In this document: positions 1-64,000 of the stretch, one piece after another
Position numbering within the stretch: the stretch's first letter is position 1
Layout: every line of letters starts with the position of its first letter
Assembly: GCF_034424215.1 (NCBI RefSeq)
Contig: NZ_CP139960.1
Span: 186,001 to 250,000, forward strand
DNA: 64,000 bases
DNA from: Niabella yanshanensis
GTDB taxonomy: Bacteria; Bacteroidota; Bacteroidia; Chitinophagales; Chitinophagaceae
Direction: 5' to 3'
Position numbers and translations under genes: made by a program
Notes under the pieces: model-generated
The model's input: only the letters and a program-made list of their open reading frames with translations
The model's database searches: none
Told to the model about the DNA's origin: nothing

Positions 1-948
1 GGAGGAGAGGAAGCTTCTGCAATGACCAAAAACACTATCGAAAACTATTTGCAGAACTTTAGTTTTGGCGCTCCGCTACAGTTATTGAAAGAAGCGTTTA
101 TTAATGCCAACAATGCTATTCATACGCGCCGCGCAGAGGCTAATTTACAAAGAATGAGCTGTGTGGCATCTATGGCGATATTGGATGCTGAGAAAGAGCT
201 GATGTATGTAGCCCATGTAGGAGATAGCAGGGGCTATGTTTTCAGGAACGGCGAGCTGATTAAAATAACCCAGGATCATTCAACGGTAGGTTTTAAAGAA
301 GACAAGGGCTTTCTTACAGAAGAGGAGGCTATGCTACATCCCCAGCGTAATGAGATCAGTAAGATGTTGGGGGAGTATATGATCGACGCCAACGACACCG
401 AAGGCTATTTTGATTTTTTCGAACATAGCTTTTTACCGGGTGATATCGTATTGTTTTGCAGTGATGGCCTTACCGACCTGGTGAACAGGCGAGGTATGAT
501 TCATATACTTTCAGGCAACGTAAGCTTAAAGGCAAAAGCACAACAATTAATTGATGCCGCTAATGAGTTGGGGGGCAAGGATAATATAACAATTGCGATA
601 GCAGGTTACGCAGCAAAAGCCCCCGCAAAGAAACGTGCTTATAAGAATACTATAGAAGTGCCCATTAGCGAAGAAGAAGACCTTTTAACTATTATGGATA
701 AAAAGCCTGCACGTAAAAAAAAACAGTGGTTGTGGTTACTCCCGGTAGCGTTCCTGGCGGGATTCCTGGCCAATTGGGCCGGAACAAAAAAAATCCTCCA
801 GCCCGCAAGCGCAGACCGGGTTGACACGGTTTTCATAAAAGACACGATACCTTATTATGATAGTTTGCGAAGAGCCGATACATTGATACAGGCCACAGAT
901 ACCATTTTCAGCGATACTGCCCGAAACCGTAATACAACCGGCTATTAA
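1..948 (+). CDS. PP2C-family Ser/Thr protein phosphatase, 5' end outside window
   Basis: Metal-dependent protein phosphatase. The reading frame is open from base 1 (GGEEAS, the GG-x-x-A part of the PP2C N-terminal metal motif), so the true start lies upstream and the first visible ATG at 22 is internal. Visible PP2C motifs in order are HVGDSRGYVFRNGEL, TQDHS, LFCSDGLTDLV and GGKDNITIAIA, which carry the metal-binding aspartates. After the catalytic domain comes a basic linker and one membrane segment (about 240-257 of the visible part), then a short extracytoplasmic tail. It is followed after 7 bp by the SEDS-PBP fusion gene and then by FHA and Ser/Thr kinase genes. The inferred role is reversing phosphorylation by the kinase at 6267. 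Confidence 0.93.
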   Translation, partial: GGEEASAMTKNTIENYLQNFSFGAPLQLLKEAFINANNAIHTRRAEANLQRMSCVASMAILDAEKELMYVAHVGDSRGYVFRNGELIKITQDHSTVGFKEDKGFLTEEEAMLHPQRNEISKMLGEYMIDANDTEGYFDFFEHSFLPGDIVLFCSDGLTDLVNRRGMIHILSGNVSLKAKAQQLIDAANELGGKDNITIAIAGYAAKAPAKKRAYKNTIEVPISEEEDLLTIMDKKPARKKKQWLWLLPVAFLAGFLANWAGTKKILQPASADRVDTVFIKDTIPYYDSLRRADTLIQATDTIFSDTARNRNTTGY

Positions 949-955
949 GATCATT

Positions 956-3900
956 ATGAAGAAAAAACAAAAGATTGAATTATACGCCCGTAATATAGAG
1001 CGTTTATTATTGGCTTTTGTAACGCTGATAATGGCAGTGATGGCGTTTAGTTATTATAACCATATCAAAAAAGAGTTGCAGCAGGCGGAGCAGGGATATG
1101 TCAACGGCACCGTTATTAATATAACAGCGCCACTAGAAGTAGAAAAACTGAAAAGAATATTTACAAAAGGAGGTTATTTTACTGATGCGCGCTATATCAA
1201 TTTTATAGCCGGTAATCTGAAACAAAAAGTTGATGAACAGCAGCATCTGCCTAACCTGGGCGCCTTGAATAAAGTCCCTATGTTACAGGATGCTGCTTCA
1301 TTTTTACAAAGCGGAAGCGAATCGGGTAAGCTCAGGTTTATTAATTCATTGGCAAATTTGGGTGTAGACTCAGCATTGTATGAGCAGGAGAAAACAGCTC
1401 CTCAAAAATACCCTTCTCAAGTTAAAGCCGGTGTCACTGAAACCGGTGTATCCATAGGCGGCACCATTCAATTAAATGTAAAAGAAGATACAAGGGTGGG
1501 TGGGGTATTGGTAAGGCTTACCCGTATTTACCCGGAAGCCTATTTTGATACTTTGCCCGGAGACGCCTCCTCTATACCAACAGAGTTTTACGCGCGCACT
1601 GATGGCGACGGGGACTATGAATTTACCAACCTGGATCCCGACGGAAATTACAGCGTAACTGCTATAAAGCCGGGCTTTAATTTCGGGCCTGCAAAAGGAA
1701 CTGCGGAAATTGGTTCAGACCGGATCTATGATTTTACGGGGAAGCCGCATCAGCTCAGGCTTTTGGATAAAGTAGAGTACCGGCAGATAAAAAATGACAA
1801 AGTACTTACCGTAAGAACGCCGGAGACGTTTCAGAAAGAGTTCTTTACTTATGTGATTTTATTTGTATTAGGTTTCTGGGTACTTCATACAGCGTTATAC
1901 CTGAAGAATTACCGCAGTGATCAGTTTATACTACCCCTGATCATGTTTATTACCGGTATTGGCATCATGGTGCTTTATAGCGTACAGGATCCTTTGCGGG
2001 ATGAAGTATATGGTACAGGGATGGCTAAATACATTGCCCTGGTGTTATTGCTGTTTGCTGTATTGGCATTTGTATTTAAGTCCAACCCAGTTAACCGGTT
2101 CTACCATTCCAAATGGTTTGACCCGGTTTATAACTGGTTTCCTTTTACCAATAAGTTAAAGGATCCCCGGGGTTTTACATGGTTACTGCTATCCATTGGT
2201 TTAATGCTTTTACTGGCTATGTTCGGCACCGGACCAGAGGGAAGTGGCGTGAAAGTGAACCTTTTCGGGTTCCAGGTAAGTGAACTGTCTAAGTACTTCA
2301 TGGTGGTATTCTTCGCTGCTTACTTTACAGTCAACGCCGGGTATTTCAGAAATATACCGGATAATAGATGGTTAACGAAGAATAACCTGTTGATGTTGGG
2401 CCTCTTCTTGTTTTTACTGGCTATTTACGCGGTACTGGGTGATTTGGGGCCGGCGGTGGTTTTATGTCTTACCTTTTTATTCTTTTACTCTTTTGCCAAA
2501 AATGAGTTCTTTGAAATGATGGTCACAGCGGCTTTATTTGGCGTATTGTTAATTTTCACCGGTAAATTCCTGAATACTCCTGAACATAATTATCTGCCCT
2601 GGCTGGCATTACTGGCATGCGGAGGAACTTTAGCCTATGCTTTTATTAAAAAGAAGCATGAATCGGTATTCTTCATGGTATTGATCATGTCATCATTTAT
2701 CTTACTCGCTACCTTACCCTTTAAATTTACACAAAGACTGGCCGATAGAAATGGCATGTTTGCCAATATATGGGAAAATCAACTGGTGGGCGGCGACCAG
2801 GTGGCACAGGGTGTATGGTCGTTAAATACGGGGGGGATAACGGGGCAGGGACTGGGAAAAGGTTTTTCTAATGTGATGCCGGCGCATCATACCGATATGA
2901 TCCTGCAAAGCATTGGTGAAGAGTTGGGAACGATCACTTTAATAGCATTGTTTTTTGCGTTAGGATTACTGATGTACCGGTGCATACTCGCGGCAAGGAG
3001 AACGGGTAAACCTTTTATGTTTTATATGATGTCGGGTATTGCTATGGCAACCATGCTACAGTTTATGCTGATTGCAGCCGGAACTTTAGGTTTATTACCG
3101 CTAACCGGAATTTCCGTTCCGTTTTTAAGTAAAGGGAATGCTGGTGTAATAGTAACATTAATAGCCTTTCTTTTGGTATTGATCATGTCAAACGAGAAAG
3201 GTGATGCAATAGAAATGGAATACGTAAAAAAACATTTTGATAATGTAAACGCCTATGCTATTCTTACCTTCTTTACAGTAGTATTGATCTTTACCGGCAG
3301 CCTGATCTGGTACCAGGCTAAATCTAATGAATATATAGTAAAACCTGCCTTGGTGCTGAACCGGCAAGGGGCCTGGCAGTATAGTTATAATCCCCGGATT
3401 GGCTTAATGCTCAGGGAAATAAAAGCGGGGGATATATTTGATAAGAACGGCGTGTTGCTGGCTACATCCGCCAAAAGCACTTTTCAAAAGAATAAAACCA
3501 AATTGGTCAATCTGGGCGCCAATACTTCGTTATACAATGAGCAGTTATCAAGGGAGCAGGATCGTTACTATCCATTTGGCTCCGATCTCCTGTTCTGGCT
3601 GGGTGATTACAACAAAGAGATAGCCCGTGAAGAAAGTGCGGGATATGCAGCTGAGTTCAGGCATTTTACAGCATTAAGGGGTTTTGAAGTTCGTTATACT
3701 ACTGTAGCACGTACCACCAACCGGTATAAGGAGAACAAGTTTTTACCTGAGACTACTGCCGACAATGAGCTGGCGCTTTATGATTACCGCGCTTTGGCTC
3801 CTTTTATAAAAGCAGGCAAAGAGAGCGCCTTAATAGCAGCACAAAATAATAAACAAAAAGATATATGGCTTTCGATAGATGTATTGATGAATGAGAAGAT

Positions 3901-5002
3901 CAATGCTATTATCCAAAGTCAGGCTCCCTATAAGAATTTCAGAACTTCAGTCGTAGCCATCAACTCAAAAACAGGCGATGTGTTATCTTCTGCTTCCAAC
4001 CCTTCGCCATCCTATAAAGATCAGAAACTGATCAGCAATATAGAGCCCGACGATTACCGTAATATTTACAAGCAGATATTCAACGACAGGACGGTAGTGC
4101 CACAGGATCTGGGTATTACTTATACGTCCCGGCCTGGATCAACCGTAAAGATCGTTGATGCTTACGCAGCTTTCAACCAGTATGGATTAGGAGCGGCTAA
4201 CTTTAGCTTCTTTGTTTATCCGGCAGAAGTGATCCGTGCGGACGAACCTTCCAATGAAAATGTTGATATGCGCAAAGCGATCGTTCGCTCCAGTAATGTA
4301 TATTTCATTAAGCTGGCTAATGAAAAAAAACTGCAGCCTTCGCTCTTTGAAATGTATGATATATTAGGCATGAATATTATTAACCGGGGTGGATTTAATT
4401 TTAGTAAACCGCTGGATTATAATAGGGAAGCTAGTTTTAAAGCCTGGGATGATTTTTTGGATAAGGGGCGCGGTATTTATAACACTAAAAGCGCGCGTTT
4501 GATGCATACGCGTAAACGCTTTCAATCCAATTACTCCAATATTGCCTGGGGCCAGGGTGAGTTGATGGCTACTCCTTTGCACCTGGCAAAAATGAGTGGT
4601 GGAATTGCGAATAAAGATTCTTTACAACCTTCCCGGTTTTTATATAAAGCATGGAACAAGCCCTTGCAACTGGAGCCGGCAGTGGCCTTGGCCAAAAATG
4701 CAGGTACAGCCGGCATCATTTCCGGGTTCCTGAAAGAACAATCCGCTAAAATAGCGGCAGCAACGGGTTTGGAAGTATATGGTAAAACGGGCAGTCCGGA
4801 GAGGGATAAGTTAATTAGGGTAAAAGACCAGACCATCCGAAAAAGAATTACGGATGCATGGTATACTTTTTATGTTCCGTCTCCAAAATTGGGCGCTCCT
4901 GTAGCTTTTGCCATCCGTATAGAAGAAATAGGTAACTCGGAGCACGCCAAACAATTGGCAATTGACATGCTGAAACAATTAAAGGCTGCCGGATATTTTT
5001 AG
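956..5002 (+). CDS. SEDS (FtsW/RodA) glycosyltransferase fused to class B penicillin-binding transpeptidase
   Basis: A single 1348-residue reading frame. Residues 13-35 are a membrane segment. About 165-256 is a carboxypeptidase-regulatory-like beta domain outside the membrane. About 300-745 is a polytopic SEDS domain with the family signatures GGITGQGLG, HTDMI, GEELG and TGISVPFLSKG. A membrane segment near 765-790 leads to the PBP part. All three penicillin-binding motifs are present: S1062-T-V-K1065, S1112-S-N and K1277-T-G. Known SEDS proteins polymerise lipid II and partner bPBPs cross-link the glycan, so this protein should do both. RodA or FtsW and PBP2 or FtsI are usually separate polypeptides. 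The gene is 7 bp after the phosphatase and upstream of the FHA and kinase genes, which suggests phospho-control of wall synthesis. I cannot say whether it serves elongation or division. Confidence 0.93.
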   Translation: MKKKQKIELYARNIERLLLAFVTLIMAVMAFSYYNHIKKELQQAEQGYVNGTVINITAPLEVEKLKRIFTKGGYFTDARYINFIAGNLKQKVDEQQHLPNLGALNKVPMLQDAASFLQSGSESGKLRFINSLANLGVDSALYEQEKTAPQKYPSQVKAGVTETGVSIGGTIQLNVKEDTRVGGVLVRLTRIYPEAYFDTLPGDASSIPTEFYARTDGDGDYEFTNLDPDGNYSVTAIKPGFNFGPAKGTAEIGSDRIYDFTGKPHQLRLLDKVEYRQIKNDKVLTVRTPETFQKEFFTYVILFVLGFWVLHTALYLKNYRSDQFILPLIMFITGIGIMVLYSVQDPLRDEVYGTGMAKYIALVLLLFAVLAFVFKSNPVNRFYHSKWFDPVYNWFPFTNKLKDPRGFTWLLLSIGLMLLLAMFGTGPEGSGVKVNLFGFQVSELSKYFMVVFFAAYFTVNAGYFRNIPDNRWLTKNNLLMLGLFLFLLAIYAVLGDLGPAVVLCLTFLFFYSFAKNEFFEMMVTAALFGVLLIFTGKFLNTPEHNYLPWLALLACGGTLAYAFIKKKHESVFFMVLIMSSFILLATLPFKFTQRLADRNGMFANIWENQLVGGDQVAQGVWSLNTGGITGQGLGKGFSNVMPAHHTDMILQSIGEELGTITLIALFFALGLLMYRCILAARRTGKPFMFYMMSGIAMATMLQFMLIAAGTLGLLPLTGISVPFLSKGNAGVIVTLIAFLLVLIMSNEKGDAIEMEYVKKHFDNVNAYAILTFFTVVLIFTGSLIWYQAKSNEYIVKPALVLNRQGAWQYSYNPRIGLMLREIKAGDIFDKNGVLLATSAKSTFQKNKTKLVNLGANTSLYNEQLSREQDRYYPFGSDLLFWLGDYNKEIAREESAGYAAEFRHFTALRGFEVRYTTVARTTNRYKENKFLPETTADNELALYDYRALAPFIKAGKESALIAAQNNKQKDIWLSIDVLMNEKINAIIQSQAPYKNFRTSVVAINSKTGDVLSSASNPSPSYKDQKLISNIEPDDYRNIYKQIFNDRTVVPQDLGITYTSRPGSTVKIVDAYAAFNQYGLGAANFSFFVYPAEVIRADEPSNENVDMRKAIVRSSNVYFIKLANEKKLQPSLFEMYDILGMNIINRGGFNFSKPLDYNREASFKAWDDFLDKGRGIYNTKSARLMHTRKRFQSNYSNIAWGQGELMATPLHLAKMSGGIANKDSLQPSRFLYKAWNKPLQLEPAVALAKNAGTAGIISGFLKEQSAKIAAATGLEVYGKTGSPERDKLIRVKDQTIRKRITDAWYTFYVPSPKLGAPVAFAIRIEEIGNSEHAKQLAIDMLKQLKAAGYF

Positions 5003-5075
5003 ATCGGTTTACAGGTTGATATGTTGATAGCATAAAGGGATGAATATGATGCGCCTGACTTTTCAACTTGTAAAC

Positions 5076-5095
5076 CCTGTCTGCCGACAGGCAGG
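5076..5095. repeat. Short palindromic element between genes
   Basis: CCTGTC-TGCC-GACAGG forms a 6-bp stem hairpin, followed by CAGG. It lies in the 117-bp gap between the SEDS-PBP gene and the FHA gene. No T-run follows, so it is not a clear terminator. It resembles the small interspersed palindromes scattered through Bacteroidota genomes. Confidence 0.4.
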
Positions 5096-5119
5096 TTTTC
5101 AATTTATAAACTTGACATC

Positions 5120-6007
5120 ATGAGCAACTGGTTTAAAAAAAAGCTACAACAACTATCGGATAAATTGAATGCGGATGAGGAACCGGCTCTTCCCCGGCAA
5201 TCCGAAGAAAATAATGTAGCGGTGGGTGCACAGACCGGCCGTACCGCATCATTAGATAACGTGGAAGAACTGAAAGAGGTGACAATTGGCGCCATCAACC
5301 GGGCCATTAAAATGATGGGCTATGGAAAGAGTACGGTATCTGGCTTTGCTTTTCATTCCCGGTTTGCCGATAACGCCATTGAGAATGTAGCGGTAAGTGC
5401 GCTTACTAAAGATGCCGATTTTGTTAAGCAGATCAAGCGTACTTTAAAATCAAGAAATATAGCTTATAAAGATAATTTGTCCATTGAGGTATTGAATAAT
5501 TCTGCTTTAACGGATAAGGTTACGCCTATCATTGACGGGGTGGGCGTAGAGGTATTGATACCGGGAGAATCACTGCGTAAAATAAAGGCGAGGGTTATCG
5601 CTACCGAAGGTATTACCTGGGAGCCGGAGTACCTGCTGGAACCATCGGGTAAGACTTATTTCATCGGCAGGTGTAAAAACCCCAAGATAGATAACGGTCC
5701 GAAGATTCATAACGACATAGCTTTCATAGGCAGAGAAGAAAAAGATGAAGAACAGTATCAGATCAACAACTATATCAGCCGGGCCCATGCGCAGATCGTT
5801 TTTGATAAAGAACTGGGAGCTTTTAAGATCTACCGTTCCAAATTCCTGAATAATCCGTCGCATAAAATTAAAATATACAATGCGGGCAGGAATGATTTTT
5901 TGGGAGTGAGCCTGAACCAGTCTGCAGTACCACATGTTTTAAAAGATGGTGATTCCATTTGTTTCAATGATAAAGTGGTACTGGAGTTTTACTTATTGGA
6001 AGGATAG
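5120..6007 (+). CDS. FHA-domain protein
   Basis: A 295-residue cytoplasmic protein with no signal peptide. Residues 1-60 are charged and low in complexity. About 55-150 is a small alpha-beta domain that I cannot name; a counterpart of the N-terminal domain of actinobacterial FhaA is possible but unproven. The C-terminal half is a forkhead-associated domain with YFIGR, the phosphothreonine-binding signature ISRAHAQI, and the late strand motif LKDGDSICF. FHA domains bind phosphothreonine peptides, so a partner or substrate of the kinase at 6267 is the natural inference. The gene sits between the cell-wall fusion enzyme and the kinase, all on the plus strand. Confidence 0.88.
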   Translation: MSNWFKKKLQQLSDKLNADEEPALPRQSEENNVAVGAQTGRTASLDNVEELKEVTIGAINRAIKMMGYGKSTVSGFAFHSRFADNAIENVAVSALTKDADFVKQIKRTLKSRNIAYKDNLSIEVLNNSALTDKVTPIIDGVGVEVLIPGESLRKIKARVIATEGITWEPEYLLEPSGKTYFIGRCKNPKIDNGPKIHNDIAFIGREEKDEEQYQINNYISRAHAQIVFDKELGAFKIYRSKFLNNPSHKIKIYNAGRNDFLGVSLNQSAVPHVLKDGDSICFNDKVVLEFYLLEG

Positions 6008-6266
6008 TAGAGTGGAGATGGAGACCAACAGTTCGTCAACCTGGCTTAAGTTGTGAAAAACTCCTTTGGAGACTCCGCCAGAGAATGTAGCGAAGTCGAA
6101 AGGTCTCTTTAGCAAAAATGACCATAGCGTTTCGAATTATATGAAAATAATGTATAGTGACAACAGAATCGTCACCTTGAGGGGGAAGGAAGTGGAGTCG
6201 AAAGGTTGCGATGGTTGAAAATGATGATAACTTTTGTGGCAATGAATGAATTAATTTTAAAGCTCA
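6008..6266. repeat. Intergenic stretch with degenerate interspersed repeat
   Basis: This 259-bp gap holds no gene. The core AGTCGAAAGGT occurs twice (about 6094-6104 and 6195-6205), both next to words like GACTCCG/GGAG. The pattern resembles the degenerate 'TCGAC-TCCGC' interspersed repeats common between Bacteroidota genes. No terminator was seen. Confidence 0.35.
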
Positions 6267-7655
6267 ATGCTAAGTAAGCGTGTTATGACCGAATTATCTA
6301 CATCATACGATATATTAAAAGTTTTAGGGCATGGTGGCTTTTCTGCGGTGTTTAAAGCACGTAGAAAAGCAGATGGCGATATTGTGGCCCTGAAACAGCT
6401 AGACCTGACTATTGAAAACGAAACCGAGAAAGAATACCGGGATTTCAAGGAAGAAGTGGATATTTTAAAAAAGTTGGATCATCCCAATATTGTAAAAGTT
6501 TACGAAGAGCATATACTGGATCATAAACCTTCCCTTGAAATGGAATTTGTTGACGGCGAAACGTTGGAGACGATCCTTAAAAAAGAGAAATATTTTTCGA
6601 TTAATGATGTGCTGGACCTGACAGAGCAGATAGCCGGCGCGCTAAACTACTGTCATCACTATTACCTGCCTGGCAATACGGTACAGCATACAGAGTCGGC
6701 ATTACTCAAGAGAAATGCCGTAATTCATAATGATATCAATCCTAAAAATATAATCCGTACACGTAACGGAGATGGTACTTATCGTTATGTACTCATCGAT
6801 TTTGGACTTTCTTTTACTGACCCCAATGCGGTAAGGCATAGTAAGAAGGAAGAGGGCATGGCTGAGTATAAGTCACCTGAAAAGTGGAGTGGCGCCATGG
6901 TCGACGCGCCTTCAGATATCTATAGTTTTGGTATCGTACTTTACGAAGCATTAACAGGTGTGGTTCCTTTTCCCGTAAAAGATTATAAGGTAGCCGGTGA
7001 TATGATTCAACTGGAGGAAAAGCACCGGAGCTCTGCTATACCCGATATGTGCAAAAGCAGGATTGCTATCCTGAGCGAAAATAATGTGGAAGCCGAATGC
7101 GATATCCCCGAATGGTTGGAAATGCTGGTGAAGAAATGCCTGGAAAAATTACCTCAGGATCGTTTTAAAACGGGCCGTGAATTAAGCCAGTTTTATTATG
7201 ATGGCATTGAGGGTAAAGTAGAGGTCCCGCAGGCAAAAGAGCCGGAGGCAGAAGTAATTGATATCGATCCTCTTGCTGCTAATACTTTAATTTCAACTGA
7301 GGGAGCTTACCTGGAAGTGGTGCCTAACTTTCTTACCAGGCCACAACGTTACGCTTTAATAAAAGACAATACCATAGTGGGGCGCTGGAACGACGGAGGT
7401 TCTGAGCAAGTAGCTGATTTTGCCATAAAAACCGGGGATAAGTTTATTTCAAAAAATCACTGCCAGATCATCAGAAGACAGCTCTCTGATGGTAGGGTCA
7501 TTTACCAGCTGGGCGATGCAGGACCGAGCAAAAACGGCACTTTTTATAACACGGAGCGCAACACACACAGGTTGGATCCCCATATTAAAGTATATCTGAA
7601 AGAAGGGGACTATTTCTGGATAGGTAATACCCAGGTCTTATTTCATCAGCAATGA
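6267..7655 (+). CDS. Ser/Thr protein kinase with C-terminal FHA domain
   Basis: A Hanks-type kinase with glycine loop GHGGFSAVFKA (21-31), ATP lysine K43 in VALK, a catalytic loop around D156, DFG at 178-180, and SPE at 203-205 in place of APE. The catalytic loop reads HNDINPKN rather than HRDLKPEN. The HRD arginine is therefore Asn, which implies no arginine-dependent activation-loop switch, and the usual catalytic-loop Lys is also Asn. A short insertion (about 133-150) precedes the loop. Residues about 350-462 form an FHA domain (VGR, ISKNHCQI, KNGTFYN). There is no membrane segment or PASTA domain. It ends the cluster that begins with the PP2C phosphatase. An alternative ATG is at 6285. 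Confidence 0.92.
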   Translation: MLSKRVMTELSTSYDILKVLGHGGFSAVFKARRKADGDIVALKQLDLTIENETEKEYRDFKEEVDILKKLDHPNIVKVYEEHILDHKPSLEMEFVDGETLETILKKEKYFSINDVLDLTEQIAGALNYCHHYYLPGNTVQHTESALLKRNAVIHNDINPKNIIRTRNGDGTYRYVLIDFGLSFTDPNAVRHSKKEEGMAEYKSPEKWSGAMVDAPSDIYSFGIVLYEALTGVVPFPVKDYKVAGDMIQLEEKHRSSAIPDMCKSRIAILSENNVEAECDIPEWLEMLVKKCLEKLPQDRFKTGRELSQFYYDGIEGKVEVPQAKEPEAEVIDIDPLAANTLISTEGAYLEVVPNFLTRPQRYALIKDNTIVGRWNDGGSEQVADFAIKTGDKFISKNHCQIIRRQLSDGRVIYQLGDAGPSKNGTFYNTERNTHRLDPHIKVYLKEGDYFWIGNTQVLFHQQ

Positions 7656-7696
7656 TCATGGGTAGCAATGTGTAGTAATCCGGAAGTGCGGGGTTA

Positions 7697-8701
7697 TTAT
7701 GACAGCTTTTGCCTGTTTTTATTATATAACGGTAACCCCACCAAACTTAATCCTCCCACTGCCAGCACCACTACAACCTGTAATAACCACAGCAGCCAGC
7801 CCAGAGCCAGGCCCAGGCCCGTACTTAACTGGTAGATAGTCATGGTTTTTTGTACCAGGAAAGCATAGGCTCCGATACCGCCGGGTGTGGCCGCCATAGC
7901 AAGCGTGCCCGCGCATAAAACAGTCAGTGCTTCTTTGAGACCATAGTGCATGGTCTCTTCCAGCATTAAAAAGCCAATGTACACACTGGCTGCATATAAT
8001 ACCCATATGGAGATACTTAAAAATACAAAGGCCCAACGTTTCTTTAATGCGCGTATCGAGATAAATCCCTGCCAGATATGCAAGCTGATTTTTCTGAAAA
8101 TGGCCATGAGGTCGGAGAACTTCCTTTTGGTGATCAGCATCCACAGGAAGGTTAATACCATTACCACCAGCAATGCCAGGCCGATGTAGAACAATAAATT
8201 TCCGCTGCCAGCTCCCTCTTTCGCGGGAAAGAATGTAGTAAGGATATTTTGATAGAGATCGGGCTGTATAGCCAATGCCAGTAAAAAAACGGCCAGGAGG
8301 GAGACTGTGTCTACCAGCCTTTCCAATATAACGGTACCCACCAGTTTGTCCAGCGGGATTTTTTCGTAACGGGTCAAAGTGCTGCAGCGCAATACTTCGC
8401 CCAGGCGGGGCACTGCCTGGTTAGCCAGGTAGCCGATCATTACTGCAAAAAAAGTATTGATCCTGGTAGGAGAATAGCCCAGGGGCTGAATGATCAGCCG
8501 CCAGCGCAGGGCCCTTAACCAATGGCTGAGCACGTTGATCAGGATGCCCGGTATAATCAGCCAATAGCGGCCTTTTTCCAGCGCATGGGTGATCTGCAGC
8601 CTGTCTTCCGTAGTTAAATCTTTTAAGGACCACCAAATTAAAAACACGCCCAATCCCAAAAAGAATGCATATTGAGATAAGGTAGTTATTTTTTTGGCCA
8701 T
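7697..8701 (-). CDS. Lysylphosphatidylglycerol synthase-type transmembrane (flippase-like) protein
   Basis: A 334-residue polytopic membrane protein with about eight hydrophobic segments, matching the integral membrane part of the LPG synthetase family (UPF0104/DUF2156-less forms). Typical sequences are SHWLRALRWRLI near 60-71, GYLANQAVPRLGEVLRC near 89-105, and TPGGIGAYAFLVQ near 269-281, all characteristic of this family. There is no soluble aminoacyl-transferase domain, so it is not a lysyl-PG synthase. Relatives are described only as flippase-like or of unknown function. It is convergent with the kinase gene and is separated by 16 bp from panD, which lies upstream on the same strand, so the two probably form an operon. 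Confidence 0.85.
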   Translation of the reverse strand: MAKKITTLSQYAFFLGLGVFLIWWSLKDLTTEDRLQITHALEKGRYWLIIPGILINVLSHWLRALRWRLIIQPLGYSPTRINTFFAVMIGYLANQAVPRLGEVLRCSTLTRYEKIPLDKLVGTVILERLVDTVSLLAVFLLALAIQPDLYQNILTTFFPAKEGAGSGNLLFYIGLALLVVMVLTFLWMLITKRKFSDLMAIFRKISLHIWQGFISIRALKKRWAFVFLSISIWVLYAASVYIGFLMLEETMHYGLKEALTVLCAGTLAMAATPGGIGAYAFLVQKTMTIYQLSTGLGLALGWLLWLLQVVVVLAVGGLSLVGLPLYNKNRQKLS

Positions 8702-8717
8702 TCAAGAAATGCTGAGG

Positions 8718-9062
8718 TTATAACTTATTGCCCGACTTAGGGAATATAACTTTAGGCTGATGCGATTTCGCCTCTTCAAAATCCATGATCGCATAAGCTA
8801 TGATCACGATGATATCGCCGGCCATTCCCTTACGGGCTGCAGGGCCGTTCAGGCAAATCGTTCCGCTTGCCCGTTTACCACGAATTACATAGGTTTCCAG
8901 GCGCTCGCCATTGTTGACGTTTACCACCTGAACTTTTTCATTCTCAATTAAACCTGCAGCGTCCATCAGGTCCTCATCAATGGTGATGCTGCCCATATAA
9001 TCCAGGTTCGCCTCAGTGAGGGTAACGCGGTGGATCTTGGATTTTAAAACTTCTATTTGCAT
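8718..9062 (-). CDS. panD: Aspartate 1-decarboxylase
   Basis: Converts L-aspartate to beta-alanine for pantothenate and coenzyme A synthesis. The self-processing site is clear: the proenzyme cleaves between G24 and S25 in [10 protein letters not shown], and Ser25 becomes the pyruvoyl group. K9 in KSKIHR and the segment LNGPAARKG are family hallmarks. With the start at 9062 ([12 protein letters not shown]) the protein is 114 residues, the usual size. A longer open frame to 9122 is not homologous and is rejected, because a promoter-like box sits just upstream of 9062. The gene probably heads an operon with the flippase-like gene. Confidence 0.96.
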
Positions 9063-9069
9063 AGCGGCG

Positions 9070-9077
9070 CAAAGGTA
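9070..9077 (-). promoter_or_regulatory. Promoter -7 box for panD
   Basis: On the minus strand TACCTTTG matches the Bacteroidota -7 consensus TAnnTTTG and ends 8 bases before the panD ATG. Transcription would start at or very near the ATG, giving a leaderless or nearly leaderless message. No convincing -33 TTG was seen. Confidence 0.5.
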
Positions 9078-9164
9078 GTGATTTGAATTAAACTGCCCCG
9101 TATATAACATCCCCTGATGCAAATTGTTGAAACGAACCCTTGTTGCGGGGTAATACTCAGTAAA

Positions 9165-9595
9165 TCAATTTATTGGGTGGAAAGAAATCCTCCCGGCAGG
9201 GAAGAGAATAGTAATCAATACCACTATCAACAGGAAATTAAACTCAATACCATTGTTTCCCCCACCTACTACAAACCAGCCGTTGAGCAAATGAACCACA
9301 AAAACGCAGACAATTAATATCATGATCGTTATAATGCAGGCGGGCTTTACCCATTTGTTAATAACGAAACAAGCGGCTGCTGCGATATGGGAGAGCTTAA
9401 TAGACCAGGCTGTGAATAAACCAACGGAGCTAAACCCAATTGATCGAGGTAGGCGCCAAAGTCTGAAATAGAATGATTTATAATACCCGGAATGCTGTGC
9501 ATCAATAAAATAATACTTAAAGCTATCCGAAGGAGAAGGGTGTTTACCGGCATACAATCAGTTTTAAGATGAAAATAGCTTTCTAAAGATCGCAA
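9165..9595 (-). pseudogene. DoxX-family membrane protein, frameshifted
   Basis: Two overlapping minus-strand frames together make one DoxX-like protein. The first part (from 9595) reads LLRIALSIILLMHSIPG, then LDQLGLAPLVY. The second part, in another frame and ending at 9165, continues AWSIKLSHIAAAACFVINKW and then FVVHLLNGW, ending in LLIVVLITILFPAGRISF. The order of segments, the four hydrophobic stretches and the PGRxS-like end fit DoxX. A single-base shift near 9405-9425 separates the halves. It could be a sequencing error, but the neighbouring response-regulator remnant is also broken. Confidence 0.65.
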
Positions 9596-9614
9596 AAAAA
9601 GAGCGGATAGTTGA

Positions 9615-10132
9615 AACCACCCTCTGAGAAAACGCCCGCAGGTAATTCTAACAACAGCTTACCGGGAGTATGCACTGGAAGGATATGATTTAAATGTGGT
9701 TGATTACATGCTGAAGTCAATCCAGTTTAATCGCTTTCTGGCGGCGGTTCATAAACTGGCTATGCCGGTACTCAGACCTGTTGCGGCTAATACAGGCGAA
9801 AAAGAGCGGCCTTTGCAAAAACAGATTTTCGTAAATATCAATAAAAAAATATCCGGAGTCACCGGGATGAAGTTATTTATATAGAAAGCCAGCGTGAGTA
9901 TATCAGGATTGTAGCAGATAAGCAGGCCTACCTGGTGAAGTATCAGCTTTCAGATTTCGAAGCACTGCTCGGCCCAGTAGATTTTATAAGGGTACATCGT
10001 TCTTTTATCGTATCCAAAGCCCGTGTTAGGGCGTATACGGCCACCGAGATAGAGGTTGAGGCCGGTTCTATTCCCATTGGCAGGAACTTTAAGGAACTCG
10101 TTTTCAAAGCCCTGGAAGGCCCGATTTCTTAA
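9615..10132 (+). pseudogene. LytTR response regulator remnant
   Basis: From 9615 the frame reads [26 protein letters not shown], which is the end of a receiver domain (the usual form is VDYLLKPI). It then loses frame near 9850-9870. In the next frame, [16 protein letters not shown] leads into a full LytTR DNA-binding domain (FIRVHRSFIVS, IPIGRNFKEL). The first two thirds of the receiver, including the phosphorylated aspartate, are absent because the sequence runs directly into the DoxX remnant. Truncation plus a frameshift make it a pseudogene. No partner histidine kinase is nearby. Confidence 0.75.
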
Positions 10133-10217
10133 TTTTGAGACATATTTAATAAATAGCCTGTATTTGCCATTTATCTTTATTGTAAATTCGCGAAGCATTT
10201 AAAGGATCAATTTAGAT

Positions 10218-12140
10218 ATGAAGAAGTATTTTTTATTGGTAGGTTTTGTTATAACGTCTGGATGGGTAATGGCTCAAAGCGGCAGACTGGTCGCGGAAAA
10301 ATCAGGTAAAGGTGCTGTGCTGGTGCATCAGGTGCAGCCTAAGGAGGGATTGTATTCGATCAGCCGGGCGTATGGTGTAAAAGTAGCTGATATAGCAGCA
10401 GCGAACGGTTTTGATAAAGACAAAGGGTTGTCGATTGGACAGAAAATAAAAATTCCTTTAACTGCCGAAAATCTTTCTAAGAGAAAAGGTAAGACGCCCG
10501 TGTATTATGAAGTGTCTGCCAAAGAAACATTAACAAGCATCAGCAGCCGTTTCAATAAGGTATCCGTAAAGGATCTGAAAAGCTGGAATAAAATTAGCGG
10601 GGATGCGATTGGCAGGGAAAAAAGTATTATTGTAGGATATTTTGATGGAGCAGCTCCTGCAGCGGCTGCTGAAAAAGAAACAGATCAAAAAGGCAACACG
10701 GCTAAGACCGGCACCAAAGCTATGGGGCAGGCGTTGGTTAAAGGAACCAACATTAATATCCGCAAAGGACCGGCCACAGATCAGTCGGTAGTAGGAACAG
10801 CCCGGCAGGATGAGGTGTTGGATATTCTTAAAAAAGTGGATGATGAGTGGGCCTGGGTTCGTACTAAAGATGGTGTAGAAGGTTTTGTGGCTTCCCAGTT
10901 TTTGGAGACAATAGAAAGGAAAGCCGAAGCTAAGCCAACACGCACCGCAGCAAAAGCTATAGGCACTGCGACGGTTTCCGGCACTAATATCAATATAAGG
11001 AAAGGCCCTGCAACAGACCAGGAAGTGATTGGCGTAGCACAGCAGGATGAAATAGTGGATGTACTTAAAAAGGTAAATAGTGAATGGACCTCCATTCGTA
11101 CCAAAGACGGGACAGAAGGATTTGTGGCTTCCCAGTTTTTAGTTACAGGCGATAAAAAAGCAGCTGCTAAACCAGAAGCGCCTGTTGTTGTTAAGGCAAT
11201 AGGTAAGGCTACTGTTTCCGGGACAAATATTAATATTCGCAAAGGCGCTGCTACCGACCAGGAAGTGGTGGGTGTAGCGCAGCAGGATGAAGAAGTGGAA
11301 GTGCTAAAAAATGTGAATAGCGAATGGACTTCTATTCGTACCAAAGATGGGGTAGAAGGGTTCGTTGCTTCGAGGTTTTTACAAGCCGGGGGCAAGAAGG
11401 CTGAACCGGCGAAAGCTGTTGCAGCTACCAAAACAGCCACCGCCTACGGCACCCGCATCAATATCCGTAAAGGTCCTGCTACCGACCAGGAAGTGATAGG
11501 TATGGCGCAGGCCGAAGAAGTGTTGACTTATATTCGTAAGGTAAATGACGAGTGGTCAGAAGTGCGCAATGCCGATGGCTCTGTAACTGGTTTTGTTGCA
11601 ACCCGGTTCCTGTCATTTGATGGACAGCCTTCGGTAGCCGCAGTAGAAGCGGAGGCGTTGGCGAAATCCCAGGCTGAAGCCAACAAAGCAGCTGAGGAAG
11701 CAGCGGCTGCAGAAAGGGCGGTAGCAGACGCGAGGAAAAGAGAAGAAGATCAAAAAGCCGAAAGCCTGGTATCGGAAAAAATAACAGCCCGCAATGATGC
11801 TGAAACCTCTACGCCTGACGAGGCTGGTTATTTTAAAGCAGATTACCTGAAGATGGTGAATCCCAACCTGGCTTATGAAAAAACCTTTGCTTCGGGTATT
11901 TTTAAAACAGATCGTGGCTGGAATGATGGGAAATATTATTTGCTAATGGACAATGCGGCTCCTGGTAGCCTGGTAAAACTGACCAATCCGGCCAATAACA
12001 AAGTGGTGTATGCAAAGGTGCTAGGCAAAATGAAAGGTATTCAATACAGCGAGGGATTTGATATACGGATCAGCGAAGCGGCAGCTCAAAAGCTCCAGAT
12101 TGGTAATACCGATAAGTTTAATGTAACGGTGACCTACTAA
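10218..12140 (+). CDS. Exported LysM protein with four SH3 repeats
   Basis: Signal peptide at residues 1-19 (cut after WVMAQ). A LysM domain at about 35-80 (LYSISRAYGVKVADIAAANG) is followed by a second weaker LysM at 95-140. Four bacterial SH3 repeats follow at about 172-229, 251-308, 331-388 and 407-465, each with GTNINIRKGPATDQ, EW and DG.EGFVAS.FL. An Ala/Glu-rich coiled coil (475-520) precedes a C-terminal domain (545-640) resembling an RlpA-like double-psi barrel. LysM and SH3b domains bind peptidoglycan, so an envelope-bound wall-binding role is inferred. A weak promoter (TTTG at 10163, TAAATTCG at 10183) precedes the gene. Confidence 0.88.
   Translation: MKKYFLLVGFVITSGWVMAQSGRLVAEKSGKGAVLVHQVQPKEGLYSISRAYGVKVADIAAANGFDKDKGLSIGQKIKIPLTAENLSKRKGKTPVYYEVSAKETLTSISSRFNKVSVKDLKSWNKISGDAIGREKSIIVGYFDGAAPAAAAEKETDQKGNTAKTGTKAMGQALVKGTNINIRKGPATDQSVVGTARQDEVLDILKKVDDEWAWVRTKDGVEGFVASQFLETIERKAEAKPTRTAAKAIGTATVSGTNINIRKGPATDQEVIGVAQQDEIVDVLKKVNSEWTSIRTKDGTEGFVASQFLVTGDKKAAAKPEAPVVVKAIGKATVSGTNINIRKGAATDQEVVGVAQQDEEVEVLKNVNSEWTSIRTKDGVEGFVASRFLQAGGKKAEPAKAVAATKTATAYGTRINIRKGPATDQEVIGMAQAEEVLTYIRKVNDEWSEVRNADGSVTGFVATRFLSFDGQPSVAAVEAEALAKSQAEANKAAEEAAAAERAVADARKREEDQKAESLVSEKITARNDAETSTPDEAGYFKADYLKMVNPNLAYEKTFASGIFKTDRGWNDGKYYLLMDNAAPGSLVKLTNPANNKVVYAKVLGKMKGIQYSEGFDIRISEAAAQKLQIGNTDKFNVTVTY
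10731..11612 (+). repeat. Four tandem SH3-coding repeats
   Basis: The SH3 units repeat every 76-80 codons and are highly similar at the DNA level, especially units 2 and 3. The composition leaves a long antisense open frame (10781-11440) that is only a shadow. Units 2 and 3 are the most recently duplicated, judging by near-identical protein sequence. Confidence 0.85.
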
Positions 12141-12150
12141 AGACCGGAGT

Positions 12151-13308
12151 TTAGATATCGCCTATATCTCTCCAGGATATAATACTGGTATGCTCGTTTA
12201 ACGGTTCCGTTTTATTACCGCCGTAAACGAGCATGCTTTGCTTATGGTAGAAATTATTTTTCTGCCAGTAACGAATTCCTGAAAACATAGATGCATTAGT
12301 TGCGTGGGCCGCTTTTATTTCAATAGCCAGCGGCTGACCATCTTTCTCGTATACCAGGTCGATTTCATTTCCCGCACTATCCCTAAAGTAATACATCTCG
12401 CCTGATAGCCCCTGGTTAGTGTTGTTCTTCTTTATTTCGCTGATGATCCAATTTTCAAAAAGAGCTCCATAGGCATTGTGTTTTTTCAGGTGGGTTATAT
12501 TGGGTATGCCCAGTAAACGGCATAATAATCCCGTATCATGAAAGTAGAGTTTTGGGCTTTTTAATATGCGCTTATTTAAATTATTATACCAGGGTTGCAG
12601 TAAAAAGATAACGTAACTGCTTTCCAACACGCCGAGCCAGGACAGTATCGTTTTGGTGTCTACCCCCACCTGTTTAGCCAGTTCTTCCCTGTTCAATATC
12701 TGGCCGGCGTAATTAGCACATAAAAATAAAAACCGGTTAAAGGCCGCCAGGTTATTAATGTTTTTCAGTAGGCGAACGTCGCGCTGTACATAAGTTTGTA
12801 TATAGCTATTCATCCATATTTCGGGTTTCAGCTTTTCCTGCCATATTTCCGGGTATCCGCCGTTAAGGATATGTTTTAAGAAATTATCTTCGGCCAGTTG
12901 GGCATCTTTTAACTCGGCATAGCTTAAGGGCAGCAATGAGATATAGCCCGCGCGACCGGCAAGTGATTGAGATATCTGTTCCTGTAACAGGAAATTATTA
13001 GAACCGGTTAAAATGAACTGGCCCCGTTTAGTGCTTTTATCAAGAACTGTCTGCAGGTAGCGAAGTAGTTCAGGTACGCGTTGTACTTCATCAAGTATGG
13101 CGCCCCTTTTGTTTTGGTTCAAAAAATTTTCAATATTCTTCAGAACTTGATGTTCGGTAGCCGGACTTTCGAAGTTGAAATAAGCTTTGTCGGGGCATAA
13201 AAGCCGGCTTAATGTGGTCTTGCCGCTTTGCCTGGGTCCGGTAACACACAGGGCCCTGAACTGGTTTAGAGATTCTTTAGCTGATTGTAAAATTGCTCTT
13301 TCAATCAT
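12151..13308 (-). CDS. AAA+ ATPase with DUF4143 domain
   Basis: Walker A is VTGPRQSGKTTLSRL near residue 28 and Walker B is GAILDEVQRV. These are followed by the sensor FILTGSNNFLL and the AAA segment LLPLSYAEL. The C-terminal DUF4143 part includes YIQTYVQRDVRLL, LYFHDTGLLCRLLG, and a nuclease-like core EIDLVYEKDGQPLAIEIKAA, with the ExK pattern of the PD-(D/E)XK fold. Family members are common in bacteria and their role is unsettled. The start at 13308 (MIERAIL) is preferred over a longer frame to 13449, because the longer N-terminus is only the translation of the upstream tandem repeat. The gene is convergent with the LysM gene. Confidence 0.88.
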   Translation of the reverse strand: MIERAILQSAKESLNQFRALCVTGPRQSGKTTLSRLLCPDKAYFNFESPATEHQVLKNIENFLNQNKRGAILDEVQRVPELLRYLQTVLDKSTKRGQFILTGSNNFLLQEQISQSLAGRAGYISLLPLSYAELKDAQLAEDNFLKHILNGGYPEIWQEKLKPEIWMNSYIQTYVQRDVRLLKNINNLAAFNRFLFLCANYAGQILNREELAKQVGVDTKTILSWLGVLESSYVIFLLQPWYNNLNKRILKSPKLYFHDTGLLCRLLGIPNITHLKKHNAYGALFENWIISEIKKNNTNQGLSGEMYYFRDSAGNEIDLVYEKDGQPLAIEIKAAHATNASMFSGIRYWQKNNFYHKQSMLVYGGNKTEPLNEHTSIISWRDIGDI

Positions 13309-13311
13309 TAA

Positions 13312-13405
13312 ATTCCATTTTTGCAAAAATATGTAAAAATGGAGTAAGATTCCATTTTTGCAAAAATATGTAAAAATGGAGTAAGATTCCATTTTTACAA
13401 AAAAG
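13312..13405 (-). promoter_or_regulatory. Tandem 37-bp repeat with promoter-like boxes and palindrome
   Basis: Two full copies of a 37-bp unit (13312-13348 and 13349-13385) and a partial third (from 13386) lie directly upstream of the DUF4143 ATPase. Each full unit has the inverted repeat CCATTTTT...AAAAATGG. On the minus strand each also has TATTTTTG, which fits the -7 consensus TAnnTTTG. The arrangement suggests a multi-copy operator or promoter, possibly autoregulatory. Confidence 0.6.
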
Positions 13406-13455
13406 GCTTCAAAAGATTTAAAAAGATAGTACTGTAAAAGGCCAACCAAATTAAG

Positions 13456-14394
13456 TTAGAACCGGTAGCCGCGTAAGAAATCTTCTATAAGCATTCTTTT
13501 TTTGCCCTCCAGTTGTATTTCGAGCAGGTTCAGCGATCCATCGGAGCAGGCAAGGTGTAAATAAGTTTTCCCGTCTGTAGTAAATTCACCTGCAGCTACG
13601 CCGGGCACAACAGGCAACTTTTCAGCACGATAGATTTTTAGTTTTTTTTCTTTTAAAAATGTAAAGGCAGCAGGGTAGGGAGAAAGCCCGCGTATCAAAT
13701 TATATATTTCTTCAGTCTTTCGTGTCGTGTTAATCTCACAGGTTTCAGTAAAGATCTTAGGTGCATGGCGCAGCGTTTGATCAGTGGACAGTAGCTGCGG
13801 CATTTCCCGGAGGCTGCCATCCGCCAGGCCTTTAACCGTTTTCAGCAGTAGCCCAGCCCCAACATGCATCATGAGGTCGTGTATGGTACCTGCGGTATCT
13901 GTTTCTTTAATGGGAAAACTTTCCTGCAATAATATATCGCCGGTGTCTATTTCGTGTTGGAGCTTGAAAGTGGTAACGCCGGTTTCTTTTTCCCCATTGA
14001 TTACGGCCCAGTTAATAGGCGCGGCGCCGCGGTATTGAGGTAGCAGGGAGCCATGGAGGTTGATGGTGCCCATGGGAGGCATATTCCAAACTGCTTCAGG
14101 TAACATGCGAAATGCCACACAGATCTGCAGGTCGGCCTTTAATGCTTTTAATTTCTCTAAAAAGGCAGGATTTTTTAGCTTTTCTGGCTGAAGAACGGGC
14201 AGGTTTTTGCTAACGGCGTATTTTTTCACCGCGCTTTGCTGTAATTCCATACCCCGGCCCGCAGGTTTGTCGGGAGCTGTAATGACTGCAACAACATTGC
14301 AACCTGCTTCCACAAGGACGTTCAGGCTGGTTACTGCAAATTCAGGCGTACCCATATAAATGATACGTAATTTTCTGTACTGATCCTCATTCAT
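13456..14394 (-). CDS. fmt: Methionyl-tRNA formyltransferase
   Basis: Formylates the initiator Met-tRNA using 10-formyltetrahydrofolate. It shows IIYMGTPEFAV at the N-terminus, the catalytic signature HGSLLPQYRGAAPINWA near 113-130 with its essential Asn replaced in context by the INLHGS form typical of Fmt, and GDILLQESFPI. The C-terminal domain (about 210-312) includes IYNLIRGLSPYPAAF, another Fmt hallmark. A length of 312 residues is normal. No def gene is adjacent. It lies between the DUF4143 ATPase and the FKBP gene. Confidence 0.95.
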   Translation of the reverse strand: MNEDQYRKLRIIYMGTPEFAVTSLNVLVEAGCNVVAVITAPDKPAGRGMELQQSAVKKYAVSKNLPVLQPEKLKNPAFLEKLKALKADLQICVAFRMLPEAVWNMPPMGTINLHGSLLPQYRGAAPINWAVINGEKETGVTTFKLQHEIDTGDILLQESFPIKETDTAGTIHDLMMHVGAGLLLKTVKGLADGSLREMPQLLSTDQTLRHAPKIFTETCEINTTRKTEEIYNLIRGLSPYPAAFTFLKEKKLKIYRAEKLPVVPGVAAGEFTTDGKTYLHLACSDGSLNLLEIQLEGKKRMLIEDFLRGYRF

Positions 14395-14459
14395 GGGCGC
14401 GAATATCGTATGCTTTTTTGATAAAAAACAGGCGGCAAATTAAAAAGGCCTACCTTCGA

Positions 14460-14543
14460 TTGCAGAGAAGACAGCTTTTGATATATTTCGTGTTGGGTAT
14501 TGCACTGCTGTTCAACTGTGTGACGCCCCCGGCCAATAATTGA
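14460..14543 (+). CDS. Possible 27-residue lipoprotein-like peptide
   Basis: A short frame from TTG at 14460 encodes a hydrophobic stretch ending in ALLFNC, then VTPPANN. This looks like a signal sequence with a lipobox cysteine. TACCTTCG at about 14451, close to a -7 box, lies just upstream. It ends 32 bp before the FKBP gene. Very short, non-ATG, and not recognised; it could be a decayed leader. Confidence 0.25.
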   Translation: MQRRQLLIYFVLGIALLFNCVTPPANN

Positions 14544-14575
14544 AAGCTGACATATAAACAACAAACAAGAAAACA

Positions 14576-15031
14576 ATGCAACAAGTAAAAAAAGGTGATA
14601 AAGTAAAAGTGCATTATCACGGTAAGTTGACTACAGGTGAAACATTTGATAGCTCTGAAGGTCGTGAACCGCTTGAGTTTGAAGTAGGTAGTGGCATGGT
14701 GATCAAAGGTTTTGATGATGGTGTTACCGGTATGGAGGTGGGTGAAAAGAAGACCATTAATATACCCGTGGAAGAAGCATACGGTCCCAAAAACGACGAG
14801 ATGTTAATCGATATGCCGAAGGATCGTTTTCCTGAAGATATGCAGTTGGAGGTAGGGATGCCACTAGTGATGAGTGACCCAAGTGGCCAGCAGTTCCAGG
14901 TGGTAGTTACGGAGATTAAAGACGACGCGGTGACACTCGATGGTAACCATCCGTTGGCCGGTAAAGATTTGATTTTTGACCTTGAATTAGTAGGCATTGA
15001 AGGGAAAGCTCCTTTAATTATAACTCCCTAA
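14576..15031 (+). CDS. FKBP-type peptidyl-prolyl isomerase, SlyD-like
   Basis: A 151-residue cytoplasmic protein. Residues 1-70 hold the first half of the FKBP fold ([34 protein letters not shown]). An inserted IF or flap domain (about 75-125, [17 protein letters not shown]) is followed by the return strands ([16 protein letters not shown]). The NHPLAGK motif is typical of SlyD. The His/Cys-rich metal-binding tail of enterobacterial SlyD is absent. Known function is prolyl isomerase and chaperone. It is monocistronic, with a strong terminator 25 bp downstream. Confidence 0.93.
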
Positions 15032-15055
15032 TTCGTAGTATTGTATATATAAAAT

Positions 15056-15092
15056 CCCCAAGGTATATTTGACGATACTTTGGGGTTTTTTT
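15056..15092 (+). terminator. Rho-independent terminator after FKBP gene
   Basis: A 10-bp stem, CCCCAAGGTA with TACTTTGGGG (one G-T pair), with a 10-base loop and followed by seven T. It sits 25 bp beyond the FKBP stop. Confidence 0.88.
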
Positions 15093-15105
15093 ATGGTTGG
15101 ATTTA

Positions 15106-15137
15106 TTGGTTTCTTTAGCATGCAACCCTTAAATTTG
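15106..15137 (+). promoter_or_regulatory. Probable promoter of pepT
   Basis: TTG at 15106-15108 and TAAATTTG at 15130-15137 match the Bacteroidota -33/-7 pattern with 21 bases between them. The pepT ATG is 43 bases downstream. Confidence 0.5.
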
Positions 15138-15180
15138 CAAAGACCCTGGAAAGTACCCATAACCGATAAAATATTATTGA

Positions 15181-16446
15181 ATGATCAGTGATTATGACTT
15201 TAGTGTTGCGAGCCGTTTTCTGAAATACGTTACCGTAGATACGCAAAGCGATCCCAATGCCGACCGCTTTCCTTCAACAGAAAAACAAAAGGATTTAAGC
15301 CGTATTCTGGTGAATGAACTGCAGCAGATGGGCGTGGCTGATGCGCAACTGGATGAGCATGGTTATGTATATGCGACCATACCAGGCAATACGGATAAAA
15401 AAGTCCCGGTGATTTGCTTTTGCAGTCATGTTGATACGGCGCCTGATTGTTCCGGTACGGGTGTTAAGCCCATTGTTCATAAAAACTTTGACGGGAAAGA
15501 TATTGTGTTGCCCGATGATCCGTCGCAGGTGATCTCTATCAGGCAGCATTCGTATCTGAAAAAGCGTATCGGCGATGATATCATCACTGCATCCGGAACT
15601 ACTTTATTAGGAGCTGATGATAAAGCGGGGGTGGCCATTATTATGGACCTGGCTAATTACCTGGTTACACATCCTGAAGTAAAACATGGCGATATCAAAA
15701 TATTGTTTACGCCCGATGAGGAAGTGGGGCGTGGTGTAGAGGAAGTAGATCTGAAAAAGCTGGGCGCCGATTTTGGCTATACGCTTGACGGCGGTAAACG
15801 CGGGACATACACCGATGAGACCTTTAGTGCTAATGGCGTTACCGTAACGTTTTTTGGGATCAGCGCTCATCCGGGTTATGCAAAAGGCAAACTGGTGAAC
15901 GCAATGAAGGTGGCCGGTACTTTTTTGGATTTGTTACCTAAAGATTCTTTTAGCCCGGAGAATACTGAAGAAAGGGAAGGTTTTGTGCACCCCGTGCAAA
16001 TGGAAGGTACCGTAGAGAAAGCAGTCGTTCAATTTATCATCCGCGATTTCGATACTTCTATGCTGAAGCTTCACGAAAAGAGACTAGAGCAGTTTGCCAA
16101 ACAAGCTACCGGCAGGTATGACGGCTCTACCTATACTTTTGAAAGCAGGGAGCAGTACCGCAATATGAAAGATGTGCTGAAAGACTATCCCCAGATCGGC
16201 GAGTATGTGAAGGAGGCTATGAAGCGCAGTGAGGTTGATTTCAGGCAGGATAGTGCCCGCGGTGGTACTGACGGATCCCGTTTGTCATTTATGGGCTTGC
16301 CTTGCCCGGATATTTTTACCGGCGAAATGGCTTTCCATAGCAAACAGGAATATGTAAGTGTGCAGGATATGCAGAAGTCGGTTGAAGTATTGGTTAACCT
16401 GGTACAGGTATGGGAAGAAAAGGGCGAGCTTTTGCCGGTGGTTTAA
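15181..16446 (+). CDS. pepT: Peptidase T (tripeptide aminopeptidase)
   Basis: An M20-family dinuclear zinc aminopeptidase that removes N-terminal residues from tripeptides in the cytoplasm. Metal ligands are visible: SHVDTAP (H83, D85), GADDKAG (D146), TPDEEVGRG (catalytic and ligand Glu at 180-181) and FSANGVTVTFFGISAHPGYAKG in the lid domain. The late motif RGGTDGSRLSFMGLPCPDIFTG is diagnostic of PepT. The 421-residue length fits. It is transcribed alone between two intergenic gaps. Confidence 0.96.
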   Translation: MISDYDFSVASRFLKYVTVDTQSDPNADRFPSTEKQKDLSRILVNELQQMGVADAQLDEHGYVYATIPGNTDKKVPVICFCSHVDTAPDCSGTGVKPIVHKNFDGKDIVLPDDPSQVISIRQHSYLKKRIGDDIITASGTTLLGADDKAGVAIIMDLANYLVTHPEVKHGDIKILFTPDEEVGRGVEEVDLKKLGADFGYTLDGGKRGTYTDETFSANGVTVTFFGISAHPGYAKGKLVNAMKVAGTFLDLLPKDSFSPENTEEREGFVHPVQMEGTVEKAVVQFIIRDFDTSMLKLHEKRLEQFAKQATGRYDGSTYTFESREQYRNMKDVLKDYPQIGEYVKEAMKRSEVDFRQDSARGGTDGSRLSFMGLPCPDIFTGEMAFHSKQEYVSVQDMQKSVEVLVNLVQVWEEKGELLPVV

Positions 16447-16549
16447 ATACTGCTAACGTATCATCAGCTGGATTGCTGGTGCCGCTGGTTGTAAACCGGT
16501 GATTGCCCGATTCATTTATTTATCTCTATTTTTATAAAAAATAAACACT

Positions 16550-17509
16550 ATGGAATTTTTAAGTTACTGGTGGGTGGTTGTTTTACTCATCATTGTATTT
16601 AGCGGCCTGTTTACGATTAACCAGGGGTATATAGGCGTTATTACCATGTTTGGCAAATACCAGCGTATAGCCCGCCCGGGTTTGCGTTTTAAAATTCCAT
16701 TAATAGAGCAGCTCTTTAAAAGAGTATCTACACAAAACCGCTCTGTAGAATTAGAATTTCAGGCAGTAACACAGGATCAGGCCAATGTATATTTTAAGGC
16801 GATGTTACTATATGCTGTACAGAATGAAGACGAGGATACGATCAAGAAAGTAGCTTTTAAATTTATCAGCGATCGCGACCTGATGCAGGCATTGATTAAA
16901 ACCATTGAAGGTAATGTACGTTCTTTTGTGGCAACTAAAAAGCAGGCAGAAGTGTTAGGTCTCCGCAGAGAAATTGTGCAATATGTAAAAGTTGAAATTG
17001 ACCAAACGTTGGAGGAGTGGGGTTTTCACCTGCAGGATCTGCAGATCAATGATATTACTTTTGATAAGATGATCCTTGACTCGATGAGCAAAGTGGTGGC
17101 CAGTAATAACCTGAAAGCTGCTGCGGAAAATGAGGGCCAGGCTTTATTGATCACAAAGACCAAGTCGGCGGAGGCGGAGGGTAACGCCATTAAGATCAGT
17201 GCCGAGGCAGAACGTGAAGCGGCTAAATTAAGAGGTCAGGGTATTGCGCTTTTTCGCGAGGAAGTGGCAAAGGGGATGTCTTCTGCGGCTACGGAGTTAA
17301 GGCAGGCTAATTTGGATACTAATTTTATTTTATTTAGTATGTGGACGGAGGCGATCAAAAACTTTGCAGAATACGGTAAGGGTAATGTGATCTTCCTGGA
17401 TGGCAGTACTGAAGGGATGGAAAAAAGTATGAAGCAGTTTCAGGCATTGATGATGAGACCGGCAGGTACAGATGAAGATTTTAATAAACCCAAAATTCAG
17501 GGGGTATAA
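16550..17509 (+). CDS. SPFH/Band 7 domain membrane protein
   Basis: One N-terminal membrane segment (about 5-22) is followed by a prohibitin-homology domain starting at INQGYIGVITMFGKYQRIARPG. The stomatin-like sequence runs through FKIPLIEQLFKRVSTQNRSVE and DGSTEGM, with an Ala/Glu-rich coiled coil at about 195-240 (KSAEAEGNAIKISAEAERE). Such proteins form oligomeric membrane scaffolds. Their partner here is unknown, and no NfeD gene is adjacent. Its last bases precede the tRNA-Leu region. Confidence 0.9.
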   Translation: MEFLSYWWVVVLLIIVFSGLFTINQGYIGVITMFGKYQRIARPGLRFKIPLIEQLFKRVSTQNRSVELEFQAVTQDQANVYFKAMLLYAVQNEDEDTIKKVAFKFISDRDLMQALIKTIEGNVRSFVATKKQAEVLGLRREIVQYVKVEIDQTLEEWGFHLQDLQINDITFDKMILDSMSKVVASNNLKAAAENEGQALLITKTKSAEAEGNAIKISAEAEREAAKLRGQGIALFREEVAKGMSSAATELRQANLDTNFILFSMWTEAIKNFAEYGKGNVIFLDGSTEGMEKSMKQFQALMMRPAGTDEDFNKPKIQGV

Positions 17510-17560
17510 TTTGTATTTTGTATTCAAATTTTCATTAGCTTTGCCACCCCAAAACAGGCT

Positions 17561-17602
17561 GCCCGGGTGGCGATCCCGATAATTCGGGAGGTAGACGCAG
17601 GA
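17561..17602 (+). pseudogene. Truncated tRNA-Leu 5' copy with palindromic insertion
   Basis: The 12 bases GCCCGGGTGGCG and the 10 bases GGTAGACGCA are identical to the start and D-arm end of the real tRNA-Leu at 17642. Between them the D-loop bases are replaced by a 16-bp palindrome, TCCCGATAATTCGGGA. Nothing beyond the D-arm is present, so it cannot fold as a tRNA. Confidence 0.75.
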
Positions 17603-17641
17603 TATTATTAATTTCTGTTGTTTGAAGTCACCCAAGGAAAT

Positions 17642-17725
17642 GCCCGGGTGGCGAAATTGGTAGACGCACCGTCTTCAGGTGGCGGCGTCCGAAAGGATGT
17701 GCTGGTTCGAATCCAGTCCCGGGCA
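17642..17725 (+). tRNA. tRNA-Leu (CAG)
   Basis: Acceptor GCCCGGG pairs with CCCGGGC. The D-arm is GCG/CGC around AAATTGGTAGA. The anticodon stem CCGTC/GGCGG encloses TTCAGGT, giving anticodon CAG. A long class II variable arm (CGTCCGAAAGGATG) and the T-arm loop TTCGAAT follow, with A as discriminator. CCA is not encoded. The long variable arm and CAG anticodon identify leucine. Confidence 0.95.
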
Positions 17726-17729
17726 CGAA

Positions 17730-17768
17730 AAGAGGTTGTAAGTATTGACTTGCAACCTCTTTTGTTTT
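17730..17768 (+). terminator. Rho-independent terminator after tRNA-Leu
   Basis: A 13-bp stem AAGAGGTTGTAAG with CTTGCAACCTCTT (one G-T pair) and a 6-base loop, followed by a T-rich tail TTTGTTTTG. It begins 5 bases after the tRNA. Confidence 0.85.
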
Positions 17769-17834
17769 GTCGTGTGTCAAAAAGTGTCGCTTTTTTACGC
17801 TTGTTACCACTATTAATGACACATGACTTTTACG

Positions 17835-17853
17835 GGATTCGAACCAGCACTCC
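17835..17853 (-). repeat. Inverted copy of the tRNA-Leu T-arm
   Basis: On the minus strand this reads GGAGTGCTGGTTCGAATCC. That matches the variable/T-arm part of the tRNA-Leu at 17642 (GGATGTGCTGGTTCGAATCC) except for one missing base, and the final 16 bases are identical. No acceptor stem or anticodon arm accompanies it, so this is a fragment and not a gene. Confidence 0.7.
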
Positions 17854-18167
17854 AGGCACAGATAGTGTGTTTTTTACATTCATCCTACACGCAAGCACGG
17901 CTCACTGCTTTTATCAAAACCCGGCAATCGTGCTCAAAATTATCGAAGGCTAAATGCTGTTCTGGTGTTACGGTGGCTTACAACACCAGACTGACACCTA
18001 CACGCGTCAGGCTGGCAGCTCTGCCAGAACGATTCATGCAAAGCAAAAAAAATCTTTTGCTCGCTTGTTTTCAGTCTCTTTCGTTTTAAGCGAAAATTAT
18101 TTCGAGTTGCCTTTTTAGGCATAGCGATTGTTCAACCCTATTTTATCACCTTTAAAATAATGTGGCT
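17854..18167. other. Gene-free stretch downstream of tRNA-Leu
   Basis: No supported gene. Both strands have short open frames (to about 88 codons), but they are full of Ser, Arg, Cys and Thr without domain signatures and begin in tRNA-like sequence, so I regard them as non-coding. The stretch may be the scar of an integrated element; nothing in it can be named. Confidence 0.4.
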
Positions 18168-18694
18168 ATGAATATCGGGAAAAGATTAAATGAAAAGGGC
18201 GATAATATCTTTATTACTTCGACCTTGGAAGAGGCAAAGGGCAGCGACCATCAATGCCAATTTTCTAGTTTAGGCTGCTACTAAATATGGGAGGACTTCA
18301 GTGCTTACTACTATTTGTTCTATAAGCTGTACAAATTTTGGGAATTAGCTTCCGACCCAAAGTTCTGGAGCGATTGGAAAGCTGCTGTTACGATAGCTGT
18401 TGCGGAAGTTTGGCTAGTCGCTTCTATTATAAAATATTTTATAACCGGTATTTTCATATAGATATTAAGCATCCTCTAGTAATTATATCGGGCATTATAA
18501 TTTTTCTAATTAACTACTTGGCCTTTGCCCATACAGATAAATGGAAGGAGTATGTAAAAGAATTTGAACAATTACCCAAACGAAAAAATAAAATAGGCGG
18601 TTGGATTGTTCTTGGAGTAGTAATACTTGTTATAATCAACGTAGTGTTTTCCTTTTATTTAATAAGCCGCATAGATTGGAGCCAGTACAGGTAA
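18168..18694 (+). pseudogene. Small membrane protein gene broken by stop and frameshift
   Basis: From ATG 18168 the frame reads MNIGKRLNEKGDN and stops at 18282. The same frame continues AYYYLFYKLYKFWELA, then FWSDWKAAVTIAVAEVW, a sequence type I associate with short Bacteroidota membrane proteins of unknown function. It stops again near 18460, while another frame carries on with DIKHPLVIISGIIIFLINYL, WKEYVKEF and a last membrane segment, ending at 18694. Order and character of the pieces indicate one gene of about four membrane segments, now decayed. Function is unknown. Confidence 0.5.
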
Positions 18695-18905
18695 ATATAA
18701 AACGAATAAACATTTTGACAATTCATATGACGGATTAAATATTTTTAGCATGACATTTATAACAACTTGTTTCAACCATATTCGAAACTTTGAATTTGCA
18801 ATAACTACAGCGGTTATACCTTTTTTAATTGGTATCCATTTCAACGCTGATGTAAGCAACTTTTCGAAGCTTAGGTCACTTTTAGTTGGCTCCTAATTTC
18901 TGAAT

Positions 18906-19766
18906 TCACTGGTCAGGTGCCTGAGGTGCCTCCAAAGTCGCTAGCACCGCAAAATGATCCGAAGCAAAGCGGCCTTGCCAGGTGGGAGAGAGGGTCGCAT
19001 GGCGGCTGACTTTCCATCGGCCTTTCAGGAATATAAAGTCGATCGGTGTATCGGCGAGCTCCTTGTTAGTGAAGCCGTTGAAGGTACCCATAGGACCGTA
19101 ATGGGGCGTTGCTGAGATATCCTGGCTATTGATAAGGTGTTGCGGGTGGCTCTTACGGGTAAGTATCTGAATGGGTTCATCATGAGGATGGGCATTAAAA
19201 TCTCCTGTCAGAATAGCAGGCTGTCCGGCTGCAATTTCCTGAATCGTTTTTAGCACGAGATGAGCGCTTTCACGGCGAGCTAACTGTCCCACATGGTCGA
19301 AGTGCGTATTAAATGCATAGAAAACACGCTTGTTTGCCCTGTCCCGGAACTGTCCCCAGGTTAAAACCCTGGTAAGTGCTGCATCCCAGCCTTTACTGGC
19401 GACCACATAGGGTGTTGAAGATAACCAGATGGTATTGGAGGAGATAAGTTCGAGCCTGGTAGTATCGTAAAACAGGGCGGAGTACTCCGCTTTTTGTCCG
19501 CCATCCCGGCCTGTACCAATGCCCTTATAGGTAGGCAGCTCCTTTCGCAGGTCCTCCATCTGGTCATGCAATGCTTCCTGTACTCCTAATATATGCACTT
19601 CGTGATATAAGATCTGGGATACCACTTTTTCTTTCCGAAATGGCCATGCATTCAGACTGTCGCCAGCATTATGATAACGAATATTAAATGACATCACATG
19701 AAGGTCTTGTCCCTGGGTACTAAGAGCGGACAGAAACAGACAGAAAAGAAAGTAGAAGCGTCTCAT
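18906..19766 (-). CDS. Secreted endonuclease/exonuclease/phosphatase (EEP) family hydrolase
   Basis: Signal peptide at residues 1-20 (MRRFYFLFCLFLSALSTQGQ), then a complete EEP fold: MSFNIRYHNAGD, GVQEAL (metal Glu), NTHFDHVG, LTGDFNAHP (catalytic Asp and Asn), and FASDHFAVLATL at the end (Asp-His). The start at 19766 is chosen because the longer frame runs through the operator and lacks a signal-peptide start. EEP members in Bacteroidota glycan loci act as phosphatases or phosphodiesterases rather than DNases, so phosphomannan dephosphorylation is a plausible but unproven role. It is divergent from the sulfatase gene and shares its control region. Confidence 0.88.
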   Translation of the reverse strand: MRRFYFLFCLFLSALSTQGQDLHVMSFNIRYHNAGDSLNAWPFRKEKVVSQILYHEVHILGVQEALHDQMEDLRKELPTYKGIGTGRDGGQKAEYSALFYDTTRLELISSNTIWLSSTPYVVASKGWDAALTRVLTWGQFRDRANKRVFYAFNTHFDHVGQLARRESAHLVLKTIQEIAAGQPAILTGDFNAHPHDEPIQILTRKSHPQHLINSQDISATPHYGPMGTFNGFTNKELADTPIDFIFLKGRWKVSRHATLSPTWQGRFASDHFAVLATLEAPQAPDQ

Positions 19767-19772
19767 AACGTT

Positions 19773-19808
19773 TACATTTGAATATATGTGCAAATGTATG
19801 TACATTTA
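19773..19808. promoter_or_regulatory. Divergent control region with candidate GntR operator
   Basis: The palindrome-like AAATGTATGTACATTT spans 19792-19807. Its last 14 bases are identical to a stretch at 22159-22172 in front of the SusC operon. On the minus strand TACATTTG (19798-19791) is a -7 box for the EEP gene, lying inside the operator. On the plus strand TACATTTG at 19773-19780 could serve the sulfatase, with the operator just downstream of its start point. Confidence 0.6.
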
Positions 19809-19821
19809 CTCTCATAACGAA

Positions 19822-21369
19822 ATGAGTAAAGATATGAAGTTACTTTTCATCTTTATCCTGGGGTGGATCTCCTGCATGCTAAATGCAAACGACCTGGTTG
19901 CCCAATCCACCAAGCGGCCTAATATCATTTTGATCGTTTCCGATGACCATGCTTACCAGGCCATCAGCGCGTACAACAGCAAATGGTTAAGCACACCCAA
20001 TATCGACCGGATTGGCCGGCAGGGAGCCATTATGGACCGGGCCTATGTAACCAATTCAGTCTGTAGTCCCAGCAGGGCGGTAATTATCACGGGTAAGTAT
20101 TCGCACCAGAATGGACTGGTAGATAACGGAACCTTTTTTGATAGTTCCCAGCAAACCTTTCCCAAAATATTGCAGGCGGCGGGTTATCGTACTGCGGTTA
20201 TTGGAAAGTGGCACTTATGGTCTGAGCCTACCGGTTTTGATTACTGGAACGTTTTGCCGGATCAGGGACATTATTATAATCCGGGCTTTATCAAGATGGG
20301 AAAAGACACCACTTATAAAGGATATGTCTCAGATGTAATCACAGATCTATCTTTGGATTGGATAGAGCAAAACAGGAAATCCCCCTTCTGCCTGCTGCTT
20401 TTTCATAAAGCGCCACATCGCAACTGGATGCCGCCCCTCCGCTATCTGGACAGGTTTAGCGACAAGACTTTTGAGCTCCCGGCTAATTTCAGCGACGACT
20501 ATAAAGACCGCATCGCTTTACAGCGCCAACAGATCTCTATATCCCGGGAACTCGATATCCGGTATGATTCAAAAGTTCCCTGTGATAGCTGCCCTGTTAC
20601 GCCTGTCAATAGCTGGGCGCCGGCGGAATGGAAAAGAGAAATAGAAAGGTTGACACCCGAGGAACGCAGGGTTTGGGACGAAGCCTACCAAACCAGGATC
20701 CGGAAATTTCATTCGATAAAGACAAATGACCAGAGAATCCGTTTCCAGTACCAGTCATTGATGCAGGATTACCTGCGCTGTGTGCAGAGCGTGGATGATA
20801 ATGTAGGCCGGGTATTGGATTACCTGGATCAACAGGGGCTGGCGGATAATACTGTTGTGATATACATGTCGGATCAGGGCTTTTACCTGGGAGAACATGG
20901 CCTGTACGATAAGCGATTTATGTATGAAGAGTCCTTTCGCACACCGATGCTGATCCGATATCCTAAAAAGGTCCGCTCCGCCCAAAGGAACAATAGCTAT
21001 GTTCTAAATCTCGATATAGCGCCCACATTGCTGGACTGGGCAGGGCTGAAAGTGCCATCAGATATGCAGGGAGTTTCTATGAAAACACTTTTGAGTGGTA
21101 AGCAGGATAGGTCCTGGAGAAAGGAAATTTACTATCACTATTATGAACGGTCTTTTGGCCTGACACCGCATTATGGTATCAAAACTGATCGCTACAAACT
21201 CATACACTTTTATGGTCCCATCGATTCTTGGGAATTATATGACTTGAAAGTTGATCCGGCGGAAATGCGAAACCTGGCAAATGATCCGGAATATCAACAA
21301 AAGGTCAAAGACCTGCGGCAACGTTTGAATTACTGGAAAAAATACTACAGGGATCCGGTGCAATATTAA
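19822..21369 (+). CDS. Exported sulfatase (type I, Cys-type)
   Basis: A formylglycine-dependent sulfatase. Numbered from MSKDMKLL at 19822, the signal peptide is residues 1-28. Metal ligands are in VSDDHAYQAISAYN. The modification motif is C81-S-P-S-R, followed by GKYSHQNG. Later signatures are GKWHLW, HKAPHRNWMPP, and MSDQGFYLGEHGLYDKR with the second Asp pair. This combination resembles N-acetylglucosamine-6-sulfatase-like subfamilies, but the substrate cannot be fixed by reading. The Cys needs a separate maturase not found here. The frame from 19786 starts inside the operator and was rejected. It is divergent from the EEP gene and convergent with gntR. Confidence 0.92.
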   Translation: MSKDMKLLFIFILGWISCMLNANDLVAQSTKRPNIILIVSDDHAYQAISAYNSKWLSTPNIDRIGRQGAIMDRAYVTNSVCSPSRAVIITGKYSHQNGLVDNGTFFDSSQQTFPKILQAAGYRTAVIGKWHLWSEPTGFDYWNVLPDQGHYYNPGFIKMGKDTTYKGYVSDVITDLSLDWIEQNRKSPFCLLLFHKAPHRNWMPPLRYLDRFSDKTFELPANFSDDYKDRIALQRQQISISRELDIRYDSKVPCDSCPVTPVNSWAPAEWKREIERLTPEERRVWDEAYQTRIRKFHSIKTNDQRIRFQYQSLMQDYLRCVQSVDDNVGRVLDYLDQQGLADNTVVIYMSDQGFYLGEHGLYDKRFMYEESFRTPMLIRYPKKVRSAQRNNSYVLNLDIAPTLLDWAGLKVPSDMQGVSMKTLLSGKQDRSWRKEIYYHYYERSFGLTPHYGIKTDRYKLIHFYGPIDSWELYDLKVDPAEMRNLANDPEYQQKVKDLRQRLNYWKKYYRDPVQY

Positions 21370-21382
21370 GCCGAATGGAGCT

Positions 21383-22114
21383 TTATTCCCGGCGACTTTC
21401 ATTGGTGTAGATGAAAGAGTCCGCTTTATAATAGCCCAGGTTATACTCAATAGGACGGTCCCCCTGATCAAATACAAAACGTTTTCTGAACAGTACAGGG
21501 CTGCCGGCTTCGGTCTCCAGTTTGGATGCAATAAATTTGTCTGCCGCCTTGGCACTGATCTCTTCCTTGGAGAGGGTAGCGATGATCATATAGTCCTTGT
21601 CGAGGATATCATAAAGCGGCCTTTTAAAATCTTCTTCACCACTCAGGCCTACCCGTGGATGGAAGTAGGAAATAAAATAAACAAAAGGTTCTTCAGGTCT
21701 ACCTCTTAAGCGTTCCAGTTTTAAAATTTTTTTATCAGCGTTGATCTCAAAAAAATGAGCGACAGGTTCCGGCGGAAGCACCCAGCTAACATGCAATTCA
21801 AAATTCTTGATGGGGATACCACGTGCCTGCATTTCCTGGGAAAAAGAAAGCCAGTTATTTGAACGGGAGCTGACCGACATGGCGGCCACTTTGGTACCGA
21901 CCCCTTTCTTACGGATTAATAACCCTTCGTAAACCAGCTTATTCAATGCCAGGCGCATTGTCGTACGCGATATGGCTAGTTGCCGGGCAAGGTCCACTTC
22001 ATTGGGTAAAAATTTACCGTCGGCATATTCCGGCTTGCTAATTAGGTCGCGTAATAATTCTTCAGCCTGGATATACAAGGGGACGTGACTTTTATGGTCG
22101 ATACTAAATTTCAT
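21383..22114 (-). CDS. GntR-family (HutC-type, UTRA) transcriptional regulator
   Basis: N-terminal winged helix at about 7-75 with DLARQLAISRTTMRLALNKLVYEGLLIRK reading as a GntR helix-turn-helix. It is followed by a UTRA ligand-binding domain at about 90-240, with EPFVYFISYFHPRVG and ending in DQGDRPIEYNLGYYKADSF. HutC-type regulators bind sugar phosphates or other small molecules and usually repress. It lies convergent to the sulfatase and upstream of, and divergent to, the SusC operon. It is the only regulator in the locus, with no hybrid two-component sensor and no sigma/anti-sigma pair. An inducer such as mannose-6-phosphate is a guess. Confidence 0.92.
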   Translation of the reverse strand: MKFSIDHKSHVPLYIQAEELLRDLISKPEYADGKFLPNEVDLARQLAISRTTMRLALNKLVYEGLLIRKKGVGTKVAAMSVSSRSNNWLSFSQEMQARGIPIKNFELHVSWVLPPEPVAHFFEINADKKILKLERLRGRPEEPFVYFISYFHPRVGLSGEEDFKRPLYDILDKDYMIIATLSKEEISAKAADKFIASKLETEAGSPVLFRKRFVFDQGDRPIEYNLGYYKADSFIYTNESRRE

Positions 22115-22158
22115 CTCAAATTTGAAATGAAGATAAAAAAAATTTTTTGTTTGTTAGT

Positions 22159-22180
22159 ATGTATGTACATTTGTACATAT
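22159..22180. promoter_or_regulatory. Candidate GntR operator and SusC operon promoter
   Basis: ATGTATGTACATTTGTACAT contains two overlapping GTACAT/ATGTAC half-sites and shares 14 identical bases with 19794-19807. TACATTTG at 22166-22173 also fits the -7 consensus for plus-strand transcription, so a bound regulator would block it. It is 45 bases upstream of the gntR start and over 200 bases upstream of susC, implying a long leader. Confidence 0.6.
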
Positions 22181-22397
22181 TAACGGGGTAGTGTAGGATT
22201 TGCTTGCTCGAAGATCTTTAATTCCGCTCCAAATATATAAACGCTATAATTCAACGATGCATTCTGAAGGCCCGGATTGTGATTGCGCTGGTTTCTGATA
22301 TATGAAAAATGGCGTTATATGTCTCTACATAGTTTTTTTCGATAGGTGGAAGACAGGTACGGTAACTAATAAATTTCCATAAAAATGATGCTTGTTT

Positions 22398-25300
22398 ATG
22401 CAAATACAATCCAATTCCAAAAGGTCCAGTTGGCAGGCTATTAGCAAAAGGACACTGCCTCAACGAACCAGTCGACGCCCATGCCGCAGACTGGATTTAA
22501 AGCTTATGATCCGCTTCAGCCTGCTGCTCCTTATTCCGCTTCTCGGTATACTGCCTGCAATGGGCCAGGGGCAGCAGGTAACCGGGGTAGTGGTGAATGT
22601 CCGAGATTCGGCATTGAGTGGCGTTTCCATTGCTGTAAAGGGTACACAATCTGGCACTGCAACAGATGCTGAAGGCCGCTTTCAAATTGCTGCTGAGCCA
22701 GGTCAGATCCTTGTACTCTCAGCCGTAGGTTACCTGCCCCGGGAATATACTGTTACTATGGTAAGTGGATTACGAATTGTGATGACGGAGCAGGCCTCAG
22801 TGATGAACGAGGTCATTGTCGTAGGTTATGGAACGCAGAAAAGAGCTAACCTGACCAGTGCAGTATCCTCCATTTCAGGCGATCAGATTGTAACGACAAA
22901 AAATGAAAATATACTGAATTCTCTTACTGGTAAGGTACCCGGGCTAAGGGTGGTACAGAACACCAGTGAGCCCGGCGCCTTCAACACGTCTTTTGACATT
23001 CGTGGGATGGGAAATCCTTTAATTGTAATCGATGGGATTCCGCGACCGGATATTTCGCGCATCGACCCCAATGATGTGGAAACACTTTCGGTGCTTAAAG
23101 ACGCTTCGGCCGCTATTTACGGGGCCAGGGCGGCCAATGGTGTAATTTTAATTACTACCAAAAAGGGAAAACGCGGGCCTATGGAGCTTAATTATGTTGG
23201 AACTTATGGTGTGCAGAGACCTATTGGTTTTCCAAAGTCGGCAGGGGCTGTAGAGTATATGACCCTTGTTAATGAGCTGAACATGCATAATGTTAATGGG
23301 GGAAGGAGAATTTATACGGAGGAGCAAATCCAGGAATATCGAAACGGCACCAAAACCGGAACCGACTGGCAACAGGCTACCATTAATCGCCAGGCCGCGC
23401 AAACCCAGCACAACCTGAGTGCTACCGGTGGCGGGGAAAATGCCAGCTATTTTGTGAGCCTTGGCTATACCGGGCAGGATGGCATCTTAAAATCAGGGGA
23501 CTTATTTTATAAGAGGTATAGTATCCGTTCCAACCTGAGTGCTAAAATTTCAAAAAGTTTGACATTCGATTTAAACCTGTCTGCTGTTATGGAACGTAAA
23601 GATCAGCCAATGCAGGCAGCCTATTGGGCATTTCGCAGCATGTGGTATCAGCCTCCGGTAAATCCCGTGTATGCCAATAATAATCTGCAGTATCTTAACT
23701 CGTTGCCTAACCCGTTGCACCCGGTAGCCCAATCCAGTTCAGACATAGCCGGGTACCAGGTTTATAATAACAAATGGTTCCAGTCGTCTGCAGCCCTGAA
23801 CTATGACGTTCCTTTTGTGCAGGGACTGAGTCTAAGAGGGATGTATAGCTTTGACTATACGCTTAATAACAATAAGATTTACAATAAAACTTATAATACC
23901 TATACCTACGATCCAGCCAGGGATGTTTATAATGTAACCGGTACGCAACAATCTCCATCCACAGTACGCAGAGAATTTTATGAGTATCCAACTGTGCTGG
24001 GTCAATTATCATTAAATTATACCCGCACCATTGCCGCCAGCCATCACATTGGTGCAGTACTGGTATACGAGCAAAGTAATCGCAGAGGCGATAACTTTTT
24101 TGCACAACGCGAACTGGCCATACCACTTGATCAGTTATTTGCAGGTAACAGCCTGAATCAACAGGGGAGTATGAGCTCCAATATTGCCAATTCATTCGAT
24201 TACAAAAATGCAGCGTATGCAGGTTATGCGACCTATGATTATAAGTCGCGCTATTATGGAAAATTTTCATTTCGCTATGATGGTTCTTCCAAATTTGCAC
24301 CCGCCAAACAGTATGGTTTCTTCCCGGGTTACGAGATAGGCTGGAAGCTCTCGCAGGAGCCCTTCTTTAAAAACAGCGAAGCCCTGGACTTTATTAACGA
24401 ATGGAAATTCCGTGCATCTTATGGTAAAACGGGCGATGACGGCGCGCTGCGTTATCAATTCCTGACAGGGTATAATTACCCGGCAAGCGGTTCGGCATTG
24501 GGACAGCCTCCGGGTGCCGTATTCGATGGCATATTTTATAATGCCGCACAGGCTACGGGGATCGCTAACCCGCAGATTTCCTGGTTTACGGCCACGACCC
24601 TTGATCTGGGACTGGACCTGGAAGCCTGGGAGGGATTATTGGGTCTGACGATAGACTACTTCAGAAGAGACAGGACCGGCCTTTTGACCAGTCGGCAATT
24701 GACAGTACCAGATGTGGTTGGAGCAAATCTGCCTCAGGAGAACCTGAATGGAGACCGACATGAAGGGTTTGACATGGAACTGCGGCATGATCACCAGCTG
24801 GGTAAGTTCAGCTATAATTTGCGTGGCACCTTTGGATACACACGGATCTCAAATCGTCACATCGAAAGGGCCAGGGCAGGTAACTCCTATTTAAATTGGT
24901 TACAGAATAACACGAACCGCTATACGGGTGTGTACTTTGGATATGGTCAGGATGGACAATTTCAAAATTATGGGGAGATACAAAATAGCCCGATCTATGT
25001 AAGCCGGTCGACTGTTGTCGGCGATTACAGGTATCTGGATTGGAATGGAGACGGTCAGATAGGGGTAGATGACAGCCATCCGATTGCCAATACAGGTATG
25101 CCCCTGATTACCTATGGTTTTAACATCGGAGCGAACTATAAAGGCATAGATCTTAATGTGCTCTTTACAGGAGCAGCACTTGTGAACGCCACATATACGG
25201 AACAGTTAGGAGGTCCGCTCTGGGCCAACGGCAACGCTCTTACCATGTGGCTGGATCGTTGGCGCCCCCTCAATCCGGATGCTGACCCCTATGATCCCAG

Positions 25301-25616
25301 TACCGAGTGGGTTCCCGGGTATTATGCTTACACCGGTACCAACGCATTTACCAATACCAGGCATAACCTGCATAGTGCTTCCTATATCCGCTTGAAAAGC
25401 GCAGAGCTGGGTTATACCATATCGGAAAAGCAAACCCGCAAAATCGGGCTAAAAGCGGTACGGGTATTTTTCACCGGTTACAACCTGCTGACCATCACAG
25501 GCTTAAAATACCTCGATCCGGAACATCCTTCGGCTGTATCCGCCGTGGATCAGCAGTTCGGCTATGCTTACCCGATCGACCAGAAGTTTTTCTTTGGATT
25601 GAATATTAAATTTTAA
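22398..25616 (+). CDS. SusC/RagA TonB-linked outer-membrane transporter
   Basis: Signal peptide core at MIRFSLLLLIPLLGILPAM, then a carboxypeptidase-D regulatory-like domain (VTGVVVNVRDSALSGVSIAV), and the SusC signature VIVVGYGTQKRANLTSAVSS at the plug start. The plug contains NPLIVIDGIPRPDISRIDPND and SVLKDASAAIYGARAANGVILI. A roughly 22-strand barrel follows, ending in FFFGLNIKF. It imports oligosaccharides with the SusD next door, powered by TonB. The start is uncertain: ATG 22398 gives a basic extension before the signal peptide, and ATG 22506 begins at the signal peptide itself. It is first in the operon. Confidence 0.93.
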   Translation: MQIQSNSKRSSWQAISKRTLPQRTSRRPCRRLDLKLMIRFSLLLLIPLLGILPAMGQGQQVTGVVVNVRDSALSGVSIAVKGTQSGTATDAEGRFQIAAEPGQILVLSAVGYLPREYTVTMVSGLRIVMTEQASVMNEVIVVGYGTQKRANLTSAVSSISGDQIVTTKNENILNSLTGKVPGLRVVQNTSEPGAFNTSFDIRGMGNPLIVIDGIPRPDISRIDPNDVETLSVLKDASAAIYGARAANGVILITTKKGKRGPMELNYVGTYGVQRPIGFPKSAGAVEYMTLVNELNMHNVNGGRRIYTEEQIQEYRNGTKTGTDWQQATINRQAAQTQHNLSATGGGENASYFVSLGYTGQDGILKSGDLFYKRYSIRSNLSAKISKSLTFDLNLSAVMERKDQPMQAAYWAFRSMWYQPPVNPVYANNNLQYLNSLPNPLHPVAQSSSDIAGYQVYNNKWFQSSAALNYDVPFVQGLSLRGMYSFDYTLNNNKIYNKTYNTYTYDPARDVYNVTGTQQSPSTVRREFYEYPTVLGQLSLNYTRTIAASHHIGAVLVYEQSNRRGDNFFAQRELAIPLDQLFAGNSLNQQGSMSSNIANSFDYKNAAYAGYATYDYKSRYYGKFSFRYDGSSKFAPAKQYGFFPGYEIGWKLSQEPFFKNSEALDFINEWKFRASYGKTGDDGALRYQFLTGYNYPASGSALGQPPGAVFDGIFYNAAQATGIANPQISWFTATTLDLGLDLEAWEGLLGLTIDYFRRDRTGLLTSRQLTVPDVVGANLPQENLNGDRHEGFDMELRHDHQLGKFSYNLRGTFGYTRISNRHIERARAGNSYLNWLQNNTNRYTGVYFGYGQDGQFQNYGEIQNSPIYVSRSTVVGDYRYLDWNGDGQIGVDDSHPIANTGMPLITYGFNIGANYKGIDLNVLFTGAALVNATYTEQLGGPLWANGNALTMWLDRWRPLNPDADPYDPSTEWVPGYYAYTGTNAFTNTRHNLHSASYIRLKSAELGYTISEKQTRKIGLKAVRVFFTGYNLLTITGLKYLDPEHPSAVSAVDQQFGYAYPIDQKFFFGLNIKF

Positions 25617-25627
25617 TCTGCTCCAAC

Positions 25628-27559
25628 ATGAAAAAAATAATAGCTTTAACGCTGATAGTACAGCTTCTGGTAACTATACCAGGCTGCAAACCGGATCTGG
25701 ACGTCCCACCAACTAATATTGTCAATGATGCAGATCTGTTTTCAAATGTAGCCGGGGTCGATGCATTGATGGCCAGGATGTACAGTCAGGCCCCGATCGA
25801 GGATTTCAAATGGAATCCTGCTACTGGTTTTAAAACTTTCTTCAATGGCTCCACTGCAACCTTCACTGGAGAAGCCATCAGCAGGGATCAGGCCGGCGGA
25901 ACAGAAACTTTTAACTACTGGGCTGATGCCTATATACTGGTCCGCGACTGTAATTACTTTATGGAGACCCTACCGCAATATGCGGGAAATTTCACTGAAG
26001 CGCAGCTCAAGCAATGGCAGGGAGAAGCCAGGTTCATCAGGGCTTTCACTTACTTTGCACTGGTGAAGCGGTATGGCGGCGTACCTATAGTTGATAAGGT
26101 TCTTACGCAACCGGGCCAGTCAATCGAAGAAGTTGCTGCCGGGATCGAGGCATTTAAAATCCCCCGTGCAGCGGAGGCATCCGTTTATGACTTTATCGCC
26201 ACAGATCTGGATTTTGCCATTACTAATCTTACCGAAACCAGTAAAGGAGGCCGGGCTAACAGGTACGCAGCGGCAGCCTTTAAATCCAGGGTTATGTTAT
26301 TTGCAGGAAGTGTAGCCAAATATAATGTCAGTAATTTAAGCAGCGGTTCTGTGCAGGTTTGCGGAATTCCTCAAAGCCGGGCCACTGAATATTTTAAGGC
26401 CGCTTATGATGCGGCGGGATTGCTGGACGGAAAATACAGTTTATATAAAACAAGTTGGGTGGCTTCGGATCGGGAAGCGCAGGCCGGTAATTTCGCTCAA
26501 TTATTTCTGGATCCTTCCAGCAGCGAAAATATCTTTATCCGCATGTATAAATATCCTGATGCGGTCCACTGGTATGATTATAATAATGTACCAAGGCAAT
26601 TATGGAATAACGGTGGGGCGGCTCAAACCAATCCTACATTAAACTTTGTGGAGCTTTTTGAAGGGTTACCGACAAATCCGGATGGCAGTTTTCGTACGAC
26701 AGACGCAGGCGGAAAATACCTATTGTACGATGACCTGAATACACCGTTTGTTAATGCGGAACCCCGTTTGAGAGGTTCTGTCCTTTTCCCGGGGGACGTT
26801 TTTAAGGGGGTAACAATTGAAATGCGCAGGGGCATTTATACCGGACCCGTGGAGGGGGGGATCAGCAGGCTGTTGCCGTTAGGGTCTACAGCGGCATACC
26901 CGACTACCACACTACTGAGCCAGGCAGGCCCTGAAGTAACGACTGCTTTCGTGACACTTCCGAATGGAACCCGCATGAATGCTGCCGGGGCAAGCGGGTT
27001 TTACACAAATATCAATGGCGTAGCAGGAGGTATTTCAGGGTTTTCAGTCAGGAAATACCTCGTACCCTCTAAACCTACAGCTGAACTGGCCAATAACCGA
27101 TCAGACCAGAGCTGGATTGAGCTCAGGTATGCAGAGGTATTACTGAACCGGTCGGAAGCAGCTTTTGAATTGTTTAGTGCAGGGCAGGGTGCCAGTTACC
27201 AGGTACAGGCTTTAACGGATTTAAACGCAATCAGGGAAAGGGCCGGGGCCACACTGGCCACGCTCGCTACCCTCAGTTCGGTAGAGCCGATTCGCAAAGA
27301 AAGAAGGAAAGAGCTGGCATTTGAAAATAAGATATGGTGGGATTTGAAGAGATGGCGCATTATCGACCGGGAGCAGAATGGAACCATTTGGAGGATCCTG
27401 AACCCGGTGTTTGCCGTGAATGCGTCTAAGTATTTCTTTGATGACCGGCCCGATGAAAGAAATAGTCGGTTCACATTTGACCCCCGGTGGTATTACCAGC
27501 GGATTCCGGATGCGGTAATTGCCAAGAGTCCCAATATTGTTCAGAACCCAGGTTATTAA
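25628..27559 (+). CDS. SusD/RagB glycan-binding lipoprotein
   Basis: Lipoprotein signal ending in the lipobox TIPGC (cysteine near residue 20). The alpha-helical TPR-like body has SusD signatures: WQGEARFIRAFTYFALVKRYGG near 128-150, AAFKSRVMLFAG, YAEVLLNRSEAAFE, LNAIRERAGA, IRKERRKELAFENKIWWDLKRW, and a C-terminal NPGY. It caps the SusC partner and binds the glycan at the cell surface. At 643 residues it is slightly long for the family. It starts 11 bp after SusC, so the two are co-transcribed. Confidence 0.94.
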   Translation: MKKIIALTLIVQLLVTIPGCKPDLDVPPTNIVNDADLFSNVAGVDALMARMYSQAPIEDFKWNPATGFKTFFNGSTATFTGEAISRDQAGGTETFNYWADAYILVRDCNYFMETLPQYAGNFTEAQLKQWQGEARFIRAFTYFALVKRYGGVPIVDKVLTQPGQSIEEVAAGIEAFKIPRAAEASVYDFIATDLDFAITNLTETSKGGRANRYAAAAFKSRVMLFAGSVAKYNVSNLSSGSVQVCGIPQSRATEYFKAAYDAAGLLDGKYSLYKTSWVASDREAQAGNFAQLFLDPSSSENIFIRMYKYPDAVHWYDYNNVPRQLWNNGGAAQTNPTLNFVELFEGLPTNPDGSFRTTDAGGKYLLYDDLNTPFVNAEPRLRGSVLFPGDVFKGVTIEMRRGIYTGPVEGGISRLLPLGSTAAYPTTTLLSQAGPEVTTAFVTLPNGTRMNAAGASGFYTNINGVAGGISGFSVRKYLVPSKPTAELANNRSDQSWIELRYAEVLLNRSEAAFELFSAGQGASYQVQALTDLNAIRERAGATLATLATLSSVEPIRKERRKELAFENKIWWDLKRWRIIDREQNGTIWRILNPVFAVNASKYFFDDRPDERNSRFTFDPRWYYQRIPDAVIAKSPNIVQNPGY

Positions 27560-27579
27560 CCTTTAAAAATGGAAAGATC

Positions 27580-28326
27580 ATGAAAAAGATTGTACCGCTA
27601 TTTATACTTTTATCCAGCTTCTTTATTGTCCCGTCCTGCTCGAAGATTGACAATTACGAGGGCCCGACAGAAACCTTGCAAGGCCGGATCATTGACGCGG
27701 CCACCGGCCAGAATCTGCAGAGTGAGGTATCAGGAGACAACGGAAATGGAACGCGGATCAGATTGTTGGAAACAAGCTGGAGCGATAACCCCACACCTTT
27801 GTACCTGGCTACTAAGCAGGATGGTACCTATATAAATACCAAAATTTTCAAAGCCACCTATAAAATAATAGCTGAAGGAGCTTTCGTACCCATGGACCTG
27901 GCAGGAAATGATCAAATCCGGACAGTGGAAGTGCAGGGAGGTAATACTACCGTGGACTTTTCCGTAGAGCCGTTCTTAAGAGTAGAGTGGGTGAGTGATC
28001 CGGTAGTAAATGCCAATGGAACGGTTAGCGTTCAGGTGAGAGTAACCAGGGGGACACAACAGGCAGGTTATCAGCAAAACATTACCAATTTAGCTTTATT
28101 TGTCAGTCCTTCCGAATATGTCGGCAACAATAACTTCGACAACCGCTATAGCACCGTGCTCAATTATAACGGTGCAGCAGGCAATAGCATCCTTGGACAG
28201 CTGGTTACATTAACAACTACAGGCACCCTTCCAAAAAGAGACTGGTACCTGCGACTAGGGTCGAGAGTCGCCTTTGGAACGAACCGATATAACTACTCCA
28301 CAATTAAGATGATCACCATTCCATAA
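27580..28326 (+). CDS. DUF3823-type lipoprotein (surface glycan-binding candidate)
   Basis: A 248-residue lipoprotein (signal to FFIVPSC, then SKIDNYEGP). It begins with a carboxypeptidase-regulatory-like beta domain (LQGRIIDAATGQNLQSEV), followed by the DUF3823 C-terminal fold. Such proteins regularly follow SusC/SusD in Bacteroidota loci and are taken to be auxiliary surface glycan-binding proteins. The start at 27580 (MKKIVPLFILL) is used, since the longer frame from 27487 overlaps the SusD end and is not a signal peptide. It sits 20 bp after SusD. Confidence 0.85.
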   Translation: MKKIVPLFILLSSFFIVPSCSKIDNYEGPTETLQGRIIDAATGQNLQSEVSGDNGNGTRIRLLETSWSDNPTPLYLATKQDGTYINTKIFKATYKIIAEGAFVPMDLAGNDQIRTVEVQGGNTTVDFSVEPFLRVEWVSDPVVNANGTVSVQVRVTRGTQQAGYQQNITNLALFVSPSEYVGNNNFDNRYSTVLNYNGAAGNSILGQLVTLTTTGTLPKRDWYLRLGSRVAFGTNRYNYSTIKMITIP

Positions 28327-28405
28327 TCAACAATGAAAGATTATGGTTTTAAAATAAAGTTTATATAAAAATCACAAAAATTGAAATTTAAATAATAAAT
28401 CAACG

Positions 28406-30235
28406 ATGATTGAAATTATTAATGAGGTGTCAAATGCTGAATCGGATAATCAGGATTTACTCAGAAGAAGCCAGCAACCTCCTTTGCCACACCGGCTCAC
28501 TAGGACAGGGAAAAGCGACAGATATGATATTTACCCAACCTTCAATATAGGTAGTGGCAAAATTTTTTACGGTTATGAGTCTCTGGCGGCCTGGTTGCTT
28601 CAGTATCCTTTGGTTATAATCGAAGGCTTTAGTGGCGTGTGGTGGAACCAGGTGCAGGCGCAGCTGGAACTATCGATTAGTAAACTGGGTAAGACGGTGA
28701 AATGCATTCAAATGACCAGGTTCCTAAAGCCGAGTGCTGAAATTCAGGAATTGGTTGCGCCATTTTTAGGTACGCGGGATGCAGTTTGGGGTACCAGGAC
28801 AACTCTGGAAATATCCAATTTTTTCCAGGAGGAGCGGCTTAAGGGCTATCGACCGGAAGGCGGCTGCGACTGTGAGGTGGTGTTGGGCCCCGGTGCGGCA
28901 TTACTGCATCCCGACGCACCTGTAATCTATCTTGATGTTCCAAAAAATGAAATACAATACCGGATGCGGGCCGGATCTGTTACAAACCTGGGGGTCACGG
29001 AAAGTGACGAACCTGCGTTCATGTACAAGCAATATTACTTTGTGGACTGGGTGGTACTGACCGCCCACAGGGACCAGTTGACCAGCCGTATTTCGATTTA
29101 TGGGGACGTTCAATGGGAAAACATGGTTAACTGGATCCGCACCGAAGATCTTCGGGGAGCGTTGGGAGCATTGGCTAAGTCTGTGCTAAGGGTTCGGCCC
29201 TGGTTCGAGCCCGGTGCCTGGGGCGGTCAATGGATGAAGGAACGGTTTGCGGGTTTAAATCAGGATGTAGTGAATTATGCCTGGTCCTTTGAGCTGATTG
29301 TTCCCGAAAATGGATTGGTGTTACAAAGTGATTCCTTTCTACTTGAAATTCCGTTCAACCTGCTGATGGCGACGCATGCCCGTGAGGTATTGGGCAGACA
29401 CGTAGAATATTTTGGGACAGAATTTCCGATTCGCTTCGATTTCCTGGACACCTGGGAGGGAGGCAATCTATCAATCCAGTGCCATCCCACACTGAATTAT
29501 ATACGGACACATTTTGGAGAGCGCATTACGCAGGATGAAACTTATTACATATTGGACAGTAAACCGGGTGCTAAAGTTTTCCTGGGTTTTCAGCAAGATG
29601 TGGATCCTGTGGGATTTCGAGAGGCGCTGGAAAGAAGCAAAACGATGGGCGAGAAGATCCGGATCACGGATTATGTTCAGGAGTTTAATGCTAACAAGCA
29701 TGATCTGTTTTTAATTCCTAATTCAACGGTGCACAGCGCCGGTGCAGATAATCTGGTGCTGGAGATCAGTTCGACACCCTATATTTTTACCTTTAAAATG
29801 TACGACTGGTTGCGACTCGACCTCAATGGTGAACCACGCGCCATCAATATTGAGCATGCTTTTAATAACCTGAACTTCGATAGGCAGGGTGAACAGGTAA
29901 CTAAAGAGCTCATTTCGAAGCCTGTTCTGATAGAACAGCATAAGGATGCGCAGGTTTGGCACCTGCCTACCCATTCGGAGCACTTTTATGATGTGCATCG
30001 CCTGGAATTTGAAGAAGAAATTACCGTATACACTCAGGATAGTTGTCATGTGCTCATGCTGGTGGAAGGGCAGTCAGTAACGGTTGTCTCAGATCGGTCC
30101 AGTGAAGACTTTCAATACGCTGAGACCTTTGTGATTCCTGCCGCAGTTCAAAGGTACCGCATCATTAACAACGGCCCCGGCAAAGCCAGGGTAATAAAAG
30201 CATTCATTAAAAACTCCATTGACAATCTGAAGTAG
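28406..30235 (+). CDS. Class I mannose-6-phosphate isomerase-like protein with N-terminal degenerate kinase-like domain
   Basis: No signal peptide, so cytoplasmic. The C-terminal half (about 260-609) is a type I phosphomannose isomerase with WGGQWMKE, the metal motif SIQCHPTLNY (Q-x-H-P), and the second histidine region TVHSAGADNLVLEIS. The first 240 residues match the layout of a uridine-kinase-like P-loop protein: strand VIIEGFSGVWW at the Walker A position but without GKS/T, then APVIYLDVPKNEIQYRMR and VDWVVLTAHRDQL. The nucleotide site is therefore degenerate. Expected role is mannose-6-phosphate to fructose-6-phosphate, feeding glycolysis. It lies between DUF3823 and GH92 and overlaps neither. 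Confidence 0.8.
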   Translation: MIEIINEVSNAESDNQDLLRRSQQPPLPHRLTRTGKSDRYDIYPTFNIGSGKIFYGYESLAAWLLQYPLVIIEGFSGVWWNQVQAQLELSISKLGKTVKCIQMTRFLKPSAEIQELVAPFLGTRDAVWGTRTTLEISNFFQEERLKGYRPEGGCDCEVVLGPGAALLHPDAPVIYLDVPKNEIQYRMRAGSVTNLGVTESDEPAFMYKQYYFVDWVVLTAHRDQLTSRISIYGDVQWENMVNWIRTEDLRGALGALAKSVLRVRPWFEPGAWGGQWMKERFAGLNQDVVNYAWSFELIVPENGLVLQSDSFLLEIPFNLLMATHAREVLGRHVEYFGTEFPIRFDFLDTWEGGNLSIQCHPTLNYIRTHFGERITQDETYYILDSKPGAKVFLGFQQDVDPVGFREALERSKTMGEKIRITDYVQEFNANKHDLFLIPNSTVHSAGADNLVLEISSTPYIFTFKMYDWLRLDLNGEPRAINIEHAFNNLNFDRQGEQVTKELISKPVLIEQHKDAQVWHLPTHSEHFYDVHRLEFEEEITVYTQDSCHVLMLVEGQSVTVVSDRSSEDFQYAETFVIPAAVQRYRIINNGPGKARVIKAFIKNSIDNLK

Positions 30236-30237
30236 CT

Positions 30238-32553
30238 ATGAAAAAATTTATAACAACATTATTACTGGGTTTTGTCACCGCTGCTTACGGGCAAAACCTG
30301 CAGCCGATAGACTATGCCGATCCATTGTTAGGTACCTCGGAATCCAGGTGGATGCTCAACCCGGGTGCCACGCTGCCATTTGGCATGGTACAGTTAGCAC
30401 CGGATAACCAGGGTGGTGTATGGAAATCAGGTTATGAATATACGCTGGGTAATATAGGAGGCTTCAGCCATATTCATTCCTGGACAATGGCGGGCCTTTC
30501 CGTAATGCCAACCGTTAATGTGCTCAATGTACGCAGGGGGCCAGCGGACGGTCCCACGACAGGCTGGACCACGGGCTATCGTTCCAGGATCTACAAACAA
30601 ACAGAAAAAGCAAGTCCGGGATATTATGCAGTTACCCTGATGAATGGAGACATTCATACGGAGTTGACAGCCACAACGAGAACCGGGTTTTTTCGTTTCA
30701 CATTCCCCCATCAGGAAAATGCACACATTTTACTGGACCTGGATATACCTTTTGAGAATACCGCGGAAATACTGGATGCCCGGTTTACCCGGGTTTCAGA
30801 CACACAAATAGAGGGATATTCCTTACAAAAGTGGAGCTGGAACGAGTATAAAGTTCATTTTGTGATCCGCTTCAATAAGCCCATGAAGTCGTTTGGAGGT
30901 TGGAAAAATAATTATGAGGTGACTAAAGATGTTGCTGAAATTAAAGGTAAGGGTCAAATGGGAGCTTTTGCAGACTTCGATACTAAACCAGGTGATCAGA
31001 TACTTATGCAGACCGCCATTTCACTGGTCAGTATTGAAGGTGCAAGACAAAATATGAATCAGGAACTGGCTCCATTCGGCTGGAACTTTGATGCTGTCCA
31101 CCAGAATGCCCGCAAGGTATGGAGTGGCCTGCTGAGTAAAATAAAAGTTGAAGGAGGTACAAAAGAAAATAAAAAGAAATTCTATACCAACCTATACCGG
31201 TCCTATGTAGCCCGCACCACCTGGAGCGATGTGGATGGTAAATATGTCGACGTCAACGAAAAGATTCGGCAGGTGGACCCGAAAAATCCTGTGTATGGCA
31301 GTGATGCTTTATGGAACACATTCTGGAACTTAAATCAACTCTGGCAGCTGGTTAACCCTGATCTGGCCGGCAATTGGGTAAAATCACTGCTGGAAATCTA
31401 TCGAACAGGGGGGTGGTTGCCCAAGGGGCCGGCGGGCATCGAATACTCAGGCATCATGGAAGCGTCACATGAAATAGCTTTGATTGTAGGAGCTTATCAG
31501 AAAGGTATCCGTGACTTTGATGTGCCGTTGGCATTAAAAGCTATGGTACATCAGCAATCAACACCAGGAGTTGTGACTCCGGAAAATGGCTTTGCCGGAA
31601 ATAAGTTTTTCGAATCCTATATGAAGTTGGGTTATGTACCTCAGGAAGAAGGACAGGTATCCAATACGCTGGAGTATGCCTATGATGACTGGTGTGTGGC
31701 TCAGTTTGCAAAGGCGGTCGGTAATGAGCAGGTATACCAGCAATTTATCAAAAGAGCGGGGAACTATAACAATGTATTTGACTCAGAGACCGGTTACATA
31801 CGCATGAAGCACAAAGATGGCAATTGGGTCAAAGATTGGAATCCTTTCTGTTGTACCAGCTTCAGCGGACCTGGCTACCTGGAGGGCAATGCCTGGCAAT
31901 ACAGTTTTTTTAATCCACACGATGTACAAGGCATTTTGAACCTCATGGGCCGCAATGAATTCAACAAGCGGTTAGATGATGGTTTTGAAAAATCAGTAAA
32001 ATATAATTTCAATGCAGATGGCGATTTATATGACCTGGTACCCATCAATCATGGCAATCAGCCCAATATGCAGGCAGCCTGGTTATTCAATTATTCTGGA
32101 AAGCCCTGGCTCACTCAAAAATGGACCCGCGAAATAATGGATCGGTATTATGGCGTAACGCCCTACCATGGATGGCTCGGTGATGAAGACGAAGGGCAAA
32201 TGGGTGCATGGTTCGTAATGGCCGCCATGGGATTATTCCAAACCAATGGAGGAACCGGTGTGAAACCTTATTACGAGATAGGTAGTCCTTTGTTTGAGAA
32301 AATTACCATAGAGCTGGATCCAGCCTATTACAAAGGAAAGACCTTTACAATTGTGGCCAAAGGCAGTTCAAAGCAGAATCGCTATATCCAGTCTGCACAG
32401 TTGGATGATAAACTGCTTGCGCGTCCCTGGTTCTATCATGAAGACTTAGTAGATGGTGGTTCGCTCGTCTTGCAAATGGGGCCACGCCCTAACATAAAGT
32501 GGGGTAGCAAGCCTGGAGATGCACCACCTTCCATGTCTCCCAACCGGGAGTAA
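30238..32553 (+). CDS. GH92 alpha-mannosidase (first copy)
   Basis: Signal peptide 1-18, then GH92: DPLLGTSESRWM, PFGMVQLAPDN, GFSHIHSWTM near the N-domain active site, SDALWNTFWNLNQLW, GYLEGNAWQYSFFNPHD carrying the catalytic acid Glu, GNQPNMQAAWLFNYSGKPW, and WLGDEDEGQMGAW with the base Asp pair. The family is calcium-dependent, inverting exo-alpha-mannosidases acting on N-glycans or yeast mannan. Linkage preference cannot be read here. It starts 2 bp after the isomerase-like gene. The export signal puts it in the periplasm or on the surface, where it acts on imported glycan. Confidence 0.94.
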   Translation: MKKFITTLLLGFVTAAYGQNLQPIDYADPLLGTSESRWMLNPGATLPFGMVQLAPDNQGGVWKSGYEYTLGNIGGFSHIHSWTMAGLSVMPTVNVLNVRRGPADGPTTGWTTGYRSRIYKQTEKASPGYYAVTLMNGDIHTELTATTRTGFFRFTFPHQENAHILLDLDIPFENTAEILDARFTRVSDTQIEGYSLQKWSWNEYKVHFVIRFNKPMKSFGGWKNNYEVTKDVAEIKGKGQMGAFADFDTKPGDQILMQTAISLVSIEGARQNMNQELAPFGWNFDAVHQNARKVWSGLLSKIKVEGGTKENKKKFYTNLYRSYVARTTWSDVDGKYVDVNEKIRQVDPKNPVYGSDALWNTFWNLNQLWQLVNPDLAGNWVKSLLEIYRTGGWLPKGPAGIEYSGIMEASHEIALIVGAYQKGIRDFDVPLALKAMVHQQSTPGVVTPENGFAGNKFFESYMKLGYVPQEEGQVSNTLEYAYDDWCVAQFAKAVGNEQVYQQFIKRAGNYNNVFDSETGYIRMKHKDGNWVKDWNPFCCTSFSGPGYLEGNAWQYSFFNPHDVQGILNLMGRNEFNKRLDDGFEKSVKYNFNADGDLYDLVPINHGNQPNMQAAWLFNYSGKPWLTQKWTREIMDRYYGVTPYHGWLGDEDEGQMGAWFVMAAMGLFQTNGGTGVKPYYEIGSPLFEKITIELDPAYYKGKTFTIVAKGSSKQNRYIQSAQLDDKLLARPWFYHEDLVDGGSLVLQMGPRPNIKWGSKPGDAPPSMSPNRE

Positions 32554-32585
32554 TGATTCAATAATCATCAAAGAATTTTTATCTC

Positions 32586-34013
32586 ATGCGATATAAAAAG
32601 ATTTCTGTAACAGCCATTACTCTAATAGCCTCCCTGGGTGGATTTTTGTTTGGTTTTGACATGGCGGTCGTTTCAGGGGTATTGCCGCTGTTGAAAGACC
32701 AGTTCAATCTTTCTGCAACTATGGAAGGCTGGTTTGTGTCCTCTGCACTCGTCGGCTGTATCCTGGGAGTAGCAGTTTCCGGGGAGCTCACCGACAGAAT
32801 AGGCCGTAAAAAGCCACTGCTCATAGCGGCAGTACTATTTTTGTTCTCGGCACTCGGATGTGCGCTGATGCCAACATTGAATGGGGTCATTACTTCGAGG
32901 CTGGTGGGTGGAATAGGAATTGGTTTGGCGTCTAATATAGTACCGCTATATATCTCTGAAATGGCTCCTGCAGGCAGAAGGGGCAGACTGATTACCTATT
33001 ATCAGTTTGCATTGACCCTTGGCATCCTGGTGGCCTACCTGAGCAACGCCGGCCTTTTAAAATGGTCATTGGGGTATGAACCTACGGGTAATGACACTGG
33101 CTTCGCGATATCTCGTCTTACAACAGAAGTGTGGAGATTAATGTTAGGCCTTGGAGCCTTACCGGCAATAACTTTTCTTTTGGGTTTGGTCCGGGTTCCG
33201 GAAAGTCCATCCTGGCTCCTGCAAAGGGGACGCTTGACTGAAAGTTCAGCGGTCCTCAGTGCCCTTGGCAGGGATATGCCATCCAACCCGCAACCGGTGC
33301 ATCATGATCACGGTTCCTATAGAGAGCTTTTTTCCCCGCGCTGGCGTAAGGCACTGTTAATAGGATTGCTCTTGCCCCTATTTTCCCAATTTAGCGGCAT
33401 CAATGCCATTATTTATTATGGCCCGAGTATATTAAACGATGCAGGTATCTCACTAAGTAATTCCTTAATTAGCCAGGTGATTTTCGGAGCTGCGAACATG
33501 CTCTTCACATTGGTGGCTGTATGGAAGGTGGACAGCCTGGGTCGCCGTCCTTTATACCTGGCAGGTACATTGGGCGCTTTTCTCAGCCTCTTGGTAGTAG
33601 GAATGTTATTTAAAGTGGGTGCTACCACCGGTATCGGGCTTTTAATCGCAGTTCTCGCATTCCTGGCATGTTTTGCATTTTCAATTGGTCCTTTGAAATT
33701 CGTCGTTGCTGCTGAGATATTTCCCGCCAAGATCCGTGGGCGCGCCATGGCTGTCAGCATCATGGTTATGTGGATTGCAGATACGATTGTGGGACAGCTC
33801 ACTCCGTTGCTGCTTAGAAACCTGGGGACCCCGATTACTTTTTGGATATTCTCGGCGTTTTGTATCATCGCTTTTGTGACAGTATACAGGCTGCTTCCTG
33901 AAACAAAAGGTAAGTCATTGGAGCAGATCGAAGCTGACTGGAAAGATGAGCATGATACAGATGTTTACAACAGATCACTATCCAAAAAATCAATGGTCAA
34001 AAAAACATATTAA
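32586..34013 (+). CDS. Sugar porter of the MFS superfamily
   Basis: A 475-residue, 12-membrane-segment transporter. The sugar porter signatures are complete: GGFLFGFDMAVVSGVLP in segment 1, DRIGRKKPLLI in loop 2-3, PLYISEMAPAGRRGRL after segment 4, PESPSWLLQRGR before the central loop, QFSGINAIIYYGPSI in segment 7, DSLGRRPLYLAGT and PETKGKSLEQIE at the end. It resembles xylose/galactose-proton symporters, and by context should carry mannose across the inner membrane. It overlaps the ROK gene by one base. Confidence 0.93.
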   Translation: MRYKKISVTAITLIASLGGFLFGFDMAVVSGVLPLLKDQFNLSATMEGWFVSSALVGCILGVAVSGELTDRIGRKKPLLIAAVLFLFSALGCALMPTLNGVITSRLVGGIGIGLASNIVPLYISEMAPAGRRGRLITYYQFALTLGILVAYLSNAGLLKWSLGYEPTGNDTGFAISRLTTEVWRLMLGLGALPAITFLLGLVRVPESPSWLLQRGRLTESSAVLSALGRDMPSNPQPVHHDHGSYRELFSPRWRKALLIGLLLPLFSQFSGINAIIYYGPSILNDAGISLSNSLISQVIFGAANMLFTLVAVWKVDSLGRRPLYLAGTLGAFLSLLVVGMLFKVGATTGIGLLIAVLAFLACFAFSIGPLKFVVAAEIFPAKIRGRAMAVSIMVMWIADTIVGQLTPLLLRNLGTPITFWIFSAFCIIAFVTVYRLLPETKGKSLEQIEADWKDEHDTDVYNRSLSKKSMVKKTY

Positions 34014-34909
34014 TGATGTCGGGCGATCAAGTTGTAATGGGGGTGGACATTGGTGGCACCCATATCACTGCTGCATTGGTCAATACAGTTTCCGGCCAGC
34101 TCATAAGGCACTCGCTTAGAAGGCGGCGGGTGAATGCAGCAGCGGCAGCAGAAACAGTCATTGCAGAATGGGTGCAGTGTATCCGCGAGTCGATGGTACA
34201 AGGTCCGGTTGATGTGATATCCTTTGCCATGCCGGGGCCGATCGATTACGATACCGGTATTTCTTATATGCGTGGCCAGGACAAATATGAATATCTTTAT
34301 GGATTGAACCTGAAAGACCTGTTGGCGCAAGCATTAGGTTTCCCGAGATCCGGTTTATTCATGTACAACGATGCTTCCTGTTTTTTGCAGGGTGAAATAT
34401 ATGCAGGGTGCGCGCGAAGCTATGCAAAGGACAAAATGATAGGGATTACATTGGGAACGGGACTGGGCTCTGCGGTATATAATAATGGTGCAAGCACTAG
34501 TGCAGATAAATGGTGTGTCCGTTTTAAGGGAGGAATAGCCGAAGACTTTTTGTCTACCCGGTGGTTCACTGGCCGCTGGGAAGAAATCACAGGCGTTAAA
34601 CTCAGCGGGGTCAGAGAACTGGGTCAGGTGGCTCTCGATGGTGATACGGCAGCAAAGCATATATTCAGCGAATTCGGCGATCATCTTGGGCAATTTGTGT
34701 TCGATTTTGCGCAGGCAGAAAAACCGCAGGCCGTAGTGATCGGAGGTAATATTGCCAAAGCGCATGCTCTGTTTATACCTTCAGCAGAAAAGGTCCTCCG
34801 TAGCCTTGGTCTTTCTTTGCGCCTATTGCCCGCCGCTATTGGCGAAGAGGCGCTCCTGTTAGGTGCTGTTAGTAACTGGAACCATCACTTGCGTAAGCAA
34901 CCAGGTTAA
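34013..34909 (+). CDS. ROK-family sugar kinase
   Basis: A 298-residue cytoplasmic kinase with the phosphate loop VMGVDIGGTHITAALV at the N-terminus, NDASCFLQGE around the catalytic site, the adenosine motif GITLGTGLGSAVYNNG, and VVIGGNIAKAHALFIP. The ROK zinc signature CxCGxxGCxE is absent, as in some fructo/mannokinases. By position (between transporter and second GH92, with an isomerase-like gene upstream) it should phosphorylate mannose to mannose-6-phosphate. It starts within the stop codon of the transporter gene (TAATGATG), so the two are translationally coupled. ATG 34016 is an equal alternative. Confidence 0.88.
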   Translation: MMSGDQVVMGVDIGGTHITAALVNTVSGQLIRHSLRRRRVNAAAAAETVIAEWVQCIRESMVQGPVDVISFAMPGPIDYDTGISYMRGQDKYEYLYGLNLKDLLAQALGFPRSGLFMYNDASCFLQGEIYAGCARSYAKDKMIGITLGTGLGSAVYNNGASTSADKWCVRFKGGIAEDFLSTRWFTGRWEEITGVKLSGVRELGQVALDGDTAAKHIFSEFGDHLGQFVFDFAQAEKPQAVVIGGNIAKAHALFIPSAEKVLRSLGLSLRLLPAAIGEEALLLGAVSNWNHHLRKQPG

Positions 34910-34930
34910 AATAAATAGTAAAGAAACGAT

Positions 34931-37282
34931 ATGATTAGAAGCACCAGGATATGTGCTGCTGTTTGTTCCATGATTACAATTTTGCTCTGGAGCGGTACGC
35001 TTTTGGCACAACAAACCGATTATACACAATTTGTCGATCCTAACATTGGTACAGCACATTGCCGCTGGTTTCACTATACCCCGGGAGCCCAACCTTTCGG
35101 GATGGCAAAGCCAGCACCCTCCACTAATGGTAGTTATGGAACGATGCATGGATGGGACGCTTCTGGTTATGATTACCGGCACGAGTCAATTGAGGGCTTT
35201 GCTAATTTCCACGAGTTCCAATTGGGAGGTATTGTGTTTACAGCTACCACCGGGCCATTGCAGACTGTGCCCGGAAAACTGGAAGATCCTGAAAGCGGTT
35301 ATCGGTCCAGATTTGACCGCAAGGATGAAGTGAGTACTGCAGGGTATTACTCAGTTTTCCTTAAAGACTATCAGGTCAGAGCAGAACTAACGGCGACTGA
35401 AAGGGTTGCTTATCACCGGTATACCTTTCCCGCAACGCGTCAGGCACATATCTTGTTTGATATCGGAAGTGTTTGGGGGGAAAGCGGTCCTGTCAAAGAT
35501 GCAGAAGTTCGTTTGTTGCCGGATGGACGGGTAGAAGGTTGGGTAACTACTTTGCCCGTATATGTGCAAAAGTACCAGCCAGGTGCTGAAGTTACCATGT
35601 TTTTCTCAGCAGTACTTAGTAAAAAGCCAAAGGCTTACGGCACTTTTAATGGTGCCGACATTCATCAGCAACAAACAGTTGAGAAGGGGAAGGGCGCGGG
35701 ACTATACCTTAGTTTTGCTACAAACGCTGACGAAGCAATTACTATAAAAGCAGGACTCTCATTGACCTCCGTTAAAAATGCACGGTTGAATCTGGAGCAG
35801 GAGGCAAAAAAATTGTCATTTGATGCGGCCAGGCAGCAATCTAAAAACCACTGGAATACCTTATTGGGTCGAATTGATGTGCAAGGCGGTGTCCATAAAG
35901 ATAAAATTAAGTTTTATACGGGTCTTTATCATGCCTTATTAGGACGTGGTCTGGCCAGTGATGTCAATGGAGCTTATCCGATGAACACAGGGGGGATCGG
36001 GCAGATACCATTGGATGAAGCAGGTAAACCAATTCACGATCACTATAATACGGACGCCGTCTGGGGAGCTTATTGGAACCTCACGCAACTATGGGCACTG
36101 GCCTATCCGGAGTACTACGCTGATTTTATAAAGAGCCAGTTACTGGTGTATAAGGATGCTGGTTGGTTGGGTGATGGAATTGTAAACAGCCGGTACGTTT
36201 CAGGTGTGGGCACCAATTTCGTGAGCCTGATAATGGCGGGTGCTTACCTTGCAGGCATTCAGACCTTCGATGTGGAGCAGGCCTATGCAGCTTCGCGAAA
36301 GAACGAATTTGAGTCCGCCTCCAGGCCCCACGGGGCGGGGAAAATGGATGTGGATCGATTTCTAAAATATGGGTATGTCAATCATCTGGACAGCGGTAAA
36401 GGAAGTGGTGAACTCTGGCAATTTTCTGCCTCGCACACCTTGGAATATGCTTTTAGCAGCTTTGCGATGAGTAATTGGGCAAGGGCCTTGGGCAAAAGCG
36501 CAGATGCAAAATTATTCGACGACCTTTCCAGGGCATGGGAAAAACTATGGGACGCAGATCTGCAATTGGTACGGCCCAGGCTTGCAAATGGTCAATTCAT
36601 TGAAAACTTTGATCCGGCGCAGCCATGGCGGGGATTCCAGGAAGGCAACGCTTACCAATATACCTATTTTGTTCCACATAATCCGGAACGATTGATTCAA
36701 AAGGTCGGTATGGCGCGTTTCAATATGCGACTCGATAGTACCTTTGTGCTGGCAGAAAAAGCTTTATTTGGAGGAGGAGCTCATATCGACGCATTTGCAG
36801 GTATAGCAGGTATTTATAACCACGGTAACCAGCCTAATCTTCATGTATCCTGGTTGTTTAATTACTCCGGTAAGCCTTCATTAACCCAAAAATGGGTGAG
36901 GGCGATATGTGATAAGTTCTATGGTACGGAAGGCGTTCATGGTTATGGATTTGGACAAGACGAGGATCAGGGGCAATTAGGAGCGTGGTATGTGATGGCA
37001 GCTATGGGTCTTTTTGATGTGAAAGGTTTGACTGCAAGCGAAAACACTTTTGGCCTGTCCGGACCCTTGTTTGATCGCATAACAATCAGTCTTAATAATG
37101 CCTATTACCCGGGTAAACAATTTGCTATCGTTGCAAAGAATGCCGGTGGGCAAAATAAATATATCCAATCCATCCGTCTGAATGATAAGGATGTTCATCA
37201 GCCTTTCATTCCGTGGAAATCTATTACTCAAGGGGCTGAATTAAGGCTTGAGATGGGAAAGCAACCGAGAGATCGCTATTGA
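34931..37282 (+). CDS. GH92 alpha-mannosidase (second copy)
   Basis: Signal peptide to LLAQQ. The GH92 layout is complete: DPNIGTAHCRWF, PFGMAKPAPS, DAVWGAYWNLTQLW, GFQEGNAYQYTYFVPHNP with the acid Glu, GNQPNLHVSWLFNYSGKP, and FGQDEDQGQLGAW. It differs from the first copy in the substrate-side segments (AHCRWFHYTPGAQ, and QDED for GDED), so a different mannosyl linkage is likely. It lies last in the operon, 21 bp after ROK. No terminator was seen before the TetR remnant. Confidence 0.93.
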   Translation: MIRSTRICAAVCSMITILLWSGTLLAQQTDYTQFVDPNIGTAHCRWFHYTPGAQPFGMAKPAPSTNGSYGTMHGWDASGYDYRHESIEGFANFHEFQLGGIVFTATTGPLQTVPGKLEDPESGYRSRFDRKDEVSTAGYYSVFLKDYQVRAELTATERVAYHRYTFPATRQAHILFDIGSVWGESGPVKDAEVRLLPDGRVEGWVTTLPVYVQKYQPGAEVTMFFSAVLSKKPKAYGTFNGADIHQQQTVEKGKGAGLYLSFATNADEAITIKAGLSLTSVKNARLNLEQEAKKLSFDAARQQSKNHWNTLLGRIDVQGGVHKDKIKFYTGLYHALLGRGLASDVNGAYPMNTGGIGQIPLDEAGKPIHDHYNTDAVWGAYWNLTQLWALAYPEYYADFIKSQLLVYKDAGWLGDGIVNSRYVSGVGTNFVSLIMAGAYLAGIQTFDVEQAYAASRKNEFESASRPHGAGKMDVDRFLKYGYVNHLDSGKGSGELWQFSASHTLEYAFSSFAMSNWARALGKSADAKLFDDLSRAWEKLWDADLQLVRPRLANGQFIENFDPAQPWRGFQEGNAYQYTYFVPHNPERLIQKVGMARFNMRLDSTFVLAEKALFGGGAHIDAFAGIAGIYNHGNQPNLHVSWLFNYSGKPSLTQKWVRAICDKFYGTEGVHGYGFGQDEDQGQLGAWYVMAAMGLFDVKGLTASENTFGLSGPLFDRITISLNNAYYPGKQFAIVAKNAGGQNKYIQSIRLNDKDVHQPFIPWKSITQGAELRLEMGKQPRDRY

Positions 37283-37325
37283 CATAAAAGTATATCACAC
37301 ATCCAGGAAACAATATTTAAACGAT

Positions 37326-37633
37326 ATGCTCCCAGCAGTAAGAAAGATTGTAGTGAAAGAAGGCTTTCAGCAGATCCGGATCAATAAGGTGGAGCGGATA
37401 TCAAAGGTATCCCAAAAATGATCTATGAATATTTCGGGAATCTGGAAGGACTTGTCAAAGCCTGCTTGAACCAGGTTGATTACTGGAAGCAGGAAGATCA
37501 GAAAATGGACAGCGATGCCGCTTCAGACAGCCTTTTGGTCAATCAGGAATTTATGGCAGCATTGCTGCGTAATGACTTTGAGTACCTTTATAATTCTGCT
37601 GAAATGCAGGATATTACCCTGTGCGAAGCCTAA
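37326..37633 (+). pseudogene. TetR/AcrR-family regulator, frameshifted and truncated
   Basis: From ATG 37326 the frame reads MLPAVRKIVVKEGFQQIRIN and stops near 37420. A second frame holds the recognition helix end IPKMIYEYFGNLEGLVKACL, then ALLRNDFEYLYNSAEMQDI, ending at 37633. Together they form the N-terminal helix-turn-helix and part of the ligand domain of a TetR protein; the rest of the ligand domain is missing. It lies just after the mannan operon but has no evident link to it. Confidence 0.65.
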
Positions 37634-37683
37634 AGATGCTGCAGAGAAGCAACATAATATAGATACGAAATCACTTCTGACAA

Positions 37684-38046
37684 TCAAGAAAGGGGAGGTA
37701 ATACTAGATCAACAGGCAATTGGTACATTTTAATTCCTGATTCAATATTTCCGTACTTCTTGGCGTAGCTTTGAACCTGTACTTTTTCCCGCTCTTCAGT
37801 GGTGTAGGCCAGGTATTCCTCCGGGCTTACTTCTGTCCGATATACCTTCGACAGCGCACCTCCAAGTGAAATAAATACCTCGTAATTGGCGTCAGACTGC
37901 GTAAAGATCTCCGGCAACTTTGCTTTAAACACAATAGAGATGTCTCCGCGTCTGCTTAAAATGCAATCATGCTCAATAGCCATTATAGGAAATAAATCCT
38001 CGATCACTTGTTCCATACTCACTTTTACCTTGGGTTTCGAATACAA
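37684..38046 (-). pseudogene. Conjugative-transposon TraG ATPase reduced to its two ends
   Basis: The 120-residue frame is a fused remnant of a protein normally about 800 residues long. Residues 1-55 match the N-terminus of Bacteroidota conjugation ATPase TraG (LFPIMAIEHDCILSRRGD, FKAKLPEIFTQSDANYEVF). The rest (ISLGGALSKVYRTEVSPEEYLAYTTEEREK and on) matches its far C-terminus. The whole ATPase core with Walker motifs is deleted, in frame. No other tra gene is near. Likely the scar of a lost conjugative element. Confidence 0.6.
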
Positions 38047-38428
38047 AGATGAGGTGGGAAGCAGGCGGATCAGTAGTCCGATCGGGTATTTATATGGCCA
38101 TAATTGTTACAGCAATTTATAACCAGGCAGGAAAATATTCAAAACGCAAAAGTTTGGCATTGCAATTGTGTAGATGACAAATGTATTTGCATCCAAAGGA
38201 TGGAAACACATACATTAAATCGGGTAAAACTTTTTTCATATAGCAAGCAATCGTTAGAGGTCAGTCTGTTTCTACAGGAGGACCTTTTTTAATTGTAGAT
38301 AGGACAGTCATATTGCCTTTAAGGCTGCGGTGATGACGCTATTAATTAAGATAATTCCATACCAGTATGTCAATACCATCATCTATCCGATTATATCGAT
38401 GCGCATTTTTTCAGCTAATGCCTTCAAC
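38047..38428. other. Gene-free stretch
   Basis: No supported gene on either strand; short open frames lack coding character. No terminator was confirmed. The sequence is AT-rich, as are the neighbouring gaps, and fits the decayed surroundings of the TraG remnant. Confidence 0.35.
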
Positions 38429-39103
38429 TTAAATCTTTACTCTAGGGACCTCAGGGCAATGCGCAGCTTCATGCCTGTAGGACAATATCGCCTTAAATTC
38501 TTCAATCAGTTTAGAAGGGCAGGTTATTTTCGTGCTACCTTCCTTTTGGGGATTGATGCTACCGGGAGATTTGGAATGGATACTAAATTTCTTTTTCAGG
38601 CATTGAACCGGCTTTTGATCCAGTAGATAAATCCGGTGTTCTGTGACATCATCTTTCGTTGAACCCTCTGGTCCAGTTTCAAAAGACCATAAAGTTTGTC
38701 TCTTGAAAATAAAATAAGGAATGCTATCTATAGTAAAGAATTGATCTTCTGCATGGTGATGATCGTACTCTTGATATTTATGGGTAATCAAGCGCAGTGT
38801 TCCCTGGTACGAGTAAAAGCTGATTTCACCACTTTTTTCATCGCCACAGTGATAGGGGAAACGAACAGAATCCATCTTGGCTGCATTCAGGTAGGTTATT
38901 GTCGAATCATATATCTGCCGGATCCTTTCAATAGTTGTAGGAATTTGAGGTGGATCGCTGTGGTCTGTTGAAGGGATGCTAACCATGGCGTCCTTCTGTT
39001 GAGAATCGTAGGCACCTTTTGATGGCCGATCTTCGCAGGACGCGCAGATAAAGAGGAGTAGCAAAATGCTTATAAAGGATCTAAATATATGTGACGCATT
39101 CAT
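38429..39103 (-). CDS. Orphan lipoprotein of unknown function
   Basis: A 224-residue protein with a classical lipoprotein signal (SILLLLFICASC, cysteine at about 23), followed by a Ser/Pro/Asp-rich linker and a compact mixed domain (KMDSVRFPYHCGDEKSGEISFYS, ITHKYQEYDHHHAEDQFF, YFIFKRQTLWSFETG). There is a cluster of histidines at DHHHAED. I do not recognise the family. It stands alone between gene-free gaps. The intact signal and good length argue it is a real gene. Confidence 0.6.
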   Translation of the reverse strand: MNASHIFRSFISILLLLFICASCEDRPSKGAYDSQQKDAMVSIPSTDHSDPPQIPTTIERIRQIYDSTITYLNAAKMDSVRFPYHCGDEKSGEISFYSYQGTLRLITHKYQEYDHHHAEDQFFTIDSIPYFIFKRQTLWSFETGPEGSTKDDVTEHRIYLLDQKPVQCLKKKFSIHSKSPGSINPQKEGSTKITCPSKLIEEFKAILSYRHEAAHCPEVPRVKI

Positions 39104-39562
39104 ACAATCATTTTCCCCGCTTGTAGAGCAAAAACGGTTCCATTCAGTAAAGTTGAATTCAATTTTTTATGAGGTTTCAGTGGTCATAGCCGAATATTCT
39201 TGACATTGACGTTGGTAAATCTCTCTATGAGATGTATTACCAGGCGTGCGCTAGAACCGAGCTGGCGTTGCATTTCCGGAGGTGAGCGCTTCCTGAAGGA
39301 GTGGCTTCATATAATATTCCCTTCAATTCTGGTAGGATATCATTCTCCTTTATTTGGCGGCCGATTATGATCATAAAATTACAAATAGGTTTTACCATAT
39401 TCATTTTGATCACCCGCAATAATATTTTCCCAGTTGGTATTCAAATGACAAAACAGTAAAGGTAATTATTGTTGAAAATTATCAAAAAAATCAATTAAAC
39501 ATCGCATACGTTATCGCCTCATCGCAATATAGATAATTGTATGGAGGTTAAAGACGCATGAT
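39104..39562. other. Gene-free stretch
   Basis: A 459-bp gap between the orphan lipoprotein and the sulfatase, both on the minus strand. The only open frames (under 62 codons) have no coding character or domain signatures. No hairpin terminator was recognised. Confidence 0.35.
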
Positions 39563-41167
39563 TCACGGCTCAGGAAATGCTCTTACCGGGCCTGAATATC
39601 TTTCGTAAGAATCAAATATTTCCGGGAGAGGTGCTGTTATTCTTGGATCGCCTGACCTTTGCAACTCGGTTACCAGGAGGTCTTTCATTTTATTTTCAAT
39701 GGATTGGTAATCATCCAGCCCGGAAAGATTATGTAAACATCCGGGATCCGTTGATACCCGGTAAAGTTCATATTCGGGTCTTAATGCTGTGGACCAATCG
39801 AAGTAAGGTCTGATAGCTTTGTCTTTATAATGTTCAATTATAAAAGATTTGGAAGGGCTGGCATCAATATCAGTAAATGCCCATTCCGGGTGATGGATCC
39901 CACGAGTGTCAATTCCAAATTTTGGAAACAGATCTTTTCCGTCTAATGACTGAAGGCGCTGGGGATCTCCCGCCGGCCACCTTTTCGGTTTTATGTTCCA
40001 GATGAACAGGAATTCCTTGTTCCTGAGCGCTCTTTGCGGGTAACCCCAGTTATTGTATCTTGAATAGGAATGTCTTTCCCGGCCTGACAATGCGAAATGA
40101 TCGCTCGAATCAGCACTATTATCAATTAGGCTTAAGAAACTTTTGCCTGAAATGGGCATCATTCCTTTCGTTGTAGTTTTTGTAAGTTCCAGCAGCGTTG
40201 GAGCAATATCTGTGAAGCTAACAGGCGCTTCGACAATTTTGCCAGCCTGTATCCCGTCAGGATAGCTGAATGCGAAGGGTACATGTATTCCATACTCATA
40301 ACAGTTAGCTTTAGCTCTCGGAAAAGCCATGCCGTTATCTGAAGTTACAATTACGATCGTGTTCTCCAATGCTCCTTTTTCTTTTAAGAAATCCAGCATC
40401 TTCTGCAGATGGCAGTCAAACCATTCAATCTCGATAGCATAATCCAGCAAGTCTCCCCGAATCGTATCATTGTCGGGTAAGAATGGCGGTACCTGTACTT
40501 CTTTTAAAGTCTTACCACTCCGCTTCCAGGAGCCTCGCTCGAGCCCCCGGTGCGGTTCTGCTGCCCCATACCAAAAAAAGAAGGGTTCACTGGCGCCTTT
40601 GGCATTATAAAAGTTTTTAAAATTTTCGTAATAATTGATATCACTGATACCGCTGGCAGGTCTTGGATCGGTGCCATCTCCTTTTTGGTAACGTATGCTG
40701 TTATAAGCCTTGCCTGCGGCGTTGCCTTTCCTCCATAAACTGTCATTTTCGTTTCTGGCGTATTGGAAGGGATCTACACCTTTACCTGTATATCCGGTGT
40801 GATAACCATTCGAGGCCAGGAGATCAATAAAGGATATGTACTTTTTCATCCAGCTGGATGCATGTTGACCGGCCTGTTCGTTCTGCCACGGATATCTGCC
40901 AGTGACGATAGCGCTTCTTGATGGCGCACATCCGGGTGAGCCGGCAATGCAATTGGTGAAGAAAACCCCTCGTCTGGCGATTTGGTCAAAGGCAGGAGTT
41001 TTAACAAATGTGCATCCATTGATGCTGGTATGGTAATAGCTTTGGTCATCGCTTATGGCAAATAAAATATTAGGTTTGACCTTTGTATGGGCTGTCTGTG
41101 AGCTTACCTGCAAATTTATGCTAATGAGTACAAAGATGAAATAAAACCGGCATGTCTTTAAAATCAT
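39563..41167 (-). CDS. Exported sulfatase, heparan N-sulfatase-like
   Basis: A signal peptide to VSSQ is followed by KPNILFAISDDQSYYHTSING (metal Asp pair at 40-41), the maturation site C80-A-P-S-R in GSPGCAPSRSAIVTGR, and GKGVDPFQYAR. Later metal ligands are in VTSDNGMAFPRAK, then GIHVPFAFSYPDG. The SPGCAPSR form and the overall layout resemble sulfamidase-type sulfatases (S1_8-like); this assignment needs comparison. It differs clearly from the sulfatase at 19822. It is isolated, with no adjacent glycan genes, and the nearest lyase is at 58 kb. Confidence 0.9.
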   Translation of the reverse strand: MILKTCRFYFIFVLISINLQVSSQTAHTKVKPNILFAISDDQSYYHTSINGCTFVKTPAFDQIARRGVFFTNCIAGSPGCAPSRSAIVTGRYPWQNEQAGQHASSWMKKYISFIDLLASNGYHTGYTGKGVDPFQYARNENDSLWRKGNAAGKAYNSIRYQKGDGTDPRPASGISDINYYENFKNFYNAKGASEPFFFWYGAAEPHRGLERGSWKRSGKTLKEVQVPPFLPDNDTIRGDLLDYAIEIEWFDCHLQKMLDFLKEKGALENTIVIVTSDNGMAFPRAKANCYEYGIHVPFAFSYPDGIQAGKIVEAPVSFTDIAPTLLELTKTTTKGMMPISGKSFLSLIDNSADSSDHFALSGRERHSYSRYNNWGYPQRALRNKEFLFIWNIKPKRWPAGDPQRLQSLDGKDLFPKFGIDTRGIHHPEWAFTDIDASPSKSFIIEHYKDKAIRPYFDWSTALRPEYELYRVSTDPGCLHNLSGLDDYQSIENKMKDLLVTELQRSGDPRITAPLPEIFDSYERYSGPVRAFPEP

Positions 41168-41726
41168 AGCTGGTAATTAGAAGGATTTGATTAAATGTAA
41201 ATATCTGGGGCATTAAATGCGAATCGATTCTGTTCAAACCTTCAAATTAAAACGAAAGATTGAATACAGCAATTCAATTCTTAGTCCATTTGTGTCACCG
41301 GTTTAGGTACTCATGATAACTTCGATGATCTTAGAAAGGAATGGTAGGGGAGCTACATTGCAAGGTTCTCAAATTTGCTATGGTCGAGATGAGTTTGAAA
41401 GCTTTTCGCTTCTGGAGAGCAACTTGTTCGGTTAGATGAAATATCGAAATCACATGGCTAATAATTGTATGGGCGAGTGGTATAAAATGAAGTCCGCATT
41501 CCCCTGCAATTTACCAATTGGATAAAATTAGTGGAGATTTACAGGTTCTCTTATTACAACGAATGGAAGGCCGCTTTGGGTCAGTCATTTGGGGACTATA
41601 TTGACCCTATATTCAATCTAATGCAATCGATTGCTATTGCATACTTTCATAAGGAACATGGCAATTGGTATTATTCATTGAATTTGGGGTTTATGAGCAA
41701 ATTATAAAATTAATATATCTTCAGGT
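41168..41726. other. Intergenic stretch with an unassigned coding-like fragment
   Basis: A 559-bp gap. On the plus strand, about 41490-41707, a start-less open frame reads FTNWIKLVEIYRFSYYNEWK, then FGDYIDPIFNLMQSIAIAYF, with a natural amino-acid mix. It may be the end of a decayed gene. I cannot assign it. The rest shows nothing. Confidence 0.3.
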
Positions 41727-42290
41727 ATGAACGGATTGATTGAATACTTTTCCGGCGGGACTGTTCTGACAGAACAAGCAAGACAGGACTTACTCGATAG
41801 TACAAAGGTAAAATCTTTTAGAAAGGGTACATCCTTGCTTAAGGAGGGGCACGTAGCACAGTACCTGTATTTTATAGAAGAAGGCTTGTTAAAGCTAAGC
41901 TTTACAAGGAATGGTAAGGAATTTATTATGAGATTTTTCCCGGAAAATAGTTTGTGCACCGGATTGGATAGTTTTCTGACAAAAACAAGGTCTGGCTATG
42001 GATTGGTAGCTTTAGAAACAACAATGGTGCATTACATAAGTCATCGTGACATAGACCATTTATGCCGGAAACATCATTGCGTTGAAACCGCATTCAGACA
42101 ATTTTTAGGTATGGCTTCTGTCAATATGATGGCAAGGGTCAGTGAGATGTTGGAAGAAGACGCAATTAGACGTTATGAAAACTTTCTGCAACAGAACAGT
42201 TCTCTTTTGCAGCGCATTAGTCTGGGTGATCTGTCAGGTTATTTGGGCATAGCCCAGGTTTCTTTGAGCAGGATCAGGGCTAAAAGATAA
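41727..42290 (+). CDS. Crp/Fnr-family transcriptional regulator
   Basis: A 187-residue protein. Residues about 20-115 form a cyclic-nucleotide-binding-type beta barrel (FRKGTSLLKEGHVAQYLYFIEEGLLKLSF, FIMRFFPENSLCTG). A dimer helix follows, then a short C-terminal helix-turn-helix (LGDLSGYLGIAQVSLSRIRAKR). It has no cysteine cluster, so it is not an FNR iron-sulfur sensor. Small Bacteroidota Crp proteins of this type often regulate one neighbouring gene. The next gene starts 63 bp downstream. Confidence 0.88.
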   Translation: MNGLIEYFSGGTVLTEQARQDLLDSTKVKSFRKGTSLLKEGHVAQYLYFIEEGLLKLSFTRNGKEFIMRFFPENSLCTGLDSFLTKTRSGYGLVALETTMVHYISHRDIDHLCRKHHCVETAFRQFLGMASVNMMARVSEMLEEDAIRRYENFLQQNSSLLQRISLGDLSGYLGIAQVSLSRIRAKR

Positions 42291-42353
42291 TTACTTAACA
42301 TATGTAAAATAATGCGTTCAATTTCAGGTAGATCTTTGTCTGAAATCTGAAAT

Positions 42354-43109
42354 ATGCAACAACAATTAATTACTCTTAATGACAAGAATGAGTTTCCCTT
42401 AGTAAATCTTCAACAGCCCCTAAGTAGTTTCTTCCTGTTAATTGCAGCTGAAATTGATAGTAGTCCGTTTCCCTTTTTTCTTTCTTCTAGTAACGCCAAA
42501 AAAAAGCTAATAGAGGTAACGATTCAGTGGCGCGATCAGGTGCAGTCGGCTTTCCCTGCAGCTAAGATTGTCGTCTTCAAAGGCCTGGTAATTCCGCCAG
42601 GAACCAGCCCGTTGATAAAAGATCCTTCTTACCAATTTAAATATGCCCGTTATGATCTTGTGATTCTGATAGAATCTGATGAGAAGGAGTTGATAGAAAA
42701 AATATTGGTCAGCGATAGCTATAAAGTTCTTAATGAAAAGATTCATTGGAGTTCCAGGTCGACCTATGTGACCCATGCAGTAAATGTAAAACGAATTTCA
42801 AATGTGGATCATGCAAGACCTGGTGTTTTTCTTTTCAACTTTTTTCAAGCTGTAGACACACAACAAAATCTTGACGTTTGGCATTACACAGCCGGTTGGT
42901 TTCAACAAAAAACGGGGTTGGATAACTCGACTGTGCTGTTGCCCCGGGGCGGTGATGATACTTATGCAATCGTAAACCACTGTAGGTGGGATAACCTGAT
43001 GCAGGTATTACCAGCTCTTGTTTTTTTCAGGTCTTTCAGGCAATATGTGCTGCGGCATTTTTTGGCAAATAGGGTGGCTCCTATGCCGGTTTTATATAGG
43101 ATGGTTTAG
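42354..43109 (+). CDS. Uncharacterised protein paired with Crp/Fnr regulator
   Basis: 251 residues with no signal peptide or membrane segment, so cytoplasmic. Two similar halves can be guessed: AKIVVFKGLVIPPGTSP, then DLVILIESDEKELIEKILVS, and DVWHYTAGWFQQKTGLDNST with NHCRWDNLMQVLPALVF. The shape suggests dimeric alpha-beta barrel (ferredoxin-like) domains like those of antibiotic-biosynthesis monooxygenases, but this is a structural guess only. No catalytic residues can be named. It follows the Crp-type gene by 63 bp and is probably its target. Confidence 0.6.
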   Translation: MQQQLITLNDKNEFPLVNLQQPLSSFFLLIAAEIDSSPFPFFLSSSNAKKKLIEVTIQWRDQVQSAFPAAKIVVFKGLVIPPGTSPLIKDPSYQFKYARYDLVILIESDEKELIEKILVSDSYKVLNEKIHWSSRSTYVTHAVNVKRISNVDHARPGVFLFNFFQAVDTQQNLDVWHYTAGWFQQKTGLDNSTVLLPRGGDDTYAIVNHCRWDNLMQVLPALVFFRSFRQYVLRHFLANRVAPMPVLYRMV

Positions 43110-43612
43110 AGTATGCTCCAGTGGCAAACGTGAATGTAACCGGATCCTTACCATCTTGCTCGACTTTGATGCTCCTCAACTGGTTCAGACCGCCACGCAA
43201 CACCTGCGCTTTCCGCAGGCAGACCAATACAGAATGGTATCAGTTCTTCGACGCATGCATGGCTTGGTTGTTCGACAACGGTGATTTGAGAGGAGATCAG
43301 AAGGATTTCTCCCTAAAAGTTAATGAATGTAAAAAGCTTTGCACGGATCTTTATACTGATATGTGATGTTCATACATCAAAGTATATACATATTGGAGTT
43401 ATTAAGACCTCAGGTGAAACTGGTCTCCATATTCATGATTAGCTTTAAGCTTCTGCACTCGTCTAATCTATTGCCTATCGGGTAACAGAATATTTAAAAT
43501 GATAATGTTGGCTTATGTTGATTGATATATGCTCTGAAAGATTGCAGGCTCGAAACATCCTGACGGAATAACGGTCACTTTGCAGGACAAAAGCTATTTT
43601 TTTAGCTGAGGT
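43110..43612. other. Gene-poor stretch with a possible gene fragment
   Basis: A start-weak open frame on the plus strand (about 43121-43366) ends in NTEWYQFFDACMAWLFDNG and KVNECKKLCTDLYTDM, which has natural protein composition but matches nothing I know. It could be the 3' remnant of a decayed gene. The remaining sequence shows no gene or terminator. Confidence 0.3.
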
Positions 43613-43981
43613 TTACTTTAAATCAGATTCGGTATGCATGGCACAACGCCATGTGTTATCATCTTTGATCCAGGTGGAGGTACAGGCGCATTTCATCGAT
43701 GAAGTTTTTCCTTCTGCTGAATGCTCTAACTCAATAAGGTAAGCAATCACTGCATTGTTGTCAAATATTTGTGTCTCCACTCCGGAAATGTCTAAAACCG
43801 TCCAATTGACACCGGCACCAGATTCAAACATTTTTTTAAAAGATGCTTCGTCTACATTTCTCACGCCGTCTTTTCCCGCGGTAATACAAGGAAAGCGAGT
43901 GAGATTTTTAACTGTTTCAAAATCGTGAGCTTCCATTGCTTCCCAATATTTTTTTTCAAATCCAAGAATTTCATTTTCCAT
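43613..43981 (-). CDS. NTF2-like / DUF4440 protein
   Basis: 122 residues, cytoplasmic, with the SnoaL/NTF2 cone fold: an N-terminal helix ILGFEKKYWEAMEAHDFETV, then KNLTRFPCITAGKDG, the middle strand pattern of VETQIFDNNAVIAYLIELE, and a final strand with TSTWIKDDNTWRCAMHTES. Members can be small-molecule isomerases, dehydratases or ligand binders; no catalytic residue can be assigned. Its five cysteines (residues 32, 97, 99, 102, 111) are many for this fold. It is upstream of nothing on its own strand and 82 bp downstream of the copper-binding gene. Confidence 0.8.
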   Translation of the reverse strand: MENEILGFEKKYWEAMEAHDFETVKNLTRFPCITAGKDGVRNVDEASFKKMFESGAGVNWTVLDISGVETQIFDNNAVIAYLIELEHSAEGKTSSMKCACTSTWIKDDNTWRCAMHTESDLK

Positions 43982-44063
43982 AATAATTACGTTTACAGGA
44001 TTAATTGCGTCTACATGATTTTTATTTATGGTTCCTCAACCCTCACTTTTCATTATAGTCCTC

Positions 44064-44387
44064 TTAATAGCTGGGGGCCTGCCTGCATTGTTCAGCACAA
44101 TTATTACAAATTTCAGCGCAGGCTTTGCAGTGCTCGTGTTCGTGTTTATTACATTCATCGGCGCAAGCCCTGCAGATCTCTTCGCAAAGTAGCAGGGACG
44201 CTTGATCGGAAAAACCATGTTCGAGCGATAGGGCAGTGGTACGGCAAACCGACGCGCAAACGATACCGGTTTTGATGCAGGTTGTTAAATGCCCCGCATG
44301 TTCTTCATTTAAACATGATGCCACGCAATGTTCACAAGCCGCGGCGCATTCATTAAGTAATTTGATTAGCCTATTGTATTTCTTCAT
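44064..44387 (-). CDS. Cysteine-rich four-helix bundle copper-binding protein
   Basis: 107 residues with 16 cysteines in the pattern of the DUF326 or Csp family: LLNECAAACEHCVASCLNEEH, then TTCIKTGIVCASVCRTT, LCEEICRACADECNKHEHEHC and KACAEICNNCAEQC. In studied members the cysteines line the core of a four-helix bundle and store Cu(I). There is no signal peptide, so it would act in the cytoplasm. His residues near HEHEHC may assist. It lies upstream of the NTF2-like gene on the same strand, but no copper exporter is beside it. Confidence 0.9.
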   Translation of the reverse strand: MKKYNRLIKLLNECAAACEHCVASCLNEEHAGHLTTCIKTGIVCASVCRTTALSLEHGFSDQASLLLCEEICRACADECNKHEHEHCKACAEICNNCAEQCRQAPSY

Positions 44388-44852
44388 AGCTTATGATTTA
44401 GAATTTTGGAATATTTATCGACAATACGTTTCTGCGTTCAATATTACCTATCGGCCTTTTCCGGCTGCTGTTTGGAAGCTGTTATCCTGAGCTTCTTTTG
44501 GGGAGAAGGACAACTTTAGCCCATTTTCCCTTGCTGCTGACATGGCGATTACAATGGTTTGCTTATGAATTTAAATTCCCTTCCTCAATTTATGTGTTAC
44601 TGTTCCCTTTTTATTGCCGCCTTTGATGTCTTTGTCATGATATTCGATTTAGTGACAGGGTTATTATCGCTTACAAATAATATTTGGAGAGATGCTCCAT
44701 CATTTGAATTTTGACAAATACCCTGCCAGTAAGACCTAAAAAAAACTAAAGAATGACTGCGTAAGTGTATAAACCGTTTAGACTGACGTCAATTGCCCGC
44801 TAAGCAGAAATTAATAACCTCTGCAATACATTGGAGTGCTATTGTTTTAGTA

Positions 44853-45056
44853 AGCTATTCTCATTTGCCTTTTCATCTTTCTTTTCCGGATGGTATTATT
44901 GTTCATTATAAATCCTATTGCACGCAGTGCGTTCGTGATTGGTTAAGCGCTCACAACATGATTGATATTCGTAATAGCAATGAATAAAAAGAAAATTAAG
45001 ATTTAAGTGTTTTTCATAGGTTAGCAACGCCCGGTTCTTTCCAGGGCTGGTCTTTA
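44853..45056 (+). repeat. Diverged 204-bp direct repeat, left copy
   Basis: Matches 49923-50126 in the same orientation. Shared stretches include TTCGTGATTGG, AATTAAGATTTAAGTGTTTTT and a block with ATAGGTTA..AACG.CCGGTTCTTT. The first part also reads as protein in both copies: SYSHLP...SYCTQCVRDW here, SYQHLP...PYCTECIRDW in the right copy. Both could be gene 3' ends plus trailing sequence. Confidence 0.65.
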
Positions 45057-45163
45057 ATTTATCTGTTTTTAAAAATAGGAACGTTTGTTAAGCTACATAC
45101 AGTTATTATCAGATTTTACCCATTGGGCTACGTTGCTTCAAAAGGTTTATTAAAGCTTCATTA

Positions 45164-45388
45164 TTATATGCGAATACTTTTTTCATTGCTGTTATGCTGC
45201 ATGTTAGACATCTTAGAAAGTATAATCATGATTCCGGTGATCAGATAAATAAACAGCAAGCCGGTGTAAAAACTTATCATCGTACGTAAGGCTACATATC
45301 CGGTCCCTGTCTGGTTTTTTTCAGCGCTCTGTACTATTCGTTCGTTATTGGCTCCGGCAAGCCATTTTGATTGATCTGCCGCCTTTAG
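45164..45388 (-). pseudogene. Start-less fragment of a small membrane protein
   Basis: An open frame of about 75 codons without a start codon: GANNERIVQSAEKNQTGTGY, then a membrane segment FYTGLLFIYLITGIMIIL, then SKMSNMQHNSNEKSIRI and stop. The frame begins right after an in-frame stop at 45391. It reads like a genuine protein C-terminus and is probably truncated. Family not recognised. Confidence 0.35.
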
Positions 45389-45486
45389 TCATTACGCCTT
45401 GTTGTCGTACCATCTGTACATTTTCATGTTCGCTTCATGTTGGGCTGATAGGTTTGTTGAAATTATTCATCCTACAAAAAAAGTTT

Positions 45487-46323
45487 ATGAAAGCAACTAT
45501 TTTATGTATAGCATTTGGACTGGCATCAACAACGATTTTTGCCCAGCAGGCCGGTGGAAAGGCAATAGCCGGTTCTTCATCAGCCATTAAAACAAAAAAA
45601 GCTGATGTTAAAGGTAACGGCAGCGCAAGGGTTGCAATAAGTACCGATGCTCCGGGTAAAACCGTAAATGAAACTAAAGAAGTTACCCAAAAGGCAAACA
45701 AGGCAACAGGATCCGGGTCTGTAAACAACCAGGGAAATGAGAATGGCAGCGATAAAAATGTATTATCTGCCGGGAATGATAATAAGGTAATGGTAGAAAG
45801 TTCCGAGGGTAAATCTACTATTACAGGAAATGGAGAAGCTACAATAAGTGCTGATCATGTCGAAAAAACAGGAAAGACGATCGCAGAACTTGCCCAAGAC
45901 ACGAAAGATGCGGCTGAAGGGGCTGTAAACGAAGCCGGTAATAAAGCTAAAGTTATAGCAAGCAATACTAATGCTTCTGTCTCGCTTGAAGCCATATCAT
46001 CATCAGGTGTTGCTGTCAAGAAGGATAATAATGCATTATCTGCTAAGAATAACATCGATGTAACGATGGAAAAGGAAATTAAAGGTGAAAATATAGTGAA
46101 GGCCGAACAAAAGCTTGAAAATACAGCCATTGAAGGGCTTCACAAAGCCGAAAAGACTATAAAATCAGGTTCAGCCAATGCGCAGTCACACATAAAAAAC
46201 ACTACAGATCCTGTTTCAAAAAGCGCAGTAGCTGCTAAATCCGGCGTCCAAACAATGCTGAAAAGCAAACCCATAAAAGCTGCGGTTAATACAAAGACAA
46301 TAACCGGCCTACAAATAAGATAG
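45487..46323 (+). CDS. Exported Ala/Lys/Ser-rich low-complexity protein
   Basis: 278 residues. Start at 45487 (MKATILCIAFGLASTTIFAQ), which is a clean signal peptide; the longer frame from 45367 is rejected. The mature part is almost entirely low-complexity with repeated K, A, S, N and G (KGNGSARVAISTDAPGKTVN, EAGNKAKVIASNTNAS, AEKTIKSGSANAQSHIKN). No domain, cysteine or catalytic motif is seen. It is the first gene of a run with a second small exported protein, a beta-barrel and a two-component pair. Function unknown. Confidence 0.75.
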   Translation: MKATILCIAFGLASTTIFAQQAGGKAIAGSSSAIKTKKADVKGNGSARVAISTDAPGKTVNETKEVTQKANKATGSGSVNNQGNENGSDKNVLSAGNDNKVMVESSEGKSTITGNGEATISADHVEKTGKTIAELAQDTKDAAEGAVNEAGNKAKVIASNTNASVSLEAISSSGVAVKKDNNALSAKNNIDVTMEKEIKGENIVKAEQKLENTAIEGLHKAEKTIKSGSANAQSHIKNTTDPVSKSAVAAKSGVQTMLKSKPIKAAVNTKTITGLQIR

Positions 46324-46345
46324 CCATTTGAACGCTAAAAAAATA

Positions 46346-46735
46346 ATGAAAAAGAAGATCGCGTCTACGCTCTTGATCACCGCATTCTTCACGATCCGTA
46401 CCCTTACAGGATGGGGCAGCGTACCTACCTCGCTGTCCCATCCTGTTATATCAAAACAGTTTGGGCTGTCATCAGGGGAGTATTGCCTGACGGATACCGT
46501 GCCCCCAAAAAAGGCAGAGCAGCAGGCCAAGGATATAAAAGACGAGAGCTTAACACAGAAATCTTCTGCTAAAGGTCCTGTAAATAACGCCATTGTAACT
46601 GTGCAAGAGGAAATAAAGACGATAAGGGAAGTCCCAAAATCAAAAAAGAAAATAAAACCGGTAAAGATAGACGTTGTTCCTCTACCGCAAAATATTATAA
46701 AACCTAAGATCATCATAAAGAAGATTAAAATATAA
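46346..46735 (+). CDS. Small exported basic protein
   Basis: 129 residues with a signal peptide (MKKKIASTLLITAFFTIRTL), followed by a Lys-rich, Pro-rich tail that ends in KSKKKIKPVKIDVV and PQNIIKPKIIIKKIKI. The start at 46346 is used; the frame from 46328 begins with TTG and adds nothing. The alternating K/I tail suggests binding to membrane or nucleic acid or cell-wall anionic polymers, which is a guess. It lies 22 bp downstream of the preceding exported protein. Confidence 0.6.
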   Translation: MKKKIASTLLITAFFTIRTLTGWGSVPTSLSHPVISKQFGLSSGEYCLTDTVPPKKAEQQAKDIKDESLTQKSSAKGPVNNAIVTVQEEIKTIREVPKSKKKIKPVKIDVVPLPQNIIKPKIIIKKIKI

Positions 46736-46757
46736 CCCTTAAAAACTATTCGGGCTT

Positions 46758-47633
46758 ATGAAGCAATTTTATTTATCTCTTATAGCATTCTTTACCTGGG
46801 TCATAGGAATGGCACAATCGGGAGGAGACAGCACCCGGCTTCCTTTAACTGACAGCATCCAGGCTAAAAAGTCTACATTTACGATTGGCGCCGTGTACGC
46901 CAATGATGCCAGTTATTACGGACAGAGATCCGATGAAAGATTGCCTTATGTTGCCCTTGCCGCGGCATACCACCACCGTTCAGGGTTTTATTTGACTGGG
47001 ATGGGATACAGGCTGTTGAATGATTCAGCCCGGCTGGCATCAGCGTATAGTCTTGGTGCGGGATTTTCTTTTCCGCTTGGCAAATCATTCACTGCTGATC
47101 TCAGCTACGACTATAGCATTTACCCCAAATTTTCTCCTTTCCTTCAGGCCGCCAATCCCCATAGCGTCAATCTCACCATAGCGCGTGAGAGCGTTGTGGA
47201 CCTGTCTATTTCAGGGGACTATGCGTTCGGCAAGACCAACGACTTTTTCATCACTCCACAAATCAGCAGGGATATCGACCTTTTCAATATCGGGAGAAAT
47301 GATTTGGTCTCATTCAATCCTTCGCTGGATATGACGGCGGGTACCCAGCACTTTTATGAATACTACCAGGAAGAAAAGGGTATCCGCGACAGCATTCTTG
47401 GCATATTGATGCCGCCTGTCCTCGGAGGCTCTCCTTCGGAACAGAACCCAACAATAAAGACAACCAACCGTTTTGAAATTTTATCTTATAACCTTAAACT
47501 ACCGGTTTCGTATAACCGAAATCACCTGAAGTTGGAAGTTTCGGGACAGTTTTCACTGTTGAGTAAACAGGCACAGAGCCAGCCGGGAAAAGTGAACTCA
47601 TTTTTTAGTGCAGCATTTTACTATCAATTTTAA
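46758..47633 (+). CDS. Outer-membrane beta-barrel protein
   Basis: 291 residues with a signal peptide (MKQFYLSLIAFFTWVIGMAQ). The body has alternating polar and hydrophobic strands, for example FYLTGMGYRLLNDSA, FTADLSYDYSIYPKF and SVNLTIARESVVDLSISGDY, and ends with the aromatic residue FFSAAFYYQF, as outer-membrane barrels do. About twelve strands can be counted. Ligand unknown. It is 5 bp upstream of the response regulator and so is co-transcribed, suggesting it is sensed or controlled by that pair. Confidence 0.78.
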   Translation: MKQFYLSLIAFFTWVIGMAQSGGDSTRLPLTDSIQAKKSTFTIGAVYANDASYYGQRSDERLPYVALAAAYHHRSGFYLTGMGYRLLNDSARLASAYSLGAGFSFPLGKSFTADLSYDYSIYPKFSPFLQAANPHSVNLTIARESVVDLSISGDYAFGKTNDFFITPQISRDIDLFNIGRNDLVSFNPSLDMTAGTQHFYEYYQEEKGIRDSILGILMPPVLGGSPSEQNPTIKTTNRFEILSYNLKLPVSYNRNHLKLEVSGQFSLLSKQAQSQPGKVNSFFSAAFYYQF

Positions 47634-47638
47634 ATATT

Positions 47639-48313
47639 ATGAGAGCACTGATTGTTGAAGACGAACGTGGCATGGCGTTGGAAATGGAGGACTTTCTCAA
47701 TAAGTCTGGATACTCTTGCGAGCTGGCCTTTACCGCCAAACAGGCGCGGATAATGATGGAGGATTCGACATTCGATTTTATTTTACTTGATCTTGGATTG
47801 CCTGATAAGGATGGACTGGCAGTGCTGGAAGAAGCCAAGCTCAACTGTCCTGAAGCATCGTATATTATCATAACAGCCAGGGGCAAAGTGGAAGACAGGA
47901 TAAACGGATTGAACCTGGGTGCAGATGATTACTTATCAAAGCCATTTTCGTTGCTCGAATTGCAATCGCGCATGCAGGCCATTACCCGCAGGAAATCAGG
48001 CTTGAAAGAATCCCGGATTGAATTAGGCGATTTTACCTTGCTGCTCAATCAGCGTACAGCGAAATGGGGGGAGCAGGAAATAGATCTCTCCAGGAAAGAA
48101 TTTGATCTTTTAAGTTATATGGCGCTTCATAAAAACCGGCCACTTACCCGCTTTCAATTGAGTGAACATATATGGGGTAATCTTTCAGATGATGACTATG
48201 ACTCCAATTTTATAGATGTTCACATTAAAAATATCCGTAAAAAAATGAGCAGCTATGGGGAAACAGAATGGCTGCAAACCATACGTGGTGTAGGGTATAA
48301 AATTAAATTATAA
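47639..48313 (+). CDS. OmpR-family response regulator
   Basis: 224 residues. The receiver domain (1-115) has acidic pocket E7-D8, phosphorylation site D51 in FILLDLGLPDKDG, T79 (IITARGKVEDR) and K101 in LSKPF. The DNA-binding winged helix (130-224) has DLSRKEFDLLSYMALHKNRP and TIRGVGYKIKL. It should be phosphorylated by the kinase 11 bp downstream. Target genes probably include the three exported proteins directly upstream. Confidence 0.95.
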   Translation: MRALIVEDERGMALEMEDFLNKSGYSCELAFTAKQARIMMEDSTFDFILLDLGLPDKDGLAVLEEAKLNCPEASYIIITARGKVEDRINGLNLGADDYLSKPFSLLELQSRMQAITRRKSGLKESRIELGDFTLLLNQRTAKWGEQEIDLSRKEFDLLSYMALHKNRPLTRFQLSEHIWGNLSDDDYDSNFIDVHIKNIRKKMSSYGETEWLQTIRGVGYKIKL

Positions 48314-48324
48314 ACTGCCGTTGC

Positions 48325-49653
48325 GTGAAACTGATTACAAAACTTACGTTGTTTACCACTATTTCAAAGGCAGTAATTGTATTGCTGTTTGTATGGTTGC
48401 TACCTTCAATGGTGGAAGGGGTTGCTTCTGACTACACTAATTATCTGTTAAAGCAACAGGAAAAAAAAGTATTTGTTACTATTCAAGAAAATGGGATTGA
48501 TTATTACCTGGAGGGAGATTCCTCCTATGGCAGCTATACGATGCTGAAGGAAGAATACATTTCGCTGGAACAGAATAATCATTTGACCATGCCAGACACC
48601 CTGCTGACATCAAAGCGAATGATAGAAGGAGATACTTTAACCTACCGGCTGCTGGTTCGGAACTTTGAGTACGACGGCAAATCCTATATATTGGAAATCG
48701 GGAAAGCGCTCGCATCTATCAACCAATACGATAAGCCCTTACAAAGAATAGCCTTATCGGTGCTATTGATACTGGTCCTATTAACACTAATTACGGATTT
48801 AGGATTTACGCATGTAGTGTTACGACCTTTGAAACGTATTATACGCAGTAAGTTGTATTCACCAAAATTTCCGTACAATGAAAAGCTGGAGCCGGTTGCT
48901 ACATCCACTTCAGATTTTAGCTACCTTGATGAAGCGTTGATCAACCTGATGCACCGGATCACAGCCGACTTTGAAAGAGAGCGGGCATTTACTTCAAACG
49001 CCTCTCATGAACTGATGACTCCGATGGGAATCCTCCAGAATAAAATGGAAAACATTATGCTTTCTACGGAGGATCGGGATGTATTAGAAAAGGTATCAGT
49101 GATGATGAAAACGCTCGGCAGGTTAAAAAAGATAGTGAATTCCCTGTTGCTGATTTCGCGGATTGAGAACAATCAATATGCCAGGCAGGATACAATTGCG
49201 CTTGCTCCGATGATTTCGGAAATGATGAAAGAGTTGGAACCGCTTATGGAGGAAAAAGGAATAAGGTACACTACTTATATTCCTAATGATATCATCGTAA
49301 AATCGGCTAGCAAGGATTTGCTTTTTCAACTATTGTATAATCTGCTTACCAATGCCATCCGGTATAACAGAACCGGAGGGAGCATTGAAATTAGCGGCAA
49401 CTATTCTCCCGAAGAAAAATATGTGATAATAATTAGGGATACAGGAATCGGAATTGAGGCAGGGGAATTACCCTACATATTTGATCGGTTTAAAAAAACA
49501 TCTTCATCCTGTTCCAGCAGCAATGGGCTTGGCCTTTCTATCGTAAAAAGTATTGCTGATTTTCATGGCATTGAAATAAAAGTTTCATCGGTGAGGCATC
49601 ACGGAAGCAGCTTCTTTGTTGGCTTCCCTCAGATGATGGTGAACCTGCAGTGA
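48325..49653 (+). CDS. Membrane sensor histidine kinase
   Basis: Two membrane segments (about 10-28 and 141-160) enclose a sensor domain of about 110 residues (NNHLTMPDTLLTSKRMIEGD). The dimerisation region has the H-box SNASHELMTPMGILQNKME with H228. The ATPase domain shows NLLTNAIRYN (N box), RDTGIGIEAGELPYIFDRFK (G1, F) and NGLGLSIVKSI (G2). A classical HAMP is not evident between segment 2 and the H-box. The GTG start is at 48325. It pairs with the OmpR regulator. The sensor ligand is unknown. Confidence 0.93.
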   Translation: MKLITKLTLFTTISKAVIVLLFVWLLPSMVEGVASDYTNYLLKQQEKKVFVTIQENGIDYYLEGDSSYGSYTMLKEEYISLEQNNHLTMPDTLLTSKRMIEGDTLTYRLLVRNFEYDGKSYILEIGKALASINQYDKPLQRIALSVLLILVLLTLITDLGFTHVVLRPLKRIIRSKLYSPKFPYNEKLEPVATSTSDFSYLDEALINLMHRITADFERERAFTSNASHELMTPMGILQNKMENIMLSTEDRDVLEKVSVMMKTLGRLKKIVNSLLLISRIENNQYARQDTIALAPMISEMMKELEPLMEEKGIRYTTYIPNDIIVKSASKDLLFQLLYNLLTNAIRYNRTGGSIEISGNYSPEEKYVIIIRDTGIGIEAGELPYIFDRFKKTSSSCSSSNGLGLSIVKSIADFHGIEIKVSSVRHHGSSFFVGFPQMMVNLQ

Positions 49654-50177
49654 CGGGGATCGAAATGACTGAGATTAAAAAAAGTGTGGAAAATACTTCC
49701 CCAAATCCGGACCCGATATTTTGGATATTCTAACTTATTTTCTTATTTGTTAAACATTATGTAATCATAAATAGAGGCAGAGTTCAAATAAGTGAGCAAA
49801 AGCCTCCGCTGGCAAATTATTATCGCTCTATCCAATCCCTAACTTGCTTCGCTCTTTCCGGCTAATTAAAGGCTTCCGGGATTCAGGTTAAACGAATGGC
49901 TCAAAATGCAGACAAGCTTTAAAGTTACCAACATTTACCGATTGGCGCCAAAGAACCGCAGCGAATCTACTGGTTGTTGCACTTCAACCCGTACTGTACA
50001 GAATGCATTCGTGATTGGTAAGCTCTTATAAAATAATTGATATCGTAATAGCGATAAATAGAAAGAAATTAAGATTTAAGTGTTTTTTATAGGTTAACAA
50101 CGGCCGGTTCTTTTTAGAGCTGACCTTTTCAAAAAATGAAAATTATCATTAATTTAGCGTAAACTAAAACAACTGAA
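49654..50177. other. Gene-free stretch with right repeat arm
   Basis: Holds the right copy of the 204-bp repeat (49923-50126). A start-less frame before it reads HLPIGAKEPQRIYWLLHFNP and then CTECIRDW, ending at about 50020. Otherwise no gene or terminator. Confidence 0.4.
49923..50126 (+). repeat. Diverged 204-bp direct repeat, right copy
   Basis: The mate of 44853-45056, same orientation and same length. It ends about 50 bases before the start of the exported protein at 50178. It differs from the left copy by many substitutions and a few small indels, so it is an old duplication or a relic, not a recent transposon target. Confidence 0.65.
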
Positions 50178-51218
50178 ATGAACCCTCTAAAAGCCGCCGG
50201 TATACTGTTATTGTGCTTACTGCTTTCCCCGTCATTCGGTTTTTCTCAAATCGTTAACAGCAATCAAAACATTGTCGCAGAATTTTATGACGCCAGAATA
50301 AATAATATTGAGATTAATGGCGCTAAGGCAGCAGGGCAGGTTCGTTTGGCCAGGCTTCCCTCTTGGCCATACCAGTTTTTAAATTGCAGGGAAGAGAAGA
50401 TTTCAGCAAAAAAGAATAACGCATTGTTTTTTAGCCTGGGCTTGACAAATACAAACAATGAAATGTTTAACGTAAATAAGTTTAACTTCAAAAGGAACAA
50501 TGGAGTTTCGACTGGTATTACGTTCCAGCATTCTTTTAGTGAGGTGTATTTGGGCTGTGACTCGGTCAATCAAAACCCACACCATTTGAAGTCTTTTCTT
50601 GTATCTTTAGATTACAGATTTGATAAATTTTATGGGTATGATCCAGGATCCCAAAAGGAAACTATTAAAACCCCACATGTAATGGGGTTACGGGCCTCTT
50701 ATAGTCTTTACTATTTTAATTATCGAAGTAGAGCGAAAGTGAAATATACATTCATCCCAACACTATCCGGAAGATTCAACTTCAAAGATTATAATTCTAC
50801 AAAACTTTTAAACTATTTGAAGAATGAGAATACCACAAATGATGGTAATGTGGTATTTACAAATAGTACCAAATTTGATGGTAAGTATGGTGTTGTCGAT
50901 AATAGTATTACCACTGGGAATTTGTCATTATCGCTCCCATTGGTATTCGCAAAATTTTCTGAATCTCTACCATCTTTTGCACCTACTCCGTACATCACCT
51001 ACACCGTATATGAAGGGGATAAACCAAAAGTTAATGGCGGAATTGCTTTTGGTTTTTTATCTAAAGCACTCGTTGATCCGGAAACTCAAATAACCGATGG
51101 TAGTTATTTTAAAAAGTTTGTAGTTTCTTCGAGCGTTTCAGTTGGCGTAGATTGGAACTATCAGAATGGTGCGGGAAGTCGTCCTAATTATTTTGTTGCT
51201 GGAAGTATAAAATTGTAG
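50178..51218 (+). CDS. Exported protein, probable outer-membrane beta-barrel
   Basis: 346 residues with a signal peptide (AAGILLLCLLLSPSFGFSQ). The mature part is rich in aromatic and alternating residues (NALFFSLGLTNTNNEMFNVN, GVSTGITFQHSFSEVYLG, FLVSLDYRFDKFYGYD, SVGVDWNYQNGAGSRPNYFV) and ends in AGSIKL, which suggests a barrel. No domain was recognised. It stands alone after the right repeat arm. Confidence 0.65.
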   Translation: MNPLKAAGILLLCLLLSPSFGFSQIVNSNQNIVAEFYDARINNIEINGAKAAGQVRLARLPSWPYQFLNCREEKISAKKNNALFFSLGLTNTNNEMFNVNKFNFKRNNGVSTGITFQHSFSEVYLGCDSVNQNPHHLKSFLVSLDYRFDKFYGYDPGSQKETIKTPHVMGLRASYSLYYFNYRSRAKVKYTFIPTLSGRFNFKDYNSTKLLNYLKNENTTNDGNVVFTNSTKFDGKYGVVDNSITTGNLSLSLPLVFAKFSESLPSFAPTPYITYTVYEGDKPKVNGGIAFGFLSKALVDPETQITDGSYFKKFVVSSSVSVGVDWNYQNGAGSRPNYFVAGSIKL

Positions 51219-51288
51219 GCATTTTAAACCGGTATTTTTAATCGTTCATTTGTAAACTACCAATTAGTTTTTTTAATATTTTATATAT

Positions 51289-51310
51289 AGCCCTCAAGTA
51301 ATTGAGGGCT
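51289..51310. other. Perfect hairpin in intergenic gap (51219-51642)
   Basis: AGCCCTCAA pairs perfectly with TTGAGGGCT around a 4-base loop. No T-run follows on the plus strand, but the minus strand continues into an A/T-rich tract. It may end the gene at 50178 in an atypical way. The rest of the 424-bp gap shows no gene. Confidence 0.5.
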
Positions 51311-51642
51311 CGACTGAACGCTTTAAGAATAAGGTGTTTCAGATTCCAATAAAGCAGTAATGTATCAAACCGTTGATTATCCAAATGGCTAACATGAACC
51401 CAAGACTAAGCCAAAAGAAACTATACCGTAAAAAATGAATACCAATGCTACATGCGGAGTTTGAAAATATGCTTAATTCGAATATAAACCCTTTTATTTG
51501 CTGATTGCGTATTTAAGTTGTCAAATAATCTTTTTATTTTGATGTCAGCAATTAACAAAAATGGTTGATAAGAGGACCTTACATTTCAGACTTTGCAGGA
51601 TGGGGCCATTGATATTAAACTATTACCTACCTTCGCGGCACT

Positions 51643-52011
51643 TTGCAAAAGATCGTTGCAGCAATATTAATTTTAGCCTTCCTTGGACAAAGCTTCAACC
51701 AGTACTGGTATTTTCTTGATTACCTGGTTGAAAAAAAGGAATATATTGCCCGATGCGAAAATAAAGCCCGTCCACAGATGCATTGTAATGGGCAATGCCA
51801 ACTGATGAAGAAAATAAGGGCGCAACAGGACAAAGAGCAGGGGCGCCCACCTGAGTTAAAGTTGGCTGGCAAATCTGAAATTATTCCACCTGTTAATGAA
51901 TCGTTGTTGCCGCCTGTTGGTGAGCATTTAGACAGGCAGCCTCTCCCTACCTGCACCATGACCTTACCAAAAGGTCAGCCCTCTTTGCTGTTTCGCCCGC
52001 CTGTCATTTGA
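51643..52011 (+). CDS. Small membrane-anchored protein with CxxxC motif
   Basis: 122 residues from a TTG start. One hydrophobic segment (4-26) is followed by YIARCENKARPQMHCNGQCQ, with C38, H47, C48 and C52. The Cys/His pattern looks like a metal site, and the same motif is common in small Bacteroidota proteins that precede outer-membrane receptors. The rest is Pro-rich (IIPPVNESLLPP). It lies 125 bp upstream of a TonB receptor whose partner carries a metal-associated YHS domain. A copper-related role is inferred. The motif TACCTTCG, near a -7 box, lies just upstream. Confidence 0.6.
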   Translation: MQKIVAAILILAFLGQSFNQYWYFLDYLVEKKEYIARCENKARPQMHCNGQCQLMKKIRAQQDKEQGRPPELKLAGKSEIIPPVNESLLPPVGEHLDRQPLPTCTMTLPKGQPSLLFRPPVI

Positions 52012-52136
52012 TGATTTTCTTTATTTGTTTTGGCTTGACTTTAGATAGTCAGTGAATTGATCTCTAGAAGCAATATAATAGTCTTATTATATCCTTGTCT
52101 TAATAGGTCGCAATCTCTTACATTTTAATCATTTAA

Positions 52137-54476
52137 ATGAAATTTCTTGCACTTTGTGTGGGGATGCTATATATCGGCATGCTGCATGCACAGACGGCTA
52201 TCCGGGGTAAAATAACCGATCAGCAAACAGGTGAAGCGCTTTCCGGAGCGACAGTAAAAGCAGGAACGCTGGTGACTATGACTTCAGCGGATGGAACTTT
52301 TACCATAGAACTTCAACAAGGAGTGGCCTATCTAACGGCTTCTTTTACGGGCTATGAAACAATGCGTGTTCCATTATCGTCCCAACAACCCTATCTTTTA
52401 ATATCATTGGCAAGCAATAATGTGAATTTAAGCACTGTTTCTGTTACAGGTTATCAAACTAACCGGAAACTTTTAGAAACTGCAGGCTCAATTGGCATCT
52501 TAAATGCCGCTTCACTTCAACGCGGCGATAATATGGATATTATGGCTGCATTGAATACCATTCCTGGCGTAAAAATGGAAGCCTATACAGCAGGAAATTA
52601 CAGGATTTCAATAAGGGGAAGTTTAATTAATAATCCATGGGGAATCAGGAATCTGCGTGTTTACTGGAACGATATACCGTTGTCATCTCCGGATGGTACG
52701 GCGCAAAAAAGCATCGACTTCGACCCGGCTATAATTGGCTCTGTAGAGATATTGAAGGGGCCATCAGGAAGTATGTTTGGCGCGGGAAATGGAGGAGTGC
52801 TCCTTATCAAAAACTCAAAAGCTGCGATAGGGCAAAATACATTGGAGGCTGGCTATACTGCCGGATCCTATGGGTTTAACCGCCTTGAGACAGCTTACAA
52901 AGTTGCGGACAGCAGTTTTAATATATCGGCCAACATCATCCGGCAACGTTATGATGGTTACCGTGAAAATAATTGGGGGAACAAGGATGTTGTAAATATC
53001 TTCTCAGAATACAGTCCTGGTAAAAACAGGAAGATCAGTTTTTTTGTTACACATGCCGGGGGTAGTCTGGGTATTGCGGGAGGATTGACCCAGGGCCAGA
53101 TGGATTTGATGCCCAGACAGGCTGTCATATATAATAAGGAGAACAAAATTTCTGTGAAGAAATACGATGCTACATCGGTTGGCGCTTCGCAGACCTATGA
53201 ATTCAACGACAGGTTTTTCAATACAACAAGTATATACGGTAATTTTCAAACCTACGATCATCCTTTTGGGTCAGGTATCTATTATAATGGTTATTTGAAG
53301 GAAAGCTTATCAGGTTATGGTGCTAGAACAAAGTTCCGGTATGCTGCCGACCTGGGCAATATTAAAAGCCGGTTTAGCGTGGGAGCGGAATACCAGTACC
53401 AGCACCAGTTGGGGAATACTTTCGCTGTTATTAATGATGTGCCCCGAACATGGCCCGAACCGGGAGCGTTGCGCCAAAATGATATTGTCGTATCGAAATC
53501 GAATTCCTTGTTTGCGCAGGCAGAGCTGGACCTGCCTTTGGGTATATTCTTCACTGCAGGTGCCAGTTTCAACCGTTTATCATACGATATCCTGGATCTT
53601 TTTAAAGATTCGATGCATGTAAATTACTCCGGATTATTAAAGTTTCCGGACCGGATTTCTCCCAGGGTTGGACTTGTAAAGAAAATCACTCAAACTGTGG
53701 CGGTACATGCCAGTATGAGCTACGGTTACTCTCCGCCGCCTGTGTCTCAAATCAATAACTATGACGGAACACTAAACATCGACATCAAACCGGAGGATGG
53801 TCGTAATTATGAGCTCGGACTGAGAGGAGGATTATTTAAAAACCGTTTCAATTTCGATATAAGCGGTTATCAAATGCATCTGAAAAATGCGATCGTTCCG
53901 GTAGCAAGACCTAATGGTACCACAGCCTATAGAAATGCAGGCGCCACTAACCAAAAAGGAATAGAGGCGTTACTATCTTATGTGGCTATCAGTAACTCTG
54001 AAAAACACTTGTCATTTTTGAAAATTTGGGCAAGTTATAGTTATAATGACTACAGATTTACAGATTATAAAACCCAATCCTTTGATTGGGCGTCTTCCTC
54101 GGTAATAACTTTAGATAACTCGGGCAAACAGGTAACAGGTGTGGTGCCGCACAGTTTGTCTGCGGGAGTTGACATGGATACGAATTGGGGTTTCTTTAGT
54201 AATCTTGTTTATTATTATTACGAAAAGATCCCGCTAAATGATGCCAATACCTACTTTTCAAATCCTTATTCTTTACTGAATGGAAAGCTTGGATACCGCA
54301 GGGCAATCGGACCCCTGGGTTGCGAAATCTTTGCAGGAATAAATAATGCATTTAACGCACAATATTCGTCATTGATACTCTATAATGCAGATGCCAACGG
54401 TATCCCGCCGCAGTTTTTTAATCCCTCACCGGGTATTAACTATTATTCAGGTTTAAAACTTAAATATAATTTCTAA
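52137..54476 (+). CDS. TonB-dependent outer-membrane receptor
   Basis: 779 residues: signal peptide (MLYIGMLHAQ), a carboxypeptidase-regulatory-like domain at about 20-100 (IRGKITDQQTGEALSGATVK), a plug domain with YRISIRGSLINNPWGIRNLR and VEILKGPSGSMFGAGNGGVL, and a barrel to the final YYSGLKLKYNF. It is smaller than SusC and lacks the SusC signature and a SusD partner, so it belongs to the siderophore/metal receptor group. Substrate not determined. It overlaps the next gene by one base (TAATG), so the two are coupled. Confidence 0.92.
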   Translation: MKFLALCVGMLYIGMLHAQTAIRGKITDQQTGEALSGATVKAGTLVTMTSADGTFTIELQQGVAYLTASFTGYETMRVPLSSQQPYLLISLASNNVNLSTVSVTGYQTNRKLLETAGSIGILNAASLQRGDNMDIMAALNTIPGVKMEAYTAGNYRISIRGSLINNPWGIRNLRVYWNDIPLSSPDGTAQKSIDFDPAIIGSVEILKGPSGSMFGAGNGGVLLIKNSKAAIGQNTLEAGYTAGSYGFNRLETAYKVADSSFNISANIIRQRYDGYRENNWGNKDVVNIFSEYSPGKNRKISFFVTHAGGSLGIAGGLTQGQMDLMPRQAVIYNKENKISVKKYDATSVGASQTYEFNDRFFNTTSIYGNFQTYDHPFGSGIYYNGYLKESLSGYGARTKFRYAADLGNIKSRFSVGAEYQYQHQLGNTFAVINDVPRTWPEPGALRQNDIVVSKSNSLFAQAELDLPLGIFFTAGASFNRLSYDILDLFKDSMHVNYSGLLKFPDRISPRVGLVKKITQTVAVHASMSYGYSPPPVSQINNYDGTLNIDIKPEDGRNYELGLRGGLFKNRFNFDISGYQMHLKNAIVPVARPNGTTAYRNAGATNQKGIEALLSYVAISNSEKHLSFLKIWASYSYNDYRFTDYKTQSFDWASSSVITLDNSGKQVTGVVPHSLSAGVDMDTNWGFFSNLVYYYYEKIPLNDANTYFSNPYSLLNGKLGYRRAIGPLGCEIFAGINNAFNAQYSSLILYNADANGIPPQFFNPSPGINYYSGLKLKYNF

Positions 54477-55891
54477 TGAAGCTGTATATTTTTTTGATTG
54501 TTATGGTGTTTCTGTTATCCTGTGGTACTGAAAACAACAAAGGCAATACATCACAACAGGCCCTGTCGATTTCCGACTCTTTAAATCTAGCGGGATGTGT
54601 TAGCCTGACAAGTGACGAGAACAACCATCTTGTGATCAGTTGGACTGAAACAGAAACAGAAAGTAAAAAGAAGCATTTTTACATGGCTACTTTTGATGAA
54701 TTGACCAAAGCTTTTTTAACCAGGGTGTCTATACCGGTTGAGCAGAACGTGGCCTTGCACGAAGAAGGCATGCCGAAAATTGCTATTAAAGGGGATGGTA
54801 CTATTATTGCTGTTTACGAAACCTCCACGCCCAGTGAGAAAAATAAGTTTGCAGGAGACGTTAGGTATATTGTATCAATGGACAAAGGGAAGACCTGGAC
54901 GCTTCCCCGGTATCTGCACCAGGATACAGTCGCCGGGAAGAGTCATTCTTTCGCAACGATAACAAGGTTGGGGGATGGGGAAATAGGCGCTTGCTGGCTG
55001 GATGCATCCTTAAGTAAAATTAGTAAAGGGAGGCCAGTGAAGTTTGCAAAAACAAGTGCTGCAAATGCCTTTGGGAATGAACAGCTCGTTGATTCGGTTG
55101 CCTGTGAATGTTGTCGGATAGCCATTGGAGGTCATCCTGACGGCAGGCTGGCAATAGCTTTTCGGGATATTATTAATGATTCGATACGGGACTTATCTAT
55201 AATAACTTCAAACGATAACGGAAAAAACTTTAGCGGAGCAATACCATTTAGTAATGATGGATGGGTAATCGATGGTTGTCCTCATAATGGTCCGTCTGTT
55301 TCAATAGGCGAAAAAAATATTTATGTTACCTGGTTTACCGGTGGAACTCAGAAAGGAGTGTATTATGGAAAATTAGGGGATCAAATGCAGTTATCATATA
55401 AACGGCTGATGAGTGCGCAAGGTAGATTCATACAATTATGCCAGTTGCCGGATGATAGCTCTGTTGTTACTTTCAACGAAGCCCGCGTTGAAGGTGACCT
55501 CCATTATAACAGAATCATGTTACATAAAATGACAAAGGGAAAAGCGTATAGCTTTGAAATAGATGGCCGAAGGTCTCTGGCCACTTATCCTGTTGTAAAA
55601 GCGCTATCTGCTGATAAAGTTATGGTAGCCTGGAGCCAGGACGATAAGATCTATTACCAGGTAGTAGATGTGAGTGCAATTAAGCAGCCGGTTCCGGATG
55701 TTCAGCCAGCTGCAGGCGTTATCCTTTCAAATCCGGCAACTATCAAGACTTCGAATCCAACCGATCCTGTATGTGGAATGACTATCGGAGGCCACGCTTC
55801 GCTTACGGCAACATACCAGGCAAAAGTGATGGGCTTTTGCTCAGATATCTGCAGGGATAAATTTATCAAAGATCCGGCTGCCTTTGATTGA
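54476..55891 (+). CDS. Lipoprotein with sialidase-like repeats and C-terminal YHS domain
   Basis: 471 residues. Lipobox MVFLLSC, then a beta-propeller-like body in which BNR/Asp-box-like segments appear (VSMDKGKTWTLPRYLHQD and ITSNDNGKNFSGAIPFS). The C-terminal 45 residues are a YHS domain: DPVCGMTIGGHASLTATYQA then GFCSDICRDKFIKDPAAFD. YHS domains occur in copper P-type ATPases and heavy-metal proteins. The middle has VACECCRIAIGGH, another Cys cluster. A surface metal-binding or receptor-partner role is inferred. No catalytic Arg triad was verified, so true sialidase activity is unlikely. Confidence 0.82.
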   Translation: MKLYIFLIVMVFLLSCGTENNKGNTSQQALSISDSLNLAGCVSLTSDENNHLVISWTETETESKKKHFYMATFDELTKAFLTRVSIPVEQNVALHEEGMPKIAIKGDGTIIAVYETSTPSEKNKFAGDVRYIVSMDKGKTWTLPRYLHQDTVAGKSHSFATITRLGDGEIGACWLDASLSKISKGRPVKFAKTSAANAFGNEQLVDSVACECCRIAIGGHPDGRLAIAFRDIINDSIRDLSIITSNDNGKNFSGAIPFSNDGWVIDGCPHNGPSVSIGEKNIYVTWFTGGTQKGVYYGKLGDQMQLSYKRLMSAQGRFIQLCQLPDDSSVVTFNEARVEGDLHYNRIMLHKMTKGKAYSFEIDGRRSLATYPVVKALSADKVMVAWSQDDKIYYQVVDVSAIKQPVPDVQPAAGVILSNPATIKTSNPTDPVCGMTIGGHASLTATYQAKVMGFCSDICRDKFIKDPAAFD

Positions 55892-56552
55892 ATACACCTA
55901 TTTGGTTGACGAAGGAGAAGGCGCTTAATTCAGATTTCTATAGTTGAACTTGAGGTGATCAAAAAGGGTAATTGGGTTGCTATACAGTTGTCTGTTGCCA
56001 ATTCAAAACCATTTGCAAGACCTCCATCGAACCAACCAACTGCCCGGAATAAGAGAGATTTTTACAAACAGGTTACCGCACGGCAGCCGGTAACGAGGCA
56101 TTTCAAACTCCTTCAACTGATGATCAACGAATGGCTATCCAGCTGCCAGGGTCGTGTCCTGGGATTTAATATTTGAGCATTTCCCGTTCCTGGCAAAAAG
56201 AACAAGTGAGCTGAGATTATTTTTCGATCAATTTGCTGAATTCATGGAGTGGAACAGGGCGTTCATCGAAAATTGAGTTAAAACAAGCATATTGATGAAT
56301 ACTTTGCATCACATCCGGATGTGGAATGTTACTCTAAGTTCTGGCAAACACCCCGGAAATTCGGCACCGAGGCAGCCTTTAAGCCAGGAGCCCGGTGCAG
56401 TCTTTTTAACCATTTAAAGATATAGCGATGAATAGTGTCATTAGAGCGTCGAAAAAGGTGATAAGGAGATTATCCCGGCCATTAAATGATGATCCATAAT
56501 ATAAATATTGATTTACAACTTGTAAAGCCCCACTTAAGCCCAATCTCTAAAC
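55892..56552. other. Gene-poor stretch with coding debris
   Basis: No intact gene in 661 bp. Short segments look like pieces of coding sequence in different frames, for example HFKLLQLMINEWLSSCQGR near 56100-56160 and YSKFWQTPRKFGTEAAFKPG near 56330-56400. Families cannot be named. No terminator recognised. Confidence 0.35.
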
Positions 56553-57449
56553 TTGAAATCATCTTTAGCTATGATAATACTTAGCCTGATTTCCTCTTTG
56601 CTAATTTTGTTGACAGTATATGTTACCAGCCTTCGCCGCAAACTCAAACAGGCGTGTCAAAAGATCCGGTGCCTGGAAACAACGGATCTGGAAAAGGATA
56701 AATTTTTTACGGTGATGGCCCACGACCTTAATGGCTTTGTCAACACAGGTCATGCGGCGCTCCAGCTTTATAGGTCAGGGGTTTTACCGGATAAAGATGC
56801 AGGGTTTGTTCTTGATAGCATTGAGGAGAAATTTCATACGGCCTCAGTGACACTTCAAAGCCTTTTAAATTGGGGTAAATTACTTTTCAGAGGCGCTTCT
56901 ATCAGCAAGTGTACCTTTGATATGACTGCTGTAATAAATGCTGAGCTGGACCTGGCAAAGGCAGCTATGAGAACTAAGGATATATACGTGATCAACGAAC
57001 TTGAGTTCAGGCAATACGTATATGCCGATCCGGAGCAGTGCAAATTCATCATCCGCAATCTTATTAATAACGCGCTGAAGTTCACGCGTAATAATGGTAT
57101 CATTACAATTGGGATATCTGAAAACGTGCGCCCTGGCTTTGTAGTGATCGCTGTAAAGGATAGTGGTATAGGAATGTCTCCTGGGAAATTAGAGAAAGTT
57201 TTTTTTCCTTTTGGAGAAAGTACAGAAGGCACAGCCAGGGAAAAGGGAAACGGCGTCGGACTCATGTTATGCCGTGAATACGCACGGCGGAACGGCGGCG
57301 ATCTGTGGGCGGAAAGCCAGAATGAAATAGGGACGACTTTTTACTTAGCTGTAAAAAGCCGGACAGATCATTTGACCAATCAGCAGTCCGGTGTTAAAGA
57401 TCGTACTTGCCATAGCCCCGTTGCGCAATATCATGAGCAGTTTGGTTAG
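56553..57449 (+). CDS. Short sensor histidine kinase
   Basis: 298 residues with one N-terminal membrane segment (about 7-26) and a coiled linker, with no recognisable sensor domain. The phosphoacceptor is in FFTVMAHDLNGFVNTGHAAL (HD-L as in HDLRSP). The kinase domain has RNLINNALKFT, VKDSGIGMSPGKLEKVFFPF and KGNGVGLMLCREYARRNGG. The tail ends unusually with HSPVAQYHEQFG. The start is TTG 56553 or ATG 56571. No response regulator is adjacent, so it is an orphan whose partner lies elsewhere or is lost. Confidence 0.88.
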   Translation: MKSSLAMIILSLISSLLILLTVYVTSLRRKLKQACQKIRCLETTDLEKDKFFTVMAHDLNGFVNTGHAALQLYRSGVLPDKDAGFVLDSIEEKFHTASVTLQSLLNWGKLLFRGASISKCTFDMTAVINAELDLAKAAMRTKDIYVINELEFRQYVYADPEQCKFIIRNLINNALKFTRNNGIITIGISENVRPGFVVIAVKDSGIGMSPGKLEKVFFPFGESTEGTAREKGNGVGLMLCREYARRNGGDLWAESQNEIGTTFYLAVKSRTDHLTNQQSGVKDRTCHSPVAQYHEQFG

Positions 57450-58252
57450 TGTGCTGTACGACTTTCGCTTATTAACCTGGATTAATACAAAATTTGCCTT
57501 ACTTCGAATAGCTTTAAAACGCCGGGTGCGATTACCAATGATACCGGTTATTGAATCATATTGCCACCCTTAATACAGGATATATATTTAAGATCTTGAA
57601 ACAGTTTAGCCTTTTATTAAATGAGGGTTCACTATACATGGCTCGTTCAATTGAGGAGGCTCCGGATCCGGTTGTATTGAACAGGAGCTTTTATGCTACC
57701 TGAATGCGGGTGCCCGGTTCGCCCCGAAGTTTAATCTCAATCTTTATGCTGATCCATGTTATGGCTATAAAGCCTGAACCCATTAAAGAGTAATAGCTAT
57801 ACATGCCATCATGGTAACCATCCAGAAAATAATTCAACTTCCTTCGCTCCAACTAACTGCCAGCTAATTAAATACACGGGAGCAACGCCCGGAGATAACT
57901 ATGCGTATCCGCACAGCGGAGGGATATACAGCAGGATGGAAGCAGGACGGAAGAATATTTCCTGATAGAAAACCACTGCCCGATCTGTGCTTCGGCAACA
58001 GATCGGCAGGATGATATCACCTATTCTTTCAGAAGGACGGCGCTCCACCTACCGGATAAAGAAGCAAACTTAAGTATGGGGTCAAAGACCAGATAATAAC
58101 CTTTGGGTTTTATTAATTGGTCTCTCTCTGCTATAACCCGGAAAGGTTACCAGTAGAAAATTAAAACCGGAATCGGGAAGGGGCTATCCCGGCTCGAACT
58201 ATAAAGTTTCTCAACTTCGAATAACGGATTTTAGCGTTTTACGCTCTTGGCA
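57450..58252. other. Gene-poor stretch, 0.8 kb, with decayed coding pieces
   Basis: No intact gene. Recognisable but unassigned pieces include LNAGARFAPKFNLNLYADP near 57700-57760 and EEYFLIENHCPICASATDRQ near 57950-58010. The second looks like the Cys-rich middle of ArsR-type regulators. Each is broken by stops and frame changes. Probably remnants of two or more lost genes. Confidence 0.35.
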
Positions 58253-60151
58253 TTATTTATCAGCCATTTTAAGAACAACAGAAAACTTAGCCTTTTTATT
58301 TGCCTGGATTTTCGCATCGAACCCCAGCATTATAGTGCCTTTATTAGGTTGGTTATAATTTCCATAATTATAGTTGCCAAACTCGCAACGGTAAGCTTCA
58401 GGATTTTCTGAAGGCCTTACTACCAGTTTGAAGGGCTCACTTCCATGAAACGTTAACAGCATTGTTTTACCTTGCTGCGAAAGCCGGATAGTTGTGTCAC
58501 CTACAATTTCGGCGACTGCAGGGGTAACCATATTCCATCGTATATCTACGGGCGACGCCCCCGCTTCAATAAGGTCGTCTACCTGCAAATAGCGATCTCT
58601 TACTATCACGGCCTTTCTGGTGGCAGACCTGACTTCATTATGCAGGTTAAGTACCTGCGTGAGGTCCACAGTAGCCCCCAACTCTTTATCTTTCTCAAAA
58701 GTCTCTATGATATTGGCCCGGCCCTTTACGTTATGCCTTTGATTATTGATGCTGATGGTATTGTGATTAAGATTGTTGTACCGGAAGATATCCCAACGTT
58801 GGGAACTTTGCTCCATATTCCAGAGGTCTACACCTTTAGACTCAAGCGTGATATAGCTTTGCAAACCAAAATCCATGGCCCATCTCAGTCCGGCCTCGTC
58901 ATACACAAAACTGCCCTGGTCCATATGGGCATGCCCATCTGCCGCGCTGCCGCCTTTAATGCCGAGATATTTACTTTGGTTATCCTGCCATTGGGTACGC
59001 ACTATCGTTACGGGTGTGATGCCATGACCTATAAATATCTTTTTAACCGGCTTCAAAGATTTTGACAGGTCCATATTTTTTGAAAAAATCATTGCAAGAG
59101 GGAGTATCCGGTCATCATCTGTACCCTGTTGGGTATATCGTCCTTTTTTTATCAGTTCCTTTTCGTTGTAGATTAAGGAAGGATCTTTTAGCTGGTCAGC
59201 AAACCAGAACATAGCGGGAGAAGGCGCAATGGCTCTGCCGCAATCATAGTAGTTGTAATAAAAGCCGGACGGTCCCTGGGCAAAAAGCATATAATAGGCA
59301 GACTGCATAAAACCGGGTGCCTTTGACAGATTATGATCAGATCCCAGAGCTGTTTGCAATGCGGCTGACAGCATTACCTGGAAACTGGTACCGTAGTTCC
59401 AGTAACCCGGTCCTTCGGGATAATTGCCATCAGGAGCAAAGGCCTTTAAAGGCAGCAGGTTGGATTTTAACGATCTTTCAATGATAGCTACTGCTGCTTC
59501 TTTTTCCTCATCCAGTATCGCCAATGCCCCATATACAAGGCCAGCATTACAAACCGAGTTCCAGTTGCTATGTGCTTCCAAAAACCAGGCATCCGATTTA
59601 TAGTAAGAAGCCTTGAATGCTTTTTCCAATATAGCTGCCCGCACGTTTTTTTTAGTGCTTTCTTTCAGCTGATCGTATAACCAGTCATAAGCAATTGCCA
59701 CTCCCATACACATTTCACCAACATCCAGGAAATGCGAGGGGTTCCAGCTTTCAAATTTGCATAAAGCATTTAATTCGGTCTCCGCCCTCTTCGCATATTT
59801 ACTCTCTCCTGTCATACGGAAACTATAAGAAAGGTAAAATAAGCGGGTGAGCGCCTTTCTTGAAACGGCCAGCAACCGCTTTCCTTCTTTTTGAAATACC
59901 AATGGAGGCTCAGTAATTGATTGGTCTGAAATTTTTAGTATGTAATCATCTACTTTCTTTAATTCAGCACTTTTTCGAATCGATGCTTTTATTTGCTGCT
60001 CCTCGCCCTGCTTTAACAATAGCCTTGGATGAGCGGCTATATTTTCATAGTTGAACGCCTGGCCGTTGGCCGAAAGGTACAGCGCAATGCAACTTAACAG
60101 CATAAAGCTACATCTGGTTCGAATGTATATTTTATATAATAGAGTAGTCAT
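58253..60151 (-). CDS. Heparinase II/III-like polysaccharide lyase
   Basis: 632 residues with a signal peptide (CSFMLLSCIALYLSANGQ). An alpha-helical toroid (about 40-340) has HPRLLLKQGEEQQIKASI, GEMCMGVAIAYDWLYDQL, EAHSNWNSVCNAGLVYGA and GPGYWNYGTSFQVML. It is followed by an antiparallel beta-sandwich from about 370 with GGSAADGHAHMDQGSFVYD, carrying a histidine typical of the catalytic area, and NHNTISINNQRHNVKG. These features match heparinase II/III-type lyases (PL12/PL17/PL21-like), which act on uronic-acid polymers such as heparan or alginate. Exact family not decided. Last gene of the second glycan locus, 52 bp after GH43. Confidence 0.85.
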   Translation of the reverse strand: MTTLLYKIYIRTRCSFMLLSCIALYLSANGQAFNYENIAAHPRLLLKQGEEQQIKASIRKSAELKKVDDYILKISDQSITEPPLVFQKEGKRLLAVSRKALTRLFYLSYSFRMTGESKYAKRAETELNALCKFESWNPSHFLDVGEMCMGVAIAYDWLYDQLKESTKKNVRAAILEKAFKASYYKSDAWFLEAHSNWNSVCNAGLVYGALAILDEEKEAAVAIIERSLKSNLLPLKAFAPDGNYPEGPGYWNYGTSFQVMLSAALQTALGSDHNLSKAPGFMQSAYYMLFAQGPSGFYYNYYDCGRAIAPSPAMFWFADQLKDPSLIYNEKELIKKGRYTQQGTDDDRILPLAMIFSKNMDLSKSLKPVKKIFIGHGITPVTIVRTQWQDNQSKYLGIKGGSAADGHAHMDQGSFVYDEAGLRWAMDFGLQSYITLESKGVDLWNMEQSSQRWDIFRYNNLNHNTISINNQRHNVKGRANIIETFEKDKELGATVDLTQVLNLHNEVRSATRKAVIVRDRYLQVDDLIEAGASPVDIRWNMVTPAVAEIVGDTTIRLSQQGKTMLLTFHGSEPFKLVVRPSENPEAYRCEFGNYNYGNYNQPNKGTIMLGFDAKIQANKKAKFSVVLKMADK

Positions 60152-60203
60152 CAGTTTTTTTGAATTTTAATGGCCTTATAATACAATAAATAATAGAAAG
60201 CTG

Positions 60204-61730
60204 CTAATCAAAAACCGGGGCAAGCGTTCTTAACGATGGAGTGCCGCCGGTGATAAACGGCCAGCCACCGGCATCCCAGTGAAGTTGATCCAGCATCAGT
60301 ACACGTCCCGAAGCATCAGTGGTTTTAATGCCATGGTAGAGTAACCAGTCACTGCCTTTTTTGTCCTGTACAATCTGTGAACAATGCCCGTTGCCAACAA
60401 AAGAAGCATTTTTATTGATGACTAAGGTATAACCATTTGACATCATTGTTTTACCATTTTTATCTACATACGGCCCTGCGAGATTGGCCGAGCGCCCGAC
60501 TACCAGCTGATAGGTACTGTTCAGGCCTGCACAGCAGGAACCAATGGAAGCAAACATATAGTAATGGTTAGCTTTTTTATAGATGTAAACTCCTTCAAAA
60601 TAGGTACCGGCTACCTGCTGTTTTGTAGCTCCCGGTTTAATTGAAAGCCCATCGTCGCTCATTTCTATCATATAGATGCCCCTGAAACTTCCCCAGAACA
60701 AGTACTTTTTCCCGTTGTCTTCTATGAAATAGGGATCAATAGAATTTTGCACATCAATTTCATTACTTCTAAACAGCTTGCCCTTGTCTGTAAAGGGTCC
60801 GCCCGGCTGATCGGCCGTAGCAACACCTATACCACAGGTCCACTCACCGCCCCATACAGACATAGAATAATACAATACATACTTACCGTTGATGTAATGA
60901 ATGCTAGGCGCCCACAATCCGCCATTGGGTTCGAAATCCGGGCGGGTGGCATCGGTAAAAGCAGTGCCTGCTTGGGTCCATTCGAAAAGATTTTGAGAAC
61001 GCATTACAGGTATATTGCGGGTATCCTCAGTTGCGTAAAGGTAAAACCATCCGTCAGCAGATCTAATAACTGTCGGATCGGGAAGACTTCTGCTGACGAC
61101 CGGGTTGCTGTATTGAATATTGATATAGCTGAATGGCACATTGTCCGACGTTTTTTGCCGTACAGCTACCTGGATGTCTCCATCTTTTTGGCCGGCATAT
61201 TCAGGAACTATTAATTGTATTTTTTGTCCTGTTACAGCTATAACAGTAGCAGCTTTGCCACTAAAGTTTATGGCAACATCAGACTTTTTATCGCCAAATC
61301 CTGATCCGGTAATTTCAATAGTATCGCCTGCAGCAGCTTTTACGGGATAAGCTTTAATTTTTGGATGTGGATAGTCAATGGTAAAAAGAAATCGGTTCGA
61401 TGGCTGATCGCCCAGCTTAACCCTGATTTTTACCAGTTCACTTTCTGCAGGTGCGGGCACTATTACTTTTACCTGGTTATCTGCTGCCGTCACTACGGCA
61501 GCGTCCTGATTGTCGAATGAAACGGCCAGCTGACCGGTACTGGTGCCAAAATTATTACCGGTAATAGTGATCGTATCGCCCGGCACGGCAATAGCAGGTT
61601 GCACCAGCCGTATTTGCGGTCTTCCGGGTACACCATTGTCAATGCTTTTATCCTTCTTGTCTTTCGAGCAATGACCAAGCGTTACAATAGTTGCAATGCC
61701 CAGGAGGCATCGGCTGATATATTTCTTCAT
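60204..61730 (-). CDS. Lipoprotein with two IPT/TIG domains and a GH43-type domain
   Basis: About 509 residues. Lipobox TLGHC, then two IPT/TIG immunoglobulin-like domains (about 40-125 and 127-208; IRLVQPAIAVPGDTITITGN and YPVKAAAGDTIEITGSGFGD). The remainder is a five-bladed GH43-like propeller with catalytic-position acids in SLPDPTVIRSADGWFYLYA, GGLWAPSIHYINGKYVLYYS, NSIDPYFIEDNGKKYLFWG and GTYFEGVYIYKK. GH43 enzymes cleave arabinose, xylose or galactose links. Fusing surface-binding IPT domains to the enzyme is unusual. The start at 61730 (MKKYISRCLLG) is preferred. It is co-directional with SusD. Confidence 0.85.
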   Translation of the reverse strand: MKKYISRCLLGIATIVTLGHCSKDKKDKSIDNGVPGRPQIRLVQPAIAVPGDTITITGNNFGTSTGQLAVSFDNQDAAVVTAADNQVKVIVPAPAESELVKIRVKLGDQPSNRFLFTIDYPHPKIKAYPVKAAAGDTIEITGSGFGDKKSDVAINFSGKAATVIAVTGQKIQLIVPEYAGQKDGDIQVAVRQKTSDNVPFSYINIQYSNPVVSRSLPDPTVIRSADGWFYLYATEDTRNIPVMRSQNLFEWTQAGTAFTDATRPDFEPNGGLWAPSIHYINGKYVLYYSMSVWGGEWTCGIGVATADQPGGPFTDKGKLFRSNEIDVQNSIDPYFIEDNGKKYLFWGSFRGIYMIEMSDDGLSIKPGATKQQVAGTYFEGVYIYKKANHYYMFASIGSCCAGLNSTYQLVVGRSANLAGPYVDKNGKTMMSNGYTLVINKNASFVGNGHCSQIVQDKKGSDWLLYHGIKTTDASGRVLMLDQLHWDAGGWPFITGGTPSLRTLAPVFD

Positions 61731-61755
61731 TAGGATCATTTTTTAGTGATAAGGT

Positions 61756-63474
61756 TTACCATCCCGACCGTTGTTTTAAACTCGGATTAATAGCAACTTC
61801 CTGCAAAGGATAGGGCAGTAAAAGATGCCTTGCTTTGTTGAATGTCAGGCCCGGGGTTAAATAGGCTTGATGAAACTGGTTCGATGCTGTAAAGGATGGG
61901 AAATTTATGATGGAAGCGTTGGTTTCATCAAGCTTTTCTTTGATCAGGTTCCATCGTATCAGATCTTGTTTTCTCAGGCCTTCAAAACAAAGTTCCCTCA
62001 AACGTTCATCCACCAGTTCGTTAAAGAAATCTTCATGAGCCAGACTCTCAGTGTAAGGCGTCAGGCCGGCCCGCTCCCTTACTTTGTTCAGGCTGTTCAG
62101 TGCTCCGGCGTCAGCGTTCGCTGTACCAAACCTGCCGCCAATACTGGCTTCAGCATGCATCAGCAATATGTCGGCGTATCGCAGAATAGGGAAGTTAGTG
62201 CCGGTGTAGTTAGCATCAGTGGCAGAAGAGGTTCCGCTGTTGAGGATGGTATAAGGAGCGCCAGCCTGGGGTGTTTTGCTTTTGAGCTCGGCCAGGTTAG
62301 TGGGTTCCCACCGTCTGTACTTGCCAATGCCATATTCCTGGTCTAGTGGACTGTTTAAAATGTATCGCATGGTGAATAAACCGGTTGAAGAACTATAATT
62401 GTTCTTATAACCTGCAATGCTCCAATCTCTCCGCCTGTCCTCGGGTGAATATTTAAGATATACCGGGAGGGCTGCATTTACGTTTGCAAATCCCCTGGGG
62501 ATACCGGGCGTGCCCACAAATTCCACCCCGTTGATATTGCCCATTCTTCCATGCACTGTTATGCCGGATGTTATCAGGTTGCCAAAGGATATCTCAAACA
62601 AAGACTCTCTGGTGTCGTATTTTTCCTGTATATATTTAAGAAAATGATTTCGGTAGCTCGCTGTATCAGTTGAAAACGGAACGATACCATGCCAACCGTC
62701 ATTAATCACGATCTCGCATTGTTCTTTGGCTTTTACAAAATATTGCGCCGGATTGTCAAAAAAGCATTCGGCCTCATTGGCTGATAAATAGGGTTGAAAT
62801 CCGCCCATCCTCAGGTATAATCGTGCCAGCAATCCGTGAGCCGCCATTTTATTAGGTTCACCTGCAACATACCTGCTTTCTTTGGAATGTGACAGATGGG
62901 CTGCTGCAAACAGCCAATCTTTTTCCACCTGTTTGTAAACATCCAGTACCGGTGATGGAGGAAAATTATTATCTTTTTGAGAAGAACTGGGTATGAGACG
63001 AAGGGGGACAGGGCCAAACCAATTGGCAAGCGTGAAGTAAGAAAAGCCTCTCATAAAGCGCGCTTTGGCTAAAATGAGATTATATTCTTCTTCTGAAAAC
63101 AGCTCGGCTTTAAGGTTCTTCTCCAGTTGATTGGCCAGGTGAATGCAACTGTAAAATTGAAGCCAGGTGTTTTTTATTTCATCGCTTGACGAAGTGTATT
63201 CATATTTGGCCGCCGCCCAGGTTGCACCCGGATCGTTGGTATACGTCTCGTCAGTACCCGCCTCCAGCATTACATTAAAGCGGTAGCCATACAACGCTTC
63301 TTTTGACAGCTGGCTGTATATACCCGATAGTGCCAGGTTTGCCTGGTAGGTAGTGGTATAAAAAGTTTCGTCTGTCCATGAATGTTCAGGCTTTACATCA
63401 AGCATTTTATGGCAGCCGCAGGCAACGCATATAAATAAAACCAAGGGCGGCAGAAAAATAGCTGTATGTTTCAT
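61756..63474 (-). CDS. SusD/RagB glycan-binding lipoprotein (second locus)
   Basis: 572 residues with lipobox FICVAC, then SusD features: FYTTTYQANLALSGIYSQL, ILAKARFMRGFSYFTLANWF, AAHGLLARLYLRMGG, YADILLMHAEASIGG, LNKVRERAGLTPYTE, and VDERLRELCFEGLRKQDLIRW near the end. It should cap the SusC protein upstream. The GH43 fusion starts 25 bp after its stop. It precedes GH43 and the lyase in what looks like one operon. Confidence 0.93.
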   Translation of the reverse strand: MKHTAIFLPPLVLFICVACGCHKMLDVKPEHSWTDETFYTTTYQANLALSGIYSQLSKEALYGYRFNVMLEAGTDETYTNDPGATWAAAKYEYTSSSDEIKNTWLQFYSCIHLANQLEKNLKAELFSEEEYNLILAKARFMRGFSYFTLANWFGPVPLRLIPSSSQKDNNFPPSPVLDVYKQVEKDWLFAAAHLSHSKESRYVAGEPNKMAAHGLLARLYLRMGGFQPYLSANEAECFFDNPAQYFVKAKEQCEIVINDGWHGIVPFSTDTASYRNHFLKYIQEKYDTRESLFEISFGNLITSGITVHGRMGNINGVEFVGTPGIPRGFANVNAALPVYLKYSPEDRRRDWSIAGYKNNYSSSTGLFTMRYILNSPLDQEYGIGKYRRWEPTNLAELKSKTPQAGAPYTILNSGTSSATDANYTGTNFPILRYADILLMHAEASIGGRFGTANADAGALNSLNKVRERAGLTPYTESLAHEDFFNELVDERLRELCFEGLRKQDLIRWNLIKEKLDETNASIINFPSFTASNQFHQAYLTPGLTFNKARHLLLPYPLQEVAINPSLKQRSGW

Positions 63475-63592
63475 TCGTATATCTTTTATTTTTTTAGTGA
63501 GGTTGTATGGAATGTTCTCTCATTATTTATGTTGAAAAGTGAAGACGCCATTTCATCAGTAATTTTGTAGCGTCATTTGCGTATAAGTATTG

Positions 63593-64000
63593 TTAAAAAG
63601 TGATGTCAATACCGCCCGAAATTGTTCTGGATTGCGGATACGCCGAATAATCAAGCCTTGGAGTAAGCGCGCCAAACCTGCCTACCGATACATCGGGGTC
63701 GTAACCTGTGTAACGGGTCCAGGTATGCAGGTTCTGGGCCGACAAGGTGATCCTGCAGTTTTTAAGGTGAAGCTTTCTGAGCAGGTGAGCGGGTAAGCTA
63801 TAGCCCAGCACCAGGGTTTTGAGCTTAATATAGGAGCCGTCATCTACATGCCTGGAATCGATGCGATAGCCATAGGGCCGGATCAGGTTAATATCGTCGT
63901 ACCGCATTCCTTCAATATCGGTATCGGTATTAGTGGGTGTCCATATATCCGTTAATGATTTCAAGCCGTTACGCCCCGCATTATAAATACTGCCAAACTC
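63593..64000 (-). CDS. SusC/RagA outer-membrane transporter, C-terminal part only
   Basis: Open to the window end; the visible 135 codons are the C-terminal barrel end: GSYIKLKTLVLGYSLPAHLL, then NCRITLSAQNLHTWTRYTGY with DPDVSV, and the final GGIDITF. This is the usual SusC end. The start lies beyond 64000. It is 118 bp upstream of SusD on the same strand. Confidence 0.92.
   Translation of the reverse strand, partial: EFGSIYNAGRNGLKSLTDIWTPTNTDTDIEGMRYDDINLIRPYGYRIDSRHVDDGSYIKLKTLVLGYSLPAHLLRKLHLKNCRITLSAQNLHTWTRYTGYDPDVSVGRFGALTPRLDYSAYPQSRTISGGIDITF

Follow-up and report, generated by a model that had tools for sequence, protein, structure and literature searches.

A candidate phospho-controlled SEDS-PBP synthase cassette in Niabella yanshanensis and other Bacteroidota

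A cluster of six genes in Niabella yanshanensis probably constitutes a self-contained cassette, in which a dedicated accessory peptidoglycan synthase is placed under phospho-Ser/Thr control. The observations behind this proposal are the gene content, order and conservation of the cluster, the catalytic residues of its products, the FhaA_N matches of divergent members of one of its FHA proteins (FHA2), and the presence of two other SEDS genes.

In mycobacteria, the wiring of SEDS-PBP synthases to Ser/Thr phosphorylation is obscured by many kinases, by essential genes, and by the division of the synthase into separate proteins. Here the synthase is one protein, and the only PF00069 kinases of the genome (two matches) and its only PF00481 phosphatase (one match) all lie in the cluster and adjoin the synthase, which makes the question directly testable, and in harmless soil bacteria. 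More tentatively, and as something we hold to be possible rather than probable, the cassette may be an ancient wall-control module (FhaA, PP2C, SEDS, PBP, and kinases), otherwise known from Actinobacteria and a part of the Firmicutes, that has persisted in the Gram-negative Bacteroidota in a compact and transferable form, with polymerase, crosslinker, and built-in outer regulatory domain in one protein. In some species it may form the cell's whole Hanks-type kinase and PP2C system, a complete natural phospho-circuit with one wall synthase as its output. The link to FhaA bears on whether such wall control is older than the split between phyla or was passed between them.

Gene content and catalytic modules

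The window analyzed here comprises 64,000 nucleotides (NZ_CP139960.1, positions 186,001 to 250,000, forward strand). An earlier note on this DNA had described four adjacent genes on one strand, encoding a PP2C phosphatase, a SEDS-PBP fusion, an FHA protein, and a kinase-FHA protein, in that order. All four are present, with that order and strand, at the coordinates listed below, but the cluster has six genes, since the window edge omits a transmembrane kinase and FHA2.

L006 8703-10235 (upstream, outside the window): transmembrane kinase
L006 10293-11237 (upstream, outside the window): FHA2, FhaA-type FHA protein
1-948, + strand: PP2C Ser/Thr phosphatase, 3' part in the window (whole gene L006 11854-12948, 364 aa, starting 147 bases before the window)
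956-5002, + strand: SEDS-PBP fusion, 1348 aa, single open frame; Pfam FTSW_RODA_SPOVE and Transpeptidase
995-1897, + strand: N-terminal part of the fusion; membrane segments at residues 14-32 and 296-314 with a domain of ~260 residues between them (hydropathy)
1913-3205, + strand: SEDS glycosyltransferase module of the fusion, residues ~320-750; Asp647
3236-4999, + strand: class B PBP module of the fusion, residues ~761-1348; S1062-x-x-K1065, S1112-x-N1114, K1277-T-G
5120-6007, + strand: FHA1; N-terminal domain, then a C-terminal FHA domain (residues ~160-290)
6267-7655, + strand: Ser/Thr kinase with C-terminal FHA domain; Pfam Pkinase and FHA

Fifty-one loci carrying the fusion were compared for gene order, spacing, and residues. 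The fusion of the window matches Pfam FTSW_RODA_SPOVE (PF01098) with 105.2 bits (cut-off 26.4) and Transpeptidase with 62.6 bits (cut-off 22.1). Its Asp647 aligns with D262 of Escherichia coli RodA and D297 of FtsW; this catalytic residue is kept in all 51 fusions and, together with the PF01098 match, assigns the protein to the SEDS family. S1062 aligns with S330 of E. coli PBP2. The PBP motif residues S, K, S, N, K, and G are likewise identical in 51/51, and the position of T1278 holds Thr in 47 and Ser in 4, so that a transpeptidase domain with SxxK, SxN, and K(T/S)G, as in class B PBPs, is present throughout. This retention of the catalytic residues in both modules makes it hardly conceivable that the fusion is a pseudo-enzyme, whether dead or regulatory. 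The N-terminal domain of ~260 residues, which is predicted to lie on the outer side, contains a weak CarboxypepD_reg-like stretch (27.0 bits, below the cut-off of 32.3).

With FtsW and RodA also present, the fusion synthase is the third SEDS enzyme of the cell and an accessory one. Two further stand-alone SEDS genes are found in 30 of 30 carriers tested; in N. yanshanensis, we take these from sequence and gene order to be a separate RodA beside mreBCD and PBP2, and an FtsW in the mur cluster. In addition, six fusion SEDS modules compared with two FtsW and two RodA sequences form a separate group. As an accessory enzyme, the synthase lies outside the main elongation machinery, so that the cluster, unlike the mycobacterial locus, does not control the principal wall-building apparatus. 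Since it is not the cell's only synthase, deletion of the fusion should be viable.

The whole PP2C gene scores above the cut-off for Pfam PP2C (61.0 bits) and below that of NCBIfam Stp1/IreP (184.5 bits; cut-off 230). PP2C is a separate gene in 45 of the 51 loci and is fused in one more, L056, where PP2C and SEDS-PBP share one open frame. Seven metal or catalytic positions that were checked are identical in all 45 cassette PP2Cs, and a hydrophobic segment follows beyond residue 240 in 44 of them, giving the arrangement of PP2C domain, probable membrane segment, and short tail.

The kinase in the window exceeds the Pfam cut-offs for both Pkinase (146.8 bits, residues 14-301) and FHA (31.9 bits, residues 378-453), the latter being the sole PF00498 match of the genome; hydropathy finds no membrane segment in this protein. 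The catalytic Asp is kept in all 68 kinases compared. Attachment of FHA to the kinase, as the note described it, is true here, but this form was found in this genus alone (6/68 kinases). Transmembrane kinases are the rule elsewhere: a C-terminal membrane segment is seen in 59 of 65 cassette kinases, and an FHA tail in the remaining 6. The absence of PASTA domains was borne out by Pfam for both cluster kinases of this genome, which were among the four of 68 kinases scanned, none with PASTA; the genome's PASTA matches are located away from the cluster. That the cluster holds the only such kinases is not a general property, because two genomes of the same genus (G502 and G658) also have kinases outside the cassette, and PF00481 occurs in noncarriers. 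Within the family, it is matched in 64 of 294 genomes, of which 31 have no fusion match, and 7 of the 40 carriers give no PF00481 match.

Recurrence across Bacteroidota

The cassette genes lie on the same strand in all 51 loci, with FHA2 before the fusion in 48 and FHA1 after it in 50. In 25 loci the genes run exactly as PP2C, fusion, FHA, kinase; in the others the kinase has another position, or one of the genes is absent or truncated. Measured from first possible start codons, PP2C and fusion overlap or are separated by no more than 16 bases in 25 of 27 cases, and PP2C and kinase by no more than 5 bases in 17 of 18. The genes are therefore conserved together elsewhere, one of the two points on which the note had made its reading depend, and recurrence in 51 loci rules out chance adjacency. 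In searches limited to open-licence papers, none was recognized as describing the cassette in Bacteroidota.

Kinases are present in 44 of the 45 cassettes of the main class, the single miss being at a contig end. They are not an invariant part of the cassette, because the main loci of three genomes (f19) have neither PP2C nor kinase near the fusion, and L055 and L056 have no directly adjacent kinase. A further locus, L057, carries a second, very divergent fusion with neither FHA neighbor.

Carriage is patchy across the phylum. Of 395 Bacteroidota genomes, 15 have the fusion, and strong FHA2 matches (E below 1e-70) occur in these same 15; within the family, 40 of 294 genomes are carriers. A plasmid copy is found in Spirosoma oryzicola; the plasmid search returned one record with most of the fusion and two with weak partial matches, and a search of viral contigs found no relative. 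Among frames of at least 100 aa around the cassettes, flanking families common to at least three genus labels reach at most 5 of 21 labels. The shared flanking proteins printed were, as judged by eye, presumably two-component, TonB-type, transporter, and other unrelated types. A type VI secretion kinase-FHA-phosphatase module was rejected on these grounds.

FHA proteins and kinship with known systems

FHA1 of this genome scores under the Pfam FHA cut-off (16.9 against 20.7); with the limit set at E 10, however, FHA is matched by each of the 17 aligned members (best 2.5e-8), so that the FHA reading is right. Its pocket residues G183, R184, S220, R221, and H223 are identical in 50/50. For FHA2, 22 of 48 cassette copies keep both key pocket residues, the Arg of GR and the Ser of SxxH; the other 26, those of this genus among them, do not, so that FHA2 may have different roles in different lineages. 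The best matches of FHA2 and FHA1 in a profile search of solved structures are FHA domains, including TB39.8 (E 0.06 and 0.5), which we take to be FhaA; weaker, unrelated proteins were also returned. The whole profiles of FHA1 and FHA2 align mostly across the FHA domain, and common ancestry of their N-terminal domains was not seen (hhalign probability 0.2%). The one solved-structure match of the FHA2 N-terminal domain (E 0.94) is not credible, and a structure predicted for FHA2 from a two-row alignment (mean pLDDT 29.8) was discarded.

Pfam FhaA_N is matched by 5 of 16 FHA2 members, all divergent, with two over the cut-off and three below; it was not detected in the FHA2 of the window's own genome. 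Of 287 Bacteroidota genomes, 5 have FhaA_N matches; every one of these is a carrier and has a match at its cassette, over cut-off in three. Among 14 control genomes, Corynebacterium glutamicum is the one with a match. Because divergent FHA2 proteins match FhaA_N, as only Corynebacterium does among the controls, kinship of the cassette with the actinobacterial locus appears likely from sequence comparison. The note's description of the cluster as a counterpart of that locus thus gains in part, the FhaA_N match pointing to homology over mere likeness; it is wrong or incomplete as to the accessory synthase, the six genes, and the FHA tail found only in this genus. A convergent gathering of signalling genes round a wall synthase, with no common ancestry, is in our judgment somewhat unlikely. 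The absence of PASTA from the four kinases scanned would agree with it, as would the failure of all five fusions scanned (of 51) to reach a RodA, FtsW, or PBP2 model cut-off; for the fusion of the window, the NCBIfam equivalog scores are 127.2 against 337.5 bits (ftsW) and 89.8 against 336.7 bits (rodA). So would the position of 5 of the phylum's 10 FhaA_N matches, one of these 5 over cut-off, which are found outside the cassette in three of the carriers. Against it stands the restriction of FhaA_N to carriers, with matches at the cassette, and to a single control.

The actinobacterial gene order is fhaA-fhaB-pstP-rodA-pbpA-pknA-pknB. Shared with that locus are an FhaA-type FHA protein, a second FHA protein, a membrane-anchored PP2C, SEDS beside a class B PBP (here fused in one frame), and two clustered Ser/Thr kinases, as well as, in five divergent FHA2 members, a match to FhaA_N (two over cut-off). 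The Bacteroidota cassette differs in that SEDS and PBP form one protein with an extra N-terminal domain, the kinases lack PASTA (four of 68 scanned), the synthase is a third, accessory one, the FHA2 pocket is altered in 26 of 48 copies, and carriage is patchy and once on a plasmid. According to PMC6554272, the locus is conserved across Actinobacteria, and a subset of Firmicutes has pknB-fhaA; PMC11898655 lists fhaA, fhaB, pstP, rodA, pbpA, pknA, and pknB for the Mycobacteriales.

Natural SEDS-PBP fusions are said to exist in a passage of PMC10449877, which cites the Rhodococcus RHA1 genome paper for them. The present fusion resembles these in providing both activities from one frame and differs, as far as that passage goes, in its extra N-terminal domain and in its link, across several families, with a phospho-signalling cassette. 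Passages in PMC6207328 and PMC10449877 state that artificial fusions of SEDS and PBP have activity. The E. coli pairs RodA-PBP2 and FtsW-FtsI have the same two modules and catalytic residues, but are encoded by separate genes, with no Ser/Thr kinase, PP2C, or FHA annotated in the stretches viewed. The kinases and PP2C resemble the PknB/Stk1 and Stp1/PstP pairs, which are their best NCBIfam matches, but there is no PASTA here and the NCBIfam cut-offs are not reached.

Proposed mechanism and alternatives

We infer that the synthase is controlled by phosphorylation; its enzyme activity, the phosphorylation of any cluster member, the direction of control, and the trigger are predictions from the genes. 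In a single polypeptide, the synthase would combine SEDS glycan polymerase and class B transpeptidase modules with an outer N-terminal domain anchored by two membrane segments. The transmembrane kinase, whose outer C-terminal domain is the likely sensor, and the cytoplasmic kinase with its own FHA reader would phosphorylate Thr residues on cluster members, and the membrane-anchored PP2C would undo this. FHA1, with its pocket intact, would bind the phosphosites and so assemble or switch the synthase; FHA2, an FhaA relative whose pocket Ser is lost in this genus, may act as a scaffold. The trigger is probably envelope stress or growth stage, rather than routine growth.

Signalling genes and synthase might merely share an operon, the kinases acting mainly on other targets and the fusion serving as a constitutive spare synthase. 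No phosphosites are known and six loci outside the main class have no directly adjacent kinase, both of which suit that reading, but we consider it quite improbable. FHA2 and FHA1 flank the fusion nearly always, and every strong FHA2 match found in the 395 genomes is accompanied by the fusion. In L056 PP2C and the synthase form a single frame, and the kinases change position by lineage yet stay in nearly all main-class cassettes.

The cassette could instead be a mobile tolerance trait, a spare SEDS-PBP switched on under beta-lactams or wall stress that disables the housekeeping enzymes, with the kinases as stress sensor. This is compatible with a phospho-controlled synthase cassette, of which it would be the physiological purpose, and we regard it as unlikely. 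In its favor are the patchy carriage in family and phylum, the Spirosoma plasmid copy, the scarcity of shared flanking families, and the status of the synthase as a third SEDS enzyme in every carrier tested. PBP2a-type model matches, however, are far below cut-off, and copies in other genera of the family share no more than 34-39% identity with the one described here and keep the catalytic residues, which suggests long-standing use.

Gene content and recurrence of the cassette

The genome carrying the window is one contig of 5,543,186 bases, of which the window takes up 186001-250000. All four products that the earlier note had read there, a PP2C phosphatase, a SEDS-PBP fusion, an FHA protein (FHA1) and a kinase-FHA protein, were found in the window. 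Its first base falls within the PP2C gene, and two more cassette genes lie before it in L006, the stretch comprising the window start and upstream DNA:

L006 8703-10235, upstream of the window: Ser/Thr kinase, 510 amino acids, membrane segment at 302-320
L006 10293-11237, upstream of the window: FHA2, 314 amino acids
window 956-5002 (+): SEDS-PBP fusion
window 5120-6007 (+): FHA1

The full order is kinase, FHA2, PP2C, SEDS-PBP, FHA1, kinase-FHA. The FHA2-PP2C gap (616 bases) is the longest among 44 measured; inside it, just upstream of the window, is a broken 23S_rRNA_IVP-type gene piece (L006 11427-11600; 78.5 bits over 58 amino acids), apparently inserted into the cassette. Further along, window 10218-12140 encodes a protein that combines LysM with four bacterial SH3 stretches and has, by eye, a signal-like start; an AAA_14/DUF4143 ATPase gene follows at 12151-13449 (minus strand).

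What is new here is that a synthase fused into one protein comes with a putative phospho-circuit of its own, in a variant that recurs across Bacteroidota families. The fusion of Niabella hibiscisoli shares 91% identity with it over the best segment, and the remaining three loci of that scan are also from Niabella (family Chitinophagaceae). With the fusion as query, both modules occurred in one frame in 15 of 395 Bacteroidota genomes; 173 of the 395 gave any match, and the listed non-fusion matches were short and fell on SEDS or PBP frames that stand alone. The FHA2 alignment matched 16/395 genomes: its strong matches (E < 1e-70) were exactly the 15 fusion carriers, each with its best match at the fusion locus, and one further genome matched weakly (E 1e-7). 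Within the window's family the fusion was found in 40/294 genomes and 15/101 genera, with a single match per genome.

The locus set comprised 51 fusions: 37 of the 40 family loci (the other three, fragmentary or at the ends of contigs, were left out), 13 loci outside the family and one on a plasmid. FHA2 lies 5' of the fusion in 48/51 (of the three misses, two are at contig ends and L057 is a true absence) and FHA1 lies 3' in 50/51 (the miss again L057). PP2C is a separate gene in 45/51, is joined to the synthase in L056, and is absent from L052, L053, L054, L057 and L092 (a contig end). In the window's class a kinase gene belongs to the cassette in 44/45 loci, and the one exception, L083, is at a contig end; in the rest of the phylum a kinase gene is directly adjacent in 0/6 loci. 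Cassette genes share one strand in 51/51 loci, commonly with overlaps or few-base gaps. The order PP2C, fusion, FHA, kinase, proposed earlier as a pattern to seek across Bacteroidota, holds at 25 of the 51 loci and not at the others.

Several individual loci are unusual. L056 7762-11916 is a natural triple fusion, with PP2C, SEDS and PBP in a single open frame of 1384 amino acids. L057 5165-9088 is the second, very divergent SEDS-PBP fusion of its genome; no FHA gene neighbours it, and a kinase lies some 4 kb upstream. In three Niabella records (L009, L011, L012) most cluster genes are broken into several shorter frames, a pattern more like misassembly than decay. A small protein (151-179 amino acids; membrane-segment-like start by eye) adjoins the cassette in eight loci of four genera (L081, L084, L086-L090, L093) and is possibly an extra cassette part in that lineage.

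Lineages and possible transfer

A tree of the 51 fusions, built by a quick method and carrying a long-branch warning that leaves deep joins unsure, divides the window's class into a Niabella group (6 loci), a second group of 18 (three of family f10, 15 of the window's family) and a third of 21 (five of family f3, 16 of the window's family). One f10 locus, whose label was assigned by us, is a Spirosoma plasmid. The window's family requires at least three changes on this tree. Gene order tracks the groups: a kinase gene directly precedes the fusion in the 18 loci of the second group, and PP2C does so in 27 others. L058 6408-16964 holds the whole cassette on a 137-kb Spirosoma oryzicola plasmid (NZ_CP089545.1), typed as non-mobilizable. 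Together with the patchy carriage, the tree groups, gene order and plasmid copy suggest either transfer or old paralogous lineages that were lost many times.

Place in the cell and relation to the actinobacterial locus

Judging by gene order and sequence, the window's genome has FtsW in a mur cluster, and its RodA gene adjoins mreBCD and PBP2. Two stand-alone SEDS genes, tallied by eye, accompany the fusion in 30/30 carriers tested, drawn from the 52 found in the phylum and family scans. By whole-genome Pfam search, the window's genome has two PF00069 kinases, one PF00481 phosphatase (the only phosphatase model counted) and one PF00498 FHA match (a model that misses FHA1 and FHA2), all in the cassette. 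Six genomes of the genus gave 2, 2, 4, 3, 2 and 4 PF00069 matches, some being pieces of one gene, and 1, 1, 3, 1, 1 and 1 PF00481 matches; two of the genus (G502, G658) clearly have kinases outside the cassette. Family-wide, PF00069 matched in 150/294 genomes and PF00481 in 64/294, 31 of these 64 without a fusion match. The cassette is not generally a genome's exclusive kinase/PP2C set.

Linkage of pstP, rodA, pbpA and a PASTA kinase is reported as conserved throughout Actinobacteria, and pknB-fhaA linkage in a subset of Firmicutes (PMC6554272); in Mycobacteriales, fhaA, fhaB, rodA, pbpA, pknA, pknB and the phosphatase are described in one operon (PMC11898655). The cassette would work like a compact version of this wall-control locus, but it differs in two features, PASTA kinases (no PASTA domain in the four cassette kinases scanned, of 68) and a main elongation role, and we therefore do not count it among the members. 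For the FhaA/FHA2 part alone, sequence comparison makes common ancestry likely. Pfam FhaA_N (cut-off 25 bits) matched two FHA2 proteins of divergent loci at 27.4 and 26.5 bits, and three more scored 23.7, 19.9 and 18.3 bits, below the cut-off. Across whole genomes it matched 5/287 Bacteroidota, all of which carry the fusion and match at the cassette itself (three of the five have five more matches away from it), and 1/14 controls, Corynebacterium glutamicum. The FHA2 of the window's genome, searched alone, gave no FhaA_N match; alignment links it to the matching FHA2 proteins, with 16-24% identity to other genera.

Working parts and proposed control

The SEDS catalytic Asp, aligned with E. coli RodA D262 and FtsW D297 (PMC8765783, PMC10449877, PMC6207328), is present in 51/51 fusions. 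So are the PBP motifs SxxK and SxN; KTG is replaced by KSG in 4/51. At the fusion's N-terminus, two additional membrane segments flank about 260 residues that give just a weak CarboxypepD_reg-like match; from the usual SEDS topology, we infer that this domain lies on the outer side of the membrane.

All PP2C positions compared are conserved in 45/45 cassette phosphatases, and the kinases retain the catalytic Asp and DFG in 68/68 and Lys in 67/68 (one gap). An FHA domain attached to the kinase, as claimed earlier, is present at the window locus but is confined to 6/65 cassette kinases, all of the window's genus; the other 59 have a C-terminal membrane segment in its place. GR, SxxH and NG are given as the phospho-Thr-binding motifs of FHA domains (PMC1262709). 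FHA1 keeps GR and SRxH in 50/50 copies. The complete pattern occurs in 8/51 FHA2 proteins (five cassette copies outside the window's class and three paralogues not located at a cassette); the second group (17 copies) also retains Arg and Ser, without the rest, and the Niabella and third groups (26 copies) have lost Arg and/or Ser.

In the proposed reading, phosphorylation would control the fused synthase. In mycobacteria, under PknB, phosphorylated CwlM is reported to bind FhaA and non-phosphorylated CwlM to bind MurJ (PMC6180346); by analogy, the cassette FHA proteins may serve in docking.

An HEPN_Swt1 domain, unexpected in cassette-type FHA proteins, was found in two of 17 FHA1 members (best E 1.5e-25), taken to be L055 12435-13805 and L056 11979-13253 because only these two have a long N-terminus. 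It also occurs in L095 7521-8825, an FHA2-like paralogue encoded apart from the cassette.
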